Translations under genes and position numbers: made by a program | Shown: piece after piece, positions 1-64,000 of the stretch | Layout: each line of letters opens with the position of its first letter | Position numbering within the stretch: position 1 is the first letter of the stretch | Assembly: GCF_012027425.1 (NCBI RefSeq) | Contig: NZ_SNUE01000006.1 | Coordinates: 62,001 to 126,000, forward strand | DNA length: 64,000 nucleotides | Reading direction: 5' to 3' | Source: Thermococcus sp. MV5 | Lineage (GTDB): Archaea; Methanobacteriota_B; Thermococci; Thermococcales; Thermococcaceae | Notes under the pieces: model-generated | Told to the model about the DNA's origin: nothing | What the model saw: the letters and a program-made list of their open reading frames with translations, nothing else | The model's database searches: none

Positions 1-2
1 TA

Positions 3-881
3 CAAGTGATTAGATGCAGTTATGGAATAAGGATTGTCAACTCCGAAAACATTACTATCGTCAATAGCATTTTCAAAGGAAATCTATATTGTTATTGGAA
101 AAGTGAATTTGCAGGGGATGCTGATTGTAAGGGAGGGGCTATTTTTGCTGATTATTCCACAAATCTATATATTATAAACAACTCCTTTGTTCCACACTCC
201 TATCTTTTCTCCAATATCTACGGGGTATATCTGGTAATGGTCGAGAACTCCATAGTTTATGGGAATAGATTTGTAAGTTCAATTAAGTGCTATCCCTCTG
301 CAGCATTTGGGGGCTACTGCAAAGGAACAGCAATTTACTTAGATCGTTCTAACAACAATGAATTAACTAGAAACACAATTTATCTTCCCTCAAGTGGTGG
401 TATGGAGTATGCAGCGGAAGTTTATGGAATGTACATCTCTGGGCACAATAACACTATTTATCTGAATAATTTTTATGGCGAACAAAAGCCATCTCAACCA
501 AGTGAAGGTATAGGTTTCTTTTATCTGTACCATACAGGAGAGAATATTTTTCATTCCCCCAAAGTTATCTATAGGTTTGGTAACGAGACTTTTGAAGGAT
601 TTTTGGGCAATTACTGGGCTACGTATAATGGATCTGATGAAAATGGAGACGGTCTTATAGAGTGGCCTTTTAAGGTGGATAAATACCCATTAGTCCTTCC
701 CTCAGAGAACTATGAAATTATAAAACTTGCAGAAGAATCCAAAACAAGTACAACCCCTCTAAATAATCTAACAAACTCCCCAACAACACCTTCATTCCCT
801 CAAGAAAACGGAGAATTCAAATACTTCTTTCCAATCTTAGCAGTTCTAGCTATTTTAATCATTCTGTGGAGATGGAAGTGA
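3..881 (+). CDS. C-terminal part of a right-handed beta-helix (NosD-like) surface protein
   Basis: The reading frame is open to the left edge of the window, so this is the 3' end of a longer gene. The protein has irregular repeats rich in Asn and in NxxxxNxF/NxI rungs, typical of parallel beta-helix (NosD/PbH1) proteins. Near residues 195-225 it has the usual closing motif GNYW followed by NGDG and KYPLV. A Thr/Ser/Pro linker follows (about 245-265), then a C-terminal membrane segment (about 270-288) ending in Trp-Arg-Trp-Lys. It is probably exported and anchored to the membrane by its C-terminus. The family is often annotated as periplasmic copper-binding, but no substrate can be inferred here. 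Its end overlaps the convergent next gene by 27 bases. Confidence 0.7.
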   Translation, partial: QVIRCSYGIRIVNSENITIVNSIFKGNLYCYWKSEFAGDADCKGGAIFADYSTNLYIINNSFVPHSYLFSNIYGVYLVMVENSIVYGNRFVSSIKCYPSAAFGGYCKGTAIYLDRSNNNELTRNTIYLPSSGGMEYAAEVYGMYISGHNNTIYLNNFYGEQKPSQPSEGIGFFYLYHTGENIFHSPKVIYRFGNETFEGFLGNYWATYNGSDENGDGLIEWPFKVDKYPLVLPSENYEIIKLAEESKTSTTPLNNLTNSPTTPSFPQENGEFKYFFPILAVLAILIILWRWK

Positions 882-1373
882 ATACTCCCAAACTACGTCT
901 GGAGGGAATGCCCCCTCCCTAAATTTCTTGATGATTTCTTCTGCTTTTGAATAGGCAAAGTCAAAGGTTTTTTTATCAATCAATCCATAGTTAAGGGCCA
1001 TCTCAAGTTCTTCTTCATCAAGAAGGAAAACTTCTCCATTCGGAAAAATAAAAATATCTAAAAACAGATCCAACATCTCCAGATTATCATTCTCTCTTTT
1101 AGTATGTGCTAGAATATCAATGTAAAGGCCCTTAAAATTGCCTTCTTTGTCATAAACTTTTAGTATGTCATAGTTCTCTCCAATAAAGGCAAAATAAATC
1201 ATTGTGTAGTCATTATCAATAACTTTGACTCCGTTAACGAAAAGTGGAGTGAGCATCCCCTCAAATTTCGACTTTGCCACAATTATATCGCCTAGGTCTG
1301 CTATGAGCTCATCTTCTCTCTCAAGAATCCGATTTGGGACACGCTTGTAAATGAGGTGAATTTTTCCAGCCAT
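855..1373 (-). CDS. DUF402 domain protein
   Basis: A 172-residue protein that fits the DUF402 beta-barrel family. It carries the acidic cluster expected for metal-dependent phosphate hydrolysis: Asp in the DGKxxxIDIL-like stretch at about residues 83-88 and the LDLFLDIFIFPNG stretch at about 100-112. Family members in bacteria hydrolyse nucleoside tri/diphosphates, and in Pyrococcus a DUF402 domain is part of the RNA-binding protein FAU-1. The FAU-1 N-terminal domain is absent here. A TATA-like stretch at about 1394-1405 (minus strand) places transcription start almost at the ATG, suggesting a leaderless mRNA. The substrate is unknown. Confidence 0.65.
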   Translation of the reverse strand: MAGKIHLIYKRVPNRILEREDELIADLGDIIVAKSKFEGMLTPLFVNGVKVIDNDYTMIYFAFIGENYDILKVYDKEGNFKGLYIDILAHTKRENDNLEMLDLFLDIFIFPNGEVFLLDEEELEMALNYGLIDKKTFDFAYSKAEEIIKKFREGAFPPDVVWEYSLPSPQND

Positions 1374-1438
1374 CGATAATTCACTGCATTTTGAAATATA
1401 TTAATCCTTCGGTACAAGACAATGGAAAAAAGAAGAGA

Positions 1439-3142
1439 TCAGCCAAAAATAAGCTCCCTTAATTTCTCTGGAAGCTCTTCGATCTTAACCCTAATCTGCT
1501 CTCTCGTATCTCTGTCCCTAATTGTTACAGTATTATCTTCAGGGGTTTGATTATCTACTGTCACACAATAGGGAGTTCCTATCTCATCGTACCTTGCATA
1601 TCTCCTCCCTACTGTATCCTTCTCATCGTAAACTACGATAAATCCTTCCTTCTGTAGAGTTCTGAAGATGTCATAGGCAATTGTTGTGAGGGGTTCCTTT
1701 GCTACCAATGGAAGAACTGCAACTTCTATTGGAGCCATATCCTTCTTAATTTTCAGATAAACTCTACCATCTTCATCCACGGCCAATGAATTCTCCAGAA
1801 GGAGATAGAACGGTCTGTCTATACCAAAGCTCGGCTCTAGGACATGAGGTACTATTTTTTCACCAGTTATCGTTTCCTCAATTTCTTTGACAATAAAGTC
1901 ATCTTTTTCAAGCTCATATCCTTCTATCATTATCTTCCCAATCTTTTCAAGCCCCTCAACTATCTTTTTAAGCTCTTCTTGACTCATTCCTTGCAGTTTT
2001 TGATTAATCCTCTTTGCATCGCTTTTTAGTTTAGGCCCTACGCGTTTCATGTTAAGGGAAACTTTAAGCTTTCTAATAGTCTTAGGCCCTTTATAGTGGA
2101 TCATTACGGTTAAATCTGCACCGCTTTCCTTTATATGCTTGCTCAAGTCATAATCTCCTCTGTATGCTATACCCACACACTCTATCCAACCAAATCTTTC
2201 ACTGTGGATTTCTACATCCCATGTGTCAGTTGAGTAGTGGGCCCTCTCTTCGGGTAATTGTTGCCTAAATCTTATCTTGTCCTCGGGGATACCTATGTCA
2301 AGGAGAATCTTCTTAACCATCGCCATGTAGTAGGCGAAGAAAGTATTTAGAAGATAGCCTTTCTTAACAGCATCTTCTAAGGTAAGTTCAATCATCCCTA
2401 AGTCCTTGAGCTGATGTTCAATTGGATAAAGACAAAGAACTTCATCTTTCACCTCATCAAAATGTGGATGATCCGTTTCACTGGGATTGAAGAATATTTC
2501 CACCTCGGCCTGAGTGAACTCTCTAAGCCTGAGCATTCCTTGTCTCGGAGAGATCTCATTCCTATAAGCTTTGCCAATTTGGAATACTCCAAATGGGAGC
2601 TGGTTTCTCGCAAAGTTGTTTAAACGCTTAAAGTTTACAAATATACCTTGAGCAGTTTCAGGCCTGAGGTACCCTTTTTTGTCTTTATAAGGACCAATAT
2701 AAGTTTCGAACATCAGATTAAAGTACCAAACATCAGAAAGCTCTCCCTCACATTCGGGACACTTTATATCATGCTCTCTTATCAACTGAGTTAAATGCTC
2801 TGCACTTAAGCCCTCTGTATCTATCTCAAGAACGTCCTCCACAATGTGATCCGCTCTGAATCTTGAGCCACATTTCTTACATTCAGTTAATGGATCAACA
2901 AATTTTTCCACGTGTCCTGAAGCTATAAAAACCTCTTCTGGAGTAATATCAGGAGTCTCAATTTCAAAGAACCCTTCCCTTATAAAAGCTTCTCTAATCT
3001 TCTTCTCAATCTTCCTCTTTATTGTAGCTCCAAGAGGACCGTAATCGTAAAAACCTTTCGCTCCACCATAGATTTCAAAACTACCCCACGCAAAACCTCT
3101 CCTTCTCATCAAGTCTTGAAGAGCCTCATACTTATTCACCAT
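1439..3142 (-). CDS. glyS: glycyl-tRNA synthetase (archaeal/eukaryotic alpha2 type)
   Basis: Class II synthetase that charges tRNA-Gly. Visible features are the N-terminal motif-1 region with WGSFEIYGGAKGFYDYGPLG (about residues 18-37) and two CxxC pairs (CKKCGSRF and CPEC, about 90-145). Motif 2 is near AYRNEISPRQGMLRLREF (about 225-242), and motif 3 lies in EPSFGIDRPFY (about 440). The C-terminal anticodon domain ends in a RDRDTREQ stretch. The frame is open for 36 codons upstream, but the ATG at 3142 is preceded by AAGGTGGTGGTA, gives 567 residues like Pyrococcus GlyRS, and starts MVNKYEAL. I therefore use that start. A TATA-like stretch lies near 3280-3290. Confidence 0.95.
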   Translation of the reverse strand: MVNKYEALQDLMRRRGFAWGSFEIYGGAKGFYDYGPLGATIKRKIEKKIREAFIREGFFEIETPDITPEEVFIASGHVEKFVDPLTECKKCGSRFRADHIVEDVLEIDTEGLSAEHLTQLIREHDIKCPECEGELSDVWYFNLMFETYIGPYKDKKGYLRPETAQGIFVNFKRLNNFARNQLPFGVFQIGKAYRNEISPRQGMLRLREFTQAEVEIFFNPSETDHPHFDEVKDEVLCLYPIEHQLKDLGMIELTLEDAVKKGYLLNTFFAYYMAMVKKILLDIGIPEDKIRFRQQLPEERAHYSTDTWDVEIHSERFGWIECVGIAYRGDYDLSKHIKESGADLTVMIHYKGPKTIRKLKVSLNMKRVGPKLKSDAKRINQKLQGMSQEELKKIVEGLEKIGKIMIEGYELEKDDFIVKEIEETITGEKIVPHVLEPSFGIDRPFYLLLENSLAVDEDGRVYLKIKKDMAPIEVAVLPLVAKEPLTTIAYDIFRTLQKEGFIVVYDEKDTVGRRYARYDEIGTPYCVTVDNQTPEDNTVTIRDRDTREQIRVKIEELPEKLRELIFG

Positions 3143-3424
3143 TACCACCACCTTAGTGCATGAAGGGAAAGCACCTAAAAAAGTTTTGCCCCAATCTTTG
3201 AAAAATTGATAAAAGAGTTGAGGTTCCCCGAGATAAAACTGGGTCATCACTTCAAATATTGGCCTAAATCACTTATATCTCCTCTTTTAATGCCATAGAG
3301 GTCCTTTTAGACAATCTTTCACCCATTACACCTGCCGAGGAGGGTTATAACATACGCCAAAAAGAGTTTATACATTCATCCTTTAAACTGTTCTCTAAGA
3401 GTGAGAAACATTACCAAAAGAATA

Positions 3425-3501
3425 TGGTGGACCGGGCGGGATTTGAACCCGCGGCCTTTGGCTTGCGAAGCCAACGCTCTCCCAAACTGAGCTACCGGCC
3501 C
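3425..3501 (-). tRNA. tRNA-Ala (anticodon CGC)
   Basis: Full cloverleaf on the minus strand: acceptor GGGCCGG/CCGGTCC with the G3:U70 wobble that identifies tRNA-Ala. The D arm is GCTC/GAGC, the anticodon stem is TTGGC/GCCAA with loop TTCGCAA, and the T arm is GCGGG/CCCGC. The discriminator is A and the 3' CCA is encoded at 3425-3427. It lies upstream of glyS on the same strand. Confidence 0.97.
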
Positions 3502-3761
3502 ATCCTGATTTTTATCTTTAAAGTCGACTTAAAAAGTTTTCTACAGAAATTCTCCACTGCCAGGAAAACAAAGTATTTAAAAACAAAATATCAAAGTCTG
3601 CGGAAATTTAATCCTCTCTAGCCAATTCTGGCATTCTCTTATGTTCCTCCGGTGTTAATCTCCTCCTTAGGAAGAGCCTAGTGTATTTGCATTATTAAGG
3701 CTGAAAATGATAAAAACATTGAGAGAGAAAATATTAAAGCAAATTAATGGAAGTGAGAAAA
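3502..3761. other. intergenic stretch with a coding-like remnant
   Basis: This holds the tRNA-Ala promoter region. On the minus strand at 3608-3691 it also holds a short open stretch of 27 codons without a start codon, bounded by stops. It is basic and polar (LFLRRRLTPEEHKRMPELAR) and reads like the tail of a protein rather than random spacer. The ureohydrolase promoter (AATATTAAAG, about 3729-3739) closes the region. I do not recognise the remnant's family. Confidence 0.3.
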
Positions 3762-4748
3762 ATGGGAAAATATAAACCCCGTGATCCTTTAAAAATTCCA
3801 AGGTTTGCAGACATCAGGACTTTTTGGCGCTTGCCATACATGAAGGAGATACCCACGAACATAGACTTTGCGGTTGTTGGAATACCTTTCGATACGGGAG
3901 CCTCTTATAGAGTCGGAGCCAGATATGGGCCGGAGGCCATTAGAAGTCAATCTTTAATACTGCGATCTCATAATCCGGCTTTAGACATTAGTCCATTTGA
4001 CTACTGCTCGGGAGTTGATTATGGGGACATTCCAGTAGTTCCAGGGTATATTGAGGACTCATACAAGAAAATTGAAGAGGGTCTTCTTCCAATAATAGAC
4101 AAAGGAGTGATTCCGATAGCTTTGGGGGGCGATCATTCAATAACCCTCGCTGAGCTTAGGGCCATGACAAAAAGACATGGTCCTGTGGCATTGGTTCAAT
4201 TTGACTCCCACACGGATACGGATCCGGATTATTACGGACACAAGTATAATCATGGAACGCCATTCATAAGAGCCGTGGAGGAGGGCTTACTTCTCGTTGA
4301 GCACTCCATTCAAGTTGGGATAAGAGGTTCAACATATTCAAAAGATGAAATAGAGAAAGCAAGGAAGCTTGGGTTTGAGGTAGTAACTGCTGAAGAAATG
4401 TATAAGCTTGGAATTGATGAGGTAGCGAAGAGAATTCAAGAGCGCGTGGGTGATGCTAAAGTTTTTGTAACGTTTGACATTGACTTTGTGGACCCTGCAT
4501 ACGCTCCCGGCACTGGTACTCCAGAGGTTGGAGGCCCAAGCAGTAGGGAAACTTTGGAATTAGTACGAAAGGGCCTGAAGGGCTTAAATTTCGTGGGCTT
4601 TGATTTAGTGGAAGTTTACCCACAATACGATCCAAGCTTCATTACCGCACTCTTAGCAGCGCACATCATTTTTGAATTCATATCACTAATAGCTTTAAAC
4701 AAGAGAGAAAAACAAACAAGAAAATCCGTTAAAACTTCTCAAGGGTAA
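3762..4748 (+). CDS. speB: arginase/agmatinase-family ureohydrolase
   Basis: Hydrolyses a guanidino compound to an amine plus urea using two Mn2+ ions. The metal motifs are all present: GGDHS (about residues 122-126), DSHTD (about 149-153), and FDIDFVDPAYAPGTGTPE (about 238-255). The 328-residue length and the DPDYYGHKYNHGTPF loop look more like bacterial guanidinobutyrase/agmatinase than the shorter agmatinase usual in Pyrococcus. The exact substrate (agmatine, aminopropylagmatine, guanidinobutyrate) is therefore open. The TATA at about 3729-3739 predicts transcription starting next to the ATG at 3762; an in-frame ATG at 3747 is the alternative. The tail overlaps the convergent phosphoesterase gene by 20 bases. 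Confidence 0.8.
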   Translation: MGKYKPRDPLKIPRFADIRTFWRLPYMKEIPTNIDFAVVGIPFDTGASYRVGARYGPEAIRSQSLILRSHNPALDISPFDYCSGVDYGDIPVVPGYIEDSYKKIEEGLLPIIDKGVIPIALGGDHSITLAELRAMTKRHGPVALVQFDSHTDTDPDYYGHKYNHGTPFIRAVEEGLLLVEHSIQVGIRGSTYSKDEIEKARKLGFEVVTAEEMYKLGIDEVAKRIQERVGDAKVFVTFDIDFVDPAYAPGTGTPEVGGPSSRETLELVRKGLKGLNFVGFDLVEVYPQYDPSFITALLAAHIIFEFISLIALNKREKQTRKSVKTSQG

Positions 4749-5385
4749 TGTCTTTCACTTTTTTTGTATCCCCATCAAAGTCTATTACAGCATAATGCCC
4801 TCTGGACAACGGCCCGGGATTTACGATAAGTGTCTTTTCCACCTCATCTATACCCATGGCCTCATGTATATGCCCACATATAACCAGTGGAGGTTGCTTT
4901 TCTTCAATAAACTTTCTTAAAGATTTGCTCCCTGCATGAGTTCCGACAAAAGTTTTGTCTACTTTAGTATTCTTGGGTGGAGCATGGGAAAGCACTATGT
5001 CTCCATCTTGGTAGTTTTTAACTAAGATTTCCCAGATTTCATCTTCACTAAGCTCCCATATTGTTGAGAAGGGCGTTATGTTCGAACCTCCTATTCCGAT
5101 AATGCCGACGTTCCCAAATTCTATCCTTTTGTTGTGGAGGCTAACTCTGAGCTCTTCAAGAAGATCAAGAACATCCCTACCATCACAGTTGCCCATCACT
5201 GCATAAAAGGGCTTTCCAAGAGCTATAAATTCCTTTAAAATGTTATATGCTGCCTCCCTTCCTCTAAAATGAGTTAAATCTCCTGCTATTAACATGAGAT
5301 CAAAATCTTCATCCTTAATGTGCTCTAAAAACTCTTTAACTTTATTCCCCCTTCCATGGATATCTGTTACTGCAACGAGTCTCAT
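4729..5385 (-). CDS. calcineurin-like metallophosphoesterase
   Basis: A 218-residue stand-alone phosphoesterase with the complete di-metal site: DIHGR at residue 8, GDLTHF at about 36, GNCD at about 65, SHAPP at about 134 and GHIHE at about 172. It belongs to the small YfcE/MJ0912-like group of archaeal phosphodiesterases. The substrate is unknown. The start is the ATG at 5385, with AGGTGGTGATATG upstream. It is cytoplasmic, since no signal peptide is seen. Confidence 0.85.
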   Translation of the reverse strand: MRLVAVTDIHGRGNKVKEFLEHIKDEDFDLMLIAGDLTHFRGREAAYNILKEFIALGKPFYAVMGNCDGRDVLDLLEELRVSLHNKRIEFGNVGIIGIGGSNITPFSTIWELSEDEIWEILVKNYQDGDIVLSHAPPKNTKVDKTFVGTHAGSKSLRKFIEEKQPPLVICGHIHEAMGIDEVEKTLIVNPGPLSRGHYAVIDFDGDTKKVKDITLEKF

Positions 5386-5466
5386 ATCACCACCTACACA
5401 AAATATGTTATGAAGCTTAAATCATTGGCGGTTAACTTTAAAACTTGAAGTCCAATTCATAAATGT

Positions 5467-6857
<1,391 letters not shown>

Positions 6858-6859
<2 letters not shown>

Positions 6860-6952
6860 GTTTGCATTATTGTTACAAACTTATTTAAAAAGAGTTTGCA
6901 GTCTAAATGCAAAACCTTTATATATATCTTTGCACTATCACTGCACATGATA
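6858..6952 (+). promoter_or_regulatory. promoter and palindromic operator-like region of the DUF4143 ATPase gene
   Basis: The region holds a strong TATA box, TTTATATATA (6917-6926). Just upstream is the inverted repeat TTTGCA-N7-TGCAAA (6895-6913), with further TTTGCA copies at 6861-6866 and 6929-6934. An AAGTTTG-N11-CAAACTT hairpin (6858-6882) could end the dys transcript. Overlapping the ATG is TATCAC-N5-ATGATA (6936-6952), one base off the Thermococcales glycolytic-regulator consensus TATCACn5GTGATA. The TATA-to-ATG spacing (about 25 bases) indicates a leaderless mRNA. Factor binding is inference. Confidence 0.5.
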
Positions 6953-8104
6953 GAAGAACAAAACTCATGGTGGTTTGGAGAACCAGACCTTGATTGGTTA
7001 ACGTTTGAAGGTCTGACTTATAGAATTTTTCCCTCTTGGACAAGACAAGTTTCTCTCAAGCCGTTTTCCCTTAACTTTGTCCTTGGTCCGAGAAGAGTTG
7101 GAAAGACAATGGGAATAAAACTTTTAATAAAAGAGCTTGTAAAAGAGAACCCTTACTCAGTCTTCTACTTCAGCTGTGATGTTCTTGAAGACTACAGGGA
7201 TCTTCTTGAAGTTCTTGAGGAGTACCTTAAATTAAAAAAGAGAAAGGGAATAAAAACATCTTATATTTTCCTTGATGAGGTAACCCTTACCAGAGAATGG
7301 TGGAGGGCGGTTAAATACCTTATTGATCAGGGAAAAATTAGAGGAGATGTTGTTACAGTTACTGGTTCAGTCTCGCTTGCTGCTGGAAGGCATATTGAAA
7401 CTTTTGGTGGTAGAAGAGGAAATGGAACAATAATTGAAGTTATGCCCCTAGATTTTTATAGTTACTACAGCATATTTTATGAAGAATTTTTCTCTTCAAA
7501 AGCTGAAGAGGTCTTTGAAAGATACCTGGAGACGGGAGGATATTTAGCCTATCTCAATGGAGATATCAAAGTTGAAGAACTTGTAGGTCTAATAAAAGCT
7601 GATTTAAAAGCTTTAGAACGTTCTACTGATCTTGCAAGAGATATAATGGGAGCAATCATAGACAAAGCCCCCTCTCCCGTTTCATTCAACTCAATAGCAA
7701 AGTCTGTAGGAATCTCACCCCACACTGCAAGAGATTACGTGGAACTTTTTGAGGCCCTTCATGTTCTCCTTCAGATTCTTTTCCTTGGAGGAGATGGAAA
7801 AGTGTACTCAAGAAAGGAGCGCAAATTGATTATTAGAGATCCTCTAATTGGACGTGCAATGGGACTATGGACACGCAGAAAGTTGAATAAAGATGTCCTG
7901 TACGAGTGGCTTGTTCAAGAACATCTTTATAGACAATTTAAGGAGATCTACTATTTCCGTAATTCCTATGAAGTAGACGCAATAGCAGGCGGTTTGAAAG
8001 TAGAAGTAAAGTCGAGAAAGGCGAAGTTAAGATATCCAAAAGATGTAAAAGTGTTAAGTGGACAGGAAATTCCAAGCTTTCTTTATGACCTTGGAAAAAG
8101 ATAA
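6947..8104 (+). CDS. AAA ATPase with C-terminal DUF4143 nuclease-like domain
   Basis: A 385-residue protein of the archaeal ATPase/DUF4143 family. Walker A is GPRRVGKT (about residues 45-52) and Walker B is YIFLDEV (about 105-111). A winged-helix-like middle region contains SIAKSVGISPHTARDY (about 245-260). A C-terminal PD-(D/E)XK-like core contains EVDAIAGGLKVEVKSRK (about 347-363). Family members are common in archaea and have no settled function. I use the ATG at 6947 because the TATA at 6917-6926 predicts transcription starting there; an upstream in-frame start at 6896 would lie before the TATA box. Confidence 0.8.
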   Translation: MIEEQNSWWFGEPDLDWLTFEGLTYRIFPSWTRQVSLKPFSLNFVLGPRRVGKTMGIKLLIKELVKENPYSVFYFSCDVLEDYRDLLEVLEEYLKLKKRKGIKTSYIFLDEVTLTREWWRAVKYLIDQGKIRGDVVTVTGSVSLAAGRHIETFGGRRGNGTIIEVMPLDFYSYYSIFYEEFFSSKAEEVFERYLETGGYLAYLNGDIKVEELVGLIKADLKALERSTDLARDIMGAIIDKAPSPVSFNSIAKSVGISPHTARDYVELFEALHVLLQILFLGGDGKVYSRKERKLIIRDPLIGRAMGLWTRRKLNKDVLYEWLVQEHLYRQFKEIYYFRNSYEVDAIAGGLKVEVKSRKAKLRYPKDVKVLSGQEIPSFLYDLGKR

Positions 8105-8113
8105 ATCTTAAAA

Positions 8114-9304
8114 TTAATACAGCGTCATCCAGACCTCTTCTCCCTCTTTATACCCCTCACTGTCCTCTGGAACCTCTATGTAACCATTACTTTCCACCAG
8201 GGCGCTTATTATTCCACTTCCTTTCTTTCGTATTGGATAAGCTTTGCCATCTTCGTAATAAACCTTCACAAATTCGTGTCTTCCAAGGGACGAGGGGACT
8301 TTGGCCATCAAAGTCGTTTTAATCTTTATGGGCTTGTAATTAGCTCCAGCGAGCTTCGCTAAAGCATACTTAACATAGAGGTGAAACTGAGCAAACACTG
8401 CAGAAGGATAGCCACTCATGACAAAAACCCTCTCTCCATACCCTATAGGCCTTCCGGGTTTATTCGTGCACCCATGGAAAAGAAGTTTAACGAATTTGTG
8501 GGCATAGTCCTTTTCTCCAAAGGCGCTCCCGCCGGTTATCAAAACAAGATCACATTCACATTTTGCCCTTTCTAAGGTTGCTCTAATCAATTCTTCATCA
8601 TCCGGAATTACTCCATAAAAAACTGGCTCACTAAAGTAATCTCTAACAAGGCCCTTAAGCATTGTTGAATTACTATCAAGGATCTTCCCACTCTCCAAAG
8701 CCTCTTCGTTGAGATCTTCTATTAGTTCGTCCCCAGTGACGATTATTCCGACTCTTGGTTTTCTTTTAACTTTGACAGTTTTGAATCCCAAAGCTTTAAG
8801 CATTGCCAAGTCTTGAGGCCTAAGTACTTGGCCCTTTTGGAGAATAATTTCACCTTTCTTAACATCTTCTCCTCTAAATGCGACATTCTCTCCTGGAGCA
8901 ACAGGCCTGAGCACGTAAATCTTGTTTTCCTCTCTTTTTGCATACTCTTGCATAATAACAGCATTTGCTCCATTGGGCATTTTATTGCCAGTCATGAGTC
9001 TTATTGCCTTACCATTTGTAACTTCCTTCTCACTTTCCATTCCTGCAGTAATTTCATCAATTACCTCAAGCTCAATTGGAGCGTATTCCCTTGCTTGAAA
9101 AGTATCCTCCGCTCTAAGGGCATATCCATCCACAGCAGAACGGTTGAAAGGTGGCAAATCTATTGGAGATACAATATCCTCTCCAAGAACTCGTCCAAGA
9201 GCATTGTCTAGAGGAAGTTCCTCAACTTCTTTTACTTCCTTAATATTGTTCAGCATCATTTCAAGAGCTTCTTTGTAAGGAGTTAAGCGCTTAAATTCCC
9301 TCAT
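8114..9304 (-). CDS. moeA: molybdopterin molybdenumtransferase MoeA (probably tungsten in this lineage)
   Basis: Inserts the metal oxyanion into adenylylated pterin; in Thermococcales the cofactor mainly serves tungsten oxidoreductases. Visible features are the domain I/II motif PLDNALGRVL and PPFNRSAVDGYALRA (about residues 33-70). The MoCF domain contains RVGIIVTGDEL (about 178) and LVLITGGSAFGEKDYA (about 245-260). The C-terminal beta domain closes the protein. The ATG at 9304 has AGGTGG five bases upstream; a GTG three codons earlier is less likely. It lies downstream of moaB on the same strand, so the two probably act and are transcribed together. Confidence 0.92.
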   Translation of the reverse strand: MREFKRLTPYKEALEMMLNNIKEVKEVEELPLDNALGRVLGEDIVSPIDLPPFNRSAVDGYALRAEDTFQAREYAPIELEVIDEITAGMESEKEVTNGKAIRLMTGNKMPNGANAVIMQEYAKREENKIYVLRPVAPGENVAFRGEDVKKGEIILQKGQVLRPQDLAMLKALGFKTVKVKRKPRVGIIVTGDELIEDLNEEALESGKILDSNSTMLKGLVRDYFSEPVFYGVIPDDEELIRATLERAKCECDLVLITGGSAFGEKDYAHKFVKLLFHGCTNKPGRPIGYGERVFVMSGYPSAVFAQFHLYVKYALAKLAGANYKPIKIKTTLMAKVPSSLGRHEFVKVYYEDGKAYPIRKKGSGIISALVESNGYIEVPEDSEGYKEGEEVWMTLY

Positions 9305-9313
9305 CTTTTCCAC

Positions 9314-9330
9314 CTTTTAACTTTTAAGTT
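9314..9330 (+). repeat. 17-bp palindromic intergenic element, copy A
   Basis: CTTTTAACTTTTAAGTT, one mismatch from copies at 47400-47416 and 58213-58229. It sits in the 44-base moaB-moeA spacer. See the corresponding finding. Confidence 0.5.
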
Positions 9331-9348
9331 TTAAATTATAACTTCTAA

Positions 9349-9858
9349 CTACTCCCGTGCATGCTTTAGAATATGATATGCCTCACGTTTTATTATCTCG
9401 ACAGCTGTTTTCACGGCATTTAAGCTCCCTGGAAGACAAAAAACGACTTTACTCTCCTTGTCTCTTATTATCCCAGCAGTTGCTCTACTTAGCACTGCTG
9501 CAGTTCCTACTTCCTCATAACTTTTCAACCTAAAAATCTCACCAAAACCCACGAGTTCTTTATCAAAAAGAGACCTCAAAGCTTCAATTGTAACATCTCT
9601 TCTCGTTACTCCTGTTCCACCAGTAGTTATCACAACATCGGCTTTTTCGAGGGCCTCAATCACGGCTTTTATTATCTTAAGCTTTTCATCTGGGACTACT
9701 GCATAATAAACGTTATCATTCCCCTCCTTCCTCAATTCCTCAATTATGTAATATCCACTTAGATCCTCTCTCTTCCCAATACTTGCAGTATCGCTTACGG
9801 TTATAACAGCAAACTTAAACTTCTTGGGAGCTTTCGCTTTATGTTCCTCGTGAGACAT
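9349..9858 (-). CDS. moaB: molybdenum cofactor biosynthesis protein MoaB/Mog
   Basis: Adenylylates molybdopterin ahead of MoeA. The MoCF fold shows FAVITVSDTAS (about residues 15-25), DVVITTGGTGVTRRDVTIEAL (about 75-95), FGEIFR and the C-terminal VVFCLPGSLNAVKTA. I start at the ATG at 9858 (169 residues), which is preceded by GGTGGTGTAAA; the frame is open 16 codons further but without a site. It is followed 44 bases later by moeA. Confidence 0.9.
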   Translation of the reverse strand: MSHEEHKAKAPKKFKFAVITVSDTASIGKREDLSGYYIIEELRKEGNDNVYYAVVPDEKLKIIKAVIEALEKADVVITTGGTGVTRRDVTIEALRSLFDKELVGFGEIFRLKSYEEVGTAAVLSRATAGIIRDKESKVVFCLPGSLNAVKTAVEIIKREAYHILKHARE

Positions 9859-9943
9859 TTTACACCACCGTTTAACATTGTCCGGGAAGGTTAATAATCT
9901 TTTCATATCTTGCTAATAACTCTCCATCTGGGATGGGGGGCTT

Positions 9944-11326
9944 TCATGGAGATATGAATTGTTCAAAATCCTTCAAATCCCATACAAGTAATCCCTCATC
10001 CCTGAGCCTATTCTTTTGCCCTATACTCGCTGCAATCACTCCATAGTACTTCTCCCAGTTCTCCAAATTGACCTGCTTGGTCTTTCTTTTTAGGGCTTTT
10101 AAAACCCTTTTAGCCTCGTTCTTATTCAGAGTTTTCCACTTAACTTCAATAAACAAGGCCTTTTTTTCACGCTCATTCAAGGCTACGATATCAATTTCCT
10201 CACTCTTATACCACCACCGACCAAGTTTAGTAAAGCTAAATGTTATTCTATTCGCTTTGTTGAGCTTAATTAAAAATTGCTTTGCAACTTCCTCAAAAAC
10301 ACTCCCCAAATATTGCTCAAAATCTTTCATAACAAGTTTAACTAGCATTTCGCTCTGTCCAGTCTCAATCAGGTCAACATTAGGTTGCACATATCGGAAC
10401 CAAAACGCAAAATAGGGATCTTTTATGTAGTATCTTCCCTTTCTGCTCTTCCAACTTGCCGTTACTGGCACTTCTCGTTTTATAAAGTCCAGATCAATGA
10501 GAACTGAAAGATATTTTCCTATAATGCCCCTATTAAGCCCGGTTTCGTTCATGATCTCACCAAGCGAACTTCTCCCCTTTGCTATAGCTTCCATGATAGC
10601 AAAATAATTCCTGGGTTCATCAAGCTCCTCTCGCAAAATAAAGAGTGCATCCTGATAAAGAAAAGAATCGTTCCTAAAGTAGTTTAAGAGATTTTCTTCA
10701 ATGCTCTTCCTGTCATCAAATTCAAGCAGATATGCAGGGTTTCCTCCGAGTATTCCATATGCCTTTAAGAAGTCCTCAAGGGTGTACCTTGGTAAGAACT
10801 TTCTAGCATTGAAAAAGTCCATCGGTCTAAGCTTAAGTTGTGCAGTCCTTCTCCCATAAATGGGACTCTTATACCCGAGAAGATCTTCCATCATGCCCAC
10901 CGACGAGCCACAAATAATCAAAAAAATCTTGCTCTTGGAGAGTTTCAAGTCCCAATACTCCTGAAGAATTGATGGGAGGCTCTTGTTCCCTTTTACAAGA
11001 TATGGAAATTCATCTATGGCAACTATGAGTCTCTCCCTTGATTTTTGATTCAAGTACTCAAAAAAAGCGTCCCAGTTTTGAAAGGGATTTTTTTTAAGAA
11101 TGTCATCGTTAAAGTACTCCGCTACTCTCTCAGAGAAGCGTCTTAAGTTTTCAGTCTCACTTGTCTCTCTTGCTAAAAGATAAATTCCCCCGTTCCGACG
11201 AATTAATTCTAAAATGAGTGCAGTTTTGCCTATTCTTCGTCTTCCATAGAGCACTACAAACTCCGCTTTGTTGTTCTTTAATCTTTCCTCGAGAAGTCTA
11301 AGCTCACTCTCCCGATCTATGAACAT
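9944..11326 (-). CDS. archaeal ATPase (PF01637 type) with C-terminal DUF234-like nuclease domain
   Basis: A 460-residue protein with Walker A LYGRRRIGKT (about residues 25-34) and Walker B LIVAIDEFPYL (about 100-110). Sensor-like SKIFLIICGSSVGMME follows, then a winged helix with GEIMNETGLNRGIIGKYLSVL (about 255-275). The C-terminal domain holds IDIVALNEREKKALFIEVKW (about 390-410), a PD-(D/E)XK-like arrangement. Function is unsettled for the family. Start ATG 11326 has GGTGGG upstream. A perfect 16-bp palindrome lies between its TATA box and start. Confidence 0.82.
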   Translation of the reverse strand: MFIDRESELRLLEERLKNNKAEFVVLYGRRRIGKTALILELIRRNGGIYLLARETSETENLRRFSERVAEYFNDDILKKNPFQNWDAFFEYLNQKSRERLIVAIDEFPYLVKGNKSLPSILQEYWDLKLSKSKIFLIICGSSVGMMEDLLGYKSPIYGRRTAQLKLRPMDFFNARKFLPRYTLEDFLKAYGILGGNPAYLLEFDDRKSIEENLLNYFRNDSFLYQDALFILREELDEPRNYFAIMEAIAKGRSSLGEIMNETGLNRGIIGKYLSVLIDLDFIKREVPVTASWKSRKGRYYIKDPYFAFWFRYVQPNVDLIETGQSEMLVKLVMKDFEQYLGSVFEEVAKQFLIKLNKANRITFSFTKLGRWWYKSEEIDIVALNEREKKALFIEVKWKTLNKNEAKRVLKALKRKTKQVNLENWEKYYGVIAASIGQKNRLRDEGLLVWDLKDFEQFISP

Positions 11327-11345
11327 TTTTTACCCACCAGTAATT

Positions 11346-11371
11346 TACTTGCAAGTAAACTATTTAAAACT
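11346..11371 (-). promoter_or_regulatory. TATA box with adjacent perfect 16-bp palindrome before the PF01637 ATPase gene
   Basis: TTTACTTGCAAGTAAA (11346-11361) is its own reverse complement. It begins immediately after the minus-strand TATA box TTTTAAATA (11363-11371) and covers the expected transcription start, the usual place for an archaeal repressor. The GGTGGG site and ATG follow at 11326. Autoregulation is inference. Confidence 0.6.
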
Positions 11372-11487
11372 TTCTACTCATGAAACACTAAGAGCTGAGA
11401 TCTAACCTTTTCCTTACGCCCAAAAGACCAGACTTCCGAGTGGTAACTTTTTAAAATGACGTGATGCTAATAACTTAAGGTGGTTCT

Positions 11488-12237
11488 ATGCACGAACTTT
11501 ACACGGTTTTAGCCGAATATTACGATGTTATCTATCGGAGAAGGGCCGAGAGAGTTAGAGATGAGATTAACTTTGTTGAAGAAATATTCAAAGCAGATGC
11601 CAAGCGAGATGTGAAGAAGATTTTAGATCTAGCTTGTGGCACAGGAATCCCCACACTGGAGCTGGCCAGGAGAGGTTATGAAGTCATAGGTATGGATCTA
11701 CATGAGGAGATGCTTGAAGTTGCAAAGAGAAAAGCCAAAAGAGAGGGATTAACCATCGAGTTCATTCAGGGAGATGCTCTTGAAGTAGACTTTAACCAAG
11801 AATTTGATGCAGTGACAATGTTCTTTTCTAGCATTATGTACTTTGACGAAAGGGACATCAAAAAACTGTTCAACTCAGTAGCCAAAGCTCTTAAACCTGG
11901 AGGAGTTTTTGTTGCAGATTTCCCTTGTTGGTTCTATGGAGGGAGTGATGGTCCCATAGTATGGGACGAAAATGCAGATGAAGAGAAATTAGTAATCACA
12001 GATTGGCGAATAGTCGAACCAGGACTCCAAAAACTACACTTCAAGCGACTTGTCCAGATACTCAAGCCAAATGGAGAAACCAAAGCATTTTTTGTTGATG
12101 ACACACTTAACATCTACACTCCAAGGGAGATGAGACTACTTGCCAAGGAGCACTTCGATGAAGTCAAAATCTACGGCCACTTAAAAAGAAGGCTTGATCC
12201 AAATGACAGAAGATACTGGCTCGTTGGCATTAAGTAA
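11488..12237 (+). CDS. SAM-dependent class I methyltransferase
   Basis: A 249-residue Rossmann methyltransferase with motif I ILDLACGTGIPTLEL (about residues 45-60), acidic motif II (IGMDLHEEML, about 66-76), QGDALEVDF (about 93-101) and a motif IV region DAVTMFFSSIMYFDE. It resembles the broad UbiE/BioC-like group; the substrate is unknown. Start ATG 11488 is preceded by AAGGTGGTTCT. Confidence 0.8.
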   Translation: MHELYTVLAEYYDVIYRRRAERVRDEINFVEEIFKADAKRDVKKILDLACGTGIPTLELARRGYEVIGMDLHEEMLEVAKRKAKREGLTIEFIQGDALEVDFNQEFDAVTMFFSSIMYFDERDIKKLFNSVAKALKPGGVFVADFPCWFYGGSDGPIVWDENADEEKLVITDWRIVEPGLQKLHFKRLVQILKPNGETKAFFVDDTLNIYTPREMRLLAKEHFDEVKIYGHLKRRLDPNDRRYWLVGIK

Positions 12238-12433
12238 ACTTTTTAAACTCCGACCTTGTTTTATTTTTTGGTGGTGCATATCGTCAATCGGAAGAACACT
12301 TATTAATCTCCTTAAGAAATTCCCATTTTTCTGGTTAGTGAACTCTTTTTCAAATGCACCACTGAGAGGAAGATTAACCTTTTTAAATTCCGCTTTTGAT
12401 AGGTTAGATATCTCTAAAAAAGAGGTGATATAA

Positions 12434-15094
12434 ATGCTCCCAAAAACATACAATCCAAATGAAATAGAACCAAAATGGCAGAAATTCTGGCTGGATAATA
12501 AAATATACAAATATGAACTCGACGAAAAGAAACCAGCTTATTCCATAGACACCCCCCCTCCGTTTACCAGCGGGACCCTTCACCTGGGACACGTACTCAG
12601 CCATACTTGGATTGACATAGTAGCAAGATACAAGAGGATGCGCGGTTATAACGTGCTCTTTCCACAAGGCTTTGACAATCACGGACTTCCAACAGAGCTT
12701 AAAGTGGAGAAAGAATTTGGGATAAGCAAAGATCAACCCGAAGAATTCCTTAAGAAATGTATAGAGTGGACCTGGCAAGCCATTGAAGCCATGAGAAACC
12801 AGTTCATTAGAATAGGCTACTCAGCAGACTGGGACCTTGAATATCACACGATGGACGATGAGTATAAGGCTTTGGTACAAAAGTCTCTCCTAGAATTCTA
12901 TAAAAAAGGCCTCCTTTACCAGGATAAACATCCTGTTTACTGGTGTCCCAAGTGTAGAACAAGCTTAGCGAAGGCAGAGGTAGGTTACGTAGAAGAAGAC
13001 GGATACCTCTATTACATTAAACTTCCCATCTCTGGTGAAGATGATTACATTCCAATAGCCACAACAAGGCCAGAACTTATGCCTGCCTGCGTAGCAGTGT
13101 TTGTACATCCTGAGGACGGGCGCTATAAAGATAAGGTAGGGAAAAAGGTAAAACTCCCAATATTCAAGAGGGAGGTACCAATAATAGCTGATGAAGATGT
13201 AGATCCCGAATTTGGTACTGGAGCAGTTTATAACTGTACTTATGGTGATGAACAGGACGTAGTGTGGCAAAAACGCTATAACCTGCCTGTAATTATAACC
13301 ATAAATGAAGATGGCACCATGAATGAAAATGCTGGCAAATATAAGGGGCTAACAGCAGAACAAGCAAAAGAAGCGATAGTAAAAGATCTAGAGGAAATGG
13401 GACTTCTTTATAAGAAGAAACAAGTACACCACCGTGTCCTCAGACACACTGAGAGAAGTTCATGTAGGGCTCCTATCGAACTATTACCAAAGAAACAGTG
13501 GTTCATAAAAGTGAAAGAGTTTACAGAGGACATAGTAAAAGTATCCGAGCAGATAAAGTGGTATCCAACAGACATGTTTCTAAGGCTAAAGGATTGGGCC
13601 GAAAGTATGGATTGGGATTGGGTGATAAGTAGACAAAGAGTATTTGGAACTCCACTCCCATTCTGGGTATGCAAAGACTGTGGAGAGATAATCCCCGCAA
13701 GAGAAGAAGACTTACCTGTGGATCCAAGGTTCAACGGAGCACCTCTAGATAAATGTCCCAAATGTGGAAGTACTAATTTGGAAGGTGTAAAAGATGTCCT
13801 TGACTGCTGGATAGACTCCTCTATAACTCCATTGGTAATAAGCAAGTGGCAGAAGGATGAGAAATGGTTCAATCACAACTTTCCCACATCCTTAAGGCCT
13901 CAAGGAACTGACATCATAAGGACATGGGCCTTCTACACAATTTTCAGAACTTACATTCTAACTGGAGAGAAGCCTTGGGACGATATACTCATCAATGGTA
14001 TGGTAGCTGGCCCAGATGGAAGGAAAATGAGCAAAAGTTATGGAAACGTAGTCTCACCAGAAGAAGTGATTCCAAAATATGGTGCCGATGCATTGAGGCT
14101 CTGGACAGCTTTAGCTCCCCCAGGAGAAGATCATCCCTTCAAGTGGGAAACTGTAGACTATAACTACCGCTTCCTCCAAAAGCTGTGGAACATCTTCCGT
14201 TTTGCAGAAAGACACATCAAAGACTTTGATTACGAAGAGTACAAAGATATAGAACTTGAACCCCTTGACAGGTGGATACTCTCCAGACTTCACCGTTTAA
14301 TAAAATTTGCCACCGAAGAACTCGAAAAGTACCGCTTCAACCTTCTCACTAGAGAATTAATGACCTTTGTATGGCACGAGGTTGCAGATGAGTATATCGA
14401 AATGATAAAGCACAGACTCTATGGAGAAAATGAAGAGAGCAAAATTAAGGCAAAAACTGCACTATATGAGCTCCTTTACAACATAACCTTACTACTTGCT
14501 CCATTAGCACCTCACATAACCGAGGAGCTTTACCAAGAGATGTTCAAAGAAGGAATCGGTGCAAAGAGTGTACACTTGCTAGAGTGGCCTGCATATAGAG
14601 AAGATAGGATCAGTGAAGAGGCCGAAAAACTTGGAAAACTAGCAAGTGAGGTAATCGGTGCCATGAGAAGATACAAGAACTCACATGGATTAGCGTTAAA
14701 TGCAAAGCTCAACCACGTCGCAATTTATACATTAGATAATTATGACGCGCTCAAAATCCTAGAAAAAGACATTGCCGGCACAATGAATATTGAAAAACTC
14801 GAGATCATCAGAGGGGAGCCAGAACTTGAGGAGAAGATCATTGAAATCAAACCCAACTTTAAGAGCGTGGGGCCAAAATACGGAAAACTCGTTCCAAAAA
14901 TTATCAAACATCTCAAAGAGAATGCAGAGGACATAGCTAAGAATCTCAAAGAGAGTGAAAAAGTTGAATTCGAGATAGAAGGACAGAAGATAGAGCTTGG
15001 TAAGGATGACATAGTCATCAGAAAAGCCGTGTTCAGTGAAGGGGAGGAAGTAGAGACTGCAGTGGTTAAAGATGCTGTTATTCTCTTCTTCTAA
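12434..15094 (+). CDS. valS: valyl-tRNA synthetase
   Basis: Class I synthetase of 886 residues. The HIGH-type signature is in TPPPFTSGTLHLGHVLSHTW (about residues 39-58). Zinc-type CPKCRTS (about 157) and CPKCGSTNLEG pairs are present, and the editing domain contains TTRPELMPACVAVFVHP. The KMSKS loop is in GRKMSKSYGNVVSPEEV (about 528-545). PPPFTSGTLH is the archaeal ValRS form, and the DHHXX editing and anticodon domains are complete. A TATA-like CTTTTTAAATTC (about 12376-12388) and AGAGGTGATATAA before the ATG support this start. Confidence 0.95.
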   Translation: MLPKTYNPNEIEPKWQKFWLDNKIYKYELDEKKPAYSIDTPPPFTSGTLHLGHVLSHTWIDIVARYKRMRGYNVLFPQGFDNHGLPTELKVEKEFGISKDQPEEFLKKCIEWTWQAIEAMRNQFIRIGYSADWDLEYHTMDDEYKALVQKSLLEFYKKGLLYQDKHPVYWCPKCRTSLAKAEVGYVEEDGYLYYIKLPISGEDDYIPIATTRPELMPACVAVFVHPEDGRYKDKVGKKVKLPIFKREVPIIADEDVDPEFGTGAVYNCTYGDEQDVVWQKRYNLPVIITINEDGTMNENAGKYKGLTAEQAKEAIVKDLEEMGLLYKKKQVHHRVLRHTERSSCRAPIELLPKKQWFIKVKEFTEDIVKVSEQIKWYPTDMFLRLKDWAESMDWDWVISRQRVFGTPLPFWVCKDCGEIIPAREEDLPVDPRFNGAPLDKCPKCGSTNLEGVKDVLDCWIDSSITPLVISKWQKDEKWFNHNFPTSLRPQGTDIIRTWAFYTIFRTYILTGEKPWDDILINGMVAGPDGRKMSKSYGNVVSPEEVIPKYGADALRLWTALAPPGEDHPFKWETVDYNYRFLQKLWNIFRFAERHIKDFDYEEYKDIELEPLDRWILSRLHRLIKFATEELEKYRFNLLTRELMTFVWHEVADEYIEMIKHRLYGENEESKIKAKTALYELLYNITLLLAPLAPHITEELYQEMFKEGIGAKSVHLLEWPAYREDRISEEAEKLGKLASEVIGAMRRYKNSHGLALNAKLNHVAIYTLDNYDALKILEKDIAGTMNIEKLEIIRGEPELEEKIIEIKPNFKSVGPKYGKLVPKIIKHLKENAEDIAKNLKESEKVEFEIEGQKIELGKDDIVIRKAVFSEGEEVETAVVKDAVILFF

Positions 15095-15101
15095 AATGTT
15101 T

Positions 15102-15295
15102 TTATTGTTTCTTCCCCATCTCTTTAAGTCGGTTAAAGCTTCTTCATATTTTTTGCTATTTCTTTTGAAAGCCTCGTCCTGAAGGGGGAAGGAGGCCAGA
15201 ACTCGTTGGGCCATCTCCGGATTATTTGATGCCCGAAAGATCTCACATTCACTGCAGTTTAAAGCACAAACTGCAATCATTGGGTTCTTCTCCAT
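15102..15295 (-). pseudogene. decayed DUF3795 family gene (internal deletion plus frameshift)
   Basis: From an ATG at 15295 with GGGAGAATA upstream, the frame encodes MIAVCALNCSECEIF, the typical Cys-rich start of DUF3795 proteins. It then jumps to a segment ASFPLQDEAFKRNSKKYEEAL that fits the family's C-terminal helix. The Cys-rich middle (the usual CxxC/CWxxxC part) is missing. A one-base loss near 15134 shifts the frame; in the corrected frame the sequence continues as NRLKEMGKKQ and stops at 15102-15104. Uncorrected, the frame runs antisense into valS. I infer a gene in decay. Confidence 0.65.
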
Positions 15296-15355
15296 TATTC
15301 TCCCTCTTAATGGAAAGAAATGTCAGAACCGACTTAGGGAACAAAAAGTAAAGAG

Positions 15356-16486
15356 CTAACAATTATAGCAAAGCATCTCAGCTCTTTTCAGTAAAATAAC
15401 ACGATAAAGCTTACCATTTATTATTCGTGGGATTGAGATTTTGTTGAGATGATGAATTCTTTTTCTTTCCAGGGCTACAAACCCAAGCTCCCTTAAAACC
15501 TGAACAAAATCTTCCCACCTTATGTTGAGCCATTTTGAGTATTCATCAAAAAGTTCCATTTCAACGATCAGAAACTTTCTTCCATCTATCAGAAATCTGA
15601 TTTTATGCTTAGGCAACTCTTTTCTAAGTCTCCACTTTGCATGTAGCGGTGATTGGACTTCTAAAATTGCTTTATCCATATCTCTGTCCTCCACAACCAT
15701 CTTAAGCAGTAGTTCGAGTATTAAATTTATTCTATCTGGAACTCCGATTACATCTCCCCTCAAGGATATTTTCCGCCTCTTAACTTTAATCCCCACTCTC
15801 TCCAATTCTTCACCAATTTTTGGAGTAGTTTTCTTCTTCGTCCCCCCTGTGTCAACAATTCCACCTATGATAAATGCCCCAACAGAGAAATCCTCTTTAC
15901 TTAAATCTTTTTCAGCCCAGGGGTCAAGAAGAACAACTTCGTTTATACCTTCTTTTTTAAGAAACTCTGCAGTTGGACCATCATATGAAGTGATTTTATC
16001 AAGGGGAAAGTTTGCAAGCTTTTTAAATTCTTCATTGACCCATGTCAAAACCAGGCGATTTCCCCATAGATAGTCTCTAATCACACCATAGCTTTGGGAA
16101 GCTTGAAGAGCAACTTTTTTCTTTTCTTTTTCTGTATGCTTATCCCAGTGCATGAGGTCAATCACGAAGTAAGGCCATTTAGATTGAGAAATCCTTTCTT
16201 TGAGATCCTTCCCAGTTATTATAATTTCAAACTTATGAAGATGGGAAGAGTTATACGGCACATAAGCGAAGAGTGCTTTATTGGTTTGTCTACCTTCAAG
16301 ATCCCATGCTATTGTGGTAGGCTCATTAACCCGTACAATAGCTCCCTTGTTTTCTAGGAGGGCTATTGCAATCTCCTGAAGAGGCTTATCAGAAGATCTA
16401 TCCGGTACTCTTCTTGATAAGCTCCCTACTTTTTTGATATTCTTTTCTCTAAGTATTTCCTTGAGTATATCGCCAAGTTTCTTCAT
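15356..16486 (-). CDS. trm10: archaeal Trm10-type tRNA (purine-9 N1) methyltransferase
   Basis: A SPOUT-family enzyme that methylates N1 of A9 and/or G9 in tRNA; the T. kodakarensis enzyme does both. The central SPOUT core shows WPYFVIDLMHWD (about residues 103-115), RLVLTWVNEEF (about 145), and the SAM-binding knot with FIIGGIVDTGGTKKKTTPKI (about 207-226). N-terminal residues 1-90 and a basic C-terminal domain flank it, as in archaeal Trm10. At 376 residues it is a little longer than characterised members. A TATA-like CTTAAATA near 16515-16523 predicts a very short leader. Confidence 0.8.
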   Translation of the reverse strand: MKKLGDILKEILREKNIKKVGSLSRRVPDRSSDKPLQEIAIALLENKGAIVRVNEPTTIAWDLEGRQTNKALFAYVPYNSSHLHKFEIIITGKDLKERISQSKWPYFVIDLMHWDKHTEKEKKKVALQASQSYGVIRDYLWGNRLVLTWVNEEFKKLANFPLDKITSYDGPTAEFLKKEGINEVVLLDPWAEKDLSKEDFSVGAFIIGGIVDTGGTKKKTTPKIGEELERVGIKVKRRKISLRGDVIGVPDRINLILELLLKMVVEDRDMDKAILEVQSPLHAKWRLRKELPKHKIRFLIDGRKFLIVEMELFDEYSKWLNIRWEDFVQVLRELGFVALERKRIHHLNKISIPRIINGKLYRVILLKRAEMLCYNC

Positions 16487-16545
16487 GGTTACCGTTCTGA
16501 AGTGGGAAGAGGGTATTTAAGTCTTTCCCTCTGCATATTGAACAG

Positions 16546-17553
16546 CTATTCACTTTTCTTCAGGACTATTGCTTGAACGTATTCCCCAAAGTCACTCTTT
16601 ACTTTTTCCAGTACCTCCTTACTGAAGTTCGGAACATACACAAATATTAACTTGTTCTCCTCCTCTGTTCCGTACCCATTTTTCTTAGCAATTGCCAAGA
16701 CTTCTTGGTTGAGTTTTGTTAGGTTGTGACTATACTTATCGAGAAGCTCCCAAGGATAGAGCTGAATATAAGGGGCCCCAAGCACTTCAAGAGCTTCTTT
16801 TGAGGGAGAAGAGTAGAGAACCTTAATCCATCCATTTCTATAAATGTACATCTCCTCTCTTTTTCCACGATCCTCATATAGAATCCAAAGGGGCCTATGT
16901 GTGAGGTTAAAAGTATAAATGCCCATGCCTTTCCCCTTCCAGCTATCTGCCTGAATTATCACTCTAACGTTTTGATAATCCTTCAAAAATCTAATCCCAA
17001 ACGCCGGAAAGACAAGATCATCAGTACACATGACTGATGCTGGATTGCACTTCCAGAGCTTGAATGTAAGTTTTAGATTGCTCCCATCTTCCTCACAAGC
17101 CAAGAGCTTCAAGTAATACATGCCACTTGTCCCAAAACTTGTGTATATAGTCACGTCCTTCTCCAATTCCCTACCTTTAGTGTTGGTGTATTCAATGGGG
17201 CACTTTGGCTCTGGTTTTGTAAAATCTTCGTCATATTCTCCCCAAACTTCAATTTTAACAGCCTCTGGAGGTATTCCTTCTTTCTTTATAGCTTCTATGA
17301 GTCCTTCCTTATCACCATAGGGGCTTATTGCAATATGAATGTAATTATCCCTCTCCAAGCTATCCTCTCCAAGCCATACTGCCCCTATTCCGTAATCTGG
17401 GTTTAAAGCTAAATGTTCGATTTTTGCCCTCCAAACATAGAGGTCTTCCTCGCTCCAGTTTTGAGGTTTTTCCCTGAGCGCACTAAGATAATAAGCAGAA
17501 GAGAGTACGATCACAATAGCAATTACTACAACTATCCGCCTCATAATCTCCAT
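16546..17553 (-). CDS. predicted membrane-anchored extracytoplasmic protein of unknown function
   Basis: About 335 residues. An N-terminal hydrophobic helix (RRIVVVIAIVIVLSSAYYLS, about 4-23) is a signal peptide or anchor. The outside part has four Cys residues (KCPIEYT, LACEED, WKCNPASVMCTDD) that could form disulfides, and a NLT glycosylation-type site. I do not recognise a family. The TATA TTTATATTTT (about 17573-17582) sits about 25 bases before the ATG at 17553, so a leaderless start there is likely; ATG 17544 is the alternative. It follows htpX by about 65 bases on the same strand but has its own promoter. Confidence 0.65.
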   Translation of the reverse strand: MEIMRRIVVVIAIVIVLSSAYYLSALREKPQNWSEEDLYVWRAKIEHLALNPDYGIGAVWLGEDSLERDNYIHIAISPYGDKEGLIEAIKKEGIPPEAVKIEVWGEYDEDFTKPEPKCPIEYTNTKGRELEKDVTIYTSFGTSGMYYLKLLACEEDGSNLKLTFKLWKCNPASVMCTDDLVFPAFGIRFLKDYQNVRVIIQADSWKGKGMGIYTFNLTHRPLWILYEDRGKREEMYIYRNGWIKVLYSSPSKEALEVLGAPYIQLYPWELLDKYSHNLTKLNQEVLAIAKKNGYGTEEENKLIFVYVPNFSKEVLEKVKSDFGEYVQAIVLKKSE

Positions 17554-17618
17554 CAGAGAAAAGTTATTCATGAAAATATAAATTCCTTTCGACAACTTCA
17601 ATAAAATTAAAAGTGAAA

Positions 17619-18497
17619 TCAAAATGCAATACCCATGTTCTCTGCTATTCTCCTGAGTCTCTCGATTCTCTTGTATGTTGGTGGATGGGTTGAGAAGAGT
17701 TCAGCAAAACTAACTCCTTTGAATGGGTTTACTATAAACATGTGAGCTGTTGCAGGGTTCCCGTCCTTTAGGGGTTTCCTCGAAACATAGTATTCAATCT
17801 TCTCAAGTGCTCTTGCAAGAGCCCATGGTTTCCCACTTATTTTTGCCCCAGTTTCATCGGCTAGATATTCCCTGGCCCTGCTTATTGCCATTTGAATCAG
17901 CATCGCTGCTATTGGTGCTAATACTATAAGAAGTATTGCTCCTAATGCACCTCCAGCGCTTTCATCTCTGTCTCTTCCTCCAAATCCACCAAGCCAGAGC
18001 ATCCAGCCAGCCCATCTTGCCACCATTATTATTGCCCCAGCCATTACTGCAGCTAATGTCTGAATTAAAACATCACGATTCTTTATGTGGCTCAGCTCAT
18101 GGGCTATTACGCCTTCGAGCTCATCTCTATTGAGGATCCTCAGCAAACCTTGGGTTACTGCAACAACAGCATGTTCTGGGTTTCTTCCAGTGGCAAAAGC
18201 ATTTGGGATGTCAGTTGGTACTATGGCTATTCTCGGAGTTGGTATCCCAGCTTCCTGAGCGAGCCCCCTAACGATTTCATAAAGCTCAGGCGCTTCTTCT
18301 TCCTCTACGATTCTAGCTTTATACCAAGTCAAAACAATTCTATCACTATACCAGTAGCTGAAAAAATTCATAAACAACGCGAACATGAAGGCAAAGAGCA
18401 TTCCAGTTTCACTGCCTAACACATATCCTATCGCCATTAAAAGGCCTGTGAGGAAAGCCATAAGCAATCCTGTTCTTAACCATAGGCCTAAACCCAT
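17619..18497 (-). CDS. htpX: membrane zinc metalloprotease HtpX
   Basis: M48-family integral membrane protease for quality control of membrane proteins. It has two N-terminal membrane helices (about residues 7-50), the zinc motif [14 protein letters not shown] (about 130-143), two further helices, and the third zinc ligand in [10 protein letters not shown] (about 209-218). At 292 residues it has the normal length. The start has GGAGGTGGTGACGA upstream. It overlaps the end of the Fap7-like kinase gene by 10 bases, so the two are translationally linked. Confidence 0.93.
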
Positions 18498-19042
18498 TCG
18501 TCACCACCTCCAAGGTCAAGATATGGGATAACTTCATCATAAACCTTAGTCCAATCTACAACACCTAATCTTCTTTTCACCCCTTTTTTAAAGAGATTTA
18601 AGATTTCATCAACTATCTCTTCAGGTGTCTTATTAGTAGTATCTATTTCTATAATGTTCTCGTTTTCATCAAGGGCTTCAAGCAGGCAAACATCTACCAG
18701 CTCGGCCTCTACATTCTCGCTTATTTTTTCTTTGCTATAACCCCTCTCTCTTAAACGCTCTCCAATTATCTTTGGATGAGTTCGAAGTACTATGATCTGA
18801 TCTACTGGCATCAAATGACTTAAATGGCCATCAAGTACAAAATCTTTTCCTTTTAACTCTCTTTTGACATAATATGCGAGTTCGTCAATCTCAACCTCAA
18901 GTTCCTCTCCTTTCATCTCACCTACCCTATGTCTTAGGGCAAATTCTCTCAAATCAATGTAATCATAACCTAATTTTTTTGCTAAGAGTTTTGCTACAGT
19001 AGTTTTCCCAACACCAGGTGTTCCACTTATGGCTATAATCAT
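18488..19042 (-). CDS. Fap7/CINAP-like adenylate kinase
   Basis: A 184-residue P-loop NMP kinase with Walker [10 protein letters not shown] (residues 7-15) and DLREFAL/NMP-binding segment. The [19 protein letters not shown] stretch is characteristic of the hCINAP/Fap7 group, and the LID is short. In archaea and eukaryotes Fap7 binds uS11 and helps small ribosomal subunit maturation, besides adenylate kinase activity. The start has GGGGTGAAGAG upstream. It forms an operon with htpX. Confidence 0.85.
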
Positions 19043-19179
19043 CTCTTCACCCCATTACATAATTTATTAACTTAAGGTTTTTAAAGATATGGCTTTTTAC
19101 GCTGATTGTCGATACAATACTAGGCATTAAACGGAAGATTTTTAAATGATAAGTGCGTATATATCTTGGTGATTTGTTC

Positions 19180-19308
19180 ATGAGAGATGACAAATTGTTG
19201 CAAAAAAAGCTTGAAATTATTAAAAAACAAAAAGAAAAATTGATGCTCGAAGAGGCCAGAATCTTAAGAATTCTCATGCAAGAAAAGATGAAAAAAAGCA
19301 CAAGTTAA
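19180..19308 (+). CDS. 42-residue charged helical small protein
   Basis: The ATG at 19180 is preceded by TTGGTGATTTGTTC (a GGTGAT site with suitable spacing) and by a TATA-like TTTTTAAATG at about 19137-19146. The product starts MRDDKLLQKKLEIIKKQ and is almost entirely a charged, Leu/Ile-heptad-like helix, so a small coiled coil is likely. It ends two bases from the convergent metK stop. A promoter and a ribosome site in register make it a credible gene that length cut-offs would miss. I do not recognise its family. Confidence 0.55.
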   Translation: MRDDKLLQKKLEIIKKQKEKLMLEEARILRILMQEKMKKSTS

Positions 19309-19309
19309 A

Positions 19310-20527
19310 TCAGAAAACATTGATTTTGTCTTCCAATATCATTTTTTGGATTTTTGTTATGTTCGCTAACCACTCATCAGCTACCTCATATGCTTGCTTC
19401 TCAAATTGTTCTACTCTATAGCCGTTCTTTGGAATTATCTGAATACTTGCAACCAAGGGTTCATCAATGGGCTTTCCTATTTGGCTAAGAAGCCTTACAT
19501 AAACCTCTTGAACTCCATCAATTTGCTCCGCAATGTCTTTTGCAATCAAGTTAGCAAGAATATTATATATTTTACCTACGTGACTAACTGGGTTTTTCCC
19601 GGCTGCAGCCTCCATGCTCATGTGTCTGTTAGGAGAAATCAACCCATTTACCCTGTTTCCTCTTCCAACACTACCATCATCACCTGCTTCGGCACTTGTT
19701 CCAGTTACAGTTATGTAGTAGATGTCCTTCTCTGGGTCATCAGCCGTGTTGACATACACATTGACTTTTCTTTGGGTATATTGAGCAACAAGCTCCTTAA
19801 CAGCTCTGTATATGCCCTCCTTAACCTCTAAGTATTCTTGTGGGCTTTGGACTTCACTATCAACTATTGCAGCTGCTATTGTAAGGTCAATTTCATCTCC
19901 TTTTCTAAGGCCCATAACTTTGATATCTTCTCCAACAGCAGGCCATTCTTTCTTGAATTTCACGCTGTTTAACAACCTTTCAGTTTCAAGTACTATTTTC
20001 TCAGTTTCACTCAAAGGAGCATATCCCACACCAAATGAAGTATCATTAGAAAATGGAATCGGATTCTCCTTCACTTTATTAAAAACTCCAACTAAGTCAA
20101 CACTTCCTTGGCCAATTCTTGAATCAATCACTACATGATTGTCAACGTCCAAGTGTCTAACAGTTTTCCTAAGGTACTCCTTGGCCGCTTTAATCGCCAC
20201 TTCATGAACTGGGAACATTTCTCTGTCTACAAATTCAACAGCTCTACCAGAGAGGAGAATATATATTGGCTTTATAACCTCTCCGCCCCCGAATCTTGGG
20301 TATGCTCTTCCGCCAACCACTTCAACTTGATCTGTGTTGTGGTGAAGGATTATTCCATAGCGCTTTATGTACTCCCTTGAAAGTGCTCTGCTAACTGCCT
20401 CAGCAATTCCATCAGCTATACTGTCTGGGTGGCCCATTCCTTTTCTTTCTACAAGTTCTACCTTTTGCATCTCAACTGGAGTTCTCACAAGATCTTCAAC
20501 AACAATGTTTCTATTCTTCTCAACCAT
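19310..20527 (-). CDS. metK: S-adenosylmethionine synthetase, archaeal type
   Basis: Makes SAM from Met and ATP. It belongs to the archaeal MAT family (distinct from bacterial MetK), with [20 protein letters not shown] (about residues 25-44), [16 protein letters not shown] (about 62-77), [21 protein letters not shown] (about 270-290) and [13 protein letters not shown] (about 308-320). The ATG at 20527 with GAGGTGATGATC upstream gives 405 residues, as in Pyrococcus. Two ATGs slightly upstream overlap the ribosome site. The TATA box is at 20576-20585. Confidence 0.95.
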
Positions 20528-20575
20528 GATCATCACCTCAAATGAACTCTTACGTGCATAGCTTTGAAGGTCCCT

Positions 20576-20627
20576 TTATATATCTTTCGGCATGATATTC
20601 ACCCAAATATATAACTGCTAGTTATAT
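20576..20627 (-). promoter_or_regulatory. metK promoter and upstream dyad
   Basis: The TATA box TATATAAA lies at 20576-20585 (minus strand). Further upstream is the dyad ATATAAC-TGCTA-GTTATAT (20609-20627), 7-bp arms around a 5-base centre. It lies between metK and the divergent H/ACA RNA gene, so it could serve either. Binding of a regulator is inference. Confidence 0.4.
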
Positions 20628-20671
20628 CAAAGACAAAAAGTTAAAATTCCAAGCAATAAAAATTAAATACG

Positions 20672-20828
20672 CATCCGACCCACCCGGTAGCCCGACCGAA
20701 GGAGCCCTAGGGTAGCTATGAATTCTGGGGACGATGCCGGGTGGACAGGGCTTGGTCTCCGGGATCACCCGAGATGGCCGAAAATGGCCCACAATGAAGG
20801 TGAGAGGATATACCAAGCCCACAACCGA
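20672..20828 (+). ncRNA. two-hairpin H/ACA guide RNA
   Basis: A GC-rich island in AT-rich DNA with two H/ACA units in tandem. Unit I has base stem CCACCCGG (20680-20687) pairing perfectly with CCGGGTGG (20737-20744), followed at once by ACA (20745-20747). Unit II has base stem GGGCTTGGT (20748-20756) with ACCAAGCCC (20812-20820), then ACA (20821-20823). Unit II also has an upper stem TCACC/GGTGA (20765-20769 and 20799-20803). Its pocket strands are 20757-20764 and 20804-20811, and GA/TGA elements of an L7Ae K-turn lie at 20771-20772 and 20795-20797. Such RNAs guide pseudouridylation of rRNA with Cbf5, Nop10, Gar1 and L7Ae. Ends are approximate. Confidence 0.85.
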
Positions 20829-20870
20829 AGGTTTTTATCCCATTACGTCAAAAACTTTTTGGTGGTGCTA

Positions 20871-21491
20871 ATGAACATTTCTGAGGTAATAAGAGAAATA
20901 CGGGAGGTTCTGGATAGAAAAGATGAAGTGCGAGAGAAAACGCTAAAACTCACCAGAGAGATTGTTCGCCTAAGTGGGGATTCCATAAAAGCACTTCATA
21001 GAGGAGAATTTAAAATTGCTGAGGAGAGATTGAAAAGAGTGGAAAAACTAGTTAATGAACTAAGAGAGATGCTTAAGGAACATAGAGATCTTTATTTTAC
21101 CGGATATGTGCAAAATGCTCATCAGGAATATGTAGAAGCAACTCTCCTCTATAACTATCTCTTAGGAAAAAATTTTCCCACACCCAAAGAGATTAAAGTT
21201 CCAGAGGCTGATTATGCTCTAGGGATTGGAGATTTTATAGGAGAGCTAAGGAGATATTTTCTTACATTATTGTTGAAAGGAGATTTAGAAAGAGCTCAAG
21301 AAGTCTATGATTTTATGGAAAAAATCTACAACGAGCTTGTTACACTAGAATACCCAAAAGGTCTAGTGAATATAAGACAAAAACAAGATCAGGCCCGATA
21401 TATCCTTGAGAAGACTCTTGAAGACTTAGCCCGAGCCAAGATAAACAAGGCTCTCGAGAAGAAACTCGAGGAGTGGAGAAATGAATCTTGA
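20871..21491 (+). CDS. translin family protein
   Basis: A 206-residue all-helical protein of the archaeal translin family (homologs of eukaryotic translin/TRAX, which bind and cut single-stranded RNA). Family marks are the N-terminal [20 protein letters not shown] (about residues 23-42), the central YTGY-like [19 protein letters not shown] (about 77-95) and [15 protein letters not shown] (about 112-126). The ATG at 20871 follows GGTGGTG at 20861-20867. The last 11 bases overlap the endonuclease V gene, so expression is coupled. Confidence 0.85.
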
Positions 21492-22044
21492 AAAAATTGC
21501 CAAAATCCAAAAAAGACTGGCAAAACGAATAGTGGAAACGCCCATAGATATTTCAAAAGTCAGAACCATCGCTGCAGTAGACGTTTCATACCGTAAGAAT
21601 AAAGCGAGAGGTGCTTTTGTTCTCTGCTCGTTTCCTTCATGTGAAGTTTTAAAAACAAAAACCATTGAAATTGAGGTTACTTTTCCTTATATTCCTACAT
21701 ATTTTTTCTTAAGAGAGACCCGACCAATCTTGATATTATTGAAAGGTGAAACATTTGATGTACTGCTTGTAGAAGGCCATGGAAAGGCCCATCCAAGAGA
21801 ATACGGACTAGCCTCTCACATTGGGCTTTTACTTAGAAAACCTACTATTGGAGTTGCAAAGAAACCCCTACATGGTATCAACAAGAACTTCATCAAAATT
21901 GGAAAAGCTTATGTAAGTGTTGGCAACTTAATCAACCTAGACTCTGCAAGAGAGATAATAACACTCATAAATGAAGGCGGTTATCCAAGGCCATTGAAAA
22001 TAGCAGATAAAATTTCCAAGGGTGCTGAAAATGGAAGAACTTAA
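21481..22044 (+). CDS. nfi: endonuclease V
   Basis: Cuts DNA (and in some lineages RNA) near deaminated bases, chiefly inosine. Visible motifs are AAVDVSY with the first catalytic Asp (about residues 31-37), [15 protein letters not shown] with the catalytic Glu (about 70-84), and [19 protein letters not shown] (about 100-118). In the last motif the usual Asp (FDGxG/VDGxG, D110 in the T. maritima enzyme) is replaced by Glu. At 187 residues it is slightly short. GAGGAGTGGAGAA precedes the ATG. It overlaps translin upstream and ribK downstream, forming one operon. Confidence 0.9.
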
Positions 22045-22666
22045 ACTTATGATAACACTTGCAAAAAAAGGAGCTGTTGGAGAAAAAATCAAAGTAACAT
22101 TGAGAGAGCTTTCTAGAGAAGTTGATAGTTCGCCACAATCAGTTATGCGAAGACTTAACTCTCTCGAGAAAAAAGGCTATATAGTCAAAGAAACACTTGG
22201 AAAGAGAACATTCGTTGAGATATCTCACCATGGGCTACAATTTCTGGAATCCATTTTCGAAGACATAGGTAAGATCCTCTATGGGAATTATATCCTTGGG
22301 GAAGTGGTTTCTGGAGTTGGAGAAGGTAGATACTACGTAGAACAGTACAAAGACAGGATAAAGGAATACCTCGGGTTTGAACCTTATCCTGGGACGTTAA
22401 ATATCCTTGTAGTTTTTCCTAAGACTATCTACGATGCCCTTTATAATGTTGAACCCATAATAATACCTGGCTTCTCAAAAGGGGGAAGAACATTCGGAGA
22501 TGTGAAAGCTTATAAGGTAATGATAAATGGGATTAGTGGAGCAATAGTGGTTCCATCTAGAACAATTCACCCTCCAAGAGTTGCTGAGATTATTGCCCCC
22601 ATATGTCTTAGAGAAAAACTTAATTTGAAAGATGGATCTAAAGTTAAAGTGGAGGTTATAAAGTGA
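22031..22666 (+). CDS. ribK: CTP-dependent riboflavin kinase with N-terminal winged helix
   Basis: Phosphorylates riboflavin to FMN using CTP. An N-terminal winged helix ([23 protein letters not shown], about residues 22-45) precedes the archaeal RibK barrel, with [14 protein letters not shown] (about 92-105), [12 protein letters not shown] (about 118-129) and [14 protein letters not shown] (about 180-193). The ATG at 22031 has GGTGCTGAAA before it; a GTG three codons earlier overlaps that site. The helix-turn-helix may make it a transcription regulator of flavin genes as well, which is inference from its domain layout. Confidence 0.9.
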
Positions 22667-23187
22667 AGAAAAGACTCCTTTCTTCCCTCGGGTACGGTGG
22701 AGCAGGCGTAACATTGAGTTTTTTATTGATAGTCCTTGTTTATCCACCATATACGCCAACAAGAACACTACTCCCAATCTATGGATTAGGATTATTCCTA
22801 GGTGGAGTTTTAGGAAGTTATAAAGGAAAACTAAATGCAAGTGGATATGCCTTTATAGTCGGCTTTCTCTTAACCTTAATTCTCCATTTGCTGTGGATTA
22901 AAACAGAGTTCTCGATGTTATATTCTTTTTCACTCTTGGTAATTGTAGTCTTTGTCATGGGGCTCGTATCAGCAGAAGACACTTTGGATGTCTCTATAGT
23001 TCCGTTTGCATATTTTGGTGGCTTTGTTTTGGCCAGTTTGATATTTATGAACTTTAATATGTATGAAATCAGTGGGGCAATCCAAAGTATAACTCTCACT
23101 GGAATCAGCGGTGCAGTGATTGCCACTGTAGTCATTCTTTTGAAGTCATTCCTTGAAAACACTGCAAGGCTTAGTAAGAAAATTTAA
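22663..23187 (+). CDS. polytopic membrane protein of unknown function
   Basis: A 174-residue protein with about five or six hydrophobic helices and short polar loops. It starts at the GTG overlapping the ribK stop (GTGA), with GGAGGTTATAA upstream, so it is the last gene of the translin-nfi-ribK run. No motif identifies a substrate. Being coupled to ribK it could concern flavin or its precursors, but there is no sequence evidence for that. Confidence 0.65.
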   Translation: MKKRLLSSLGYGGAGVTLSFLLIVLVYPPYTPTRTLLPIYGLGLFLGGVLGSYKGKLNASGYAFIVGFLLTLILHLLWIKTEFSMLYSFSLLVIVVFVMGLVSAEDTLDVSIVPFAYFGGFVLASLIFMNFNMYEISGAIQSITLTGISGAVIATVVILLKSFLENTARLSKKI

Positions 23188-23221
23188 AAGGATAAAGCTC
23201 CAATTCTAAATGGTGAGCAAC

Positions 23222-23431
23222 ATGGTAATGAGATTATCAAAGATTTATGGGAAGCAGATATACAATACCGCCGGATATTACATAGGTTACGTTGATGAAG
23301 TGCTTATTGAGATAGAAGCAGGTGGAGGCAAAATCCTTGCTTTAGGTCTCCCTGGAGAAAAAGTTGGGATCCCATATGAAAGAGTATCTGCTATTGGCGA
23401 TATAGTATTGATAGAAGCAAAGAAAGGTTAG
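23222..23431 (+). CDS. PRC-barrel domain protein
   Basis: A 69-residue single-domain protein with the PRC-barrel pattern: LSKIYGKQIYNTAGYYIGYV (about residues 4-23) then hydrophobic strands ending VGIPYERVSAIGDIVLIEA. Small stand-alone PRC-barrel proteins are common in archaea; some act in RNA processing or in division complexes (CdpB type). GGTGAG at 23212-23217 favours the ATG at 23222. The end overlaps the convergent DHH gene by 4 bases. Confidence 0.8.
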   Translation: MVMRLSKIYGKQIYNTAGYYIGYVDEVLIEIEAGGGKILALGLPGEKVGIPYERVSAIGDIVLIEAKKG

Positions 23432-24891
23432 GCCTCCTTTACATTTAGGGCTTCCAAAAACTTCTCTGTTATTGCTTCTTCTACTAATTTTAAGAGAGAA
23501 CTTTTGTCTTTAGCAAGTTTAAAGATCCCCAGTGGAATTCTAGCTCCTCCAGATTGGGGATGCCCCCCACCACTTCCTATATCTCCAAAGGCATCTTTTA
23601 AAACTCTTCCTACATTCACCCTAACGTCCCTTGTTCTTGCTGAAATTTCAATCCTATCGTCCACTATGCCAAATACAACTACTGTAGTAACTCCTTCAAG
23701 TCTAAGCAAAAAATCAGCAGATTCTGGAATAGCATCTCTATTCGTTATGAAGCCCACATTTGAGATAACAACATTCTTAAAGGCTTTTCTGTTTAAAATG
23801 GCTTTTGCCAATATCTCTGCAGTTTCTATCGAGATATCCGGATATTCTATCTTCTCCAAAATCTCATAATCCACTTTACCAGTCAAAAACTCAAGCGCCT
23901 CAAGGTCCGTGGTACTAAGTTTCGAAAACTTCTTTGTGTCTATATATATTCCATAAAACAAACTAGTCCCCAAGATGTTACTAACCTCCATGTTGAGGTT
24001 TTGGAGATATTCCGCCATTATAGAAGATGTAGAGTTAACATCAGATCGTATATCAATAAAAGTGGTTTTAGGAAGCTTTTCATCTAAGTTCTGAAGAAGT
24101 TGATGATGATCTATCAATATCTCTATTCTCTTCAGATCTTCGTCGTCTAGGATACTAAGATTCCCATTAGGCTGACAATCAACTAAAGCTATTGCAGAAT
24201 GTCGTTTAACTTCGTAAGACCCTAAAGAAACCTTTCTCATGTCTAAACCAAGCAGGTTTACAAACGCTCTATTCTCATGATGGGTTATTTCTCCCCCATA
24301 AACTATTGTGCTTCTGAGCCCCATGTTTTGAGCAATATACTGAAGAGCAGCGGCACTCGCCATCGCATCAGGATCCGGATTATCATGCATTACTATTAAA
24401 AGAGAATCAGTTTTTTGTTTTATTTCTGAGAGCTTTCTAGATAACAAGGTAGCATTTTTCTTTTTTCCAAGTCCTTTGACAGTATCGACTAATACTTTAA
24501 TAGTGGCTACCCTTGGAGAAATCGCATAATCAATTTTGACATCAGTTTCGAACTCTTCCTTTATCTGGGAAATAACATCATCTACAGTGATCTCATCTGG
24601 TAGCAGAACAAGTATTGGAACTTCAGAATTGTTATTTCTTATAGCTTGAATTGTCCTTTTTACCTTAGTGATGTCCATAGTAGTAATTATCACAAGGTCT
24701 ACTTTTTCAATTCCAGCTTTTAAGAGTGAGGCAGTGTAAGAGAAATCACCATGAATTACATGAAATCCACTTTCACTGAGAGATTTTGCCCGAATTTCAT
24801 CTTGTTCAATTATAATAACCTCGAATTCGCCCTTTAGGGCCTGAGCAACATTCCTTCCGATGGTTCCCCCACCCAGTATCAACACCCTCAT
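23428..24891 (-). CDS. Rossmann (TrkA-N) and DHH/DHHA1 phosphoesterase fusion
   Basis: A 487-residue fusion. Residues 1-130 form a TrkA-N/RCK-type NAD-binding domain (LILGGGTIGRNVAQAL, then VDLVIITTMD). Residues 165-320 form a DHH domain with MHDNPDPDAMASAAAL (about 168-183), VDCQPNG (about 238) and IDHHQ (about 261). The C-terminal DHHA1 domain has GDIGSGGGHPQSGGAR (about 440-455). DHH/DHHA1 enzymes hydrolyse oligoribonucleotides, pAp or cyclic di-AMP. With an RCK-like sensor domain, a nucleotide-signal link to ion status is plausible but inferred. The start ATG has GGTGAGCGCC upstream. Confidence 0.85.
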   Translation of the reverse strand: MRVLILGGGTIGRNVAQALKGEFEVIIIEQDEIRAKSLSESGFHVIHGDFSYTASLLKAGIEKVDLVIITTMDITKVKRTIQAIRNNNSEVPILVLLPDEITVDDVISQIKEEFETDVKIDYAISPRVATIKVLVDTVKGLGKKKNATLLSRKLSEIKQKTDSLLIVMHDNPDPDAMASAAALQYIAQNMGLRSTIVYGGEITHHENRAFVNLLGLDMRKVSLGSYEVKRHSAIALVDCQPNGNLSILDDEDLKRIEILIDHHQLLQNLDEKLPKTTFIDIRSDVNSTSSIMAEYLQNLNMEVSNILGTSLFYGIYIDTKKFSKLSTTDLEALEFLTGKVDYEILEKIEYPDISIETAEILAKAILNRKAFKNVVISNVGFITNRDAIPESADFLLRLEGVTTVVVFGIVDDRIEISARTRDVRVNVGRVLKDAFGDIGSGGGHPQSGGARIPLGIFKLAKDKSSLLKLVEEAITEKFLEALNVKEA

Positions 24892-25003
24892 GGCGCTCAC
24901 CTAAGGACAACAATGCTTAAATATATGCTTGAATGGAACTTAATAGTAGAGGTCTCTTTAACCTTTATTCGGTTTTTGATATATATATCTAATGGTGGTG
25001 AAA

Positions 25004-26698
25004 ATGCAACTTCCAAGAATCACACCAATAGAAGAAAACATTGTATGTACAAAAAAAGGCGAGATTTCAGAATTAGTCCACAATACATTGTCTAATCAAG
25101 AATTTAGCGGAGTATTTCTGAAAATATTTGCAAAGGATGACACTGAGAAATACTACGTCACATTATTGATGGACAAGCGAAAACTTTTGGCTTCTAAAGT
25201 GTCACTCCTCTCTTCAAAGACTGAAGTAATCGGAGATGAGAGTTTAAAAATATTAAAAAGGATTGTAAACTACCCATTGGTCGTTGATATATATGGATTA
25301 GATGAAATAGAGCTGAAAATTTCAATAACAGATAACCTAGACATATACAATGCCACTCCAAAAATTGAAATCGACAAGATTTTTGAAGAAACTATTGTTG
25401 AAAATAAGGAACTTGCCAAGAAAGAAAAAATTTTGGAAAAGGTTCTCAAGAAAAAAGAAGTAAAAAAGAAAGAACCGAAGCCCCCCTCCACAGTTGAAGA
25501 AAAAGTATTACCTAAAAAAGAAAAGGCCTCTAAAAAATCGCCCAAACCAAAAAAGAGAAAGAAAACTCTCGAACCTGAAATTACAGTAGAAATAATTGGT
25601 GGTGAGATCTTTAGACCTATTCTCGAGGAATATACAGAAGAAGTTTTGAAAGAAGTTCAAACACTCGATGGGGTATCTCCACAGAAGGTTAAAATAACTG
25701 GAGAAGTAGGCTCAGGAGTTATATATCTCCACGTAGAGTTCTATGGAATCAGTGAAGAAGAGCCAAATACTAGGCAGATGTCCGAAAGAAGAATATTATA
25801 CTTCATCAACAAACATCTTCCAATAATCTGGAGAAAGGCTGGACTTAAGCCAATTCTAAGCGGTGCACAAGCAAAAATAACTGGACCGGGGGAGTCTTTT
25901 GAAGATGAAAAGAAAGCTTTAGAAAGTAAGAAGAAAATCGCTCCTCGTAAAATTGAGAGCAATATCTCAGTTGAAGCTCATGAAAGCATTAAGCCCTATT
26001 TCTCCACATATGCCAAGGCAATCCTCCAAGATATACAGAATGCAGGAATTGATGTAGAGAAAATGCACCTCGATATAAAAGGAAGAAGTGAACATGAGAT
26101 CAATCTAACACTTTGGGGTAAAGCTCCAGGTAAGACTCATGCACAAGCAAGAAGCATAGTAGAAAGCATCCTGAAAACTCATGCAAAAGAGATTTCCAAA
26201 GCTCTAAACAAATACATTACAGTTCACCGAGTAGAAATTAATCTAGAGGAAACTGAGGGGGAAGTTTCAGAAAGTGTAAAACAAATACTCTCAAAGAAAG
26301 AAGAGTTAGAAAAGGAAATAGAAAAACTGCTTAAGGAAGTGGGTGTTGATGAACTTTCCTCTTTAACCGAAGAAAAAAGGAGAGAAATCAAAGAGAGCTT
26401 AATAAAGCCTAAAGTCGAACCAGCGATAGAGGCCTTAAGAAGGCGGCTACAAAACATGTTTAAGGATCTTCCAAATTCCGTATTCAGATGGATGCGATTG
26501 GATTGGGAACTTCATAGAAATGAGGTCTTAATAACTTTAGAGGCAAGCTTTGACAAAAGAGGAAGTCTAATAGGGGTAGTCTCAGATGACAGAATAATAG
26601 AGGATGCCACTCAAGTATTAAACAGGGCTGTCCAAGAAATCTCCAAAGAACACAACGTACCAATCAAAATCAAAAATATAAATATAAACGTCAGGTAA
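25004..26698 (+). CDS. conserved archaeal protein, DUF2226-like
   Basis: About 564 residues. The N-terminal 150 residues (MQLPRITPIEENIVCTKKGE onward) resemble DUF2226, known only from archaea. A highly charged Lys/Glu/Pro linker follows (about 130-190), then two similar alpha/beta repeats (ITVEIIGGEIFRPILEEYTE at about 192 and ISVEAHESIKPYFSTYAKAI at about 330). A coiled-coil stretch lies at about 425-470, and a final domain ends in NININVR. The function is unknown; the soluble, repeated architecture suggests a scaffold or adaptor. GGTGGTGAAA before the ATG at 25004 sets the start. Its 3' end overlaps the antisense C/D RNA. Confidence 0.65.
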   Translation: MQLPRITPIEENIVCTKKGEISELVHNTLSNQEFSGVFLKIFAKDDTEKYYVTLLMDKRKLLASKVSLLSSKTEVIGDESLKILKRIVNYPLVVDIYGLDEIELKISITDNLDIYNATPKIEIDKIFEETIVENKELAKKEKILEKVLKKKEVKKKEPKPPSTVEEKVLPKKEKASKKSPKPKKRKKTLEPEITVEIIGGEIFRPILEEYTEEVLKEVQTLDGVSPQKVKITGEVGSGVIYLHVEFYGISEEEPNTRQMSERRILYFINKHLPIIWRKAGLKPILSGAQAKITGPGESFEDEKKALESKKKIAPRKIESNISVEAHESIKPYFSTYAKAILQDIQNAGIDVEKMHLDIKGRSEHEINLTLWGKAPGKTHAQARSIVESILKTHAKEISKALNKYITVHRVEINLEETEGEVSESVKQILSKKEELEKEIEKLLKEVGVDELSSLTEEKRREIKESLIKPKVEPAIEALRRRLQNMFKDLPNSVFRWMRLDWELHRNEVLITLEASFDKRGSLIGVVSDDRIIEDATQVLNRAVQEISKEHNVPIKIKNININVR

Positions 26699-26758
26699 AC
26701 TCAGTACTCAAGATCTTCATCATAGCAATGCTCAGGTTTGCCGAGCTCATCACTACCT
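26693..26758 (-). ncRNA. C/D box guide RNA (2'-O-methylation)
   Basis: All four boxes are perfect on the minus strand. C box is GTGATGA (26753-26747), followed by an 11-base guide (26746-26736) and D' box CTGA (26735-26732). An 8-base spacer leads to C' box ATGATGA (26723-26717), then a 12-base guide (26716-26705) and D box CTGA (26704-26701). AGGTA (26758-26754) and TACCT (26697-26693) can close a terminal stem. Spacing is exactly that of archaeal C/D sRNAs that work with L7Ae, Nop5 and fibrillarin. By the D+5 rule the D' guide targets G in GTTTGCCGAGC and the D guide targets the fifth base, C, of TACTCAAGATCT. It overlaps the end of the upstream convergent gene. Confidence 0.9.
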
Positions 26759-26897
26759 AAATTTTACTTTTTTGAGTTTTTAAGTTCTCTGTTTTGACAT
26801 TTTCCCTGTCCTAAATAAGATGCTTTTAGGTGGTAGAGTTCTATCAAATCTTTTTCGAAACATTAAGTTTTTAAACTGATTTATTCTCTCCAAACAC

Positions 26898-27764
26898 ATG
26901 AACATCCTCTTCGGAGCATTGCTGGCATTAGTCGCTGCATTTGGCTGGGGAACTTCATCAGTTCTAATTAAAGTTGGAATGAAAAAGAAGAGCGCCATTA
27001 CCGTGAATATTATAAGATTATATATAACAGTACTTTCCTATCTAGTTCTATTCATATTTACAGGGAGTTATAGAGAGATAGTCAACCTTTCATGGAAGCT
27101 TATTCTAGTAGCATTCATTTCAGGTCAATTTGGATTTGTTGTAGGAGATTACTTCTATTTTAGCGCCCTCAGAATTATGGGAGTTTCACGGACAGTCCCT
27201 ATAACCTCTTCGTATCCCCTTTGGACAATATTATGGACATGGTTATTCCTTGGAAGGCAAATAAATATTCAGATCGTTCTTGGAGCCTTTCTTGTCTTCC
27301 TAGCTATTATCATTGTGAGAAAGGGAGAAATTGAGGAACATTTAAACCCAAAGGGATTTATCTTTGCACTTTTAGCCCCCATATCTTGGAGCATTGCTAT
27401 AGTGCTGTTAGATTTTCTTTCCTCTCAAGTCTCCCCTATTTCCCTTGCCGGAATCAGACTTGCCTTTGCAGCTATGGGAATTACCCTCTTTCTACCTAAA
27501 TACTCCACGGAATTAAAAGAAGTCACAAAGAATGAAATAGTCCTTTTATCAGCAGCAGCGCTTTTGGGGCTCATAATAGGTCAATATGCGTTTGTAAAGT
27601 CAGTAAGTTTAGTTGGTTCGCAAATATCTGCTCCAGTAAGTGCTATTAATCCAATAATCTCTTCTGCTCTTGCAATGGCACTTCTAAAGGAACCACCAAA
27701 TAGAAAGATCATCTTAGGATTAATCTTAGCTGTCACAGGTGTTATCCTAATAACGACAGCGTAA
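26898..27764 (+). CDS. DMT superfamily (EamA) transporter
   Basis: A 288-residue permease with ten predicted helices in two EamA repeats (about residues 3-138 and 150-286). The second repeat has the conserved pattern ISAPVSAINPIISSALAMALLKEPP (about 246-270). The substrate is unknown; family members export metabolites or amino acids. A TATA-like GTTTTTAAAC (about 26868-26877) lies close to the ATG, suggesting a leaderless message. Confidence 0.85.
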   Translation: MNILFGALLALVAAFGWGTSSVLIKVGMKKKSAITVNIIRLYITVLSYLVLFIFTGSYREIVNLSWKLILVAFISGQFGFVVGDYFYFSALRIMGVSRTVPITSSYPLWTILWTWLFLGRQINIQIVLGAFLVFLAIIIVRKGEIEEHLNPKGFIFALLAPISWSIAIVLLDFLSSQVSPISLAGIRLAFAAMGITLFLPKYSTELKEVTKNEIVLLSAAALLGLIIGQYAFVKSVSLVGSQISAPVSAINPIISSALAMALLKEPPNRKIILGLILAVTGVILITTA

Positions 27765-27844
27765 CAATCATCACACACAAGGAGGTAGTTTCAAGAAAAA
27801 AAGAGTAAAGAATTTAACCTCTTATGATTATCTTTTAATGCCGA

Positions 27845-28002
27845 CAGCGAGGGTACATAGTTGTACCCTCGTTGGGCCTGGTATACCCGCCTCCACAAGG
27901 TATCGGGCTCTGTGAGTGGGGGTGCTCACACTAGGCCCACAGGGCCGGTGCATCCACCCGCGCGAAAAATGAACGCGGGGCTCTGTTGCCGGCCCACAAT
28001 TC
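27845..28002 (+). ncRNA. two-hairpin H/ACA guide RNA with 5' hairpin
   Basis: A GC-rich island. A strong hairpin CGAGGGTAC/GTACCCTCG (27848-27856, 27863-27871) comes first. Unit I has base stem GGGCCT (27874-27879) with AGGCCC (27933-27938), then ACA (27939-27941). Unit II has base stem GGGCCGG (27942-27948) with CCGGCCC (27989-27995), then ACA (27996-27998). Unit II also has an upper stem CCCGCG/CGCGGG (27957-27962, 27974-27979) capped by a loop with GA and TGA, fitting an L7Ae K-loop. The 3' pocket of each unit starts about 15-16 bases before its ACA, the canonical distance. It guides pseudouridine formation, probably in rRNA. Ends are approximate. Confidence 0.87.
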
Positions 28003-28053
28003 TCCAAAAAATTCTTATACCCGCTCTTCTAAAGCACTTTAGAGAGGGATACC

Positions 28054-30219
28054 ATGACTACACTGATAATTGCAGAGAAGCCCAATGTAGCCAGAAAAAT
28101 CGCATATGCACTTGCTGAGAGGAGACCTATAAGAAAGAGTATTGGTAAAGTCCCTTACTATGAACTAACTAGAGATGGCAAAAAGATAATAGTTGCTCCT
28201 GCTGTTGGGCACCTTTTTTCTCTTGCCCCAAAGGAAAAAACCTACGGATATCCTGTTTTTGATATTCATTGGGTTCCAGTCTATGTGGCAGAAAAAGGGA
28301 AAAGTTATACAAAAGATTACATAAAAGCCCTCAAAGAACTTGCTAAACAAGCAGATGAATTCGTAGTAGCGTGTGATTACGACACAGAAGGCGAGGTTAT
28401 TGGATATACTGCCTTAAAATATGCATGTGGAGTGGACCCATCAAAAGCAAAAAGAATGAGATTTTCTGCCCTTACAAAAAAAGATTTAATTAAAGCATGG
28501 TACAACTTGGAGCCCACAATAAACTTTGGAATGGCTGATGCAGGAATAGCACGTCACATTCTTGATTGGTACTGGGGAGTAAATCTCTCAAGGGCCTTGA
28601 GTACATCCCTAAGAAAAACTAGTGGGAAGTGGGTAGTCCTCTCTACAGGACGTGTTCAAGGCCCTACCTTAAAATTTTTGGTTGATAGAGAGAGGGAGAT
28701 AAAAAATTTTGTCCCAGTTCCCTACTGGGTTATAAAAATGATCCTCGAGAAAAACGGAGAGCAGTATACAGCCACCTATGAGAAAGATCGTATTTTTGAT
28801 GAAAATGAAGCCAAACGAATAGTTGAGGAAGCAAAAAAGGGACCGGCCTTTGTAGAAAATGTAGAAGTTGAACAAAGACAACGTTATCCTCCTCATCCAT
28901 TTGACCTCGGTACTCTTCAAAGGGAAGCATACTCGGCCTTCAAATATAGCCCCAAAAAAACCTTAGACCTCGCTCAACGCTTGTATGAGCGAGCGATCAT
29001 CTCATATCCACGTACCAGCTCCCAAAAACTCCCAAAGAACCTAAACTATAAGAACATCATCCAAAACCTCGCAAAGATACAAGAGTATAAACCACATGCC
29101 CATGAACTTCTGGGGAAAGGCCTTCTAAAACCAGTGGAAGGTAAAAAAGATGATCCTGCTCATCCTGCTATATACCCCACAGGAGAAATTCCAAAAGCTG
29201 GAGAATTGACCAAAGAAGAACAAAACCTTTATGACTTAATTGTTAGGAGATTCTTAGCGGCATTTGCTGATCCGGCCATTAGAGAGAGCGTAAAGGTCAT
29301 TATAAACTCCAATAATCATCACTTTATTCTCAGCGGTTCAAGAACCATAAAAGAAGGTTGGCTTAAAATATATGGAAAATATGTAAAATTTGATGAAATT
29401 GTCCTTCCTAAATTTGTAAAAGGAGAAACTGTAAACGTGCTCCAGATAAAACGAGAAAAAAAGAAGACCAAGCCTCCTGCGAGGTACTCGCCAGCTAGCA
29501 TCATCAAGAAGATGGAAGATCTGGGAATTGGCACAAAAGCGACTAGGGCCCAGATTTTAGAAACATTATACTCGCGAGGATATATAGAAGGAAAAAGAAC
29601 TATAAAAGTCACCCCTCTAGGTATTAAAGTTGTTGAAGCCCTTGAAAGCAATGTTCCGGATATAATAAGTGTAGAACTTACCAGAGAATTTGAACAAAAA
29701 ATGGAAGAAATAATACAAAGAAAATTAACCAAAGAAAAAGTCATAGAAGATTCGAAAAAGACATTGATTAAAATCTTAAAAGAGTTTAAAAATAAAGAAA
29801 GCGAAATAGGGGGCAAACTACTTGAAACGTTTCTTAACACCCAGAAAAATAACAAAAAAACCAAACAAAAATCAAAAAATGCAAAGGAGCTAACGGCAGA
29901 GGAAGAAACCCACATAAAACAGGAAGTTGAAAAGGATGAAAAAAAGAAGGCTGAGATCATAGTAGGTAAATGCCCCAAATGTGGTGGTAACTTAGTTGTT
30001 AGGTACAACAGAAAAACTGGAAAGAGGTTTGTAGGTTGTTCTAATTGGCCAGAGTGTAACGTAACTTACCCTCTTCTCCAAAGAGGAAAAATAATACCAA
30101 CGGGAAAAACCTGCCCAGAATGTGGAAATGCGCCCATTGTAAAAATTAAGGAACGATACAGAGAATATGAAGTCTGCCTCGACATGAACTGCAATAAAAA
30201 TCGAAAGAAGAAATCATAA
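28054..30219 (+). CDS. topA: DNA topoisomerase III / archaeal topoisomerase I (type IA)
   Basis: A 721-residue type IA topoisomerase that relaxes or decatenates DNA through a transient 5'-phosphotyrosine. The Toprim domain shows [14 protein letters not shown] (about residues 4-17) and [12 protein letters not shown] (about 108-119). The catalytic Tyr is in [13 protein letters not shown] (about 312-324). [10 protein letters not shown] (about 200-209) and GIGTKATRA (about 489-497) complete the active site. The C-terminus carries a Lys/Glu-rich linker and two zinc-ribbon units starting CPKCGG (about 645) and CPECGN (about 690). No helicase domain is present, so it is not reverse gyrase. Confidence 0.93.
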
Positions 30220-30233
30220 AAGCCAAAACAAAA

Positions 30234-31427
30234 TCAAAGAAGCTCTTTAAGCAGGCTTATTCTACGAGCATTCATAAGCACTTTTGGATGCTTGAGCAGA
30301 ACTTTTACCACTTCTGTATAGTTGCCCTCTGCAATTTTCTCAGCATCTGTTCCACTTAGTACTTCAATGAATACATCTAGATCCTCATCACTTAGCCTTT
30401 CTACGGCTTTTCTGATTTTTAATACTCGTTCAAGTCTTTTTCCATCTTTTTCCCACCACTCAGTAGTATAGTTTTTCAGGAGCTCAAGGTTTTCCTCCTC
30501 AAGTGCTTTAACTATCCACTTGCTTGCTATGGTCCCTGCTTTCATAGCCTCAGCCATGCCTCCTCCATGCATCGGATTTACTTGTCTTGCTGCATCTCCA
30601 ACTACAATTACATTTTCTTTAGCAAGCTCTTTTAAGAAGCCACCAACTGGTACAACTCCCACATTAATTTCAAGGAGCTTTTTAGATGGGATGTTATTCT
30701 CTTTAAGCCATTTATCAAGGTAATATTTTGCAGTTTTTGGGTTATCGGAATTTATTCCTATCCCTACATTTGCCCGATCTTCATCTTTTGGAAAAACCCA
30801 CACATATCCCCTAGGTGCTACATCATTCCCAAACCAGAGATGAATCAAGTCAGGATCAAAGCCATCTATGAGCATCTCATATTCATAAGCAGAATCGAAT
30901 TCATGTGGAGGAGCATAAGTATTAATACCTGCTTTTCTTGCTATAGTGCTTTCAACACCATCTGCTGCTACTATTATAGTTCCATATACCTCTACTGGTT
31001 CCCCTTCATGCTTCGCTTTTACTCCAATGATTTTACCATTTTTTCTTATTACATCCTCCACTTCAGTCCTAGACAGAACATCAGCTCCACTTCTCGCAGC
31101 ATAAAATGCAAGCATTTTATCGAATACTTTCCTCTCCAAGATAACACCACTAACTTTTTTGTACTTCATTTCAAGTTCATACCCACTTGGAGAATATATT
31201 CTTGCCCCATAAATCTCTCTATTAATAAAGCGTTTGTCATATGGAATACCATACCTCTCAAATATGCTAATGTTAATCCCCTCTGCACATTGTTTTGGTG
31301 CTCCTATAGCAGGTTTTTTGTCTACGAGGAGAACAGAATATCCTTCCCTAGCAACGTTTCTGGCCACAATAGGGCCTGCTATTCCAGCTCCAACTACTAT
31401 CACATCGTATTTCATCATTTCAGCCAT
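30234..31427 (-). CDS. digeranylgeranylglycerophospholipid reductase
   Basis: A 397-residue FAD enzyme that saturates the geranylgeranyl chains of archaeal membrane lipids. The dinucleotide motif is [18 protein letters not shown] (about residues 9-26). The second FAD motif is [24 protein letters not shown] (about 275-298). The ATG has GGAGGGATAAAC upstream. It follows the ferredoxin gene by two bases, which suggests that ferredoxin supplies the electrons; this context supports lipid reduction over other GGR-family roles. Confidence 0.88.
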
Positions 31428-31429
31428 GT

Positions 31430-31627
31430 TTATCCCTCCAACGGTTCAAAGTTCAAAGCCCCAACTGGACACGCGCTTATGCATATCTTGCACGATATAC
31501 ATTTGTCCTGAAAGAATTCCCACTTAGAGGAGCTTACTTTTATTGCAAGTGATGGACAGACTCCAGCACATCCACCACAAAGATAGCACTTATCCTCATT
31601 GACAGTGATTTTAATCTTCTCCACCAT
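31430..31627 (-). CDS. 2[4Fe-4S] ferredoxin
   Basis: A 65-residue ferredoxin with two cluster motifs, [12 protein letters not shown] (about residues 14-25) and [12 protein letters not shown] (about 43-54). It has GGAGGGTCCTTC before the ATG. It lies between surR (24 bases upstream) and the geranylgeranyl reductase (2 bases downstream) and is the likely electron donor for that reductase. Co-transcription from surR onward is likely from the spacing. Confidence 0.9.
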
Positions 31628-31651
31628 GAAGGACCCTCCATTCTATCTGTC

Positions 31652-32326
31652 TTATAACGCTTCTTTGTCAATTTTAATTGTATCCTCTTTTATGATTAAC
31701 GGTATCACTCTGGAAAGCTCCTCAACCTTCTCCCTAACTTCTCTTTCTTTGAGGTTTAATACATCACTCAGCTCCTCTACGGTGGTAGTATCATAAAGTA
31801 AGAGATAATGGAGAATTGCAAGCTGAGTCATGTCCCCTACTTCCCTTAAATATTTATCTTTAAGGTCTCTCATGAGAGTGTTCCTATAACTTTCAATGGT
31901 TCTTAATGCTTCAACCACTTGTTCAAGTTTTTTATTTGCATCTACAAATGCTTTTACCATGGTATGCAAGTCCTTTGGCGATTTTTCAAGTTCATCAAGT
32001 TTAATTTCAAATCTTTCAAACCTCTCTGGAGTTTCCAAATCAAGCCCCTTATACCAAAATATGTTTGGAGTAACAGTTACAAGAAATGTTTTAGAGACTG
32101 CTATAGAATAATACTTTCTTGTGGGCCCAATAAAACCTTCTTCTTTCTCATAAGACTTCAACACACCTTCACGTTCCATGATCTTTAGGTGTTTAGAAAC
32201 TGCTGTAGATGATACATTAACCTTACTGCTGAGCAGACTAAAGTAACATTCTGTACACGTTAAGTGACTGAGTAAATCTCTCCTCACCTTGTTGCCCAAG
32301 ATGTAAAATATATCCGGTTCAAACAT
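31652..32326 (-). CDS. surR: sulfur response regulator SurR
   Basis: An ArsR-type winged-helix redox regulator that in Pyrococcus activates hydrogenase genes without sulfur and lets go of DNA when its Cys switch is oxidised by S0/CoA disulfide. The switch is HLTCTECYF (Cys24 and Cys27). The wing helix VSSTAVSKHLKIMEREGVL (about 38-56) and the C-terminal GDMTQLAILHYLLL and VEELSDVLNLKEREVREKV match the P. furiosus protein closely. The ATG at 32326 has AGGTGGGCGAC upstream. It is divergent from pdo exactly as in Pyrococcus. Confidence 0.93.
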   Translation of the reverse strand: MFEPDIFYILGNKVRRDLLSHLTCTECYFSLLSSKVNVSSTAVSKHLKIMEREGVLKSYEKEEGFIGPTRKYYSIAVSKTFLVTVTPNIFWYKGLDLETPERFERFEIKLDELEKSPKDLHTMVKAFVDANKKLEQVVEALRTIESYRNTLMRDLKDKYLREVGDMTQLAILHYLLLYDTTTVEELSDVLNLKEREVREKVEELSRVIPLIIKEDTIKIDKEAL

Positions 32327-32475
32327 GTCGCCCACCTACCCAAATCTGTATCGTAAAGTTTATATACCATCATCTTAACCTCTGGTTGAAAACCCTAAAT
32401 TTGTAAAGACCTCGTATGTAGGTTGCACCCGAAGGTTAAAAAGCTTTAGTTTGAAACTGATTGGAGGTGTGTGAA
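32327..32475. promoter_or_regulatory. divergent surR/pdo promoter region with SurR-type sites
   Basis: Two perfect matches to the published SurR core GTTn3AAC are present: GTTGAAAAC (32385-32393) and GTTTGAAAC (32449-32457). The minus-strand TATA for surR is in GTTTATATACC (32358-32368, read in reverse). The pdo TATA-like TTAAAAAG lies near 32435-32443, and GGAGGTG (32463-32469) precedes the pdo ATG. The first site sits about 20 bases upstream of the surR TATA and the second overlaps the pdo start region. This fits activation or autoregulation on one side and repression on the other. Confidence 0.65.
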
Positions 32476-33150
32476 ATGGCACTTATTAGTGATGGAGATA
32501 AGAAGATAATTAAAGAGGAGTTCTTTTCAAAACTTGTCAACCCGGTCAAAATAATCGTGTTCCTCGGAAAAGAGAACTGTCAATATTGTGATCAGTTAAA
32601 ACAACTAGTCCATGAAATAAGCGAGTTAAGTGATCTTGTGACTTATGAAATTCACGACTTCGATAATGAAAAAGACCTAGCTGAAAAATACAGAATAGAC
32701 ATTGCTCCCGCAGTTGTAATAACCCAGGAGGGAAAAGACTTAGGCGTTAGATACTTTGGCCTCCCAGCTGGTCATGAATTTGGATCATTCCTCGAGGATA
32801 TAGTAGATGTCTCAAAGGGTGAAACAGACCTCTCAGAAGAAACCAAAGAAGTGCTTAAAGGGATCAACAAGGACATACAAATCTACGTTTTTGTTACTCC
32901 GACATGCCCATACTGTCCAATGGCAGTCAGAATGGCCCACAAATTTGCAATTGAAAACGCCCTCGCCGGCAATGATAAAATCCTTGGTGATATGATAGAA
33001 GCTATTGAATTTCCAAGACTTGCTGAACAATACAACGTTATGGCAGTTCCCAAGGTTGTCATCAGAGTGAATGGTGAAGACAAAGTTTCATTTGAAGGGG
33101 CCTATCCCGAGAAAATGTTCCTCGAGAAACTACTTGAAGCTCTCGAGTGA
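32476..33150 (+). CDS. pdo: protein disulfide oxidoreductase (two-domain glutaredoxin-like)
   Basis: A 224-residue PDO made of two thioredoxin folds, each with a CxxC site: CQYC (Cys35, Cys38) and CPYC (about 145-148). The cis-Pro motifs IAPAVV and VAVPKVV-like (MAVPKVV) are present. It forms or exchanges disulfides in intracellular proteins of hyperthermophiles, and in Thermococcales is linked to the CoA-dependent S0 response through SurR. The ATG at 32476 with GGAGGTG upstream is used; an earlier TTG overlaps that site. Confidence 0.94.
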   Translation: MALISDGDKKIIKEEFFSKLVNPVKIIVFLGKENCQYCDQLKQLVHEISELSDLVTYEIHDFDNEKDLAEKYRIDIAPAVVITQEGKDLGVRYFGLPAGHEFGSFLEDIVDVSKGETDLSEETKEVLKGINKDIQIYVFVTPTCPYCPMAVRMAHKFAIENALAGNDKILGDMIEAIEFPRLAEQYNVMAVPKVVIRVNGEDKVSFEGAYPEKMFLEKLLEALE

Positions 33151-33216
33151 TACTCTTCCCTTTTATTTCTACCCCTTTAAAAATGATGAAAAATCTGAAA
33201 CAAGCCTTCTAGAGAT

Positions 33217-34467
33217 TTATTTCTGTTCGTTAAGTATCTTCTCGATTTCGTCAGTTTTCAGAAACATTCCATTATCATATATGAGCTCCCCATTGACAAA
33301 TACCTTTTCAACATCACTACCTCTAGCTGAGTATACGAGATGAGAGAGCATATTCTCCTTCGGCAAAAAGTGAAGCTTCTTGGTGTTTATGAGAACGAGA
33401 TCTGCGAGATAACCAGGTTCTATTAAGCCCGCATTTAGGTTTAAGGCATTTGCACCTCCCCTCGTTGCCCAATAAAAGACATCCTTTGCTGTGGGTTTTG
33501 TGGGGTTCCTGTTCTTTACTTTATTCAAGATCGCAGCAAATTTCATCTCAAGAACCATGTCCATAGAATTATTAGAAACCACACAATCGTTTCCAAGAGC
33601 TATATTCCCACCAAGTTTCTGGAGGTCCAATATTGGAGCGACACACCCTTCTAATTTTGCTAAACTTATGGGACAATGAACCAAAGTTGCATTACTCTTC
33701 GCATAGATTCCAACTTCCTTCTCTGATAGATATACTCCATGAACCCCGATAAAATTAGAGTCTAAGACGTTCACACTTTTAAGATATTCAACAGGAAGCA
33801 TTCCTTCTCTATCCTTGACTCTAAGAACTTCTTCCCTACTCTGGGAAACATGCATATGGATTAAAGCGTTTTCCTTTTCCGCCAGCTCCCCTAATTCCTC
33901 CAATAAATCTCTTGAAACCGTGTCAGTTGCATGTGGAGCAAGTACCACGTTCACTAAACCATTTTTACTTTTCCATTTTTTGAAAAATTTAAATCCGAGT
34001 TTTGGGTCTGCTATTGGCATATCAACAAGATCCATCATCGTTTGACCTATAAATGCTCTAACGCCAAGTGTTTCAGCAGCTTTTGCTATCTGCCATGCGA
34101 AGAAGTAGTGATCATTTATAGTTGTAGAACCATTTGCAATGGCCTCAGCAATACCTATCAAGGCCCATTTATAAATTTCGTCCTCATTCCATTCTTTTTC
34201 ATTGGGCCAGATTACCTCATTGAGCCATCTATCAAGGGGCATATCATCCCCAAAACCTCTAAATTTAGCCATGGCCACATGAGTATGTGCATTAATAAGA
34301 CCTGGAATGAGAAGATAATCCTTTCCTCCATAAGTCACCTCCACATCAAATTCTTTTAACCTCTGGGTGGGAATTATATTAACTATCCTTCCATCTTCTA
34401 CCAAAACTGCCAAATTCTTTCTATAAGTACTAGCATCAATAATATGATCGGCTACAATTGCCTTCAT
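33217..34467 (-). CDS. amidohydrolase, MTA/SAH (or 5'-deoxyadenosine) deaminase type
   Basis: A 416-residue metal hydrolase of the MtaD/DadD group that deaminates adenosine moieties. Ligands are visible: AHTHVAM (about residues 60-66), LIHMHVSQSREE (about 202-213), GVHGVYLS (about 238) and GNDCVVSNNSMD (about 292-303). C-terminal PGYLADLVLI follows. The choice among methylthioadenosine, S-adenosylhomocysteine and deoxyadenosine cannot be made from sequence alone. The ATG has AGGTGAGAAC upstream. Confidence 0.8.
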   Translation of the reverse strand: MKAIVADHIIDASTYRKNLAVLVEDGRIVNIIPTQRLKEFDVEVTYGGKDYLLIPGLINAHTHVAMAKFRGFGDDMPLDRWLNEVIWPNEKEWNEDEIYKWALIGIAEAIANGSTTINDHYFFAWQIAKAAETLGVRAFIGQTMMDLVDMPIADPKLGFKFFKKWKSKNGLVNVVLAPHATDTVSRDLLEELGELAEKENALIHMHVSQSREEVLRVKDREGMLPVEYLKSVNVLDSNFIGVHGVYLSEKEVGIYAKSNATLVHCPISLAKLEGCVAPILDLQKLGGNIALGNDCVVSNNSMDMVLEMKFAAILNKVKNRNPTKPTAKDVFYWATRGGANALNLNAGLIEPGYLADLVLINTKKLHFLPKENMLSHLVYSARGSDVEKVFVNGELIYDNGMFLKTDEIEKILNEQK

Positions 34468-34812
34468 GTTCTCACCTCACATAGGATTAATTTTTCATGC
34501 CTCATGATATTTAAACTATATGTCGAGAAGAGAATTTAATAACTTCCAAGTACCCATTGCCATATTAATAAGTCTGTGATAGTATACTGACATTTATTCA
34601 TCAACCTCATTTGAATCCATAAAAAATGACAATAAATAAAGCGAATGATTTAAATATCAATAACTAGGTTTAAAAATGTGATTACCATGTCTGTGGTATT
34701 CGAAATTAAAGACAAGAGATTCCTCCCAAAAGTCCTCTGGAATAATTGACTCTTCTGGGATAGATTAATAAAGCTAAAATGGAAACTCAAGCAAGATTGG
34801 AGGTGTTTTATG
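34468..34812. other. intergenic region with promoters and one tiny open frame
   Basis: The left part holds the deaminase promoter (minus strand, TTTAAATATC near 34508-34516). The middle is AT-rich with several TATA-like stretches. At 34687-34749 an ATG opens 20 codons (MSVVFEIKDKRFLPKVLWNN) shortly after GTTTAAAAAT; it could be a tiny gene or a broken start of one. The right end has GGAGGTG (34799-34805) for asnS. I see no RNA structure here. Confidence 0.35.
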
Positions 34813-36105
34813 ATGATTGAAAAAATTTACTGTGCAGATGTAAAACCTAAAATGGAAGGAGAAAGGGTAAGACTTGCCGGATGGGTATATAGAAAGAGAG
34901 AAGTTGGTAAAAAAGTATTTATTGTCCTTAGAGATTCAAGTGGAATAATTCAAACCATATTTACAAAAGACTTAAGTGAAGAGGCATATAAGATAGCAAA
35001 ACAAGTGGGAATAGAATCAAGTGTGGTAATAGAAGGAAGAGTTAAAGCTGATCCAAGGGCCCCTACAGGTGTTGAGATTCAAGCAGATAAAATTGAAATA
35101 ATCCAAGACGTAGAGTTTTTCCCTATCACAAAGGATGCAAGCGATGAATTCCTGCTAGACGTGAGGCATCTCCATCTCCATTCTCCAAAAGTAGCCAGTG
35201 TAATGAAAGTTAAAGCCACTTTAATGCAAGCTGCGAGAGAGTGGCTCCTTCAAGATGGATGGTATGAAGTATTTCCACCAATCCTTGTTACCGGAGCAGT
35301 CGAAGGCGGCTCAACACTTTTTAAATTAAAGTATTTTGAGAGAGAGGCGTATCTAAGCCAATCAGCACAGCTTTATCTTGAGGCAGCAATATTTGGACTG
35401 GAGAAAGTATGGTCACTTACACCAAGTTTTAGAGCTGAAAAGAGCAGAACAAGGAGACATCTTACTGAATACTGGCATTTAGAGCTTGAAGGCGCATGGA
35501 TGGATCTTTGGGATATTCTCAAAGTGGAGGAAGAACTTGTAAGCTACATGGTACAGAGAACCATGGAGCTTAGGAAGAAAGAAATAGAGACATTCAGAAA
35601 GGATTTGACAACTCTCAAAAACACCGAACCACCATTCCCAAGAATAAGCTACGATGAAGCAATAGATATTCTTCAGAGTAAGGGTATTCAAATTGAATGG
35701 GGCGAAGATATGGGTGCAGATGAAGAGAGAGTTTTAACAGAAGAATTTGACAGGCCATTCTTCGTTTATGGTTATCCTAAGCACATAAAGGCATTCTATA
35801 TGAAAGAAGACCCAGAAGATCCAAGAAAAGCCTTGGCTGCAGACATGCTCGCGCCAGAAGGATATGGTGAAATCATTGGTGGAAGCCAGAGAGAGGACGA
35901 CTACAACAAACTTGTTCAAAGAATCTTGGAGGAGGGCATGGATCCAAAGAACTACGAGTGGTACCTCGATCTTAGGAAATATGGAAGTGTCCCACACAGT
36001 GGTTTTGGTCTCGGACTTGAAAGATTGGTAGCCTGGATTCTCAAGCTTGACCATATTAGATGGGCCACATTATTCCCAAGAACTCCTTCAAGAATTTATC
36101 CTTAA
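34813..36105 (+). CDS. asnS: asparaginyl-tRNA synthetase
   Basis: A class IIb synthetase of 430 residues, near-identical in motif layout to Pyrococcus AsnRS (starts MIEKIYC). An N-terminal OB fold binds the anticodon (GWVYRKREVGKKVFIVLRDS, about 19-38). Motif 1 is in WYEVFPPILVTGAVEGGST, motif 2 in TPSFRAEKSRTRRHLTEYWH (about 202-221), and motif 3 in GFGLGLERLVAWIL (about 400-413). ILVTGAVEGGST separates it from AspRS, whose equivalent reads TATEGGTELF. GGAGGTG lies 7 bases upstream of the second ATG, which I use; ATG 34810 is equally possible. Confidence 0.93.
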   Translation: MIEKIYCADVKPKMEGERVRLAGWVYRKREVGKKVFIVLRDSSGIIQTIFTKDLSEEAYKIAKQVGIESSVVIEGRVKADPRAPTGVEIQADKIEIIQDVEFFPITKDASDEFLLDVRHLHLHSPKVASVMKVKATLMQAAREWLLQDGWYEVFPPILVTGAVEGGSTLFKLKYFEREAYLSQSAQLYLEAAIFGLEKVWSLTPSFRAEKSRTRRHLTEYWHLELEGAWMDLWDILKVEEELVSYMVQRTMELRKKEIETFRKDLTTLKNTEPPFPRISYDEAIDILQSKGIQIEWGEDMGADEERVLTEEFDRPFFVYGYPKHIKAFYMKEDPEDPRKALAADMLAPEGYGEIIGGSQREDDYNKLVQRILEEGMDPKNYEWYLDLRKYGSVPHSGFGLGLERLVAWILKLDHIRWATLFPRTPSRIYP

Positions 36106-36183
36106 ATTTCTTTATTTTTCTTCTGAAGACATCACCATTTGGGAAAGAAAAAATTAAATATTCCAACAATTATATTTAAAACT

Positions 36184-37293
36184 ATGAGCTATATTGTTAT
36201 TAAAGACAATAATATACTAGAAATAATTGAGGAAAAAGATTTTTCAGCAGATAATAGAGAAAAGTACTTACATAAGTTAATCGAAGAATATCCACAAATA
36301 ATTTTAGGAGATATCATAGAAAGGGAAGTCAAAACATTAGCAAGCCGTTTAAGACTACCGAGTGGTGGGGAGTTGGATCTCCTATTAATAGATTCCAGTG
36401 GAAGGCTCACTATAGTGGAATTAAAAAAAGGTAAGGGACACAGAGAAGCCATTACTCAGTTACTTGACTATGCCTCTGACCTTCAGCAGATGAATGAAGA
36501 CGAAATTTTTGGTTCTGGAAAAACTAAATTCAATTCTTTGAAAGATGCCTTTAGAACTTTTTATGAAGATGAAGAGGAGTACAGCTACGAGGAGTTTAGA
36601 CATATTTTTTTAAAATCTATCAACGATCCCAAGGAAATTCAACTTGTCTTGGTTTCATATGACCTTGGTGATGACACTAAGAGACTTGTAGAATGGCTTA
36701 AGTATTTTAAAGTAAGAATATTTTGTGTAGAATTTGAGTACTATAAGAGTGAAAACAAGGAGATATTTGTTCCAAAGCTAGTAGGTTTTGAAGATATTCA
36801 GAAAAAGAGTAACGAAGAGCTAACAGAGAGACAAAAGAAATACTTAATGTTCTTTTCCGAAATACTCTCACGATTTAAAGAAATTAAAGTGGGAGTAACT
36901 GAACGAAAAGCAACCTACAATCATTGGTTGCTAATTCCAGCTGGATTTGGTTCGATTCATTTTGAATGGATTTTCAGGGGGAAAGAACCAAATAAGGTGT
37001 TAGAAGTTGGATTGCACTTTGAATATGATGACGAAACACTAAACCAAAAACTGCTTGATTATTTCAAGTCTAAAGAAAATGAGCTCAAAAAAGAGATAAG
37101 AGACATAAAGTTTGGAAAATTTGGAAAAAAGTGGAGAAAAATTTATGCTGAAAAGTTAGTAGGCAGTTTAGATAATGCATTAAATGACGAAAAAGTAAAA
37201 GAATGGGCCATAATGACAATGGTCAAGTTCTACGAAGTTTTCAAAGAAAAAGAAGAAATAAACAAGGCCATGCAGATACTAAACCAAGTGTGA
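36184..37293 (+). CDS. predicted PD-(D/E)XK nuclease, NucS-like core with long C-terminal domain
   Basis: About 369 residues. Residues 50-110 carry a nuclease core with SGGELDLLLIDSSGR and VELKKGKGHREAITQLLDYA (the D...ExK pattern of NucS/DUF91 proteins). The C-terminal half (about 215-360) is a separate charged domain with WLLIPAGFGSIHFEW, similar to DUF4268-type regions. It may act in repair or defence; no partner methylase or helicase is adjacent. The TATA AAATTAAATATT (about 36149-36160) is about 25 bases before the ATG at 36184, so the start is probably leaderless. It is an AT-rich accessory-looking gene between asnS and a tRNA gene. Confidence 0.6.
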   Translation: MSYIVIKDNNILEIIEEKDFSADNREKYLHKLIEEYPQIILGDIIEREVKTLASRLRLPSGGELDLLLIDSSGRLTIVELKKGKGHREAITQLLDYASDLQQMNEDEIFGSGKTKFNSLKDAFRTFYEDEEEYSYEEFRHIFLKSINDPKEIQLVLVSYDLGDDTKRLVEWLKYFKVRIFCVEFEYYKSENKEIFVPKLVGFEDIQKKSNEELTERQKKYLMFFSEILSRFKEIKVGVTERKATYNHWLLIPAGFGSIHFEWIFRGKEPNKVLEVGLHFEYDDETLNQKLLDYFKSKENELKKEIRDIKFGKFGKKWRKIYAEKLVGSLDNALNDEKVKEWAIMTMVKFYEVFKEKEEINKAMQILNQV

Positions 37294-37362
37294 AAGTCGC
37301 ATTTATCTATTTACTATTAACGGAGTGAAAAAAACAAAGAAAAAGCAGAGAGATGCTGTAAA

Positions 37363-37446
37363 ATGCTCATAGATGTAAGATATGCCCTTACTCTTCGAAC
37401 AAAGAAAATTCTAGAGGTGATACTGGCTTATTTCGACACCTTCTGA
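37363..37446 (+). CDS. doubtful 27-codon open frame
   Basis: An ATG opens MLIDVRYALTLRTKKILEV and stops after 27 codons, just upstream of the tRNA-Arg promoter. There is no clear ribosome site. The composition is protein-like, so it may be the stump of a lost gene. I do not recognise it. Confidence 0.2.
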   Translation: MLIDVRYALTLRTKKILEVILAYFDTF

Positions 37447-37494
37447 CTAAAAACCGTAAGATTTATAAATGCATTAAGGCCCATAGAAGTTCGA

Positions 37495-37571
<77 letters not shown>

Positions 37572-37586
37572 AAACTTCTGAGAAAT

Positions 37587-38060
37587 CTAAATTTCACTCA
37601 AAATTTGTTCTAATACATCCACAAGTTTTTTTGCACTTTCTTTCAATTCTTCACTCATCTCTACAAAAAATCCAATCTGCTTTGGCTGTGCTCCTATAAG
37701 GAGGAATTTAGCATCTATATTTTGCTTCAAATAACCTACCAAAAGCTTTAATGGCATTCTATGAGTTGAAAATGCCTCTCCTAGTGTCCCCTCAGGGTCT
37801 GCTAAAACTATTTCGCCTGGTTTCCCTTCAAAATGCACTGCATCAATAAAAACCACGTGAGAAGGCCGTTCTCTGATGATTTTCCCTGCATAACTCTCTG
37901 GCATTTCAGCACAGTTAAGAAAAACCACTTTAGGATTGAAGACCCTTTCTTTTAACCTTTCTACAACATACACTCCAAAGGCATCGTCTCCTCTAGTATC
38001 GTTTCCAATGCCGCATATCACTACTTTTTCAACATTCGAAAAGAATTCCCTAAGTTCCAT
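37587..38060 (-). CDS. hycI: hydrogenase maturation protease
   Basis: A 157-residue nickel-dependent endopeptidase that trims the C-terminus of a [NiFe]-hydrogenase large subunit after metal insertion. Family motifs are ICGIGNDTRGDDAFGVYV (about residues 15-32, the Asp binds Ni), VVFIDAVHFEGKPGE (about 68-82) and STHRMPLKLL (about 98-107). The ATG at 38060 follows GGTGATAGAG. It is the third gene after hypA and hypB on the same strand with short gaps, so it matures the same enzyme. Confidence 0.9.
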   Translation of the reverse strand: MELREFFSNVEKVVICGIGNDTRGDDAFGVYVVERLKERVFNPKVVFLNCAEMPESYAGKIIRERPSHVVFIDAVHFEGKPGEIVLADPEGTLGEAFSTHRMPLKLLVGYLKQNIDAKFLLIGAQPKQIGFFVEMSEELKESAKKLVDVLEQILSEI

Positions 38061-38087
38061 CTCTATCACCAAAAAATATAAGGAGAA

Positions 38088-38813
38088 TTAAAGGGCTTTG
38101 ATGACCTCTTCAATCTTCTTCGCAAATTCACTCTTTAATAACTCCTCAATGTTACCAACTCTAGCATCTAAATCTTTGTAAAGTGGGACCTCTACTAAGT
38201 AAGGGATCTCGAATTCTTTGGCAAGATTTCTGATTTCCTTTCCTCCATCAAATGTCATATTTTCCACAATGCCTACTATTTCGAGGTTCTGTTCCTTTAA
38301 AAGTTCAAGTAGCTTTTTGACAACGTTAATAGCAAGTTTTGAAGGAGTTGCAACAACAAGGAATTCCCCTTTCCTGAGAAATCTCAAAACGTCAAGGAAC
38401 TGATCTCCCATTCCAGGGGGCATGTCAATGATCAAAAAGTCCAAGTCTTCCCATCTGGTTATAGCTAAGAGCTCTATTAAAGCGTCGCTTATCTCCATCC
38501 CCCTAAGTGGAGTCGGTTTATCTTCGGAGTAATATACAATACTCATGAACCTAATTCCATGAACCTCTGGTGGAATAATTCCTCTATCCTCTTCAGGGAA
38601 TTCTTTGGGTTCAAATCCAAGGATAACATGATCGCTTGCCCCATGAAAGTCTAAATCTAGAAGACCAACTTTGTAACCTTTCCGTGCTAAGAGCAATGCT
38701 AGTGTTGTGGATACCATTGATTTGCCTACTCCTCCCTTGCCACTCACTACAGGAATAATTCTCTTGACTTTCTCAAGCCTTGCTTCAACGGCCTTTATTC
38801 TAGGGTCAATCAC
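38088..38813 (-). CDS. hypB: Mrp/MinD-type ATPase acting as HypB in nickel insertion
   Basis: A 241-residue deviant Walker A ATPase (VVSGKGGVGKSM, about residues 22-33) with Walker B DLDFHGASD (about 52-60) and IIDMPPGMGDQ (about 128-138). It is not a GTPase HypB; in T. kodakarensis the Mrp-type protein encoded beside hypA fulfils the HypB role by ATP-driven Ni delivery with HypA. The start is GTG overlapping the hypA stop (GTGA), the usual arrangement of this operon. The alternative reading, an Fe-S carrier NBP35, is less likely because of hypA and hycI on either side. Confidence 0.88.
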   Translation of the reverse strand: MIDPRIKAVEARLEKVKRIIPVVSGKGGVGKSMVSTTLALLLARKGYKVGLLDLDFHGASDHVILGFEPKEFPEEDRGIIPPEVHGIRFMSIVYYSEDKPTPLRGMEISDALIELLAITRWEDLDFLIIDMPPGMGDQFLDVLRFLRKGEFLVVATPSKLAINVVKKLLELLKEQNLEIVGIVENMTFDGGKEIRNLAKEFEIPYLVEVPLYKDLDARVGNIEELLKSEFAKKIEEVIKAL

Positions 38814-39226
38814 TCCTCATCACCCTCAACTTTTATTGCTGCTAGATAAACTCCCCTTCCCTTTGTAACCTCAAAGTCTCTGCTCCCACATTTCGGACAG
38901 GCTAAGAACGCGTGAACAACTTCTGGTATGAAATGAATATCCTCCTTTATTCTCTCGTCAAATCCGCCCTTTACATCTTTGAGTTTCCATTCGGTTTCAC
39001 AGTTTCTACACTTAAACTCGGCCTCTTCAGTAACAAATTCTAGTTCTGCTCCTTCTGCAATAGTTCCCCTCTTTATCTCGTTGATAGCAAATTCCAAAAT
39101 CTCTTGATTAACATCTTGGAGTTCTCCAAGGACTATCCTTAAACCGAGAATCTTTTCTTTTCCATGCTGCTTCGCAAACTCAATAGCGGTTCTAACTATT
39201 CCATCGGCAAGTGCCCATTCGTGCAT
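38810..39226 (-). CDS. hypA: hydrogenase nickel incorporation protein HypA
   Basis: A 138-residue Ni/Zn protein. The N-terminal MHEWALADGIV supplies the Ni site (His2), and the zinc site is formed by CRNCETEW (about residues 73-80) and CPKCGSRDF (about 110-118). The longer loop between the Cys pairs is typical of Thermococcales HypA, which binds the ATPase-type HypB. GGAGGGGATAAA precedes the ATG. A SurR-type site lies in front of the TATA box, so the operon may be off when sulfur is present. Confidence 0.92.
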   Translation of the reverse strand: MHEWALADGIVRTAIEFAKQHGKEKILGLRIVLGELQDVNQEILEFAINEIKRGTIAEGAELEFVTEEAEFKCRNCETEWKLKDVKGGFDERIKEDIHFIPEVVHAFLACPKCGSRDFEVTKGRGVYLAAIKVEGDEE

Positions 39227-39256
39227 TTTATCCCCTCCAAAAAGGTCTAAATAAAA

Positions 39257-39283
39257 GAGTTTATAAATTGTAGTGTTTCTAAC
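39257..39283 (-). promoter_or_regulatory. hypA promoter with SurR-type site
   Basis: The minus-strand TATA is in CAATTTATAAACTC (39257-39270). Directly upstream is GTTAGAAAC (39275-39283, minus strand), a perfect GTTn3AAC. The position just behind the TATA box suits activation. Given surR in the same window this is a plausible SurR target; binding is inferred. Confidence 0.55.
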
Positions 39284-39304
39284 AAAAGGTTTAAAAAAGA
39301 AAAG

Positions 39305-40681
39305 CTAATGCCACGTAACCGTCTTGTGTCTCACTTTACCTGCCAAGGCGTCTTTTAAAGCTCGTTCCACTATTTCTAAACCTTTTTCTGCTATCTCTCT
39401 GGTTATTACAAGTGGAGGAGTTATTCTTATGACGTTTCCAAACATTCCATAGCTCGGCAAAATTAGGCCCAGCTCGAATGCCCGCCAACATATCTTCCCT
39501 GTGAGTTCTGGGTCTGGCAGCTTTGTCTCAGGTTTTACAACTTCAGCCCCTATCATGAGGCCCTTTCCCCTAACGTCCCCGATTACTTCATACTGTTCTT
39601 TTAACTCAAGCAAACGCTCTTTTATAAACTTCCCGACTTCTAGGGCATTTTTAAGAAGGTTTTCCTCCTCTATTACTCTTAACGTTGCATATGCCGCTGC
39701 TGAAATTACGGGATTAGCTGCAGGAGTTAATAAAGCGGAGCCACTTGTCATTTCCATAAGTTCACTTTTTCCAATGACACCACTTAGTCCCATTCCACTT
39801 GCAACACCTTTCCCAAATGAAATAAAATCAGGTTTTACATCAAACCATTCACTTGCAAACCACTTTCCTGTTCTTCCAATACCAGTTTGAACTTCGTCCA
39901 TTGCCAGAAAGATTCCATACTCATCAAGCACTTTCTTGAGTTCTTTGAAAAAGTTTTCTGGAGGAACAACTATCCCTGCATCCCCTTGAATAGGTTCTGC
40001 CAAAAGTACACTAACCTCATCAGGAGGAACTACGTGAGCAAAAACATATTTCTCCAGATAGTCTATGAACGCATTGATTAGCTCATGGGGCTCCTCATAG
40101 CCGTCAATGTTCCAGATATTCCTGTAAGGATTGGGATAAGGAATCCACACCACGTTTGGAACTAGGGGAGAGAAACCTCTCTTCTGGGAACTCTGAAAAG
40201 CAGCTACAGAAGTCGCTCCATAAGTTTGGCCATGATAAGCCCCAATAAATGCTAAAATCCAAGGCCGTCTCGTAGCAAAACGAACAACTTTCATAAGCAG
40301 GTCTATTGAATCACTACCACTAAGGCCAAAGAGTATTTTGGGGTTATCTAATGGGGCTTTTTCGGCTAAAATTTCAGCTACTTCTATAGCTCTTTTGCTG
40401 TAAGTGTAACCTATCATTGAATGCTGAATTTTAGCCACCTGTTCTTGGACTTCCTTGACAAGTCTTGGATGAGCATAACCCGTGGAAGCAGCGGCAGCTC
40501 CAGCAAGGAAATCAATAAAGATATTCCCATCAACATCTTCAATGAGTGCTCCATATCCCCTTTCGGGCACAACTGGGAAGAGTTTAACCCCTAAACCTTG
40601 AGAAATTACTTTCTTCTCTCTTTCTACAAGTTCCTTAGCTTTGGGTCCAGGAGGAGTAACAACTAATTTTGGATATTCCAT
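39305..40681 (-). CDS. class III PLP aminotransferase (or amino acid racemase of that fold)
   Basis: A 458-residue fold-type I PLP enzyme with GLSGSDSIDLLMKVVR (about residues 124-139), GAYHGQTYG (about 153), LAMDEVQTGIGRTGKW (about 258-273), and the PLP Lys in ISFGKGVASGMGLSG (about 285-299). It matches Thermococcales proteins once called 4-aminobutyrate aminotransferases, some of which are ornithine aminotransferases or broad amino acid racemases. Sequence does not decide between these. It lies 48 bases downstream of an alanine:sodium symporter gene, which suggests work on an imported small amino acid. Confidence 0.8.
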   Translation of the reverse strand: MEYPKLVVTPPGPKAKELVEREKKVISQGLGVKLFPVVPERGYGALIEDVDGNIFIDFLAGAAAASTGYAHPRLVKEVQEQVAKIQHSMIGYTYSKRAIEVAEILAEKAPLDNPKILFGLSGSDSIDLLMKVVRFATRRPWILAFIGAYHGQTYGATSVAAFQSSQKRGFSPLVPNVVWIPYPNPYRNIWNIDGYEEPHELINAFIDYLEKYVFAHVVPPDEVSVLLAEPIQGDAGIVVPPENFFKELKKVLDEYGIFLAMDEVQTGIGRTGKWFASEWFDVKPDFISFGKGVASGMGLSGVIGKSELMEMTSGSALLTPAANPVISAAAYATLRVIEEENLLKNALEVGKFIKERLLELKEQYEVIGDVRGKGLMIGAEVVKPETKLPDPELTGKICWRAFELGLILPSYGMFGNVIRITPPLVITREIAEKGLEIVERALKDALAGKVRHKTVTWH

Positions 40682-40728
40682 CTTAACTCACCTCACAAAA
40701 CCAAAAAAGAGCAAAAATAGAAAAGAAA

Positions 40729-42276
40729 TCATGGATTGGCCGAAACAAATTCGTTTGTGTACCTCTTGATTACAGTGGCTAATAGGAGTAGTCCAACGAG
40801 GTTCGGTATTGCCATGAGACCGTTCATCATATCTGAGAAGGTCCATACGTTTTCAAGGGCTGTTGTAGCTCCGATGAAGATGAACACTACGAAGAGCAGG
40901 TTGTAGATTAAGTGGAGTTTGGGATATAGCTTTGCAAACTTCTCTGGATCTCCTTCAATCCACTTTGCAAGGTACATGATGTTCTGTCTTCCGTAGAAGG
41001 ACCATGCAAGCACTGTAGAGTAAGCGAAGAATATGACGCCTATAACCACCATCACTTCACCAATATGGCCAAAAGCCCTAGCAAAGGCCTCTTGGGTCAA
41101 TGGAGTACTAGTCTTTCCAGTCTCCCATGCTCCAGTAGCGACTATTGAAATACCTGTAAGTGAACAGATTATGAGTGTATCGATCAATGGACCAAGCATT
41201 GCAACGTGAGCTTGTCTTGATGGGTGATCTGTCCTTGCAGAAGCGTGTGCAAGTGTAGCAGTTCCAAGACCCGCCTCGTTAGAGAAGAGACCTCTTGCTA
41301 CACCCCACCTGATTACCGTGCCTATGGCACCACCTGCAACTGCTTCACCAGTGAACGCATCCTTAAACACTAAAGCAATTGCACCTGGTAATTGACCTGC
41401 ATACTTAATCCAAACTCCAATTGCAAAGACGAAGTAGATTATTGCCATGAATGGAACCAATGCTTCCGTAACTTCGCCTATTCTTTTAATTCCACCCACG
41501 ATAACTATGAATGTTATGAAAGCAAAGAACGCTCCAGTTATCCACGTTGGGACATTAAAAGCCTGCTTCATTCCCAATGCCAAAGAGTTCGCCTGTGTCA
41601 TGTTTCCAATTCCAAATGCTGAAATAGCTGCAAACAATGCAAATAGTATTGCAAGAGTCTTTCCAATGCTTGGAAGAGAGCGTCCTGAGAGAAGGTATAA
41701 CGCTAGTATCAGGAACAAAATTGCAATTATTGCTGCTAGTATCATGAGTCCACCACTAAGTTTTGTGGCCTCATACCCTATGAACAGTGCAAACAAGACT
41801 ATAAACAGCCCAGCTATTGTTCTCCACGTTGGAGGGATTTCTTCTTCAGAAAGCCCCCTTTCTAGGAAGTTAAAGGTACCTCCAATCATTGTTCCATCTG
41901 GAAGTTTACTTCTAAAGGCTACTCCCAAAAGACCTTCTGAATATCTAGTGGCCATTCCTACTAAAGCTGTTATCCACATCCAAAATAGTGCTCCAGGTCC
42001 TCCCGCGGCTATGGCAGTTGCCACACCTGCAATGTTTCCTATACCAACCGTTCCAGCAATAGTTGCTGTTAAAGCTTGGAAAGGAGTGATATCTCCTTCT
42101 CCCTGCTTCTTTCTTCCCTCAAAGAGAGTAAACTTTATCGACCATGCCAGTCTACGGAACTGAATGCCCCCTAGATACAAGGTTAATAGCAGGCCAGTGC
42201 CTACCAGCAAAACCATTATTGGGGGGCCCCATACCATACCATCAAGCCAGTTTATAAAGTCCATAATGGCACTCAT
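40729..42276 (-). CDS. alanine/glycine:sodium symporter (AGCS family)
   Basis: A 515-residue polytopic carrier with about 11 helices. Family marks include GGIQFRRLAWSIKF (about residues 31-44), TATIAGTVGIGNIAGVATAI (about 68-87) and RWGVARGLFSNEAGLGTA (about 320-337). It imports alanine or glycine with Na+. GGAGGTG lies before the ATG. Its promoter is flanked by an unusual inverted repeat pair. It is probably co-transcribed with the aminotransferase gene downstream. Confidence 0.92.
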   Translation of the reverse strand: MSAIMDFINWLDGMVWGPPIMVLLVGTGLLLTLYLGGIQFRRLAWSIKFTLFEGRKKQGEGDITPFQALTATIAGTVGIGNIAGVATAIAAGGPGALFWMWITALVGMATRYSEGLLGVAFRSKLPDGTMIGGTFNFLERGLSEEEIPPTWRTIAGLFIVLFALFIGYEATKLSGGLMILAAIIAILFLILALYLLSGRSLPSIGKTLAILFALFAAISAFGIGNMTQANSLALGMKQAFNVPTWITGAFFAFITFIVIVGGIKRIGEVTEALVPFMAIIYFVFAIGVWIKYAGQLPGAIALVFKDAFTGEAVAGGAIGTVIRWGVARGLFSNEAGLGTATLAHASARTDHPSRQAHVAMLGPLIDTLIICSLTGISIVATGAWETGKTSTPLTQEAFARAFGHIGEVMVVIGVIFFAYSTVLAWSFYGRQNIMYLAKWIEGDPEKFAKLYPKLHLIYNLLFVVFIFIGATTALENVWTFSDMMNGLMAIPNLVGLLLLATVIKRYTNEFVSANP

Positions 42277-42290
42277 TCAGGCACCTCCTG

Positions 42291-42382
42291 TAGTCCGCAC
42301 TATAAAGTGCACCATAGCATTAGAATTAACGTCGAAGAATTATTTAAAACTTTCCAGTACATCTATGGTGTATAATGGACTA
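42291..42382 (-). promoter_or_regulatory. inverted repeats flanking the symporter promoter
   Basis: TAGTCC-N14-ACCATAG (42291-42317) and its inverted copy CTATGGT-N7-GGACTA (42363-42382) lie on either side of the minus-strand TATA box TTTTAAATAA (about 42340-42349). The longer arm also holds a small palindrome GCAC-TATAAA-GTGC (42297-42310). Thirteen bases are shared between the arms, differing only in inner spacing, which looks like two sites for a dimeric regulator. The factor is unknown. Confidence 0.45.
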
Positions 42383-42698
42383 AAGTCAAAAAATTTCTAA
42401 CAAAAAAAGGCACGCTCTCTTATTTAGATACTTTCCAAGGGATAATATTTTTACCTTATGAATTAGTTTTTTCCTTTCTCCAAGCCTCGTCCTTTAGAGA
42501 GGGAGAAAGCCAGTTCTAGGGTAAAACAACAACAGAAGAATTGCTCCAATAAGGAAGTGGCTAAAGCAAAAGCTCCGCAGATACGGAAGCATATATTCAC
42601 CAAAATAACTGCTAGAGAAGAGCTTTGGGAAGGGAATAAGCCCAGAGTACTTCATCAAATATATAAAAGAAAGATATTTGAGGTAAACCGATTCTTTT
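42383..42698. other. gene-free stretch with an insertion-sequence-like relic
   Basis: Around 42480-42518 is CCAAGCCTCGTCCTTTAG followed by AGAGGGAGAAAGCCAG. This resembles a worn form of the right-end hairpin common to IS200/IS605 elements (AAGCC-stem-TTTAG-stem-GGAGG pattern). No TnpB or TnpA remnant could be recognised next to it. From about 42525 to 42690 one plus-strand frame is open and protein-like (EVAKAKAPQIRKHIFTKI and onward) but runs antisense into the ASCH gene. I treat the region as decayed sequence. Confidence 0.3.
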
Positions 42699-43028
42699 TC
42701 ATTCTTTTATTGGTTCTATTTCAATTGCAACAACACCGTATTTTTTCTCCTCTTCTTCAGTGTAAAACCGCCTATAAATTTGGACTCCCTCTTCAATAGT
42801 TTTAACCCCTGGTAAAACATTTTCAAGTCCTTCTTCACTAAGCATTTCTCTAAAAGAAGAGTATACTCGAAGAGCTTTTACTTTAACCTTTAACTTCTCC
42901 CCAAATATTATCGTGTCCCCAGGCTTTACTTGCCTCCGTTTTTCATCATAAAGCCTGCCTTCAATTTTCTTTTTTCCCTCTTTGATTAGCCTTAAGTACT
43001 CTTCCTGCAGACCCATTTCCCATTCCAT
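42699..43028 (-). CDS. ASCH domain protein
   Basis: A 109-residue ASCH-fold protein with the core GLQEEYLRLIKEGKKKIEGRL (about residues 6-26), VKPGDTIIFGE (about 34-44), and an alternating strand with VRVYSSF-like ALRVYSSFREML (about 52-63). ASCH proteins are related to PUA domains and bind RNA or modified nucleotides. Specific function unknown. AGGTGAGACT precedes the ATG. Confidence 0.82.
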   Translation of the reverse strand: MEWEMGLQEEYLRLIKEGKKKIEGRLYDEKRRQVKPGDTIIFGEKLKVKVKALRVYSSFREMLSEEGLENVLPGVKTIEEGVQIYRRFYTEEEEKKYGVVAIEIEPIKE

Positions 43029-43036
43029 AGTCTCAC

Positions 43037-44152
43037 CTATACAAGATACCTCAAAAGCATTGGGAAAACCCTCAAACCTCTAGCAAGCAGTTTGGGGTTC
43101 TTTACAAGTGCAGTTATGGTTTTCTTATGATCGTCAAAGTCTGCATAACTTTCAATGACCTCCTTGGCCTCCTTACTGGAGAATATCTCAAAGAATTTTT
43201 CTATTTGGTCTTGATTGAGAGCCTTGAATAATCGTCTAATTCTCAAACCAAACGTTATCTGTTTCTTTATATCTTTACATAGATCTTCATACACATTTAA
43301 GTTTCCTCTTCTAATCGAGTATCTAATGGCATGGGCACAGAGCATCCCATAAACAATTCCTCCTGCGGTTAGGGGTTTTATCTGTAATGCTGCATCACCA
43401 ACTAGAGCAACGTTCCCTCTTACCCAGGGTTTTCTAACTCCTAACCCCACATTGCCTGTTTTGATCTCCACAATATTAGTCTCCTTAAGAAGCCTAAGTC
43501 TCACAAATCTAAGAAGAGCATCGTATGTGCCAAAAGTTCCGAGCCTTGCAGTGGATTCATCTATAGGAGCAAGCCACATAAAAAATTCATTATTAATATC
43601 TTTGTTGACCCAAATTTCTACAAAGTCTGTCCTCTTAAAGTCGCCAACAACTTCCACTTCATATCCACTCAAAAACTCGGCATCAGTCTTTGCTCCTATC
43701 TCTTGAGCCACTTTGCTTCCGACACCATCAGCGCCTACATAAAAATCTGCCTCAATTTCAAATCTCTCATTAAACCTCTGGACAATAGCTTTCCCATTCT
43801 TAAATTCTAAAAACCTAGTTCCCATATAATATTCGGCACCTTTCTTAATAGCACTCTCTGCAAGTTTCCTTTCCAAGATCTTTCGATCCACTACATAAGC
43901 TTGAGAGGCCGGGCGTTCTATCTCAAAACTCTGAATTCTTGAATAAAATACTGCTCCTCTCAACTTATTTAGAATGGCTTCTTTTGGAAGGTTAAGTTTT
44001 TCATAGTTTTCTGCTCCCAGAATCCCAGTACAGGCTTTGCCTCCAAAAGAGTTTTTCGCTTCTACAACAGCAACTTTAAACTCGCCTGCAAGAAGGTTTG
44101 CCAAATAGTTTCCTACTGGACCCCCACCAATTATCGCAACATCATATTTCAT
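43037..44152 (-). CDS. FAD-dependent oxidoreductase of the geranylgeranyl reductase family
   Basis: A 371-residue flavoprotein paralogous to the GGR at 30.2-31.4 kb but clearly diverged. FAD motif VAIIGGGPVGNYLANLLAG is at about residues 5-23 and the second motif NVALVGDAALQIKPLTAGGIVYGM at about 260-283. The substrate is unknown; it may reduce another isoprenoid. GGTGAGGTTG precedes the ATG at 44152. The ASCH gene starts 9 bases after its stop, so the two form an operon. Confidence 0.78.
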   Translation of the reverse strand: MKYDVAIIGGGPVGNYLANLLAGEFKVAVVEAKNSFGGKACTGILGAENYEKLNLPKEAILNKLRGAVFYSRIQSFEIERPASQAYVVDRKILERKLAESAIKKGAEYYMGTRFLEFKNGKAIVQRFNERFEIEADFYVGADGVGSKVAQEIGAKTDAEFLSGYEVEVVGDFKRTDFVEIWVNKDINNEFFMWLAPIDESTARLGTFGTYDALLRFVRLRLLKETNIVEIKTGNVGLGVRKPWVRGNVALVGDAALQIKPLTAGGIVYGMLCAHAIRYSIRRGNLNVYEDLCKDIKKQITFGLRIRRLFKALNQDQIEKFFEIFSSKEAKEVIESYADFDDHKKTITALVKNPKLLARGLRVFPMLLRYLV

Positions 44153-44216
44153 CAACCTCACCAAAATGGTGTAAGCTTTAAATCCTAATTAAACTTTTAG
44201 TTTTTGGTGGTAAACA

Positions 44217-44822
44217 ATGAGAGTTTTGATCACGGGTTTTGAACCCTTTGGAGGAGAAAAGGTAAATCCCTCTTGGGAATCCGTTAAAGACCTTCCTGAA
44301 AAGATAAATGGAGTAGAAATTCTAAAAAAAGAACTCCCCGTTAGCTTCAAGGGCATCAAAGAGAAACTTCCACAAATTATAAACAAGACAATGCCAGATA
44401 TTGTAATTTTGACGGGACAAGCAGGAGGAAGAACAAACATTACCATTGAAAGAGTAGCAATCAACATTATGGAATCGAAAAAAGAGGACAATGAGGGTTA
44501 TAAACCCGAGGACGAGCCAATTTTTAAAGAAGCACCTGCAGCATACTTTTCAACACTACCAATCAAAAGAATCGTGAAGGCTTTAAGAAATAACAAAATC
44601 CCTGCTGCGATTTCAAATAGTGCTGGAACTTATGTGTGTAATACAGCGATGTACGTTGCTCTTCACCACATATCAATAAACAACTTGAACACAAAAGCGG
44701 GGTTCATACATGTACCTTACATCCCAGAGCAAGTTTTAGAAAAACCTCAGCCCTCAATGAGCTTAGAAATGATAAGAAAGGCATTAGAAATAACAATAAA
44801 AGAAAGTATAAAAGGTCAATAG
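44217..44822 (+). CDS. pcp: pyrrolidone-carboxylate peptidase
   Basis: A 201-residue C15 cysteine peptidase that removes N-terminal pyroglutamate. The catalytic triad is visible: Glu in [12 protein letters not shown] (about residue 80), Cys in [14 protein letters not shown] (about 142) and His in [11 protein letters not shown] (about 166). Length and motifs match the thermostable Thermococcus/Pyrococcus enzymes. TTGGTGGTAAACA precedes the ATG. Its last 7 bases overlap the convergent proS. Confidence 0.95.
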
Positions 44823-46282
44823 GTTCTTGCAAATCTTGCTATGTATTTTGCATCCCTTCCACAGTTGGCACACTTCTTTCCTTCAATTTTGGCTGTTTCT
44901 TCGGGATATGGAATTCCAAGCATGCTAGCATCAAGGATTTCTTCCATTTCCACACCACAGCCCTCCTCGCCACACCATGGAAGTTCTACTACTCCTCTTC
45001 TGTCTTCAAAGACCTTTTTAGCCTCTTCTACTGTATCTACCCTCTTTATGTGAGTCTCCAAGAATTCCCTCGCTCGTGCATATAGATTTTCCATGATTGC
45101 ATCAAGAGTTTTTCTGACCTCCTCCACAATTTTATCTCTATCAACACTGAACTTTTCAAAGGTATCCCTTCTAGCGAATACTGCCTTGTTTCCTTCAACA
45201 TCTCTTGGACCAACCTCAATTCTCAAGGGCACACCTTTAATCTCCCAATCGTAGAACTTTCTTCCTGGCCTTATATCCTCTCTATCATCAACGTAAACTC
45301 TTATACCCGCTGTTCTAAGTTCTTCAGCTATCTCTTTAGCATATGCATTTACGTCGTAGGGAGACTCCTTCATTGGGATTGGAACTATCACCACTTGTAT
45401 TGGAGCTATGGTTGGAGGCAATACAAGACCACTATCATCCCCATGAACCCCCATGACAGCGGCTAAGAGTCTCTCACTCATTCCAAATGTGGTTTGGTGA
45501 ACATATTCATGAGTCCCCTCTTCTGTTTCATATGTTATTTCATATGCTTTGGCAAAGTTCTGCTTGTAGTTATGCATAGTTCCAATTTGCAATGTCCTTC
45601 CATCTGGCATTATAACTTCTGCTCCAAGTGAATAGAATGCTCCTGGGAATTTGTCCCAATCAGGCCGTTTAGAGACTATATATGGGAGAGCAAGATTCTT
45701 GGCAAGATTATCAAATATCTCCAAGTCTTCTCTTATTTGCCTTTCAGCATCCTCAAAACTATCATGGGCCGTGTGAGATTCAAAGAACCTGCTTATTTCT
45801 CTAACTCTAATCAAAGGTCTCGTGTGCTTTGTCTCATAACGATAAACATTAACTATTTGATAGATTTTAAATGGCAGATCTGCATGAGATCTAATCCATA
45901 AGTTAAACAGGGGATACATGGCAGTCTCGCTTGTTGGTCTCAGAATTAGTTTTACTTCGAGGGGTTTTTCACCAGCATGAGTGACCCACAAAACTTCACC
46001 ATGGAAACCCGCTATATGCTCAGCCTCTTTTTCAAATTCAGTCTCAGGGATTAGTGCTGGGAAGAGAACTTCATTATGCCCTGTCCTCACCATTTCTTCA
46101 TGTATTAAATTCTCGATATTTCTCATAATTCTAAGGCCGTATGGCAACCATACGTTCATACCTTTTACTGGATATCTCTTATCCTGTATCTCAGCAAGTT
46201 CTATCATCTCATTGTACCAGTCGCTAAACTCATTCATCACTCTCTCTCGTTTTACATTTGCTGTTTTGCTAACATTTTCCAT
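44816..46282 (-). CDS. proS: prolyl-tRNA synthetase (archaeal/eukaryotic type)
   Basis: A class II synthetase of 488 residues. Motif 1 is around [17 protein letters not shown], motif 2 in [20 protein letters not shown] (about 147-166), and motif 3 in [13 protein letters not shown] (about 275-287). An anticodon domain follows. A C-terminal zinc domain ([10 protein letters not shown] and CANCG) ends in the Tyr typical of this type. GGTGGTGATTTT precedes the ATG. No bacterial editing insert is present. Confidence 0.94.
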
Positions 46283-46390
46283 AAAATCACCACCTATCCA
46301 TTAAAATCATCCAATATTTTTTAATCTTTCGCAAATAAAAGAAGAAAGGTTTATTAACATGCTTCGATGAGGGTTTTAATGGTGGAACTT

Positions 46391-47392
46391 ATGCGACCAA
46401 AGGTCTTAGTTCTGTTTAATATGAAAACTGAGCCCCTAAAACTTCTGAAAGAGTCTTGTGATGTAGATGTCATGGTATATCCAGAGAAAAGCCAAATACT
46501 CGAAATTATTGAAGAATATGATGGACTAATAGTCTCTCCCTTAAATCTTGTGGATGAGGAGATCACAGAAAGGGCTAAGAATCTCAAAGTAATAAGTACT
46601 CATTCAGCTGGTTATGATCATATAAACATTGATGCAGCAACTAAAAACGGAATATACGTAACAAAGGTTAGTGGTGTTCTAAGTGAAGCAGTTGCGGAAT
46701 TTGCCGTGGGACTTACAATAGCACTTTTAAGAAAGATTGTCTATTCCGATAAATTCATTAGAAAAGGCCTTTGGAATTCTCACAAGACAGTATGGGCTTG
46801 GTATAAAGATATACAAACTGTCCACGGTAAGAAAGTTGGGATTTTAGGGATGGGACCGATTGGAAAGGGGATAGCAAGAAGAATGAAGGCCCTTGGTGCT
46901 GAGATTTATTATTGGAGCAGAAGTAGAAAAGAAGACATCGAAAGGGAAGTTAATGCAAAGTGGCTACCTTTGGATGAAGTAATAAAAGAAAGTAACATTA
47001 TAATCCTAGCACTTCCATCTACTCCAGAAACGTATCACATAATTGACGAGAGGAGACTTAAACTGCTGGAAGGAAAATACCTAGTTAACATTGGAAGGGG
47101 GACATTAATAGACGAAAAAGCACTTGTTAAAGCTCTAGAAGAAGGAAAACTAAAAGGCTTTGCCACAGATGTTTTTGAAAAAGAGCCTATTCAAGAAAGT
47201 GAACTTTTCGAGATGGAATGGGAAACAGTATTAACTCCCCATCATGCTGGACTAGCAGAAGAAGCTATGAAAGATATGGGCTTCCAAGCAGTCCAAAACC
47301 TAATTTCGATATTTAGAGGGGAAATACCAGAGAATCTTGTCAATAGGGATGTGCTAAAGATAAAACCAATTGAGGAAGTAAAACTCCTCTAA
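46391..47392 (+). CDS. D-isomer specific 2-hydroxyacid dehydrogenase
   Basis: A 333-residue NAD(P) enzyme. The nucleotide motif is KKVGILGMGPIGKGIARRM (about residues 144-162). The active site Arg lies in VNIGRGTLIDE (about 228), Glu in DVFEKEPI and His in LTPHHAGL (about 280). The substrate range (glyoxylate, hydroxypyruvate, phosphonate-type) is not readable. I start at the ATG at 46391, because GGTGG at 46381-46385 is a suitable ribosome site; the frame is open eight codons upstream. Confidence 0.85.
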   Translation: MRPKVLVLFNMKTEPLKLLKESCDVDVMVYPEKSQILEIIEEYDGLIVSPLNLVDEEITERAKNLKVISTHSAGYDHINIDAATKNGIYVTKVSGVLSEAVAEFAVGLTIALLRKIVYSDKFIRKGLWNSHKTVWAWYKDIQTVHGKKVGILGMGPIGKGIARRMKALGAEIYYWSRSRKEDIEREVNAKWLPLDEVIKESNIIILALPSTPETYHIIDERRLKLLEGKYLVNIGRGTLIDEKALVKALEEGKLKGFATDVFEKEPIQESELFEMEWETVLTPHHAGLAEEAMKDMGFQAVQNLISIFRGEIPENLVNRDVLKIKPIEEVKLL

Positions 47393-47399
47393 CTTTTTA

Positions 47400-47416
47400 C
47401 TTTTAACTTATAAGTT
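47400..47416 (+). repeat. 17-bp palindromic intergenic element, copy B
   Basis: CTTTTAACTTATAAGTT, identical in core to copy C (58213-58229, opposite orientation). It lies in the 60-base spacer between two convergent dehydrogenase genes. Confidence 0.5.
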
Positions 47417-47452
47417 CTAACTTAGAAAGAAGAATAAAGAGAATAAAGAACC

Positions 47453-48370
47453 TCATTCTCCTTTAAGAACCTTAACAACCTTTTCTGCAACTTCTATCCC
47501 TGCTCTCGCTTGAGCTTCAACTGTAGATGCACCTATATGAGGAGTAAGTACTACATTGTCGAATTTTGTTAATGGGTGATCCTTTGGAAGGGGTTCCTCC
47601 TCAAATACATCTAAGCCTGCTCCTGCAATCCATCCTTCCTCAAGTGCCTTTACTAGAGCATTAGTATCAATAATTGGTCCTCTTGATGTATTAATAAGCA
47701 CTGCAGTGGGCTTCATGAGCTTTAATTTCTCTTCATTAATCAGATGATAGGTGCTTTCCAAGAGAGGAACGTGAATTGTAATGACATCACTATTCTTTAA
47801 GAGATACTCCAGTTCAACAAACTCTGCTCCTATCTCCTTTGCCCGTTCATAATTTTTGTATACATCATAGAGAAGAATATTCATTCCAATGGTTTTTGCA
47901 ATTTTCCCAACATTGTATCCTATCCTTCCAAAACCAATTATCCCCAGCGTCTTGCCCTCAAGTTCAAAGCCCATGCTCTGTTTTTTGGCCCAAACTCCTT
48001 CCCTCATCTTTCTATCGGCAAATGCCACTTTTCTAGCAACATTGAACATTAAGGCCACAGCAAGTTCAGCAACACTTCTGCTTGAAGCCCCGGGAGAGTT
48101 AACAACCTCTATCCCTTTACTCTTTGCATATTCCACATCTATGTTATCTAACCCAACACCCGCCCTTGCTATTACTTTAAGGTTTGGAGCAGCATCTATA
48201 ATCTCTTTCGTAACTTTTGGTTTGCTTCTAACAATTATTCCACTAACATCCTTCACGAGTTCTTTAAGTCTATCCTGGTTGGGGTACTCTTCATAAACCA
48301 CTTCCAATCCTGCATTTTTCAAAACATCAATTGCTTTTTCATGCAACGGTGCAGCAACTAACACCTTCAT
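47453..48370 (-). CDS. serA: phosphoglycerate dehydrogenase-like 2-hydroxyacid dehydrogenase
   Basis: A 305-residue enzyme with KTLGIIGFGRIGYNVGKIA (about residues 143-161), LINTSRGPIIDT (about 227-238), GLDVFEEEPLP and LTPHIGASTVEA (about 278-289). TPHIGAST favours SerA, the first step of serine synthesis from 3-phosphoglycerate. The C-terminal ACT regulatory domain of longer SerA proteins is absent, as in Pyrococcus homologs. It follows the PhoU-like gene by 3 bases. Confidence 0.83.
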   Translation of the reverse strand: MKVLVAAPLHEKAIDVLKNAGLEVVYEEYPNQDRLKELVKDVSGIIVRSKPKVTKEIIDAAPNLKVIARAGVGLDNIDVEYAKSKGIEVVNSPGASSRSVAELAVALMFNVARKVAFADRKMREGVWAKKQSMGFELEGKTLGIIGFGRIGYNVGKIAKTIGMNILLYDVYKNYERAKEIGAEFVELEYLLKNSDVITIHVPLLESTYHLINEEKLKLMKPTAVLINTSRGPIIDTNALVKALEEGWIAGAGLDVFEEEPLPKDHPLTKFDNVVLTPHIGASTVEAQARAGIEVAEKVVKVLKGE

Positions 48371-48373
48371 TTT

Positions 48374-49021
48374 TCAACCCCTCCTCTTCAATGCGATCAA
48401 CAATACTTGATCGGAGGCATCTTCAGCCCTATCGGCTATGTCTCCGATTTTAGTCAGGACTTGATTCCATACAAGTTTTGCAAAAGTTGTTATCTTCTCA
48501 CTCTCAAAAACTTTTCTCACTAGCTCATACTCTATCTTATCAGCATCTTCCTCTGCAAGCTCTGTTTTCTTTGCATACTCTATCGCTCCATCAACATTAG
48601 TGTTAAGCATTTTTACTGACTGCGCAAACAATTTATATGTCTCCAAAGAAGTATTTACAAACTCTAATATCTCTTCCTTCAAATCCACAGGTGTTTTGGG
48701 CTTGGCTAAGATTAACGCATGAGCTGCACTCTCCGCTGCATCTGCAACGCTATCTATAAGTTCGGACAACCTAGCATAGTCCCCCCTATTTACAGGTAAG
48801 AATGCCCCTTGATACAACATTACCTCAATTTTTCTTCTAAGCTCATCGGCTACTCTTTCCTGATCTTCAACTTCCTTCATCAAAGTTTCAGCTTTTTCCA
48901 AATCTCCCGCAAGATAAGTTTCCATTAATATACGGAGTTTTTCTATTGTAAGCTCAACGGCTTTAAGATGTTCATCCATTGTCTTAAAGACATTGTTTTC
49001 TTTACCCCCAAATATAGGCAT
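48374..49021 (-). CDS. PhoU-like DUF47 protein
   Basis: A 215-residue all-helical protein of the DUF47/TIGR00153 family, relatives of PhoU. It starts MPIFGGKENNVFKTMDEHL and has the metal-binding type helices VEDQERVADELRRKIEVML (about 58-76) and AEEDADKIEYELVRKVF (about 163-179). Members usually pair with PiT phosphate permeases and tune phosphate uptake; a PiT gene occurs at the right end of this window but not adjacent. The ATG at 49021 follows GGGGAGAGAAA. Confidence 0.85.
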   Translation of the reverse strand: MPIFGGKENNVFKTMDEHLKAVELTIEKLRILMETYLAGDLEKAETLMKEVEDQERVADELRRKIEVMLYQGAFLPVNRGDYARLSELIDSVADAAESAAHALILAKPKTPVDLKEEILEFVNTSLETYKLFAQSVKMLNTNVDGAIEYAKKTELAEEDADKIEYELVRKVFESEKITTFAKLVWNQVLTKIGDIADRAEDASDQVLLIALKRRG

Positions 49022-49055
49022 TTTCTCTCCCCTCAATATAATGACTGTTAACTCC

Positions 49056-49958
49056 TTATTTAATTTGTGGGTTCTCCTTAGCTTTCACTAAACTCCAGAG
49101 AGCAAAATTTAATGGTGTTCCTAATCCAATTTCTCTGCCATATTCGACTATTCTTCCATTTATAAAATCTATCTCAGTTTTTTTCCCTCTTTTGATATCC
49201 TGAAGCATGGAATTATAATTTTCTTGTGTATTCTCCAAAGTTTCAATCAAGAATTCGAGAGGATGTTTTTCGAATTCTATTCCAAGTTGGGTTGCAACCT
49301 GACACCCTTCTTCTACAACTCTCTCAGCGAGGTCTAGGAGGTATTCCTCTTCAAGAATTCTCCCATTTTTAATATCTAAAATCGCGCCTATTGGATTTAT
49401 TGCAGAATTTACTATTGCTTTTGCCCACTTCCACCCGACAATGTTTTCACTTAATTTTGTTTTCAAGCCAGCCCTATCGAACATTTTTACGACCTTATCT
49501 GCAAATATCCCCCTTCCCTTTGGATACTGACCAACTATAGTTATTCCCTCTCCAACCCACCTCACCACCCCCCACTTCTCCAGTACTGCACCATTTGTGG
49601 TTATCCCTCCCAGAACATTCTCAGTATATTTTAACGCTTCTTCCTCATTACCAAGACCATTCTGGATGCTTAATATCCAAGTGTTGTGCCCTATACTTTC
49701 CTTAGCACATTCAAGAGCATGTGCCGTAGAGTAAGATTTTGTAGATAAGATCAACAAGTCTGGAGGCTCAGGTGGCATTTCAGTAAACGCCTTTGGATAA
49801 GTTGTAAATTCTTTAATTCCAACTATCTTAAGACCTCTCTCATTTATCTCTCTCATATGTTCATATCTCCCTATCAAGGTTACATCCTCACCAGCTTCTG
49901 ACAGGAGAGCTCCAAAAAGAGAACCAATTGAACCCGCTCCAAGAACATAAATCCTCAT
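49056..49958 (-). CDS. panE: 2-dehydropantoate 2-reductase
   Basis: A 300-residue ketopantoate reductase of the archaeal CoA pathway. The dinucleotide motif is IYVLGAGSIGSLFGALLS (residues 3-20). Next come STKSYSTAHAL and SIQNGLGNEE (about 95-104). The catalytic Lys is in GWKWAKAIVNSAINPIGA (about 170-187), and the C-terminal KKTEIDFINGRIVEYG closes the substrate site. The length is normal for the family. AGGTGAAAGGGGC lies upstream of the ATG. Confidence 0.92.
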   Translation of the reverse strand: MRIYVLGAGSIGSLFGALLSEAGEDVTLIGRYEHMREINERGLKIVGIKEFTTYPKAFTEMPPEPPDLLILSTKSYSTAHALECAKESIGHNTWILSIQNGLGNEEEALKYTENVLGGITTNGAVLEKWGVVRWVGEGITIVGQYPKGRGIFADKVVKMFDRAGLKTKLSENIVGWKWAKAIVNSAINPIGAILDIKNGRILEEEYLLDLAERVVEEGCQVATQLGIEFEKHPLEFLIETLENTQENYNSMLQDIKRGKKTEIDFINGRIVEYGREIGLGTPLNFALWSLVKAKENPQIK

Positions 49959-50098
49959 GCCCCTTTCACCTCACAAAAGGAAATTTGCCCGTATAAACTA
50001 CTCCCATAATTGGATACATAAAAAACATAAGTATCTTTAACATTACCCATCGTTCCACCGTAAGCATTTTAATGTTTGTCTTTAAATATCTTGCAGTC

Positions 50099-50839
50099 AT
50101 GGAACTAAAAGTAATACTCGTCGAACCGGAATACCCCATAAACCTAGGGGCTATTGCAAGAGTCATGAAAAACTTTGGAGTAAAAGACCTCATTCTTGTA
50201 AATCCTAAGGTTAGCCTAGATAATGAGATAGCAAGAAAGTTTGCAGTACATGCAGTGGAAATATTAAAAAATGCTCAAGTAGTAGAAACCCTCAAAGAAG
50301 CCCTAAGTGGTATTGACCTAGCTATAGGTACAAGTGGCCTAGCTGGAGGAGATTATATTCCGGAAAGAACCCCAATAACCCCAGAAGATTTCGCAAAGCG
50401 ACTTTTCCTCTATGAGGGGAAGGTTGGAATAGTATTTGGACGAGAAAGTAGGGGACTAGACAACAAAGAACTTAAAATGCTGGATTTCACTGTTACAATA
50501 CCCACAAGCCAAGAATACCCTGTGATGAATTTAAGTCATGCGGTCGGTATTATTCTTTATGAGATATATAAACAGCAATTAAAAGTCTCCCACCCTGAAA
50601 TTAAAGACAAGTTGAGAAAATCTACACGGGATGAGAGGGAAAGGGCAGTAAATCTTTGGGCCCGATTCTTGGATGCCCTTCAATACCCCAAGGATTTAGA
50701 AAAAAGGAAACTTTATGTGTTGATGTTTAAACGCTTTTTAGGAAGAGGCTTCATATATGCAAAAGAAGTTCATTCAATTTATGGGCCCATAAGAAAAGCT
50801 ACTGAGATTCTCGAGAGGTGTAAAAATGATAACGATTAA
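50099..50839 (+). CDS. trmJ: TrmJ-type tRNA 2'-O-methyltransferase (SPOUT)
   Basis: About 246 residues. The SpoU/TrmJ layout is clear: VEPEYPINLGAIARVMKNFG (about 7-26, motif 1), VGIVFGRESRGLDNKEL (about 112-128, motif 2) and IPTSQEYPVMNLSHAVGIIL (about 136-155, motif 3). TrmJ methylates the ribose at position 32 of tRNA. A helical C-terminal extension follows (about 165-246). Start ATG 50099 gives the standard MELKVILVEP beginning. It overlaps ogt by 14 bases. Confidence 0.87.
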   Translation: MELKVILVEPEYPINLGAIARVMKNFGVKDLILVNPKVSLDNEIARKFAVHAVEILKNAQVVETLKEALSGIDLAIGTSGLAGGDYIPERTPITPEDFAKRLFLYEGKVGIVFGRESRGLDNKELKMLDFTVTIPTSQEYPVMNLSHAVGIILYEIYKQQLKVSHPEIKDKLRKSTRDERERAVNLWARFLDALQYPKDLEKRKLYVLMFKRFLGRGFIYAKEVHSIYGPIRKATEILERCKNDND

Positions 50840-51353
50840 GTCCTTCAAGATAAAAAACAGGGAGATTTTAATAGCAGTTATATTTGACAAAAAAATTCAA
50901 GGAGTAACATTTTCTTTTGATGGGAGGGAATTCCTTCAGGAAAGAATGACCTCTCTAACACAGTATCTTCAAAAAAGAGGAGTAAATGTTGAACTTGAAG
51001 AAAAAGAAAGTTCATTTCCAGAGCTTGTCTACAAAATCCTTATTGGTGATATTGAGAATAAAAAGGGTCTCAAGGATTTAAGCTTTGAAGGAACTACTGC
51101 ATTTGAGAAGAAAGTTTACGATACACTTACAAAAAAGGTTAAAAGAGGAGAAGTCATAACATATGGTAACCTAGCTAAGATGCTTAGGAGCTCACCAAGG
51201 GCTATTGGTGGCGCCATGAAAAGGAACCCCTACCCAATAATAGTCCCTTGCCACAGGGTAATTGCTTCAAATAACATTGGAAATTATACTCCAAAAAGAG
51301 AGTATAAAAGGTTTTTACTCGAAATTGAGGGGGTGAAAAAGTGGATAAGCTGA
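50826..51353 (+). CDS. ogt: methylated-DNA--protein-cysteine methyltransferase
   Basis: A 175-residue suicide DNA repair protein that takes the alkyl group from O6-alkylguanine. The active site is PIIVPCHRVIAS (Cys about 141), with the recognition helix SSPRAIGGAMKRNP (about 121-134) and Tyr in EVITYGNLAKML. Start ATG 50826 has GAGGTGTAAAA upstream. Overlaps with trmJ before it and with the TPR gene after it make it the middle of a coupled three-gene operon. Confidence 0.94.
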   Translation: MITIKSFKIKNREILIAVIFDKKIQGVTFSFDGREFLQERMTSLTQYLQKRGVNVELEEKESSFPELVYKILIGDIENKKGLKDLSFEGTTAFEKKVYDTLTKKVKRGEVITYGNLAKMLRSSPRAIGGAMKRNPYPIIVPCHRVIASNNIGNYTPKREYKRFLLEIEGVKKWIS

Positions 51354-52378
51354 AAGCCTACCTAATTGGATTCCTGTTCCTCATTATTGCGATAGTAGCG
51401 GGCATAGTATATAAATGGGGTTTTTGGATGTTGGTAAGGATTGTCCTAGGATTAGGCTTCTTGAGTTTGACCCTTATGCTTGGATTCTTCCTAGCATTGA
51501 CCCTATATGCAGAAAGCTGGAAATACGCGGGGTTGCTGATCATCCCTACTGGCATTAGTGCCTATGCCACATATCTAACCTTTACTTGGCAAAAACTCAA
51601 GATAATTGGCGGGATAATAGTCCTTTTTATCCTCGGACTAGCTTTTGGAATTTGGTATATAAGTGAACCAGATTTGAGTTTGGTAGATCGTTTTAGAAGT
51701 GCTGAAAATCTTGAGAAAGCTGGCAAGTACAAAGCTGCTGCAAGAAAATACGAAAAAAAAGGGAATTATCTAAAAGCTGCACAGATGTATGAAAAGTTAG
51801 GGTGGATGGAAAGCGCTGCATGGGCCTACGAAAAAGCAGAGAAATATGAGAAAGCCGCTGAAATTTATGAACAACTTTATGAAAAAGAAAAAGACACTTA
51901 TTACTTGAAAGAGGCTCACGAATATTGGAAAAAAGCAGGAAATATGGAAAGAGCCGCAAAGGCCTTGGAAAAGTATGCTGAAGAAGAACCATGGTTCTGG
52001 GAAGACGTAGCAAAGCTCTATGAAGAGCTTAACAATGAAGAAAAAGCTAGAGAAGCGTGGGAAAAGGCCCTGGAGTACTACAAGGATGAGGCTCAAGAGG
52101 AAAGTGTCTTCTGGGAGGACGTTGGAAACATAGCAAAAAAGCTTGGCAACGAAAAACTTGCAAAAGAAGCTTATCAGAAATTCCTCGAGTACTGCCTTAA
52201 AGAAGTTGAAGAAGACCCTATGTGGTGGAAACACGTAGCAGAGGCTTATGAATACCTTGATGAAAAAGAAAAAGCCGAAGAGGCAAGGCAAAAATATGAA
52301 GAGTACAGAAAAAAGATTATGAAGGCTAATGAGGAGACCTCAAACTTTCCAGAGGAAGAAAAAGAGTCCAACAACTGA
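51341..52378 (+). CDS. membrane-anchored TPR repeat protein
   Basis: A 345-residue protein. Three or four hydrophobic helices fill about residues 5-105. About six tetratricopeptide-like repeats follow (about 120-325; for example YKAAARKYEKKGNYLKAAQM and ERAAKALEKYAEE), with a repeating FWEDV/WWKHV motif. It probably binds partner proteins at the inner face of the membrane; the partner is unknown. The start is GTG with GGGGGTGAAAAA upstream, overlapping ogt by 13 bases. Confidence 0.78.
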   Translation: MDKLKAYLIGFLFLIIAIVAGIVYKWGFWMLVRIVLGLGFLSLTLMLGFFLALTLYAESWKYAGLLIIPTGISAYATYLTFTWQKLKIIGGIIVLFILGLAFGIWYISEPDLSLVDRFRSAENLEKAGKYKAAARKYEKKGNYLKAAQMYEKLGWMESAAWAYEKAEKYEKAAEIYEQLYEKEKDTYYLKEAHEYWKKAGNMERAAKALEKYAEEEPWFWEDVAKLYEELNNEEKAREAWEKALEYYKDEAQEESVFWEDVGNIAKKLGNEKLAKEAYQKFLEYCLKEVEEDPMWWKHVAEAYEYLDEKEKAEEARQKYEEYRKKIMKANEETSNFPEEEKESNN

Positions 52379-52439
52379 TTTCTAGAGGATTTGAGAAACT
52401 GTTATATATTCCTTTTTGAATTCTTTTTTGGTGATAAAA

Positions 52440-52781
52440 ATGATGCCAATGAAGGGTATGAATCCTAAGCAAATGCAAAAACTCATGAAGCAACTTGGAA
52501 TAAAAATGGAAGAGCTCGAAGGAGTCAAAGAAGTCATAATAAGATTTGAGAATAAGGAAATTGTCATTACAAATCCCACTGTCACCAGTATAGTAGCCAT
52601 GGGAGAGAAGAGTTATCAGATCGTTGGTAAAGAAGAAGTCAGAGAAGTCCTCAATATTCCAGAAGAAGATATCAAACTGGTAATGGAGCAAACAGGGACG
52701 GATTACGAAACAGCAAAAAAAGCACTAGAAGAAACAAAAGGAGATTTAGCCGAGGCTATTCTAAAACTCCAAGAATCTTAA
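52440..52781 (+). CDS. nac: nascent polypeptide-associated complex protein (NAC alpha)
   Basis: A 113-residue ribosome-associated chaperone. An N-terminal Met/Lys-rich segment ([15 protein letters not shown]) precedes the NAC barrel (about residues 30-70, with [13 protein letters not shown]). A C-terminal UBA domain follows ([20 protein letters not shown], about 83-102). The ATG follows GGTGATAAA; a second ATG comes immediately after. Archaea use homodimers of this protein. Confidence 0.93.
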
Positions 52782-52880
52782 TGATTCTTTCATTTCTCTT
52801 GAAAGAGATCTACCTTATCTTAAATATCAAGTACTTTAGAATATAAAACTATATAAACCCTTCTGGTTTAGCTTTCTTCG

Positions 52881-54155
52881 ATGAAGGCAATTGGAGTAAT
52901 AAGACACTCACCAAGAAAAGCAGTAAATAGAGAAGAGTTCGAGGAGCTTCTGAAAAGTGCAGGCTATGAAATTCTAGCAATAGTAGAGCAAGTTAGGGAG
53001 GAACATCCCAAATATAATGTAGGGCCTGGAAAACTCCAAGATATTAAAAAACTGATAGCAGAACTAAACCCCGATAGGATAATATTTGCCAATCCTCTAA
53101 CACCCTCACAATCATTCAACATCACAAAAGAACTCAAAATAGACGTTATTGATAAATGGCAACTGGTTCTAGAAATATTTGAACAACGAGCTCACTCAAA
53201 AGAGGCAAAGTTACAAGTAGAACTTGCTAATCTTCAATATGAGCTTCCTCTTGTTAAAGAAGCCATTAGAAGGATTAAACTTGGAGACAGAGCTGGTTTC
53301 AAGGGTATGGGTGAATACCAGACACAACAATATCTCAAACACATACGTTACCGGATGGGAAGGATAAGAAAAGAGCTTGAGAGAGTAAAGGCAGATAGAG
53401 AGGTCAAAAGAAAAAGAAGAGAGGAGGTAGGATTTATACTCGTTGCCTTAGCTGGTTACACGAATGCTGGTAAATCAACTCTTCTCAATGCTTTAGCAGA
53501 TGAAGAAATCGAGGCTAGAATGCAGATGTTTACAACGCTAGACACAACGACAAGAAGATTTACAATAAATGGAAAGAGGGCGTTGGTAACTGATACCGTC
53601 GGATTTATAGACGACCTTCCGCCGTTTATAGTTGAAGCTTTTCACTCCACCTTAGAAGAGATTATTAGAGCGGATATCGTCCTGTTAGTTCTTGACGTCA
53701 GCGAACCATGGAGCGAAATAAAACGGAAGTTTTTAGCCTCAATTGAAATTCTAAAGGAGTTAAGAGCCTTGGATAAGCCTCTTATAATTGCCCTAAATAA
53801 AAATGATCTAACTAGTAAAGAAGATGTTCAGGATAAAAAGAAGGCATTAAAAGAGCTCGTCAAGAGAAGAGGGATAGCCATACATAGTATCGTCTCAATA
53901 TCAGCAAAGAAAAATGATTTAAATGAACTTCAATCCTCCTTAGAGGAGATAATGTTTACCCTTCCAAAATACAGGTTATTTGAAATTTTAATAAAGGACA
54001 AAGAGAAGGTCCCTAAAGTCATGGCCCTAATAAACTCTATTGGAGAAATCCTAGATGTAAAGTACGGAGAAACCACTCAGATTTTTGCTTATATTCAAGT
54101 TGGTATGATAAAAAGCTTAACGAGGATGGGAGTGGAGTTAAAGCACCCAAGCTAA
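52881..54155 (+). CDS. hflX: GTPase HflX
   Basis: A 424-residue ribosome-binding GTPase. The N-terminal HflX domain contains VGPGKLQDIKKLI (about residues 52-64) and a coiled helical linker. The G domain has G1 GYTNAGKSTLLNAL (about 195-208), G3 DTVGFIDDLP (about 242-251) and G4 ALNKND (about 308). A C-terminal domain is present. HflX splits or rescues stalled ribosomes. A TATA box CTATATAAAC (about 52849-52858) is about 26 bases before the ATG, so the mRNA is probably leaderless. Confidence 0.92.
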   Translation: MKAIGVIRHSPRKAVNREEFEELLKSAGYEILAIVEQVREEHPKYNVGPGKLQDIKKLIAELNPDRIIFANPLTPSQSFNITKELKIDVIDKWQLVLEIFEQRAHSKEAKLQVELANLQYELPLVKEAIRRIKLGDRAGFKGMGEYQTQQYLKHIRYRMGRIRKELERVKADREVKRKRREEVGFILVALAGYTNAGKSTLLNALADEEIEARMQMFTTLDTTTRRFTINGKRALVTDTVGFIDDLPPFIVEAFHSTLEEIIRADIVLLVLDVSEPWSEIKRKFLASIEILKELRALDKPLIIALNKNDLTSKEDVQDKKKALKELVKRRGIAIHSIVSISAKKNDLNELQSSLEEIMFTLPKYRLFEILIKDKEKVPKVMALINSIGEILDVKYGETTQIFAYIQVGMIKSLTRMGVELKHPS

Positions 54156-54563
54156 CTATTCTATTGGAACCCCATCTTTTGTCCTAGGAGCTAGCCATTT
54201 CATGAGTCGTTGCGGGTCTCTTGTTCTTATTATAATTGTTATTGGTCCTAACGGGGATTCTTCATTAAAGTTGACTTTCCCAACATAGGCAACTTGTTTA
54301 TGAACTTTTATTATTATTTCTTCGCCAAAATATCCATCTTCAAGCATCGCTCTTGCTGTATCCAATATTTGTTGTCCTCTAAAAAGTTCATAAAGTCTTT
54401 GTAGGGCCTTTTTATCCCTCGTTTTACCCACTAACAATATATATTCACCCTTATCAAACGCATCAAACTCCAAGGGGAACACTAAGTTAAGCATTGCTTT
54501 TTTTACTTTTTCTATGTCTTCCGTGGGATAAACGTAAGCTTCTACCTCAATTTCTTCAAACAT
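54156..54563 (-). CDS. RNA-binding protein of the UPF0201/COG1325 family
   Basis: A 135-residue alpha/beta protein of a family conserved across archaea and once predicted as an exosome-associated RNA-binding subunit. It begins [20 protein letters not shown] and contains [18 protein letters not shown] (about 58-75). It ends one base from the convergent hflX stop. GGTGATCAAAAG precedes the ATG. Biochemical function is not settled. Confidence 0.78.
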
Positions 54564-54684
54564 CTTTTGATCACCATTACTAGTTAAAGCACTGGGTTTT
54601 TGAAGTTTTTGACTTCTTCAGAATGAGAAAGATTCTAGCGAAAGGGTTTTATTATTTTGAAATACATCTCAATTGGTGAAAAAC

Positions 54685-55728
54685 ATGATAAGGATTGAAA
54701 AGATCAGGGGATATCTCAAAGAAAATGGAATAGATGTAGCTTTAATCACGAGCGCTCCAAATCTCTTCTACTTCACTGGGAGTGCACCGCTCATTGGAGG
54801 ATACCTAGTTATAGACTCTGATGAAGAAATACTCCTCGTACCAGAGCTGGAGTATGAACAAGCAAAAGAGGAGTCAAAGATCCCTGTTGAGAAATTCAAA
54901 AAAATAGACGAGGTTTACGAATATTTAAAACGATTTAACACAATTGCAGTAGAAGGCTCTATGAGTCTCTCATTTAGTAAAAGTTTGAAAGAAAAATCGG
55001 AAATTAAAGAGCTTAAACTCTTGGATGAAATTATAAAAGAACTCAGAATGATAAAAACTGAAGAAGAGATAAGAGTTATTGAAGATGCTTGCAGATTAGC
55101 TGACATTGGAGTAATGACTGCAATAGAAGAGGTCAGTGAAGGAAAAAAAGAAAAGGAAGTAGCTGCTAAGGTTGAGTACATCATGAAGATGGAAGGGGCT
55201 GAAAAAGCCGCCTTTGATACTATAATAGCAAGTGGCTATCGCTCTGCCCTTCCACATGGGACTGCAAGTGACAAACGGATTACAAAAGGAGATCTTGTTG
55301 TTATGGATCTTGGAGCCTTTTATCGGCATTACAATTCTGACATAACGAGAACTATTGTAGTTGGTTCTCCAAATGAAAAACAAAAAGAAATTTATGAAAT
55401 AGTCCTCGAAGCTCAGAAAAAGGCCGTAGACTCTGCTAAGCCTGGAATAACGACCAAAGAACTTGACAGCATTGCAAGAGATATAATATCAGAATACGGT
55501 TATGGTGATAAATTTATACACTCCCTTGGCCATGGGCTTGGTCTTCAAGTGCACGAATGGCCTAGAGTTTCTCAACACGACGAAACTGTTCTAAAAGAGG
55601 GCATGGTAATCACCATAGAGCCTGGAATATATATTCCAAAGTTTGGCGGAGTTAGAATTGAAGATACTGTAGTTATCACAAAAAACGGTGCAAAAAGACT
55701 GACAAAGACTGAGAGAGAGCTTATTTAG
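54685..55728 (+). CDS. pepQ: Xaa-Pro dipeptidase (prolidase)
   Basis: A 347-residue M24 metallopeptidase like P. furiosus prolidase (348 residues). The creatinase-type N-domain spans about 1-120. The pita-bread domain carries the metal ligands VVMDLGAFYRHYNSDITRT (two Asp, about 208-220), HSLGHGLGLQVHEWP (His about 280), IEPGIYIP (Glu about 312) and GVRIEDT (Glu about 325). It completes peptide degradation by cleaving X-Pro dipeptides. The ATG at 54685 follows TTGGTGAAAAAC. Confidence 0.94.
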   Translation: MIRIEKIRGYLKENGIDVALITSAPNLFYFTGSAPLIGGYLVIDSDEEILLVPELEYEQAKEESKIPVEKFKKIDEVYEYLKRFNTIAVEGSMSLSFSKSLKEKSEIKELKLLDEIIKELRMIKTEEEIRVIEDACRLADIGVMTAIEEVSEGKKEKEVAAKVEYIMKMEGAEKAAFDTIIASGYRSALPHGTASDKRITKGDLVVMDLGAFYRHYNSDITRTIVVGSPNEKQKEIYEIVLEAQKKAVDSAKPGITTKELDSIARDIISEYGYGDKFIHSLGHGLGLQVHEWPRVSQHDETVLKEGMVITIEPGIYIPKFGGVRIEDTVVITKNGAKRLTKTERELI

Positions 55729-55733
55729 TTTTT

Positions 55734-57008
55734 TTACCTTATTATCTCCCCTAATAGATATGTAGAGGTAGCTTTTGTAACTTTCACTTTTATGAATTCT
55801 CCAACTGGAGCTTCGGGAAGAATAATATCCTTATAGTTCATTGTTCTTCCTTCTATTCCACCCTTCTTCCCTTCGTTATGTGTTAAGACTAGAATCTCCT
55901 TACCAACGTACTTTTTGTTTATTTCGTAGCTTATAGCTAACCTAAGCCTATGGAGATATCTGGATCGCTCTTTTACTCTCCATCCCACAATCTGGCCTTG
56001 CATCTTAGCAGCCAAAGTGCCAGGTCTTTGTGAGAAGCGCGAGACGTTTATCTTATCAGGCTTTATCTTCTCAATAAGCCTCACTGTGTTTTGAAAAGCC
56101 TCTTCGCTCTCGCCCGGAAACCCTACAATTATATCAGTGTTTAAGTTAAGATTATCTATATGCTTCCTGAATTCCCTAACTATCTCCTCGAACTCTTCTA
56201 CAGTGTAGGTTCTTCCCATTTTCCTCAAAATTTCATTATCCCCACTTTGAATCGGAAGATGAAGAAATTTGTAGATCTTTTCATTTTTATAAACTTCTAT
56301 GAGCTCGTCAAGTATTTTTATCACATTGTTTGGATTCATCATACCTACTCTAACCCTAAAATTCCCCTCTATCGCTGTAATTTCGTCTAAAAGCTCAGCT
56401 AAGTTTGTGCCTATATCAAACCCATAGCATCCAGTGTCTTCACTTGAGAGTTGTATCTCTTTGTACCCCCTATTTATTGCCTCTTTTACCCACCTTACTA
56501 CGAGCTCTGGCTTATAACTTCTCAAAACACCCCGTGCAAAACGAGTTGCACAGTAAGTGCAAGCATTCAAACACCCCTCACTTATAGGAACTACAAAAAC
56601 AACTCCACTCTTCCAGACTCTCGGAAGTTCAAGTTTGTCAATGTTCCGATCTTTCCATCCCTCAACACTAACGAGCTTTCCTCCCCTTTCTGCGATCTCT
56701 ATTGCCTCAACAATTCTATCCAAACTTTTAACTCCGAGAATTCCAGAAACCCTACCATCTATCGCATGCAGGTTAATGTGGGGTAAACACCCTGTCACTA
56801 TAACTTTCTTTCCACCGTCAAGAAGCTCTTTGATTCTTTTAACCATGTGCTTTTCCGTTGGATCTTTAACAGCACATGTGTTTACAATAGCATACTCTGC
56901 ACTATCCAAATCAACTATTTCATGATTGGCTCTAAGGAGTAGAGCCTCTATCATTTCAGCATCTGCTTTATTCCTTGTGCAACCGTAGGTCTCTAAATAA
57001 ACCCTCAT
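55734..57008 (-). CDS. tRNA threonylcarbamoyladenosine methylthiotransferase (MiaB-like)
   Basis: A 424-residue radical SAM enzyme of the eMtaB/CDKAL1 branch that makes ms2t6A37 in tRNA. The UPF0004 domain has three Cys in ETYGCTRNKAD, VNTCAVKDPTE and VTGCLPHIN. The radical SAM motif is CLNACTYC (about 146-153), with GFPGESEEAF (about 293). A C-terminal TRAM domain (about 360-424) completes it. The minus-strand TATA CTTTTTAAATG (about 57028-57038) sits 26 bases before the ATG, which points to a leaderless transcript. Confidence 0.92.
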   Translation of the reverse strand: MRVYLETYGCTRNKADAEMIEALLLRANHEIVDLDSAEYAIVNTCAVKDPTEKHMVKRIKELLDGGKKVIVTGCLPHINLHAIDGRVSGILGVKSLDRIVEAIEIAERGGKLVSVEGWKDRNIDKLELPRVWKSGVVFVVPISEGCLNACTYCATRFARGVLRSYKPELVVRWVKEAINRGYKEIQLSSEDTGCYGFDIGTNLAELLDEITAIEGNFRVRVGMMNPNNVIKILDELIEVYKNEKIYKFLHLPIQSGDNEILRKMGRTYTVEEFEEIVREFRKHIDNLNLNTDIIVGFPGESEEAFQNTVRLIEKIKPDKINVSRFSQRPGTLAAKMQGQIVGWRVKERSRYLHRLRLAISYEINKKYVGKEILVLTHNEGKKGGIEGRTMNYKDIILPEAPVGEFIKVKVTKATSTYLLGEIIR

Positions 57009-57047
57009 CGCAATCCAATCCTTTGAAGCATTTAAAAAGGCTATGGT

Positions 57048-57239
57048 TCATAGATGTGATCTTCTATCCAAAGTCCACAAAATAATCCCCAGCATACTCA
57101 CATAAGCGAATATACCAATGATTGTTATCAGAAGATTCGTGTAGGTTGCAAGGACCCTAGCTAATATGATAAGAAGTCCCATAGCTATGGCAAATCCTAG
57201 AATTAACATAATGGTGCCAAACTCCTCTAAGAACCTCAC
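57048..57239 (-). CDS. small membrane protein with two helices
   Basis: About 63 residues: two hydrophobic helices (about 9-28 and 34-54) and a basic RRS tail. I do not recognise a family. The GTG at 57239 is used because AGGTGAGG ends just before it; a GTG three codons earlier falls inside that site. It follows the UPF0282 gene by about 10 bases and probably shares its transcript. Confidence 0.5.
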   Translation of the reverse strand: MRFLEEFGTIMLILGFAIAMGLLIILARVLATYTNLLITIIGIFAYVSMLGIILWTLDRRSHL

Positions 57240-57249
57240 ACCCCTCACC

Positions 57250-58152
57250 TCAAATCCTAAAGGGCACCTCTACCTCTTCCCCCTTTTCAATCATATGAAG
57301 CTCTTTCCTATAAGCTTCAAGTGGCCTATCTTTCTCCTTTAAAAACCCAGCAAATGTAAAAGGCTCCTTCTCAAGCTGAACAAAAAATTCTGGATAACGT
57401 TTGTCCCTAATGAGATGGTGATCCAAGATTATCTCGGTATTAGTTTCTTTTATTATTTCTTTTAGATTTTTAAGACCTGTATTCCACGCTTCTTTAACTC
57501 TATATCCCTCAAGGTATGTAGGAGGGCCTCCAGTAATTAACAAATCAGGCGTTTGTTTTATTATCCACTCTTTAGACATCCGATTCAAAAGCTGAATGTC
57601 ACTAGCATGAATCACTCTCTTCTTTCCATCGTCTACCATGACCATTATCACAAAGCCAAGCTTTGAACCTTCATTCCCATGAGGAACTGCAGGGGAGAAT
57701 TCCATTATAAAATCACCAAAATCAAAAAACTTCCCATCAGCGTATTCAATATTTTTAGTTATTTTTTCTGCTTTCTTGAGAAACACCCAGGCCCTCTTTC
57801 TTTGACTGAAATTTATGTTCTCTCTTGGATGTTTTATAAGAAGAGTCTTGCTTTCATAGAGTTCTTTTGCTTTATCGGGTGAAGAACTCTCGTAGATTCC
57901 CTCAAAAAAGGGTGTATGGTGGTCATAATGATAATGGGAGATTGTTATTATATCGGCATCTTTTGAATATTCTTGTATTTTTCTTCTCGCTTCCATTAGT
58001 GCTCCCAATTCTGCCTTTGCAGGAGGCAAAGAGTACCGTTTTGGTCCTAATGCCACCCCTGGATCTATTAAAATTCCCATACTCCCAAGTTTTATGAAAG
58101 TAGCTAAGCTTCTCACTCCCAAGCTTTCTGAGGCCAAAGGAATAACCTTCAT
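57250..58152 (-). CDS. UPF0282 family metallo-beta-lactamase fold hydrolase
   Basis: A 300-residue MBL-fold protein of the archaeal UPF0282 family. The zinc motif is ISHYHYDHHTPF (about residues 69-80). Other metal ligands are in AVPHGNEGSKLG (about 155-166), HASDIQ (about 182) and ILDHHLIRD (about 245). The substrate is unknown; the fold suggests a nuclease or a small-molecule hydrolase. GGTGAGTTA precedes the ATG. Confidence 0.85.
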   Translation of the reverse strand: MKVIPLASESLGVRSLATFIKLGSMGILIDPGVALGPKRYSLPPAKAELGALMEARRKIQEYSKDADIITISHYHYDHHTPFFEGIYESSSPDKAKELYESKTLLIKHPRENINFSQRKRAWVFLKKAEKITKNIEYADGKFFDFGDFIMEFSPAVPHGNEGSKLGFVIMVMVDDGKKRVIHASDIQLLNRMSKEWIIKQTPDLLITGGPPTYLEGYRVKEAWNTGLKNLKEIIKETNTEIILDHHLIRDKRYPEFFVQLEKEPFTFAGFLKEKDRPLEAYRKELHMIEKGEEVEVPFRI

Positions 58153-58212
58153 TAACTCACCAAAAAATAATGCCCCTATCTTCTCTTAAGTTTAACCTTT
58201 CCTCAAAGATAT

Positions 58213-58229
58213 AACTTATAAGTTAAAAG
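58213..58229 (-). repeat. 17-bp palindromic intergenic element, copy C
   Basis: Read on the minus strand this is CTTTTAACTTATAAGTT, identical to copy B (47400-47416) and one mismatch from copy A (9314-9330). It lies in the 87-base spacer between the DUF835 gene and the UPF0282 gene. Confidence 0.5.
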
Positions 58230-58239
58230 TTCCACCTCT

Positions 58240-59349
58240 TCATTCCAACACTCGTTTTAATATTGCAAGTTGGTGTGCATTCCAAGCACTCTCATCAACC
58301 ACTATAAGCAACACTCCTCCATAGCTCATGGCAAAATCTTTCAAAGAAGCCAAAAATTTTGCGATAGATTCAAACCCATTGTACATAAGAAGATATTCAG
58401 GACAATCAATCACCACAACTCCTCTTAAACCCTTCCTTTCTGCCTCTTTAAAGTATTCACTGGCTAATTGGGCCATATAGGCTAGATTTGTCGGATAAAT
58501 CGAATTTTTTCTCTCTTCTGTGCTCAGAAAGTAGGCCTTCCAAGATTCCGGAATATTTAAGCTTCTAACAAATGCAAGGACGGGAAATTCCTTGAGTTCC
58601 TCTTTAAGAGCTTGGTACTCATCTGAAGTTATTAAATGGCCTCCAGGTTCCAAAGTAACTTTAACTCCTACTTGCTTTTCAAAAAATAAAAACTCTTTTG
58701 ATGTAACCAACGTGATCATAAAGAATGCGATTACTACTGATAACACACTTCCAATAGAAATCCAGACCAATGGAGTTTCACTTGAGATCCTCAAGGGGTA
58801 TGTAATGACAAACAAACCAAAGACCATTAGAAGGATGCCAAGATAAAACGCGTTCCTTCTCCACTCCCGTTTCATAGCCAAAAAAACAAGCCCAGAAAAT
58901 AAGAAAAAGACGCCAGAAAGAACAACATATGGAGCCTCATTGGAAAGCAATTCCTCTGAAATCCCTAGATGTTTCAAAACGAGAAGATATATAGTAAACA
59001 GGGGAGGAACAATTCCAATTATCTCAAGCTTTAAAGAATTTCTCACATCAGTATGCTCTCTAAAATATAACAAAACACCATACAATAATGCTCCAGAGAA
59101 AAATGAATAACACACCGCTACACCCTCTTTGTTTCCTCCATAAAAAGAGAGCTGCATCAAGATGAAAAACATCCATGAAATCGCCCAGATTCTAAGAACC
59201 TTAATCCGGTGTCTTAGGTAGGTATATACAAGAACACCTAATGTGCCTGCTGCAACTGTCACACTCCACAGATATGCAATTTGAAGTACTTTGTTCCCAT
59301 ACATATTTAACGCCTCATTATTACAGACTTTGGCATTTTTGTTCCTCAT
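58240..59349 (-). CDS. DUF835 domain membrane protein
   Basis: About 369 residues. Seven hydrophobic helices cover about residues 23-215. A cytoplasmic DUF835 domain follows (about 230-369), with ITSDEYQALKEEL, RGVVVIDCPEYLLMYNGFESIAKFL and YGGVLLIVVDESAW. DUF835 proteins occur in many copies in Thermococcales, and a signalling or regulatory role is assumed. The minus-strand TATA (about 59364-59378) predicts a start near the ATG at 59349; ATG 59304 (MYGNKVLQ), just before the first helix, is the alternative. Confidence 0.75.
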   Translation of the reverse strand: MRNKNAKVCNNEALNMYGNKVLQIAYLWSVTVAAGTLGVLVYTYLRHRIKVLRIWAISWMFFILMQLSFYGGNKEGVAVCYSFFSGALLYGVLLYFREHTDVRNSLKLEIIGIVPPLFTIYLLVLKHLGISEELLSNEAPYVVLSGVFFLFSGLVFLAMKREWRRNAFYLGILLMVFGLFVITYPLRISSETPLVWISIGSVLSVVIAFFMITLVTSKEFLFFEKQVGVKVTLEPGGHLITSDEYQALKEELKEFPVLAFVRSLNIPESWKAYFLSTEERKNSIYPTNLAYMAQLASEYFKEAERKGLRGVVVIDCPEYLLMYNGFESIAKFLASLKDFAMSYGGVLLIVVDESAWNAHQLAILKRVLE

Positions 59350-59428
59350 TAGCAATGACGGATTTAAAAATATTTTTGTATCTCCTTGGAGAAAGGTTTT
59401 TAATTTGAAACTTAGGGATAACTAATGA

Positions 59429-59506
59429 GGGCCCGTGGCTTAGTTTGGATAGAGCGTCGCCCTCCGGAGGCGAAGGTCGCGGGTTCAAATCCCGCCGGGC
59501 CCGCCA
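59429..59506 (+). tRNA. tRNA-Arg (anticodon CCG)
   Basis: Acceptor GGGCCCG/CGGGCCC, anticodon stem TCGCC/GGCGA with loop CTCCGGA giving CCG, T arm GCGGG/CCCGC with TTCAAAT. Discriminator G and an encoded CCA at 59504-59506 complete the gene. It shares its acceptor stem with the tRNA-Arg(TCT) at 37.5 kb. Confidence 0.97.
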
Positions 59507-59523
59507 ACCTACTAAACCAAAGA

Positions 59524-60672
59524 TCATGACACCCTTGGAATGTCCCTTTTTCTCCTTCCATGCCCAGTTGGATGTGTCATTTCTTTAATTTTTACTCTAG
59601 CTACTCTTTCTATGTCCCTTAGTTTTGGAGACTCCCATGGGGCAACAAATGTTATTGCTTTTCCCTTTTTGCCTTCTCTGCCAGTCCTTCCAATTCTATG
59701 AACATAAGCCTCCGGATTTTGCGGGACTGAGTAGTTTATCACATGAGTTAAATCCTTAACGTCTATTCCCCTTGCTGCAACATCAGTAGCAACAAGTATC
59801 CTTGTTCGTCTTCTTCTAAAACGTTCCAAGATCCTTTCTCTTCCTCTTTGTGGGATATCACCATTCAAAGCCTCTGCGTTGTACCCCCTCGCTACAAGTC
59901 TTGATGTCAATTCTCTTGTTTCTTTCTTCGTTTGACAGAACACTATCCCATAAAATTCCCTACTATCCAAAATCCTACACAAAAGACTAAATTTCTTATT
60001 TGGGCGCACTTCAAAGTATCCCTGCTCAACTAACTCCGGAGCTAAACTCTTGTCCTGAATCTTGATAACTTCATAGTTTTTTAAATACCTCCTCGCTAAA
60101 CCAAGTATCTCTCTTGGAATTGTAGCAGAGAACATCAAAACTCTCTTTTCCTTGCTTGTGTGCCTCAAAATGTTTTCAATATCTTCTATGAAACCCATAT
60201 CCAACATCCTATCTGCTTCATCTAGGATAAAATAATCAACATTACTCAAGAATAATGTGCCTCGCTTTATATGATCAATCACCCTCCCTGGAGTGCCAAC
60301 CACTATATGTACGCCCCTCCTTAAGTTTCGGATCTGAGGACCAATTGGTTGACCTCCATAGACGGGGAACACTCTTATCTTCTTCCTACCTTTTAAGGAG
60401 TTTATCTCATCCGCAACCTGGATTGCAAGTTCTCTAGTAGGTGTTATCACTATCGCCTGAACATTTCTTATCTCTTCGTCAATAAGATCTATAAGCGGAA
60501 GAGCAAATGCAGCTGTTTTGCCAGTCCCAGTTTGGGACTGCCCAATTATATCTTTATTTCCACTCAAAAGTCTCGGAATTACTTCTCTTTGAATATCGGT
60601 GGGCTTCACAAAGCCCTTTCTTTTTACAGCATTTAAACTGTTTTCTGAAAGTCCTAATTTTTCAAAACTCAT
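59524..60672 (-). CDS. DEAD-box RNA helicase
   Basis: A 382-residue minimal DEAD-box helicase. The Q motif is at FVKPTDIQREVIP (about 21-33), motif I GQSQTGTGKTAAF (about 42-54), Ia TPTRELAIQ, II LDEADRMLD (about 151-159), III SATIP, V TDVAARGID (about 293-301) and VI HRIGRTGREGKKG (about 320-332). The short basic tail RRKRDI may bind RNA. The ATG at 60672 (MSFEKLGLSENS) has GGAGAATGTAAAA upstream and gives the usual family start; the frame is open 16 codons further. Confidence 0.93.
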   Translation of the reverse strand: MSFEKLGLSENSLNAVKRKGFVKPTDIQREVIPRLLSGNKDIIGQSQTGTGKTAAFALPLIDLIDEEIRNVQAIVITPTRELAIQVADEINSLKGRKKIRVFPVYGGQPIGPQIRNLRRGVHIVVGTPGRVIDHIKRGTLFLSNVDYFILDEADRMLDMGFIEDIENILRHTSKEKRVLMFSATIPREILGLARRYLKNYEVIKIQDKSLAPELVEQGYFEVRPNKKFSLLCRILDSREFYGIVFCQTKKETRELTSRLVARGYNAEALNGDIPQRGRERILERFRRRRTRILVATDVAARGIDVKDLTHVINYSVPQNPEAYVHRIGRTGREGKKGKAITFVAPWESPKLRDIERVARVKIKEMTHPTGHGRRKRDIPRVS

Positions 60673-61004
60673 TTTTACATTCTCCTTAACATCGTACTCA
60701 TTAGAGAACAGAACTGCCAATTAGTGTTGGATTTTTAACGTTCCGCGCTCTAATTGAATTTCCTCACAGACTGCTTAAATCTCTTGGGTTTATAAATGTT
60801 TGCAAATGACAAACCCTCCTACTTTAAGCACAAGCACTTTAGAATGGCGTTATAAGGAATGTGAAAATTAGATTCCCCATACTTCTTCTTGACACGAAGA
60901 ACGAGGCTTTCAAACGGAAAACAGAACTTCTCTTCCTAACTTAAGAAAAGGTAGCATATTCAAAAGTGATTTAAAGACCGGAGTAAACTATAGGTGGTGA
61001 AAAT
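60673..61004. other. intergenic region with two promoters and a tiny open frame
   Basis: The left part holds the helicase promoter (minus strand, GTTAAAAATCC near 60731-60741). A textbook TATA box TTTATAAAT (60790-60798) is followed at 60806 by an ATG opening 21 codons (MTNPPTLSTSTLEWRYKECEN, stop at 60869-60871). The TATA-to-ATG distance is too short for a normal start, so this may be a decayed gene. GATTTAAAGACC (about 60968-60979) and GGTGGTGAAAAT serve the lipoprotein gene. Confidence 0.35.
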
Positions 61005-62732
61005 ATGAAAAAAGTATGGGTCCTCATTCTGATAGGAGTTATAATTCTCGCAAGCGGCTGTACCCAATCCCCAACTACTACTCAAACTATTCCCACTGAA
61101 ACGACCACTCCGGAGAGCCAAACAACCTCATCTTCAATAGAAACTATTACTTCTACCACTAGCACAACCACCACAACTCCATCTGAGACCCAAACTACAA
61201 TTACGACCACTACAACTACCGGAGCAGAAAAGCTTGGCATTGACTTTAGTTCCTATAAAACTGGAGAGATTCTACAAAATTGGACAAGCCTTTTTAGTCA
61301 AAAAATAATTTATGTAAGTGAAGGATACGAAGAACTAGCCAAGTATTATTTTCCCAATGCTGAGATAAAGAGTAAAGACGAATTTGACAGTGGTATAGCG
61401 ATTTTATCTCCATCCGATGCTAGAGAGCTTTTGAGAGGAAAACCAATCCTTACAACACCAAGAGATTACTTTGGATATGTTCTCTACAAAGTAGGGACTA
61501 AGTTCGTTGGAGGAGAAATGGGAACAATAATAGCATATAAAGAAGATGGCAAAGACAGACTCATCTTCACAGGTAACGATGTTTCAGGTATTGGTGCTGC
61601 TTTAGCATTCGCCAAGGAGTTAAGTGAGGGAAGAAAACTAAATCCTAGTTATGTACTTAGAAGAGGAGAGTTTGAGGGAATAATTGTAAAAGTAATAGGA
61701 GATAACGACTGGGATGGAATCAAAGACGATGATGAATACTGGATTGTAAAGGAAATTTTCGTAAAAGAACCATTTGTCTACACTTGGAGAATAGTCAATG
61801 GAGAAAACGTGACCGTTAGTGGGGGCTTTATAAGATTAGTAAATGGATCTACAGTATATATAAGAGCATTGGGCTTTAATGTGAGTGTTAAAGTAATTGG
61901 TACAAATCATGCCCAGATCACATATATTATTGAGAATATCAATCCAGAGCTTGTTGAATACCCGAAAAATGGGGAAACTGGGGAGAGTTGGATAAAACTA
62001 ACTACGAACGAAAGCTTCTCTCTCATACCAAAAGACGTGAATAACTTTACTTTTCTAGCTTTTGGGGATCACAGGCCAGGAAGTGGTACAAAACAACCGG
62101 AAGTTTTTTTCAAAATAAGAGATCTCATGAACCAAGAAGAGGGAGCCTTCATAATTGATAGCGGTGATTTAGTGTACTCTGGAAAAGTAGAGGAGTGGGC
62201 CGAGTTATTAAAAGTCTGGAATTTTAACAAACCCGTATTTGTTGCTCCAGGCAATCATGAATACCAAGGGGAAGGAATAAACATATACCACAAGTTCTTT
62301 GGGCCTACAGAGTACTCGTTTGTATTAGGCAACTATTATTTCATCTTTGCTAATAACGTTGAGAGAAATTATCAGCTTACCTCTGCTCAATGGAATTGGT
62401 TAGAAAAAGAACTTGAAAAGGCAAAAAGCCTTGGCAAGAGACCAGTTATTATAATGCACGCTCCTCCAATAGATCCCAGACCTGAGGGAGGCCACACTAT
62501 GAACCCCACCCACGCAAAGAAACTCTTGGAGCTAATGAAAGCATATAATGCATTTGGGGTATTTGGTCATATCCACATTTACTGGTATGGAGAAAAAGAC
62601 GGTGTAGAGCTCATAATAACCGGTGGAGGAGGAGCACCGCTTTATGCAAAACCTGAAGAAGGAGGTTTCTACCATTACATAAAAATAACTGCTGGAGATG
62701 CCTTAACTGTAGAGCCTGTGAAGGTAGAGTGA
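61005..62732 (+). CDS. secreted lipoprotein metallophosphoesterase
   Basis: A 575-residue exported phosphoesterase. The signal peptide ends in a lipobox LASGC (Cys19), followed by a long Thr/Ser-rich linker (about 20-75) that is probably glycosylated. The middle region (about 78-330) holds an alpha/beta domain and a Ca-binding-like DNDWDGIKDDDE loop (about 229-240). The calcineurin-like domain (about 345-560) has FGDHRPG, IDSGDLVYSG, PGNHEYQ, MHAPPIDPR and GHIHIYWYG. The purple-acid-phosphatase-like fold suggests phosphate release outside the cell. It precedes a phosphate permease gene on the same strand. Confidence 0.85.
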   Translation: MKKVWVLILIGVIILASGCTQSPTTTQTIPTETTTPESQTTSSSIETITSTTSTTTTTPSETQTTITTTTTTGAEKLGIDFSSYKTGEILQNWTSLFSQKIIYVSEGYEELAKYYFPNAEIKSKDEFDSGIAILSPSDARELLRGKPILTTPRDYFGYVLYKVGTKFVGGEMGTIIAYKEDGKDRLIFTGNDVSGIGAALAFAKELSEGRKLNPSYVLRRGEFEGIIVKVIGDNDWDGIKDDDEYWIVKEIFVKEPFVYTWRIVNGENVTVSGGFIRLVNGSTVYIRALGFNVSVKVIGTNHAQITYIIENINPELVEYPKNGETGESWIKLTTNESFSLIPKDVNNFTFLAFGDHRPGSGTKQPEVFFKIRDLMNQEEGAFIIDSGDLVYSGKVEEWAELLKVWNFNKPVFVAPGNHEYQGEGINIYHKFFGPTEYSFVLGNYYFIFANNVERNYQLTSAQWNWLEKELEKAKSLGKRPVIIMHAPPIDPRPEGGHTMNPTHAKKLLELMKAYNAFGVFGHIHIYWYGEKDGVELIITGGGGAPLYAKPEEGGFYHYIKITAGDALTVEPVKVE

Positions 62733-62836
62733 AATTTTTTCTTTTCTACATATTCTATATAGATCAATGTAGCTAACTATATTCTACTGCGATAAAGTAT
62801 TTATACACCCCCAGGTAGCTGGTTTCGGTGGTGAAA

Positions 62837-64000
62837 ATGATTGAGATACTTAGTGATCCATGGCTCTTTATCACAATAGCCGTAGGCCTATTTATGGCAT
62901 GGGCAATAGGAGCAAATGATACCGCAAATTCAATGAGTACTGCTGTTGGTGCTGGAGCGATAACACCCAAGCAGGCTGTCATAATTGCGGGTATACTTGA
63001 ATTCACTGGTGCATATCTCTTCGGAAAGAGCGTCACTGAGACCATTAGAAAGGGTATAATAGACGCATCTCAAATCACTGAACCCCATGTTATTGTTTAC
63101 GGATCCATTGCAGCTCTCCTCGCTGCTTCCCTATGGTTGGTTTTTGCCACCAAGTTTGGTTTACCCGTCTCAACTACCCATTCCATCATAGGAGGAATTG
63201 TAGGATATGGAATTGTATATGCCGGAACATCTATAGTGAACTGGAGTAAGATGGCCCAAGTTGTTGCAAGCTGGATACTATCCCCAATTTTTGGAGCAAT
63301 TGTTGCTTTTACTGTTATTAAATTAGTATCTAAGACGATTCTCCAGAAGGATAATCCAATAGAAAGTGCCAGACGATGGGCCCCTGTATGGATAGGCTTA
63401 GCCTTTGTTGTTATGGGGTCGATGTTTTATGTAAAAGTTATGCATGGAAAGTCTCTTTTTATAGCAATAACAAGGTATGGTGCTACAGCAGGATTGATCA
63501 CATTCATAATAAGCCTCGTTCTGCTAAAAAGGAACTTTAGAACAAAAGACCCATATTTGGGCGTAGAAGCAATATTCAAAAAAGCTCAAGTATTAACTTC
63601 TGCCTATGTAGCCCTATCTCATGGAGCAAACGACGTGGCAAATGCAATAGGTCCTGTGGCAGCAGTTTATGCCGTAGCAACCATGGGGCTAGCAGGAATG
63701 AAGGTTCCAGTGCCAAAATGGATTTTAGCAATGGGGGGATTGGGTATAGCCATAGGTGTAGCCACATATGGATATAAAGTCATGGAAACTGTTGGAAAGA
63801 AAATTACCGAACTGACAAATACTAGAGGATTTAGTATAGATTTTTCAGCGGCCACAGTTGTTTTAATAGCATCTTGGATGGGACTACCAATTTCAACCAC
63901 TCACACTGTGGTTGGTGCGGTTATTGGTGTGGGCTTAGCTAGAGGAGTAAAAGCAATAAACAAAGATATCGTTAAAGACATAATAATCTCGTGGTTTGTC
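62837..64000 (+). CDS. pitA: PiT family inorganic phosphate permease (3' end beyond window)
   Basis: The first 388 codons are present and the frame is open at the edge. The protein starts MIEILSDPWLFITIAVG and contains both PiT signatures: GANDTANSMSTAVGAGAI (about residues 26-43) and SHGANDVANAIGPVAAVYA (about 257-275). Each is followed by a repeat of PVSTTHSIIGG / PISTTHTVVGAVIG. It has about ten membrane helices so far. It takes up phosphate with Na+ or H+. CGGTGGTGAAA precedes the ATG, and a TATA-like AGTATTTATACA lies near 62797-62808. The adjacent lipoprotein phosphoesterase could supply its substrate. Confidence 0.93.
   Translation, partial: MIEILSDPWLFITIAVGLFMAWAIGANDTANSMSTAVGAGAITPKQAVIIAGILEFTGAYLFGKSVTETIRKGIIDASQITEPHVIVYGSIAALLAASLWLVFATKFGLPVSTTHSIIGGIVGYGIVYAGTSIVNWSKMAQVVASWILSPIFGAIVAFTVIKLVSKTILQKDNPIESARRWAPVWIGLAFVVMGSMFYVKVMHGKSLFIAITRYGATAGLITFIISLVLLKRNFRTKDPYLGVEAIFKKAQVLTSAYVALSHGANDVANAIGPVAAVYAVATMGLAGMKVPVPKWILAMGGLGIAIGVATYGYKVMETVGKKITELTNTRGFSIDFSAATVVLIASWMGLPISTTHTVVGAVIGVGLARGVKAINKDIVKDIIISWFV

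What the first reader, a model, noticed from the sequence alone, without database searches (positions are those of the whole stretch)
20672..20828. Two-unit H/ACA RNA between metK and translin
Two perfectly paired base stems (8 and 9 bp) each end directly in ACA, in a GC-rich patch within AT-rich DNA. The second unit also has a K-turn-like element and an upper stem at the right height. This is far more structure than chance allows.
Basis: partly seen in the sequence, partly recalled or inferred. Interest (0 to 1): 0.55.

Follow-up and report, generated by a model that had tools for sequence, protein, structure and literature searches.

The report
Known two-unit archaeal pseudouridine guide RNA
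The stretch encodes HgcE/Pab105, an already described small RNA of Thermococcales archaea that guides the chemical change of chosen uridines in ribosomal RNA; the gene itself is ordinary, and the only fresh point is that some relatives seem to have let it decay.

Summary
Two 9-bp stems, each ending directly in ACA, stand head to tail at 20680-20823. Rfam names the RNA: HgcE (Pab105, RF00060), 98 bits against a cut-off of 50. The Rfam model begins inside unit I and pairs only unit II. In the expected register the pockets match LSU U2558 (unit I) and SSU U15 (unit II) best. U2558 corresponds to P. abyssi 23S 2554, the published Pab105.1 target; SSU U15 to the published position S27. It is a known RNA read in one more genome. 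Extra: 72 of 94 Thermococcaceae genomes have HgcE over the cut-off; in three genomes of the window's own genus the same metK-translin gap holds only a decayed remnant. In the one of these whose rRNA was read, the targets are unchanged. No transcript or pseudouridine was measured here.

The parts
20680..20747 (+). Unit I (orthologue of Pab105.1): lower stem 20680-20688/20736-20744, box ACA 20745-20747
20689..20693 (+). Unit I 5' guide (AGCCC)
   Evidence: 4 pairs on the 3' side of LSU U2558
20694..20729 (+). Unit I upper (GA) stem 20694-20703/20720-20729 with K-turn GA 20702-20703 / UGA 20719-20721 and apical loop
   Evidence: the lowest pairs are often non-standard
20730..20735 (+). Unit I 3' guide (GACGAU)
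   Evidence: 6 pairs on the 5' side of LSU U2558; guide pattern found in 67 of 72 orthologues
20748..20823 (+). Unit II (orthologue of Pab105.2): lower stem 20748-20756/20812-20820, box ACA 20821-20823
20757..20762 (+). Unit II 5' guide (CUCCGG)
   Evidence: found in 71 of 72 orthologues; 6 pairs on the 3' side of SSU U15
20763..20805 (+). Unit II upper (GA) stem 20763-20772/20796-20805, K-turn GA 20771-20772 / UGA 20795-20797 (both invariant in 71 rows), top hairpin 20776-20779/20786-20789
20806..20811 (+). Unit II 3' guide (GGAUAU)
   Evidence: 4 pairs on the 5' side of SSU U15
20710..20840 (+). Rfam RF00060 HgcE match; it begins inside unit I and its consensus structure pairs unit II only
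20635..20648 (+). Possible HgcE promoter (AAAAAGTTAAAATT, BRE/TATA-like), which would place the 5' end near 20669-20672
   Evidence: inference by eye; similar in most aligned genus genomes with an intact copy, altered in the three with a remnant; no promoter scan was run

Best explanation
The locus is the HgcE (Pab105) gene of a Thermococcaceae archaeon: one small RNA of two H/ACA units. Each unit binds L7Ae at its K-turn and Cbf5-Nop10-Gar1 along the stem and ACA box, and its internal loop holds an rRNA segment so that Cbf5 turns one U into pseudouridine. Shown here: family match, structure and covariation of both units, pocket matches to the own rRNA, coincidence with published positions, cbf5 and nop10 genes in the genome. 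Inferred: transcription, RNP assembly, the modification itself. Unit I most likely guides LSU U2558 (P. abyssi 2554); unit II SSU U15 (P. abyssi S27), perhaps also LSU U1385.
For: Rfam HgcE 98 bits, cut-off 50. Two-unit covariation over 71 rows: 25 of 34 pairs with changes on both sides (shuffled mean 14.8, 0 of 500 reach it); 247 double-change cells (93.4, 0 of 500); 87.4% of cells paired against at most 48.0% when the partner is slid by 1 to 3 columns; 13 of the 16 unit I pairs show double changes. ACA ends unit I in 71 of 72 orthologues (ATA in 1); the unit II box reads ACA in 57, ATA in 13, AAA in 1 and TCA in 1. In the 10/6/9 register the best target of unit I in both rRNAs is LSU U2558 (6+4 pairs; 2 of 500 shuffles as good), of unit II SSU U15 (4+6 pairs; 3 of 500). 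In G004 one offset (26, of 12 tried) puts 7 of 7 published 23S positions on U, and one (-12, of 10 tried) 4 of 4 published 16S positions; U2558 then equals L2554, SSU U15 equals S27 and SSU U977 equals S995. L2554 for Pab105.1 and S995 as false target of Pab105.2 are in PMC4652768 (passages). Cbf5 (451.4 bits) and Nop10 (92.5 bits) are encoded.
Against: No transcript or pseudouridine data. The minimum-energy fold of unit I alone uses another apical pairing than the K-turn fold. The three lowest pairs of the unit I upper stem are non-standard in 34, 53 and 27 of 69 rows with letters; in the window they are G-G, A-G and C-G, with a C-U mismatch above. One covariation measure, further pair types, is not outstanding (53 of 500 shuffles reach it), and the shuffles do not keep the relatedness of the sequences. 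When six pocket registers with stem opening were allowed, the unit I target was not better than chance (41 of 200 shuffles as good; unit II 0 of 200). Five of 72 orthologues, among them G012 and G093, depart from the unit I 3' guide pattern. The target sequences are the same in all 12 genomes read, but these include G002, which has no HgcE, so that identity says little about guidance.
Confidence: 0.96

Rival explanations
1. Only unit II is a working guide; unit I is a structural leader or a remnant, as the Rfam model, which leaves it unpaired, might suggest.
For: The RF00060 consensus has no pairs in the unit I half; weak foot of the unit I upper stem; departures from the unit I guide in 5 of 72 copies.
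Against: Lower and upper stem of unit I covary (6 of 9 and 7 of 7 pairs with double changes); guide pattern kept in 67 of 72; its best target in the expected register is the published Pab105.1 target.
Confidence: 0.03
2. The element is a leader or cis-regulatory K-turn structure of the translin gene (L7Ae-bound) and not a guide.
For: Translin starts just downstream here and in 52 of 72 orthologues in all.
Against: In 9 genomes of genus g3 translin lies more than 1 kb away on the other strand, and in 11 more no translin was found in the stretch fetched; translin keeps the upstream box GAAGGTTTTTAT where the RNA has decayed; guide pockets and boxes are conserved.
Confidence: 0.01

Closest known systems
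HgcE / Pab105 (Rfam RF00060), Pyrococcus and Thermococcus
   Same: Sequence and structure match, two H/ACA units in tandem, guide sequences kept, unit I target position L2554; unit II also recovers the tested false site S995 and points to position S27
   Different: Smaller apical part of unit I than in genus g3 copies; the foot of the unit I upper stem has non-standard pairs instead of the bulged A described for P. abyssi (PMC4652768)
HgcG / Pab40 (RF00064) and HgcF / Pab35 (RF00058)
   Same: Thermococcal H/ACA RNAs of several units; they cross-match weakly with HgcE models
   Different: HgcG scores 13.5 bits against a cut-off of 77 at this place; HgcF is a separate gene at 27840-28009

Membership tests
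HgcE / Pab105 (RF00060) | Covariance model score over the curated cut-off | tested here: met
   98 bits against 50
HgcE / Pab105 (RF00060) | Two H/ACA motifs, Pab105.1 and Pab105.2 | tested here: met
   two motifs per PMC4652768
HgcE / Pab105 (RF00060) | Unit I pocket matches 23S position 2554 (P. abyssi numbering) | tested here: met
   in the 10/6/9 register; not significant when six registers are allowed; published target
Archaeal H/ACA guide RNA | Lower stem of about 7-9 bp ending in an ANA box | tested here: met
   9 bp in each unit, ACA directly after; rule from PMC4652768
Archaeal H/ACA guide RNA | K-turn or K-loop in the upper stem | tested here: met
   UGA facing GA in both units; UGA invariant in 71 rows
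Archaeal H/ACA guide RNA | 14-15 nt between ANA box and upper stem, and a GA stem of 10 layers | tested here: inconclusive
   both units can be laid out as 10/6/9, but the foot of the unit I stem has non-standard pairs in many rows and the free fold of unit I differs
Archaeal H/ACA guide RNA | Transcribed and bound by L7Ae, Cbf5, Nop10, Gar1 | not testable with these tools
   only cbf5 and nop10 genes shown; L7Ae and Gar1 genes not searched
Archaeal H/ACA guide RNA | Target uridine is pseudouridylated | not testable with these tools
   needs CMCT or similar mapping

The most novel reading that the evidence does not exclude
HgcE is dispensable and has been lost or has decayed more than once inside Thermococcaceae. 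In three genomes of the window's genus (G079, G083, G084) the metK-translin gap still holds a decayed remnant, while the rRNA targets are unchanged in G079, the one of the three whose rRNA was read; G060 and G067 of another genus carry damaged copies, and 9 near-complete genomes in all lack a copy over the cut-off. These would be natural tests of what the guided pseudouridines do.
Probability: 0.65. Interest if true: 0.3.

Novelty: already known. Interest (0 to 1): 0.14.

Why it matters
As a gene it only adds one more member to a characterised family. Two small uses: the two-unit alignment shows that the Rfam HgcE model is cut in the middle of unit I and could be extended; and the decayed copies in close relatives offer natural guide-loss strains in which the need for pseudouridine at 23S L2554 and perhaps 16S S27 (P. 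abyssi numbers) can be tested at high temperature.

Tried and rejected
A new family was rejected by Rfam. A GAAGGTTTTTAT terminator for HgcE was considered; because the box is kept where HgcE has decayed it more likely serves translin. Ten weaker matches of the two-unit model were fetched: 8 are HgcF and 1 HgcG, all over their cut-offs; the tenth, G067, is a damaged HgcE. Three weak RF00060 matches (L075-L077) are HgcG. Outside the family: of 115 genomes of the class, the 79 with a match are all of the window's family; none of those from other families matched, 16 without a match being unlisted by the tool; the search used Infernal's stricter filters and some of the 79 matches are HgcF. The changed unit I guide of G012 was scanned against its own rRNA without a clear answer. 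The unit I 5' guide count (63 of 72) used a window too short for long-looped copies and is not relied on. An exact 22-base pattern from unit II found nothing in genome contigs, where records near the window's own may be left out. Genus g2 (three genomes) has no RF00060 match at all; its one two-unit match is HgcF. In G001, of that genus, no rRNA was found either, so its absence may be one of assembly.

Dropped rows: one identical row (L018, same as L017); three loci (L075-L077), shown afterwards to be HgcG. G077 dropped out of the alignment because its anchor was not found. Mononucleotide, not dinucleotide, shuffles were used for the remnant test.

Full report
What is there. Read on the + strand, unit I runs from 20680 to 20747 and unit II from 20748 to 20823, head to tail with no spacer. 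Each is a hairpin with a 9-bp lower stem whose 3' end runs straight into ACA. These two are the only places on either strand of the window with a perfect 8-bp stem, a 40-60 nt loop and an adjoining ACA, and no tandem arose in 200 window shuffles (one strand) or 20,000 local shuffles.

Name. cmscan at the curated cut-off gives HgcE (RF00060, Pab105) at 20710-20840 with 98 bits against 50. PMC4652768 (abstract and outline; introduction; first of four parts of the results; sections 11 and 14; passages; tables and supplement not seen) lists Pab105 = HgcE as one gene with two motifs, gives L2554 as a target of Pab105.1 that needs a refolded model, and S995 as a false target of Pab105.2. Its source, Muller et al. 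2008, is not held.

Conservation. 72 of 94 genomes of the family have HgcE over the cut-off (recount). All 72 copies were extracted and 71 distinct ones aligned over both units. Named structure, 34 pairs: 87.4% of cells paired, 25 pairs with double changes, 247 double-change cells; 0 of 500 shuffles reach any of these three, and sliding the partner by 1 to 3 columns drops pairing to 48.0% or less. The number of further pair types is not outstanding (53 of 500), and the shuffles do not keep relatedness. In unit I, 6 of 9 lower and 7 of 7 upper pairs have double changes. So unit I, left unpaired by Rfam, is held by structure too. The weak point is the foot of its upper stem, where the three lowest pairs are often non-standard; PMC4652768 describes a bulged A there in P. 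abyssi and a base pair in Thermococcus.

Targets. With the 10/6/9 layout of PMC4652768 (10-layer GA stem, 6-nt 3' guide, 9-bp lower stem), unit I matches LSU U2558 best of all uridines in the own 23S and 16S (6+4 pairs; 2 of 500 shuffles as good) and unit II matches SSU U15 best (4+6 pairs; 3 of 500), then LSU U1385 (4+5) and SSU U977 (4+5). With several registers allowed, unit I's target is not significant (41 of 200), so its assignment leans on the published site. Numbering was checked in G004: one offset of 12 tried puts 7 of 7 published 23S positions, and one of 10 tried 4 of 4 published 16S positions, on U; U2558 is then 2554, SSU U15 is S27, SSU U977 is S995 and LSU U1385 is 1377. PMC6138745 (passages) pairs T. 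kodakarensis and P. abyssi numbers with a shift of 4 for three sites, which fits; its fourth pair, 2690 with 2685, has a shift of 5 and falls on a C in my numbering of G024, one base from the U. That S27 is guided by Pab105.2, and that 1377 is a known site, I did not see in print. The target sequences are the same in all 12 genomes read, but this includes G002, which lacks HgcE, so it is weak evidence.

Machinery. The genome encodes Cbf5 (451.4 bits) and Nop10 (92.5 bits). PMC4247193 (passages) reports 7 H/ACA RNAs among the small RNAs verified in T. kodakarensis; HgcE is not named in the passages I saw.

Setting. A metK match lies beside the RNA in 62 of 72 orthologues; it was not found in 9 of genus g3, nor in one whose contig begins too near to tell. 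Translin starts just downstream in 52 of 72.

Loss. 22 of 94 genomes have no HgcE over the cut-off; 9 of them are at least 90% complete with at most 5% contamination (G001, G002, G015, G035, G047, G056, G060, G070, G079; counted). In G079, G083 and G084, of the window's own genus, the metK-translin gap is assembled and alignable. There Rfam finds no HgcE and the two-unit model finds nothing in G079 and only 13.9 and 11.8 bits in G083 and G084. The remnant still aligns to intact copies: G083 and G084 against the window score 15.5 and 17.5, with the best of 300 mononucleotide shuffles at -16.5 and -12; G079 scores -8 against -11, but against G078 it does not beat every shuffle (-16 against -15). 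In G082, of the same genus, translin was not found, so nothing can be said. In G015 and G035 the stretch before translin holds no HgcE match. G060 and G067 hold damaged copies (44.6 and 60.5 bits against 88.3 or more for the 72 others). The rRNA targets in G079 are unchanged; rRNA of G083 and G084 was not read. Library searches for HgcE, Pab105 or T. sibiricus with guide RNA showed no report of such loss in their listings; they cover open papers only and the listings were capped.

Verdict. The RNA is the known HgcE/Pab105, so the novelty is low; the remnant copies are the only lead worth passing on.

Noticed in passing
window 27840-28009 (+): A second H/ACA RNA in the window, HgcF (Pab35, RF00058), 139.9 bits against a cut-off of 70.
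   Followed up: no
L113, L114, L115 (G083, G079, G084), metK-translin gap: HgcE is reduced to a decayed remnant in three genomes of the window's genus while metK and translin flank it as usual.
   Followed up: partly
L120/L123 (G060) and L142 (G067): Damaged HgcE copies in genus g4, scoring well below intact ones.
   Followed up: partly
window 20611-20625: Palindrome ATAACTGCTAGTTAT between metK and HgcE, largely kept in the aligned genus genomes, also where HgcE has decayed; it may be an operator of metK.
   Followed up: no
L011 (G012) and L048 (G093): Unit I has a changed 3' guide, so its target may have shifted; a scan of G012 rRNA gave no clear target.
   Followed up: partly
window 20871-21488 (+): The translin-family protein is called 'haloacid dehalogenase superfamily protein' by NCBIfam, while Pfam says Translin: a likely misnomer.
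   Followed up: no

What the first reader, a model, noticed from the sequence alone, without database searches (positions are those of the whole stretch)
26693..26758. Perfect C/D box guide RNA antisense to the end of a DUF2226-like gene
All four boxes (GTGATGA, CTGA, ATGATGA, CTGA) and all spacings (11, 8 and 12 bases) fit archaeal C/D sRNAs, and a 5-bp terminal stem closes it. The 3' end overlaps the convergent protein gene by a few bases. The same strand also reads as a short protein-like frame, so an annotator could easily miss the RNA.
Basis: partly seen in the sequence, partly recalled or inferred. Interest (0 to 1): 0.6.

Follow-up and report, generated by a model that had tools for sequence, protein, structure and literature searches.

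The report
Guide RNA for leucine tRNA methylation
This is a genuine small archaeal guide RNA that almost certainly directs methylation of the wobble base of one leucine tRNA, an orthologue of a known Pyrococcus RNA; less expected, its second guide also fits the same tRNA and its main guide recurs across several archaeal phyla.

Summary
On the minus strand at 26753-26701, boxes C, D', C' and D are perfect with 11-, 8- and 12-nt spacings. It is the only such match in the window, and 200 simulated windows gave none. The D guide pairs 10 bp Watson-Crick with tRNA-Leu(CAA), placing D+5 on wobble C34. The D' guide pairs 9 bp with the D arm of four tRNA-Leu species, placing D'+5 on G10. No rRNA target exists.

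The D half occurs exactly once in 83 of 85 genomes of the phylum, with no control hits. It also recurs in at least 118 stretches, mostly Thaumarchaeota, Thermoplasmata, Micrarchaeota and Thermococcaceae. D' pairing to tRNA-Leu is kept in 73 of 78 Thermococcaceae copies.

A Pyrococcus guide for tRNA-Leu(CAA) position 34 is published (PMC7994747), so this is an orthologue of a known kind. The D' target on the same tRNA was not in the published lists I could read. The closing stem is not conserved, the neighbour is not a DUF2226 protein by Pfam, and overlap with a gene's 3' end is common for such RNAs (PMC4247193). Expression and methylation are untested.

The parts
26701..26753 (-). C/D box guide sRNA, core from box C to box D (53 nt); the mature RNA probably extends a few nt each side
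   Evidence: conserved in 83 of 85 genomes of the phylum
26747..26753 (-). box C, GTGATGA
26736..26746 (-). D' guide GCTCGGCAAAC; 9 bp with TTGCCGAGC of tRNA-Leu CAA/CAG/UAG/GAG (positions 8-16), D'+5 = G10
   Evidence: CTCGGC kept in 73 of 78 Thermococcaceae copies
26732..26735 (-). box D', CTGA
26724..26731 (-). D'-C' linker GCATTGCT; GC...GC kept in the genus and in sister families
26717..26723 (-). box C', ATGATGA
26705..26716 (-). D guide AGATCTTGAGTA; 10 bp with ACTCAAGATC of tRNA-Leu(CAA) (positions 31-40), D+5 = C34
   Evidence: GATCTTGAGT invariant in 78 of 78 Thermococcaceae copies
26701..26704 (-). box D, CTGA
26754..26758 (-). 5' arm AGGTA of a possible terminal stem
   Evidence: present here, not conserved in relatives
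26693..26697 (-). 3' arm TACCT of a possible terminal stem; overlaps the stop codon of the + strand gene
26774..26787 (-). promoter-like element GAACTTAAAAACTC; CTTAAAAA (TTTAAAAA in one) recurs at this distance in the genus
   Evidence: inference from conservation and spacing; no transcription data
24992..26698 (+). convergent 568-aa gene of unknown family; syntenic in most Thermococcaceae examined
26898..27764 (+). divergent EamA-family transporter gene on the promoter side of the sRNA; syntenic

Best explanation
A single-copy archaeal C/D box sRNA, probably transcribed from its own minus-strand promoter. It would assemble with L7Ae, Nop5 and fibrillarin and guide 2'-O-methylation of tRNA-Leu(CAA) at wobble C34 through its D guide. 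Its D' guide pairs with the D arm of tRNA-Leu and would place a second methyl on G10, or on U9/U8 in species where the register is shifted. Shown here: the sequence anatomy, conservation, target complementarity and register, unique targets, and the Nop5 and fibrillarin genes. Inferred: transcription, RNP assembly and the methylation itself. Confidence is high for C34 and about 0.5 for actual D'-directed methylation.
For: Four perfect boxes, none expected by chance; Rfam snoPyro_CD E=2.9e-4. D guide: 10 bp in register with tRNA-Leu(CAA) only, with the next best in-register run anywhere in 45 tRNAs, 16S and 23S being 5 bp; 4 of 1500 shuffled guides did as well. D' guide: 9 bp in register with four tRNA-Leu species; 129 of 1500 shuffles reach 9, both guides together 1 of 1500. 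TGCCGAG occurs only in tRNA-Leu among the tRNAs, 16S and 23S tested. The D half is present once in 83 of 85 genomes of the phylum with no reversed-pattern control hits and in at least 118 stretches, mostly archaeal, about 0.5 expected by chance. Genomes from several other phyla that carry it also have tRNA-Leu(CAA) with ACTCAAGATC. Adjacent Nop5 and fibrillarin genes exist in this genome. A Pyrococcus C/D sRNA for the first anticodon position of tRNA-Leu(CAA) is reported (PMC7994747), and C34 of tRNA-Leu(CAA) is listed as a predicted site in P. furiosus (PMC7668247).
Against: No expression or methylation data for this organism. In P. furiosus mass spectrometry saw Cm34 in some tRNAs, but the other listed predictions were not detected in the tRNAs analysed. 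D'+5 falls on G10 in 60 copies, U9 in 12 and U8 in 1, and five copies no longer match GCCGAG at all, so a D'-directed methyl at one fixed base is not strictly conserved. L7Ae was not searched for.
Confidence: 0.93

Rival explanations
1. Single-target guide: only the D half works (Cm34). The conserved D' pairing with the tRNA-Leu D arm is an anchor or folding aid that holds the tRNA on the RNP and does not itself direct methylation.
For: The CTCGGC pairing core is kept in 73 of 78 copies while its distance to box D' slides by 0-2 nt, moving D'+5 from G10 to U9 or U8. Published lists give C34 but not G10. Both guides hit the same tRNA.
Against: In 60 of 78 copies, and in every copy of the window's own genus, the register is exactly +5 on G10. 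Archaeal C'/D' motifs normally support methylation (literature).
Confidence: 0.35
2. Antisense regulator of the convergent 568-aa gene.
For: The 3' end overlaps the gene's stop codon by a few bases, and the convergent order is syntenic across most Thermococcaceae.
Against: Overlap is limited to the non-conserved flank; distances to the gene vary between genera, and some loci show no such neighbour in the stretch held. The D half recurs in phyla with unrelated flanks. In T. kodakarensis 16 of 17 antisense snoRNA candidates sit over a 3' gene end (PMC4247193), so the arrangement is ordinary.
Confidence: 0.03
3. Guide for an rRNA site.
For: Most archaeal C/D sRNAs with known targets hit rRNA (literature).
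Against: Best in-register rRNA runs are 5 bp for D and 7 bp for D'.
Confidence: 0.01
4. Short protein-coding frame, or chance motif.
For: An open frame can be read over part of the strand.
Against: No ORF of 40 aa or more over the sRNA on that strand. Conservation follows the boxes and guides, not codons, with linkers that vary in length out of frame.
Confidence: 0.01

Closest known systems
Pyrococcus C/D box sRNA predicted to guide position 34 of tRNA-Leu(CAA) (Clouet-d'Orval 2001, as reported in PMC7994747; paper itself not held)
   Same: Same RNA class and same predicted target nucleotide. The window's family contains one copy per genome, including all g2 genomes, which I take to be Pyrococcus from contig lengths (memory, not tested).
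   Different: The published summaries I could read list only C34; the D' pairing with the tRNA-Leu D arm is not mentioned there.
tRNA-Trp intron C/D sRNA (sR50), guiding Cm34 and Um39 (PMC7994747)
   Same: Two guides of one RNA act on one tRNA, one of them at wobble C34.
   Different: That guide lies in its target's intron; this one is a free-standing gene acting on tRNA-Leu.
Bacterial TrmL, a protein enzyme for Cm34/Um34 of tRNA-Leu (PMC3763551 abstract)
   Same: Same modification position in the equivalent tRNA.
   Different: Protein-only enzyme; no guide RNA.
Rfam RF00095 snoPyro_CD
   Same: Box order, length and spacing.
   Different: Scores below the gathering threshold (29.7 against 45 bits); Rfam has no family that claims this RNA at its cut-off.

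Membership tests
Archaeal C/D box sRNA | Boxes C (RTGATGA), D' (CTGA), C' (TGATGA), D (CTGA) in order | tested here: met
Archaeal C/D box sRNA | Guides of about 8-12 nt directly upstream of D' and D with at least 8-9 bp to a stable RNA spanning the +5 base | tested here: met
   10 bp and 9 bp on tRNA-Leu
Archaeal C/D box sRNA | Conserved in relatives with boxes and guides kept and linkers varying | tested here: met
Archaeal C/D box sRNA | Host has fibrillarin and Nop5 | tested here: met
Archaeal C/D box sRNA | Host has L7Ae | not tested
   no search spent on it
Archaeal C/D box sRNA | Expressed as a 50-65 nt RNA bound to the C/D proteins | not testable with these tools
   no RNA data
Rfam RF00095 snoPyro_CD | Score at or above the gathering threshold | tested here: not met
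   29.7 bits against 45
tRNA-Leu(CAA) C34 guide (Pyrococcus type) | D guide complementary to the anticodon loop with C34 at D+5 | tested here: met
   invariant in 78 of 78 copies
tRNA-Leu(CAA) C34 guide (Pyrococcus type) | Methylation of C34 depends on this RNA | not testable with these tools
   needs mapping in a deletion strain
Double guide for one tRNA | Both guides match the same tRNA in register | tested here: met
   G10 and C34 of tRNA-Leu(CAA) in this genome
Double guide for one tRNA | The second site is fixed across the family | tested here: not met
   G10 in 60, U9 in 12, U8 in 1, retargeted or lost in 5

The most novel reading that the evidence does not exclude
The D half is an old archaeal module for tRNA-Leu(CAA) Cm34, found near-universally in the window's phylum and recurrent in Thaumarchaeota, Thermoplasmata, Micrarchaeota and a few Asgard genomes, while the D' half is swapped between lineages. 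In Thermococcaceae the D' half was captured to bind the D arm of the same tRNA, giving a two-site hold on tRNA-Leu with a second methyl at G10 or a chaperone role.
Probability: 0.45. Interest if true: 0.5.

Novelty: new member of a known kind. Interest (0 to 1): 0.36.

Why it matters
It names a target for an unannotated gene that Rfam misses at its cut-off. It suggests that archaea place the wobble methyl of tRNA-Leu(CAA) with one guide RNA module shared across several phyla, where bacteria use a protein enzyme. It also makes a testable claim of a second, D-arm interaction on the same tRNA. A review (PMC7994747, citing Pyrobaculum work) states that tRNA-targeting sRNAs usually have one guide without a target; this family would be an exception.

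Tried and rejected
rRNA targets for either guide: none. A guide for tRNA-Leu(UAA) in this genome with the pattern TGATGA..TCTTAAG..CTGA: none found. Compensatory change in tRNA-Leu for the five Thermococcaceae copies with CCAGGC in place of CTCGGC: the tRNA-Leu(CAA) genes are unchanged; CCAGGC instead fits GCCTGG in the D loop of the same and many other tRNAs, so retargeting or loss, not covariation. Compensatory change at G37 for the GATTTTGAGT variant in a sister family: in G049 the tRNA keeps G37, so it is a G-U pair. Functional terminal stem: not conserved. Primary papers (Clouet-d'Orval 2001; Lui 2018) are not held.

Full report
Observation. The minus strand at 26753-26701 reads GTGATGA GCTCGGCAAAC CTGA GCATTGCT ATGATGA AGATCTTGAGTA CTGA. 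A strict four-box pattern has this one match in 64 kb; 200 first-order Markov simulations gave none, and a much looser pattern gave 0.065 per window. Rfam's snoPyro_CD matches end to end at E=2.9e-4 but under its curated threshold, so a default Rfam annotation would miss it.

Target. The window lies in a 1.98 Mb archaeal genome of 101 contigs whose window also holds HgcE and HgcF, RNAs described from Pyrococcus. I took 16S, 23S and 45 distinct tRNAs from that genome and scored in-register Watson-Crick runs through the base five positions from each D box. The D guide gives 10 bp with ACTCAAGATC of tRNA-Leu(CAA), and the base opposite D+5 is the first anticodon base, C34; the next best run anywhere is 5 bp. 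The D' guide gives 9 bp with TTGCCGAGC in the D arm of tRNA-Leu CAA, CAG, UAG and GAG, and the base opposite D'+5 is G10; the next best run is 7 bp. Shuffled guides reach the same run in 4 of 1500 (D), 129 of 1500 (D') and 1 of 1500 (both). Alone, the D' match is therefore weak; conservation makes it convincing. TGCCGAG occurs only in tRNA-Leu among all 16S, 23S and tRNA sequences tested.

Conservation in the phylum. The pattern TGATGANGATYTTGAGTNCTGA is present in 83 of 85 genomes of the phylum, once each, with no hit to the reversed control pattern. Among 78 Thermococcaceae copies the ten guide bases GATCTTGAGT are invariant (they were part of the search pattern, apart from the C/T position). 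D' guides, which were not part of the pattern, come in 35 forms, but CTCGGC is kept in 73, followed by A in 68, which is the part that pairs with tRNA-Leu 9-15. The distance from that core to box D' is 4 nt in 60 copies, 5 in 12 and 6 in one, so D'+5 would be G10, U9 or U8. Five copies have CCAGGC instead, while their tRNA-Leu(CAA) genes are unchanged. The pairing is thus better conserved than the exact base it would methylate, which leaves open whether D' methylates or merely holds the tRNA.

Conservation beyond. Of the 80 listed, my count from record titles is 26 Thaumarchaeota/Nitrososphaeria, 21 Micrarchaeota, 18 Thermoplasmata (including one Methanomassiliicoccales), 9 Thermococcaceae, 2 Heimdallarchaeota, 1 Diapherotrites, 1 other euryarchaeon, 1 unnamed archaeon and 1 contig labelled Proteobacteria whose sRNA is of the thaumarchaeal type and is probably mis-binned. 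With 20 fixed bases over 257 billion bases, about 0.5 chance matches are expected (my arithmetic). Most listed copies show a box C and a D' box upstream. Genomes from Thermoplasmata, Thaumarchaeota and Diapherotrites that carry the D half have tRNA-Leu(CAA) with ACTCAAGATC. Their D' guides differ by lineage: GCGACCCCTT in a sister family has 9 bp in register with the window genome's 23S (a proxy), and ACGAACCCTT recurs in Thermoplasmata. Common descent and convergence on a conserved anticodon loop cannot be told apart from this.

Surroundings. The sRNA lies between the stop codon of a convergent 568-aa gene (24992-26698, +) and a divergent EamA transporter gene (26898-27764, +); this order is found in most Thermococcaceae loci held. 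The 568-aa protein has no Pfam match, so the DUF2226 label is not supported. A promoter-like CTTAAAAA lies about 25 nt upstream of box C here and in nearly all the genus (TTTAAAAA in one). The overlap with the gene is confined to the non-conserved flank. In T. kodakarensis 16 of 17 antisense snoRNA candidates lie over a 3' gene end (PMC4247193), so this layout is usual.

Machinery. Adjacent Nop5 and fibrillarin genes are in the genome (L253). L7Ae was not searched for.

Known or new. [quoted passage not shown] PMC7668247 lists C34 of tRNA-Leu(CAA) among database predictions for P. furiosus, but lists no position 10 of tRNA-Leu. The present RNA is therefore an orthologue-level member of a known kind. 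What I did not find in the papers held is the D' pairing with the same tRNA and the recurrence of the D half in several phyla; the primary 2001 paper was not available, so priority is not established.

Verdict. Real, well explained and mostly known. Modest added interest comes from the double hold on one tRNA and the breadth of the D module.

Noticed in passing
window 27840-28009 (+) and 20710-20840 (+): Two H/ACA guide RNAs, HgcF and HgcE, score well above the Rfam cut-off in the same window.
   Followed up: no
L285, L289, L296, L312, L319: Five Thermococcaceae copies carry CCAGGC in place of CTCGGC in the D' guide. It fits GCCTGG of the D loop, shared by many tRNAs, with D'+5 near G15; the tRNA-Leu(CAA) genes are unchanged.
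   Followed up: partly
L080, L082, L099: In a sister family (f2) tRNA-Leu(CAA) appears to have an intron next to the anticodon that begins so that ACTCAAGATC reads the same before and after splicing; ARAGORN mis-calls these as tRNA-Ser(CGA).
   Followed up: no
L112, L126, L135 and other thaumarchaeal loci: Thaumarchaeal copies share a strong terminal stem (GCAGGC or GCGGGC with GCCTGC), unlike Thermococcaceae.
   Followed up: no
G036:C1:1182705-1182746: A perfect 42-nt copy of the 5' half of tRNA-Leu(CAA), away from the intact gene: perhaps an attachment site of an integrated element.
   Followed up: no
L169: A contig labelled Proteobacteria carries a thaumarchaeal-type copy of this sRNA, probably mis-binned.
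   Followed up: no
L031 (G001:C99): Genome G001 holds a second, different copy resembling genus g5, probably contamination of that incomplete assembly.
   Followed up: no
window 24992-26698 (+): 568-aa protein, syntenic in Thermococcaceae and as low as 30% identical between genera, with no Pfam family.
   Followed up: no
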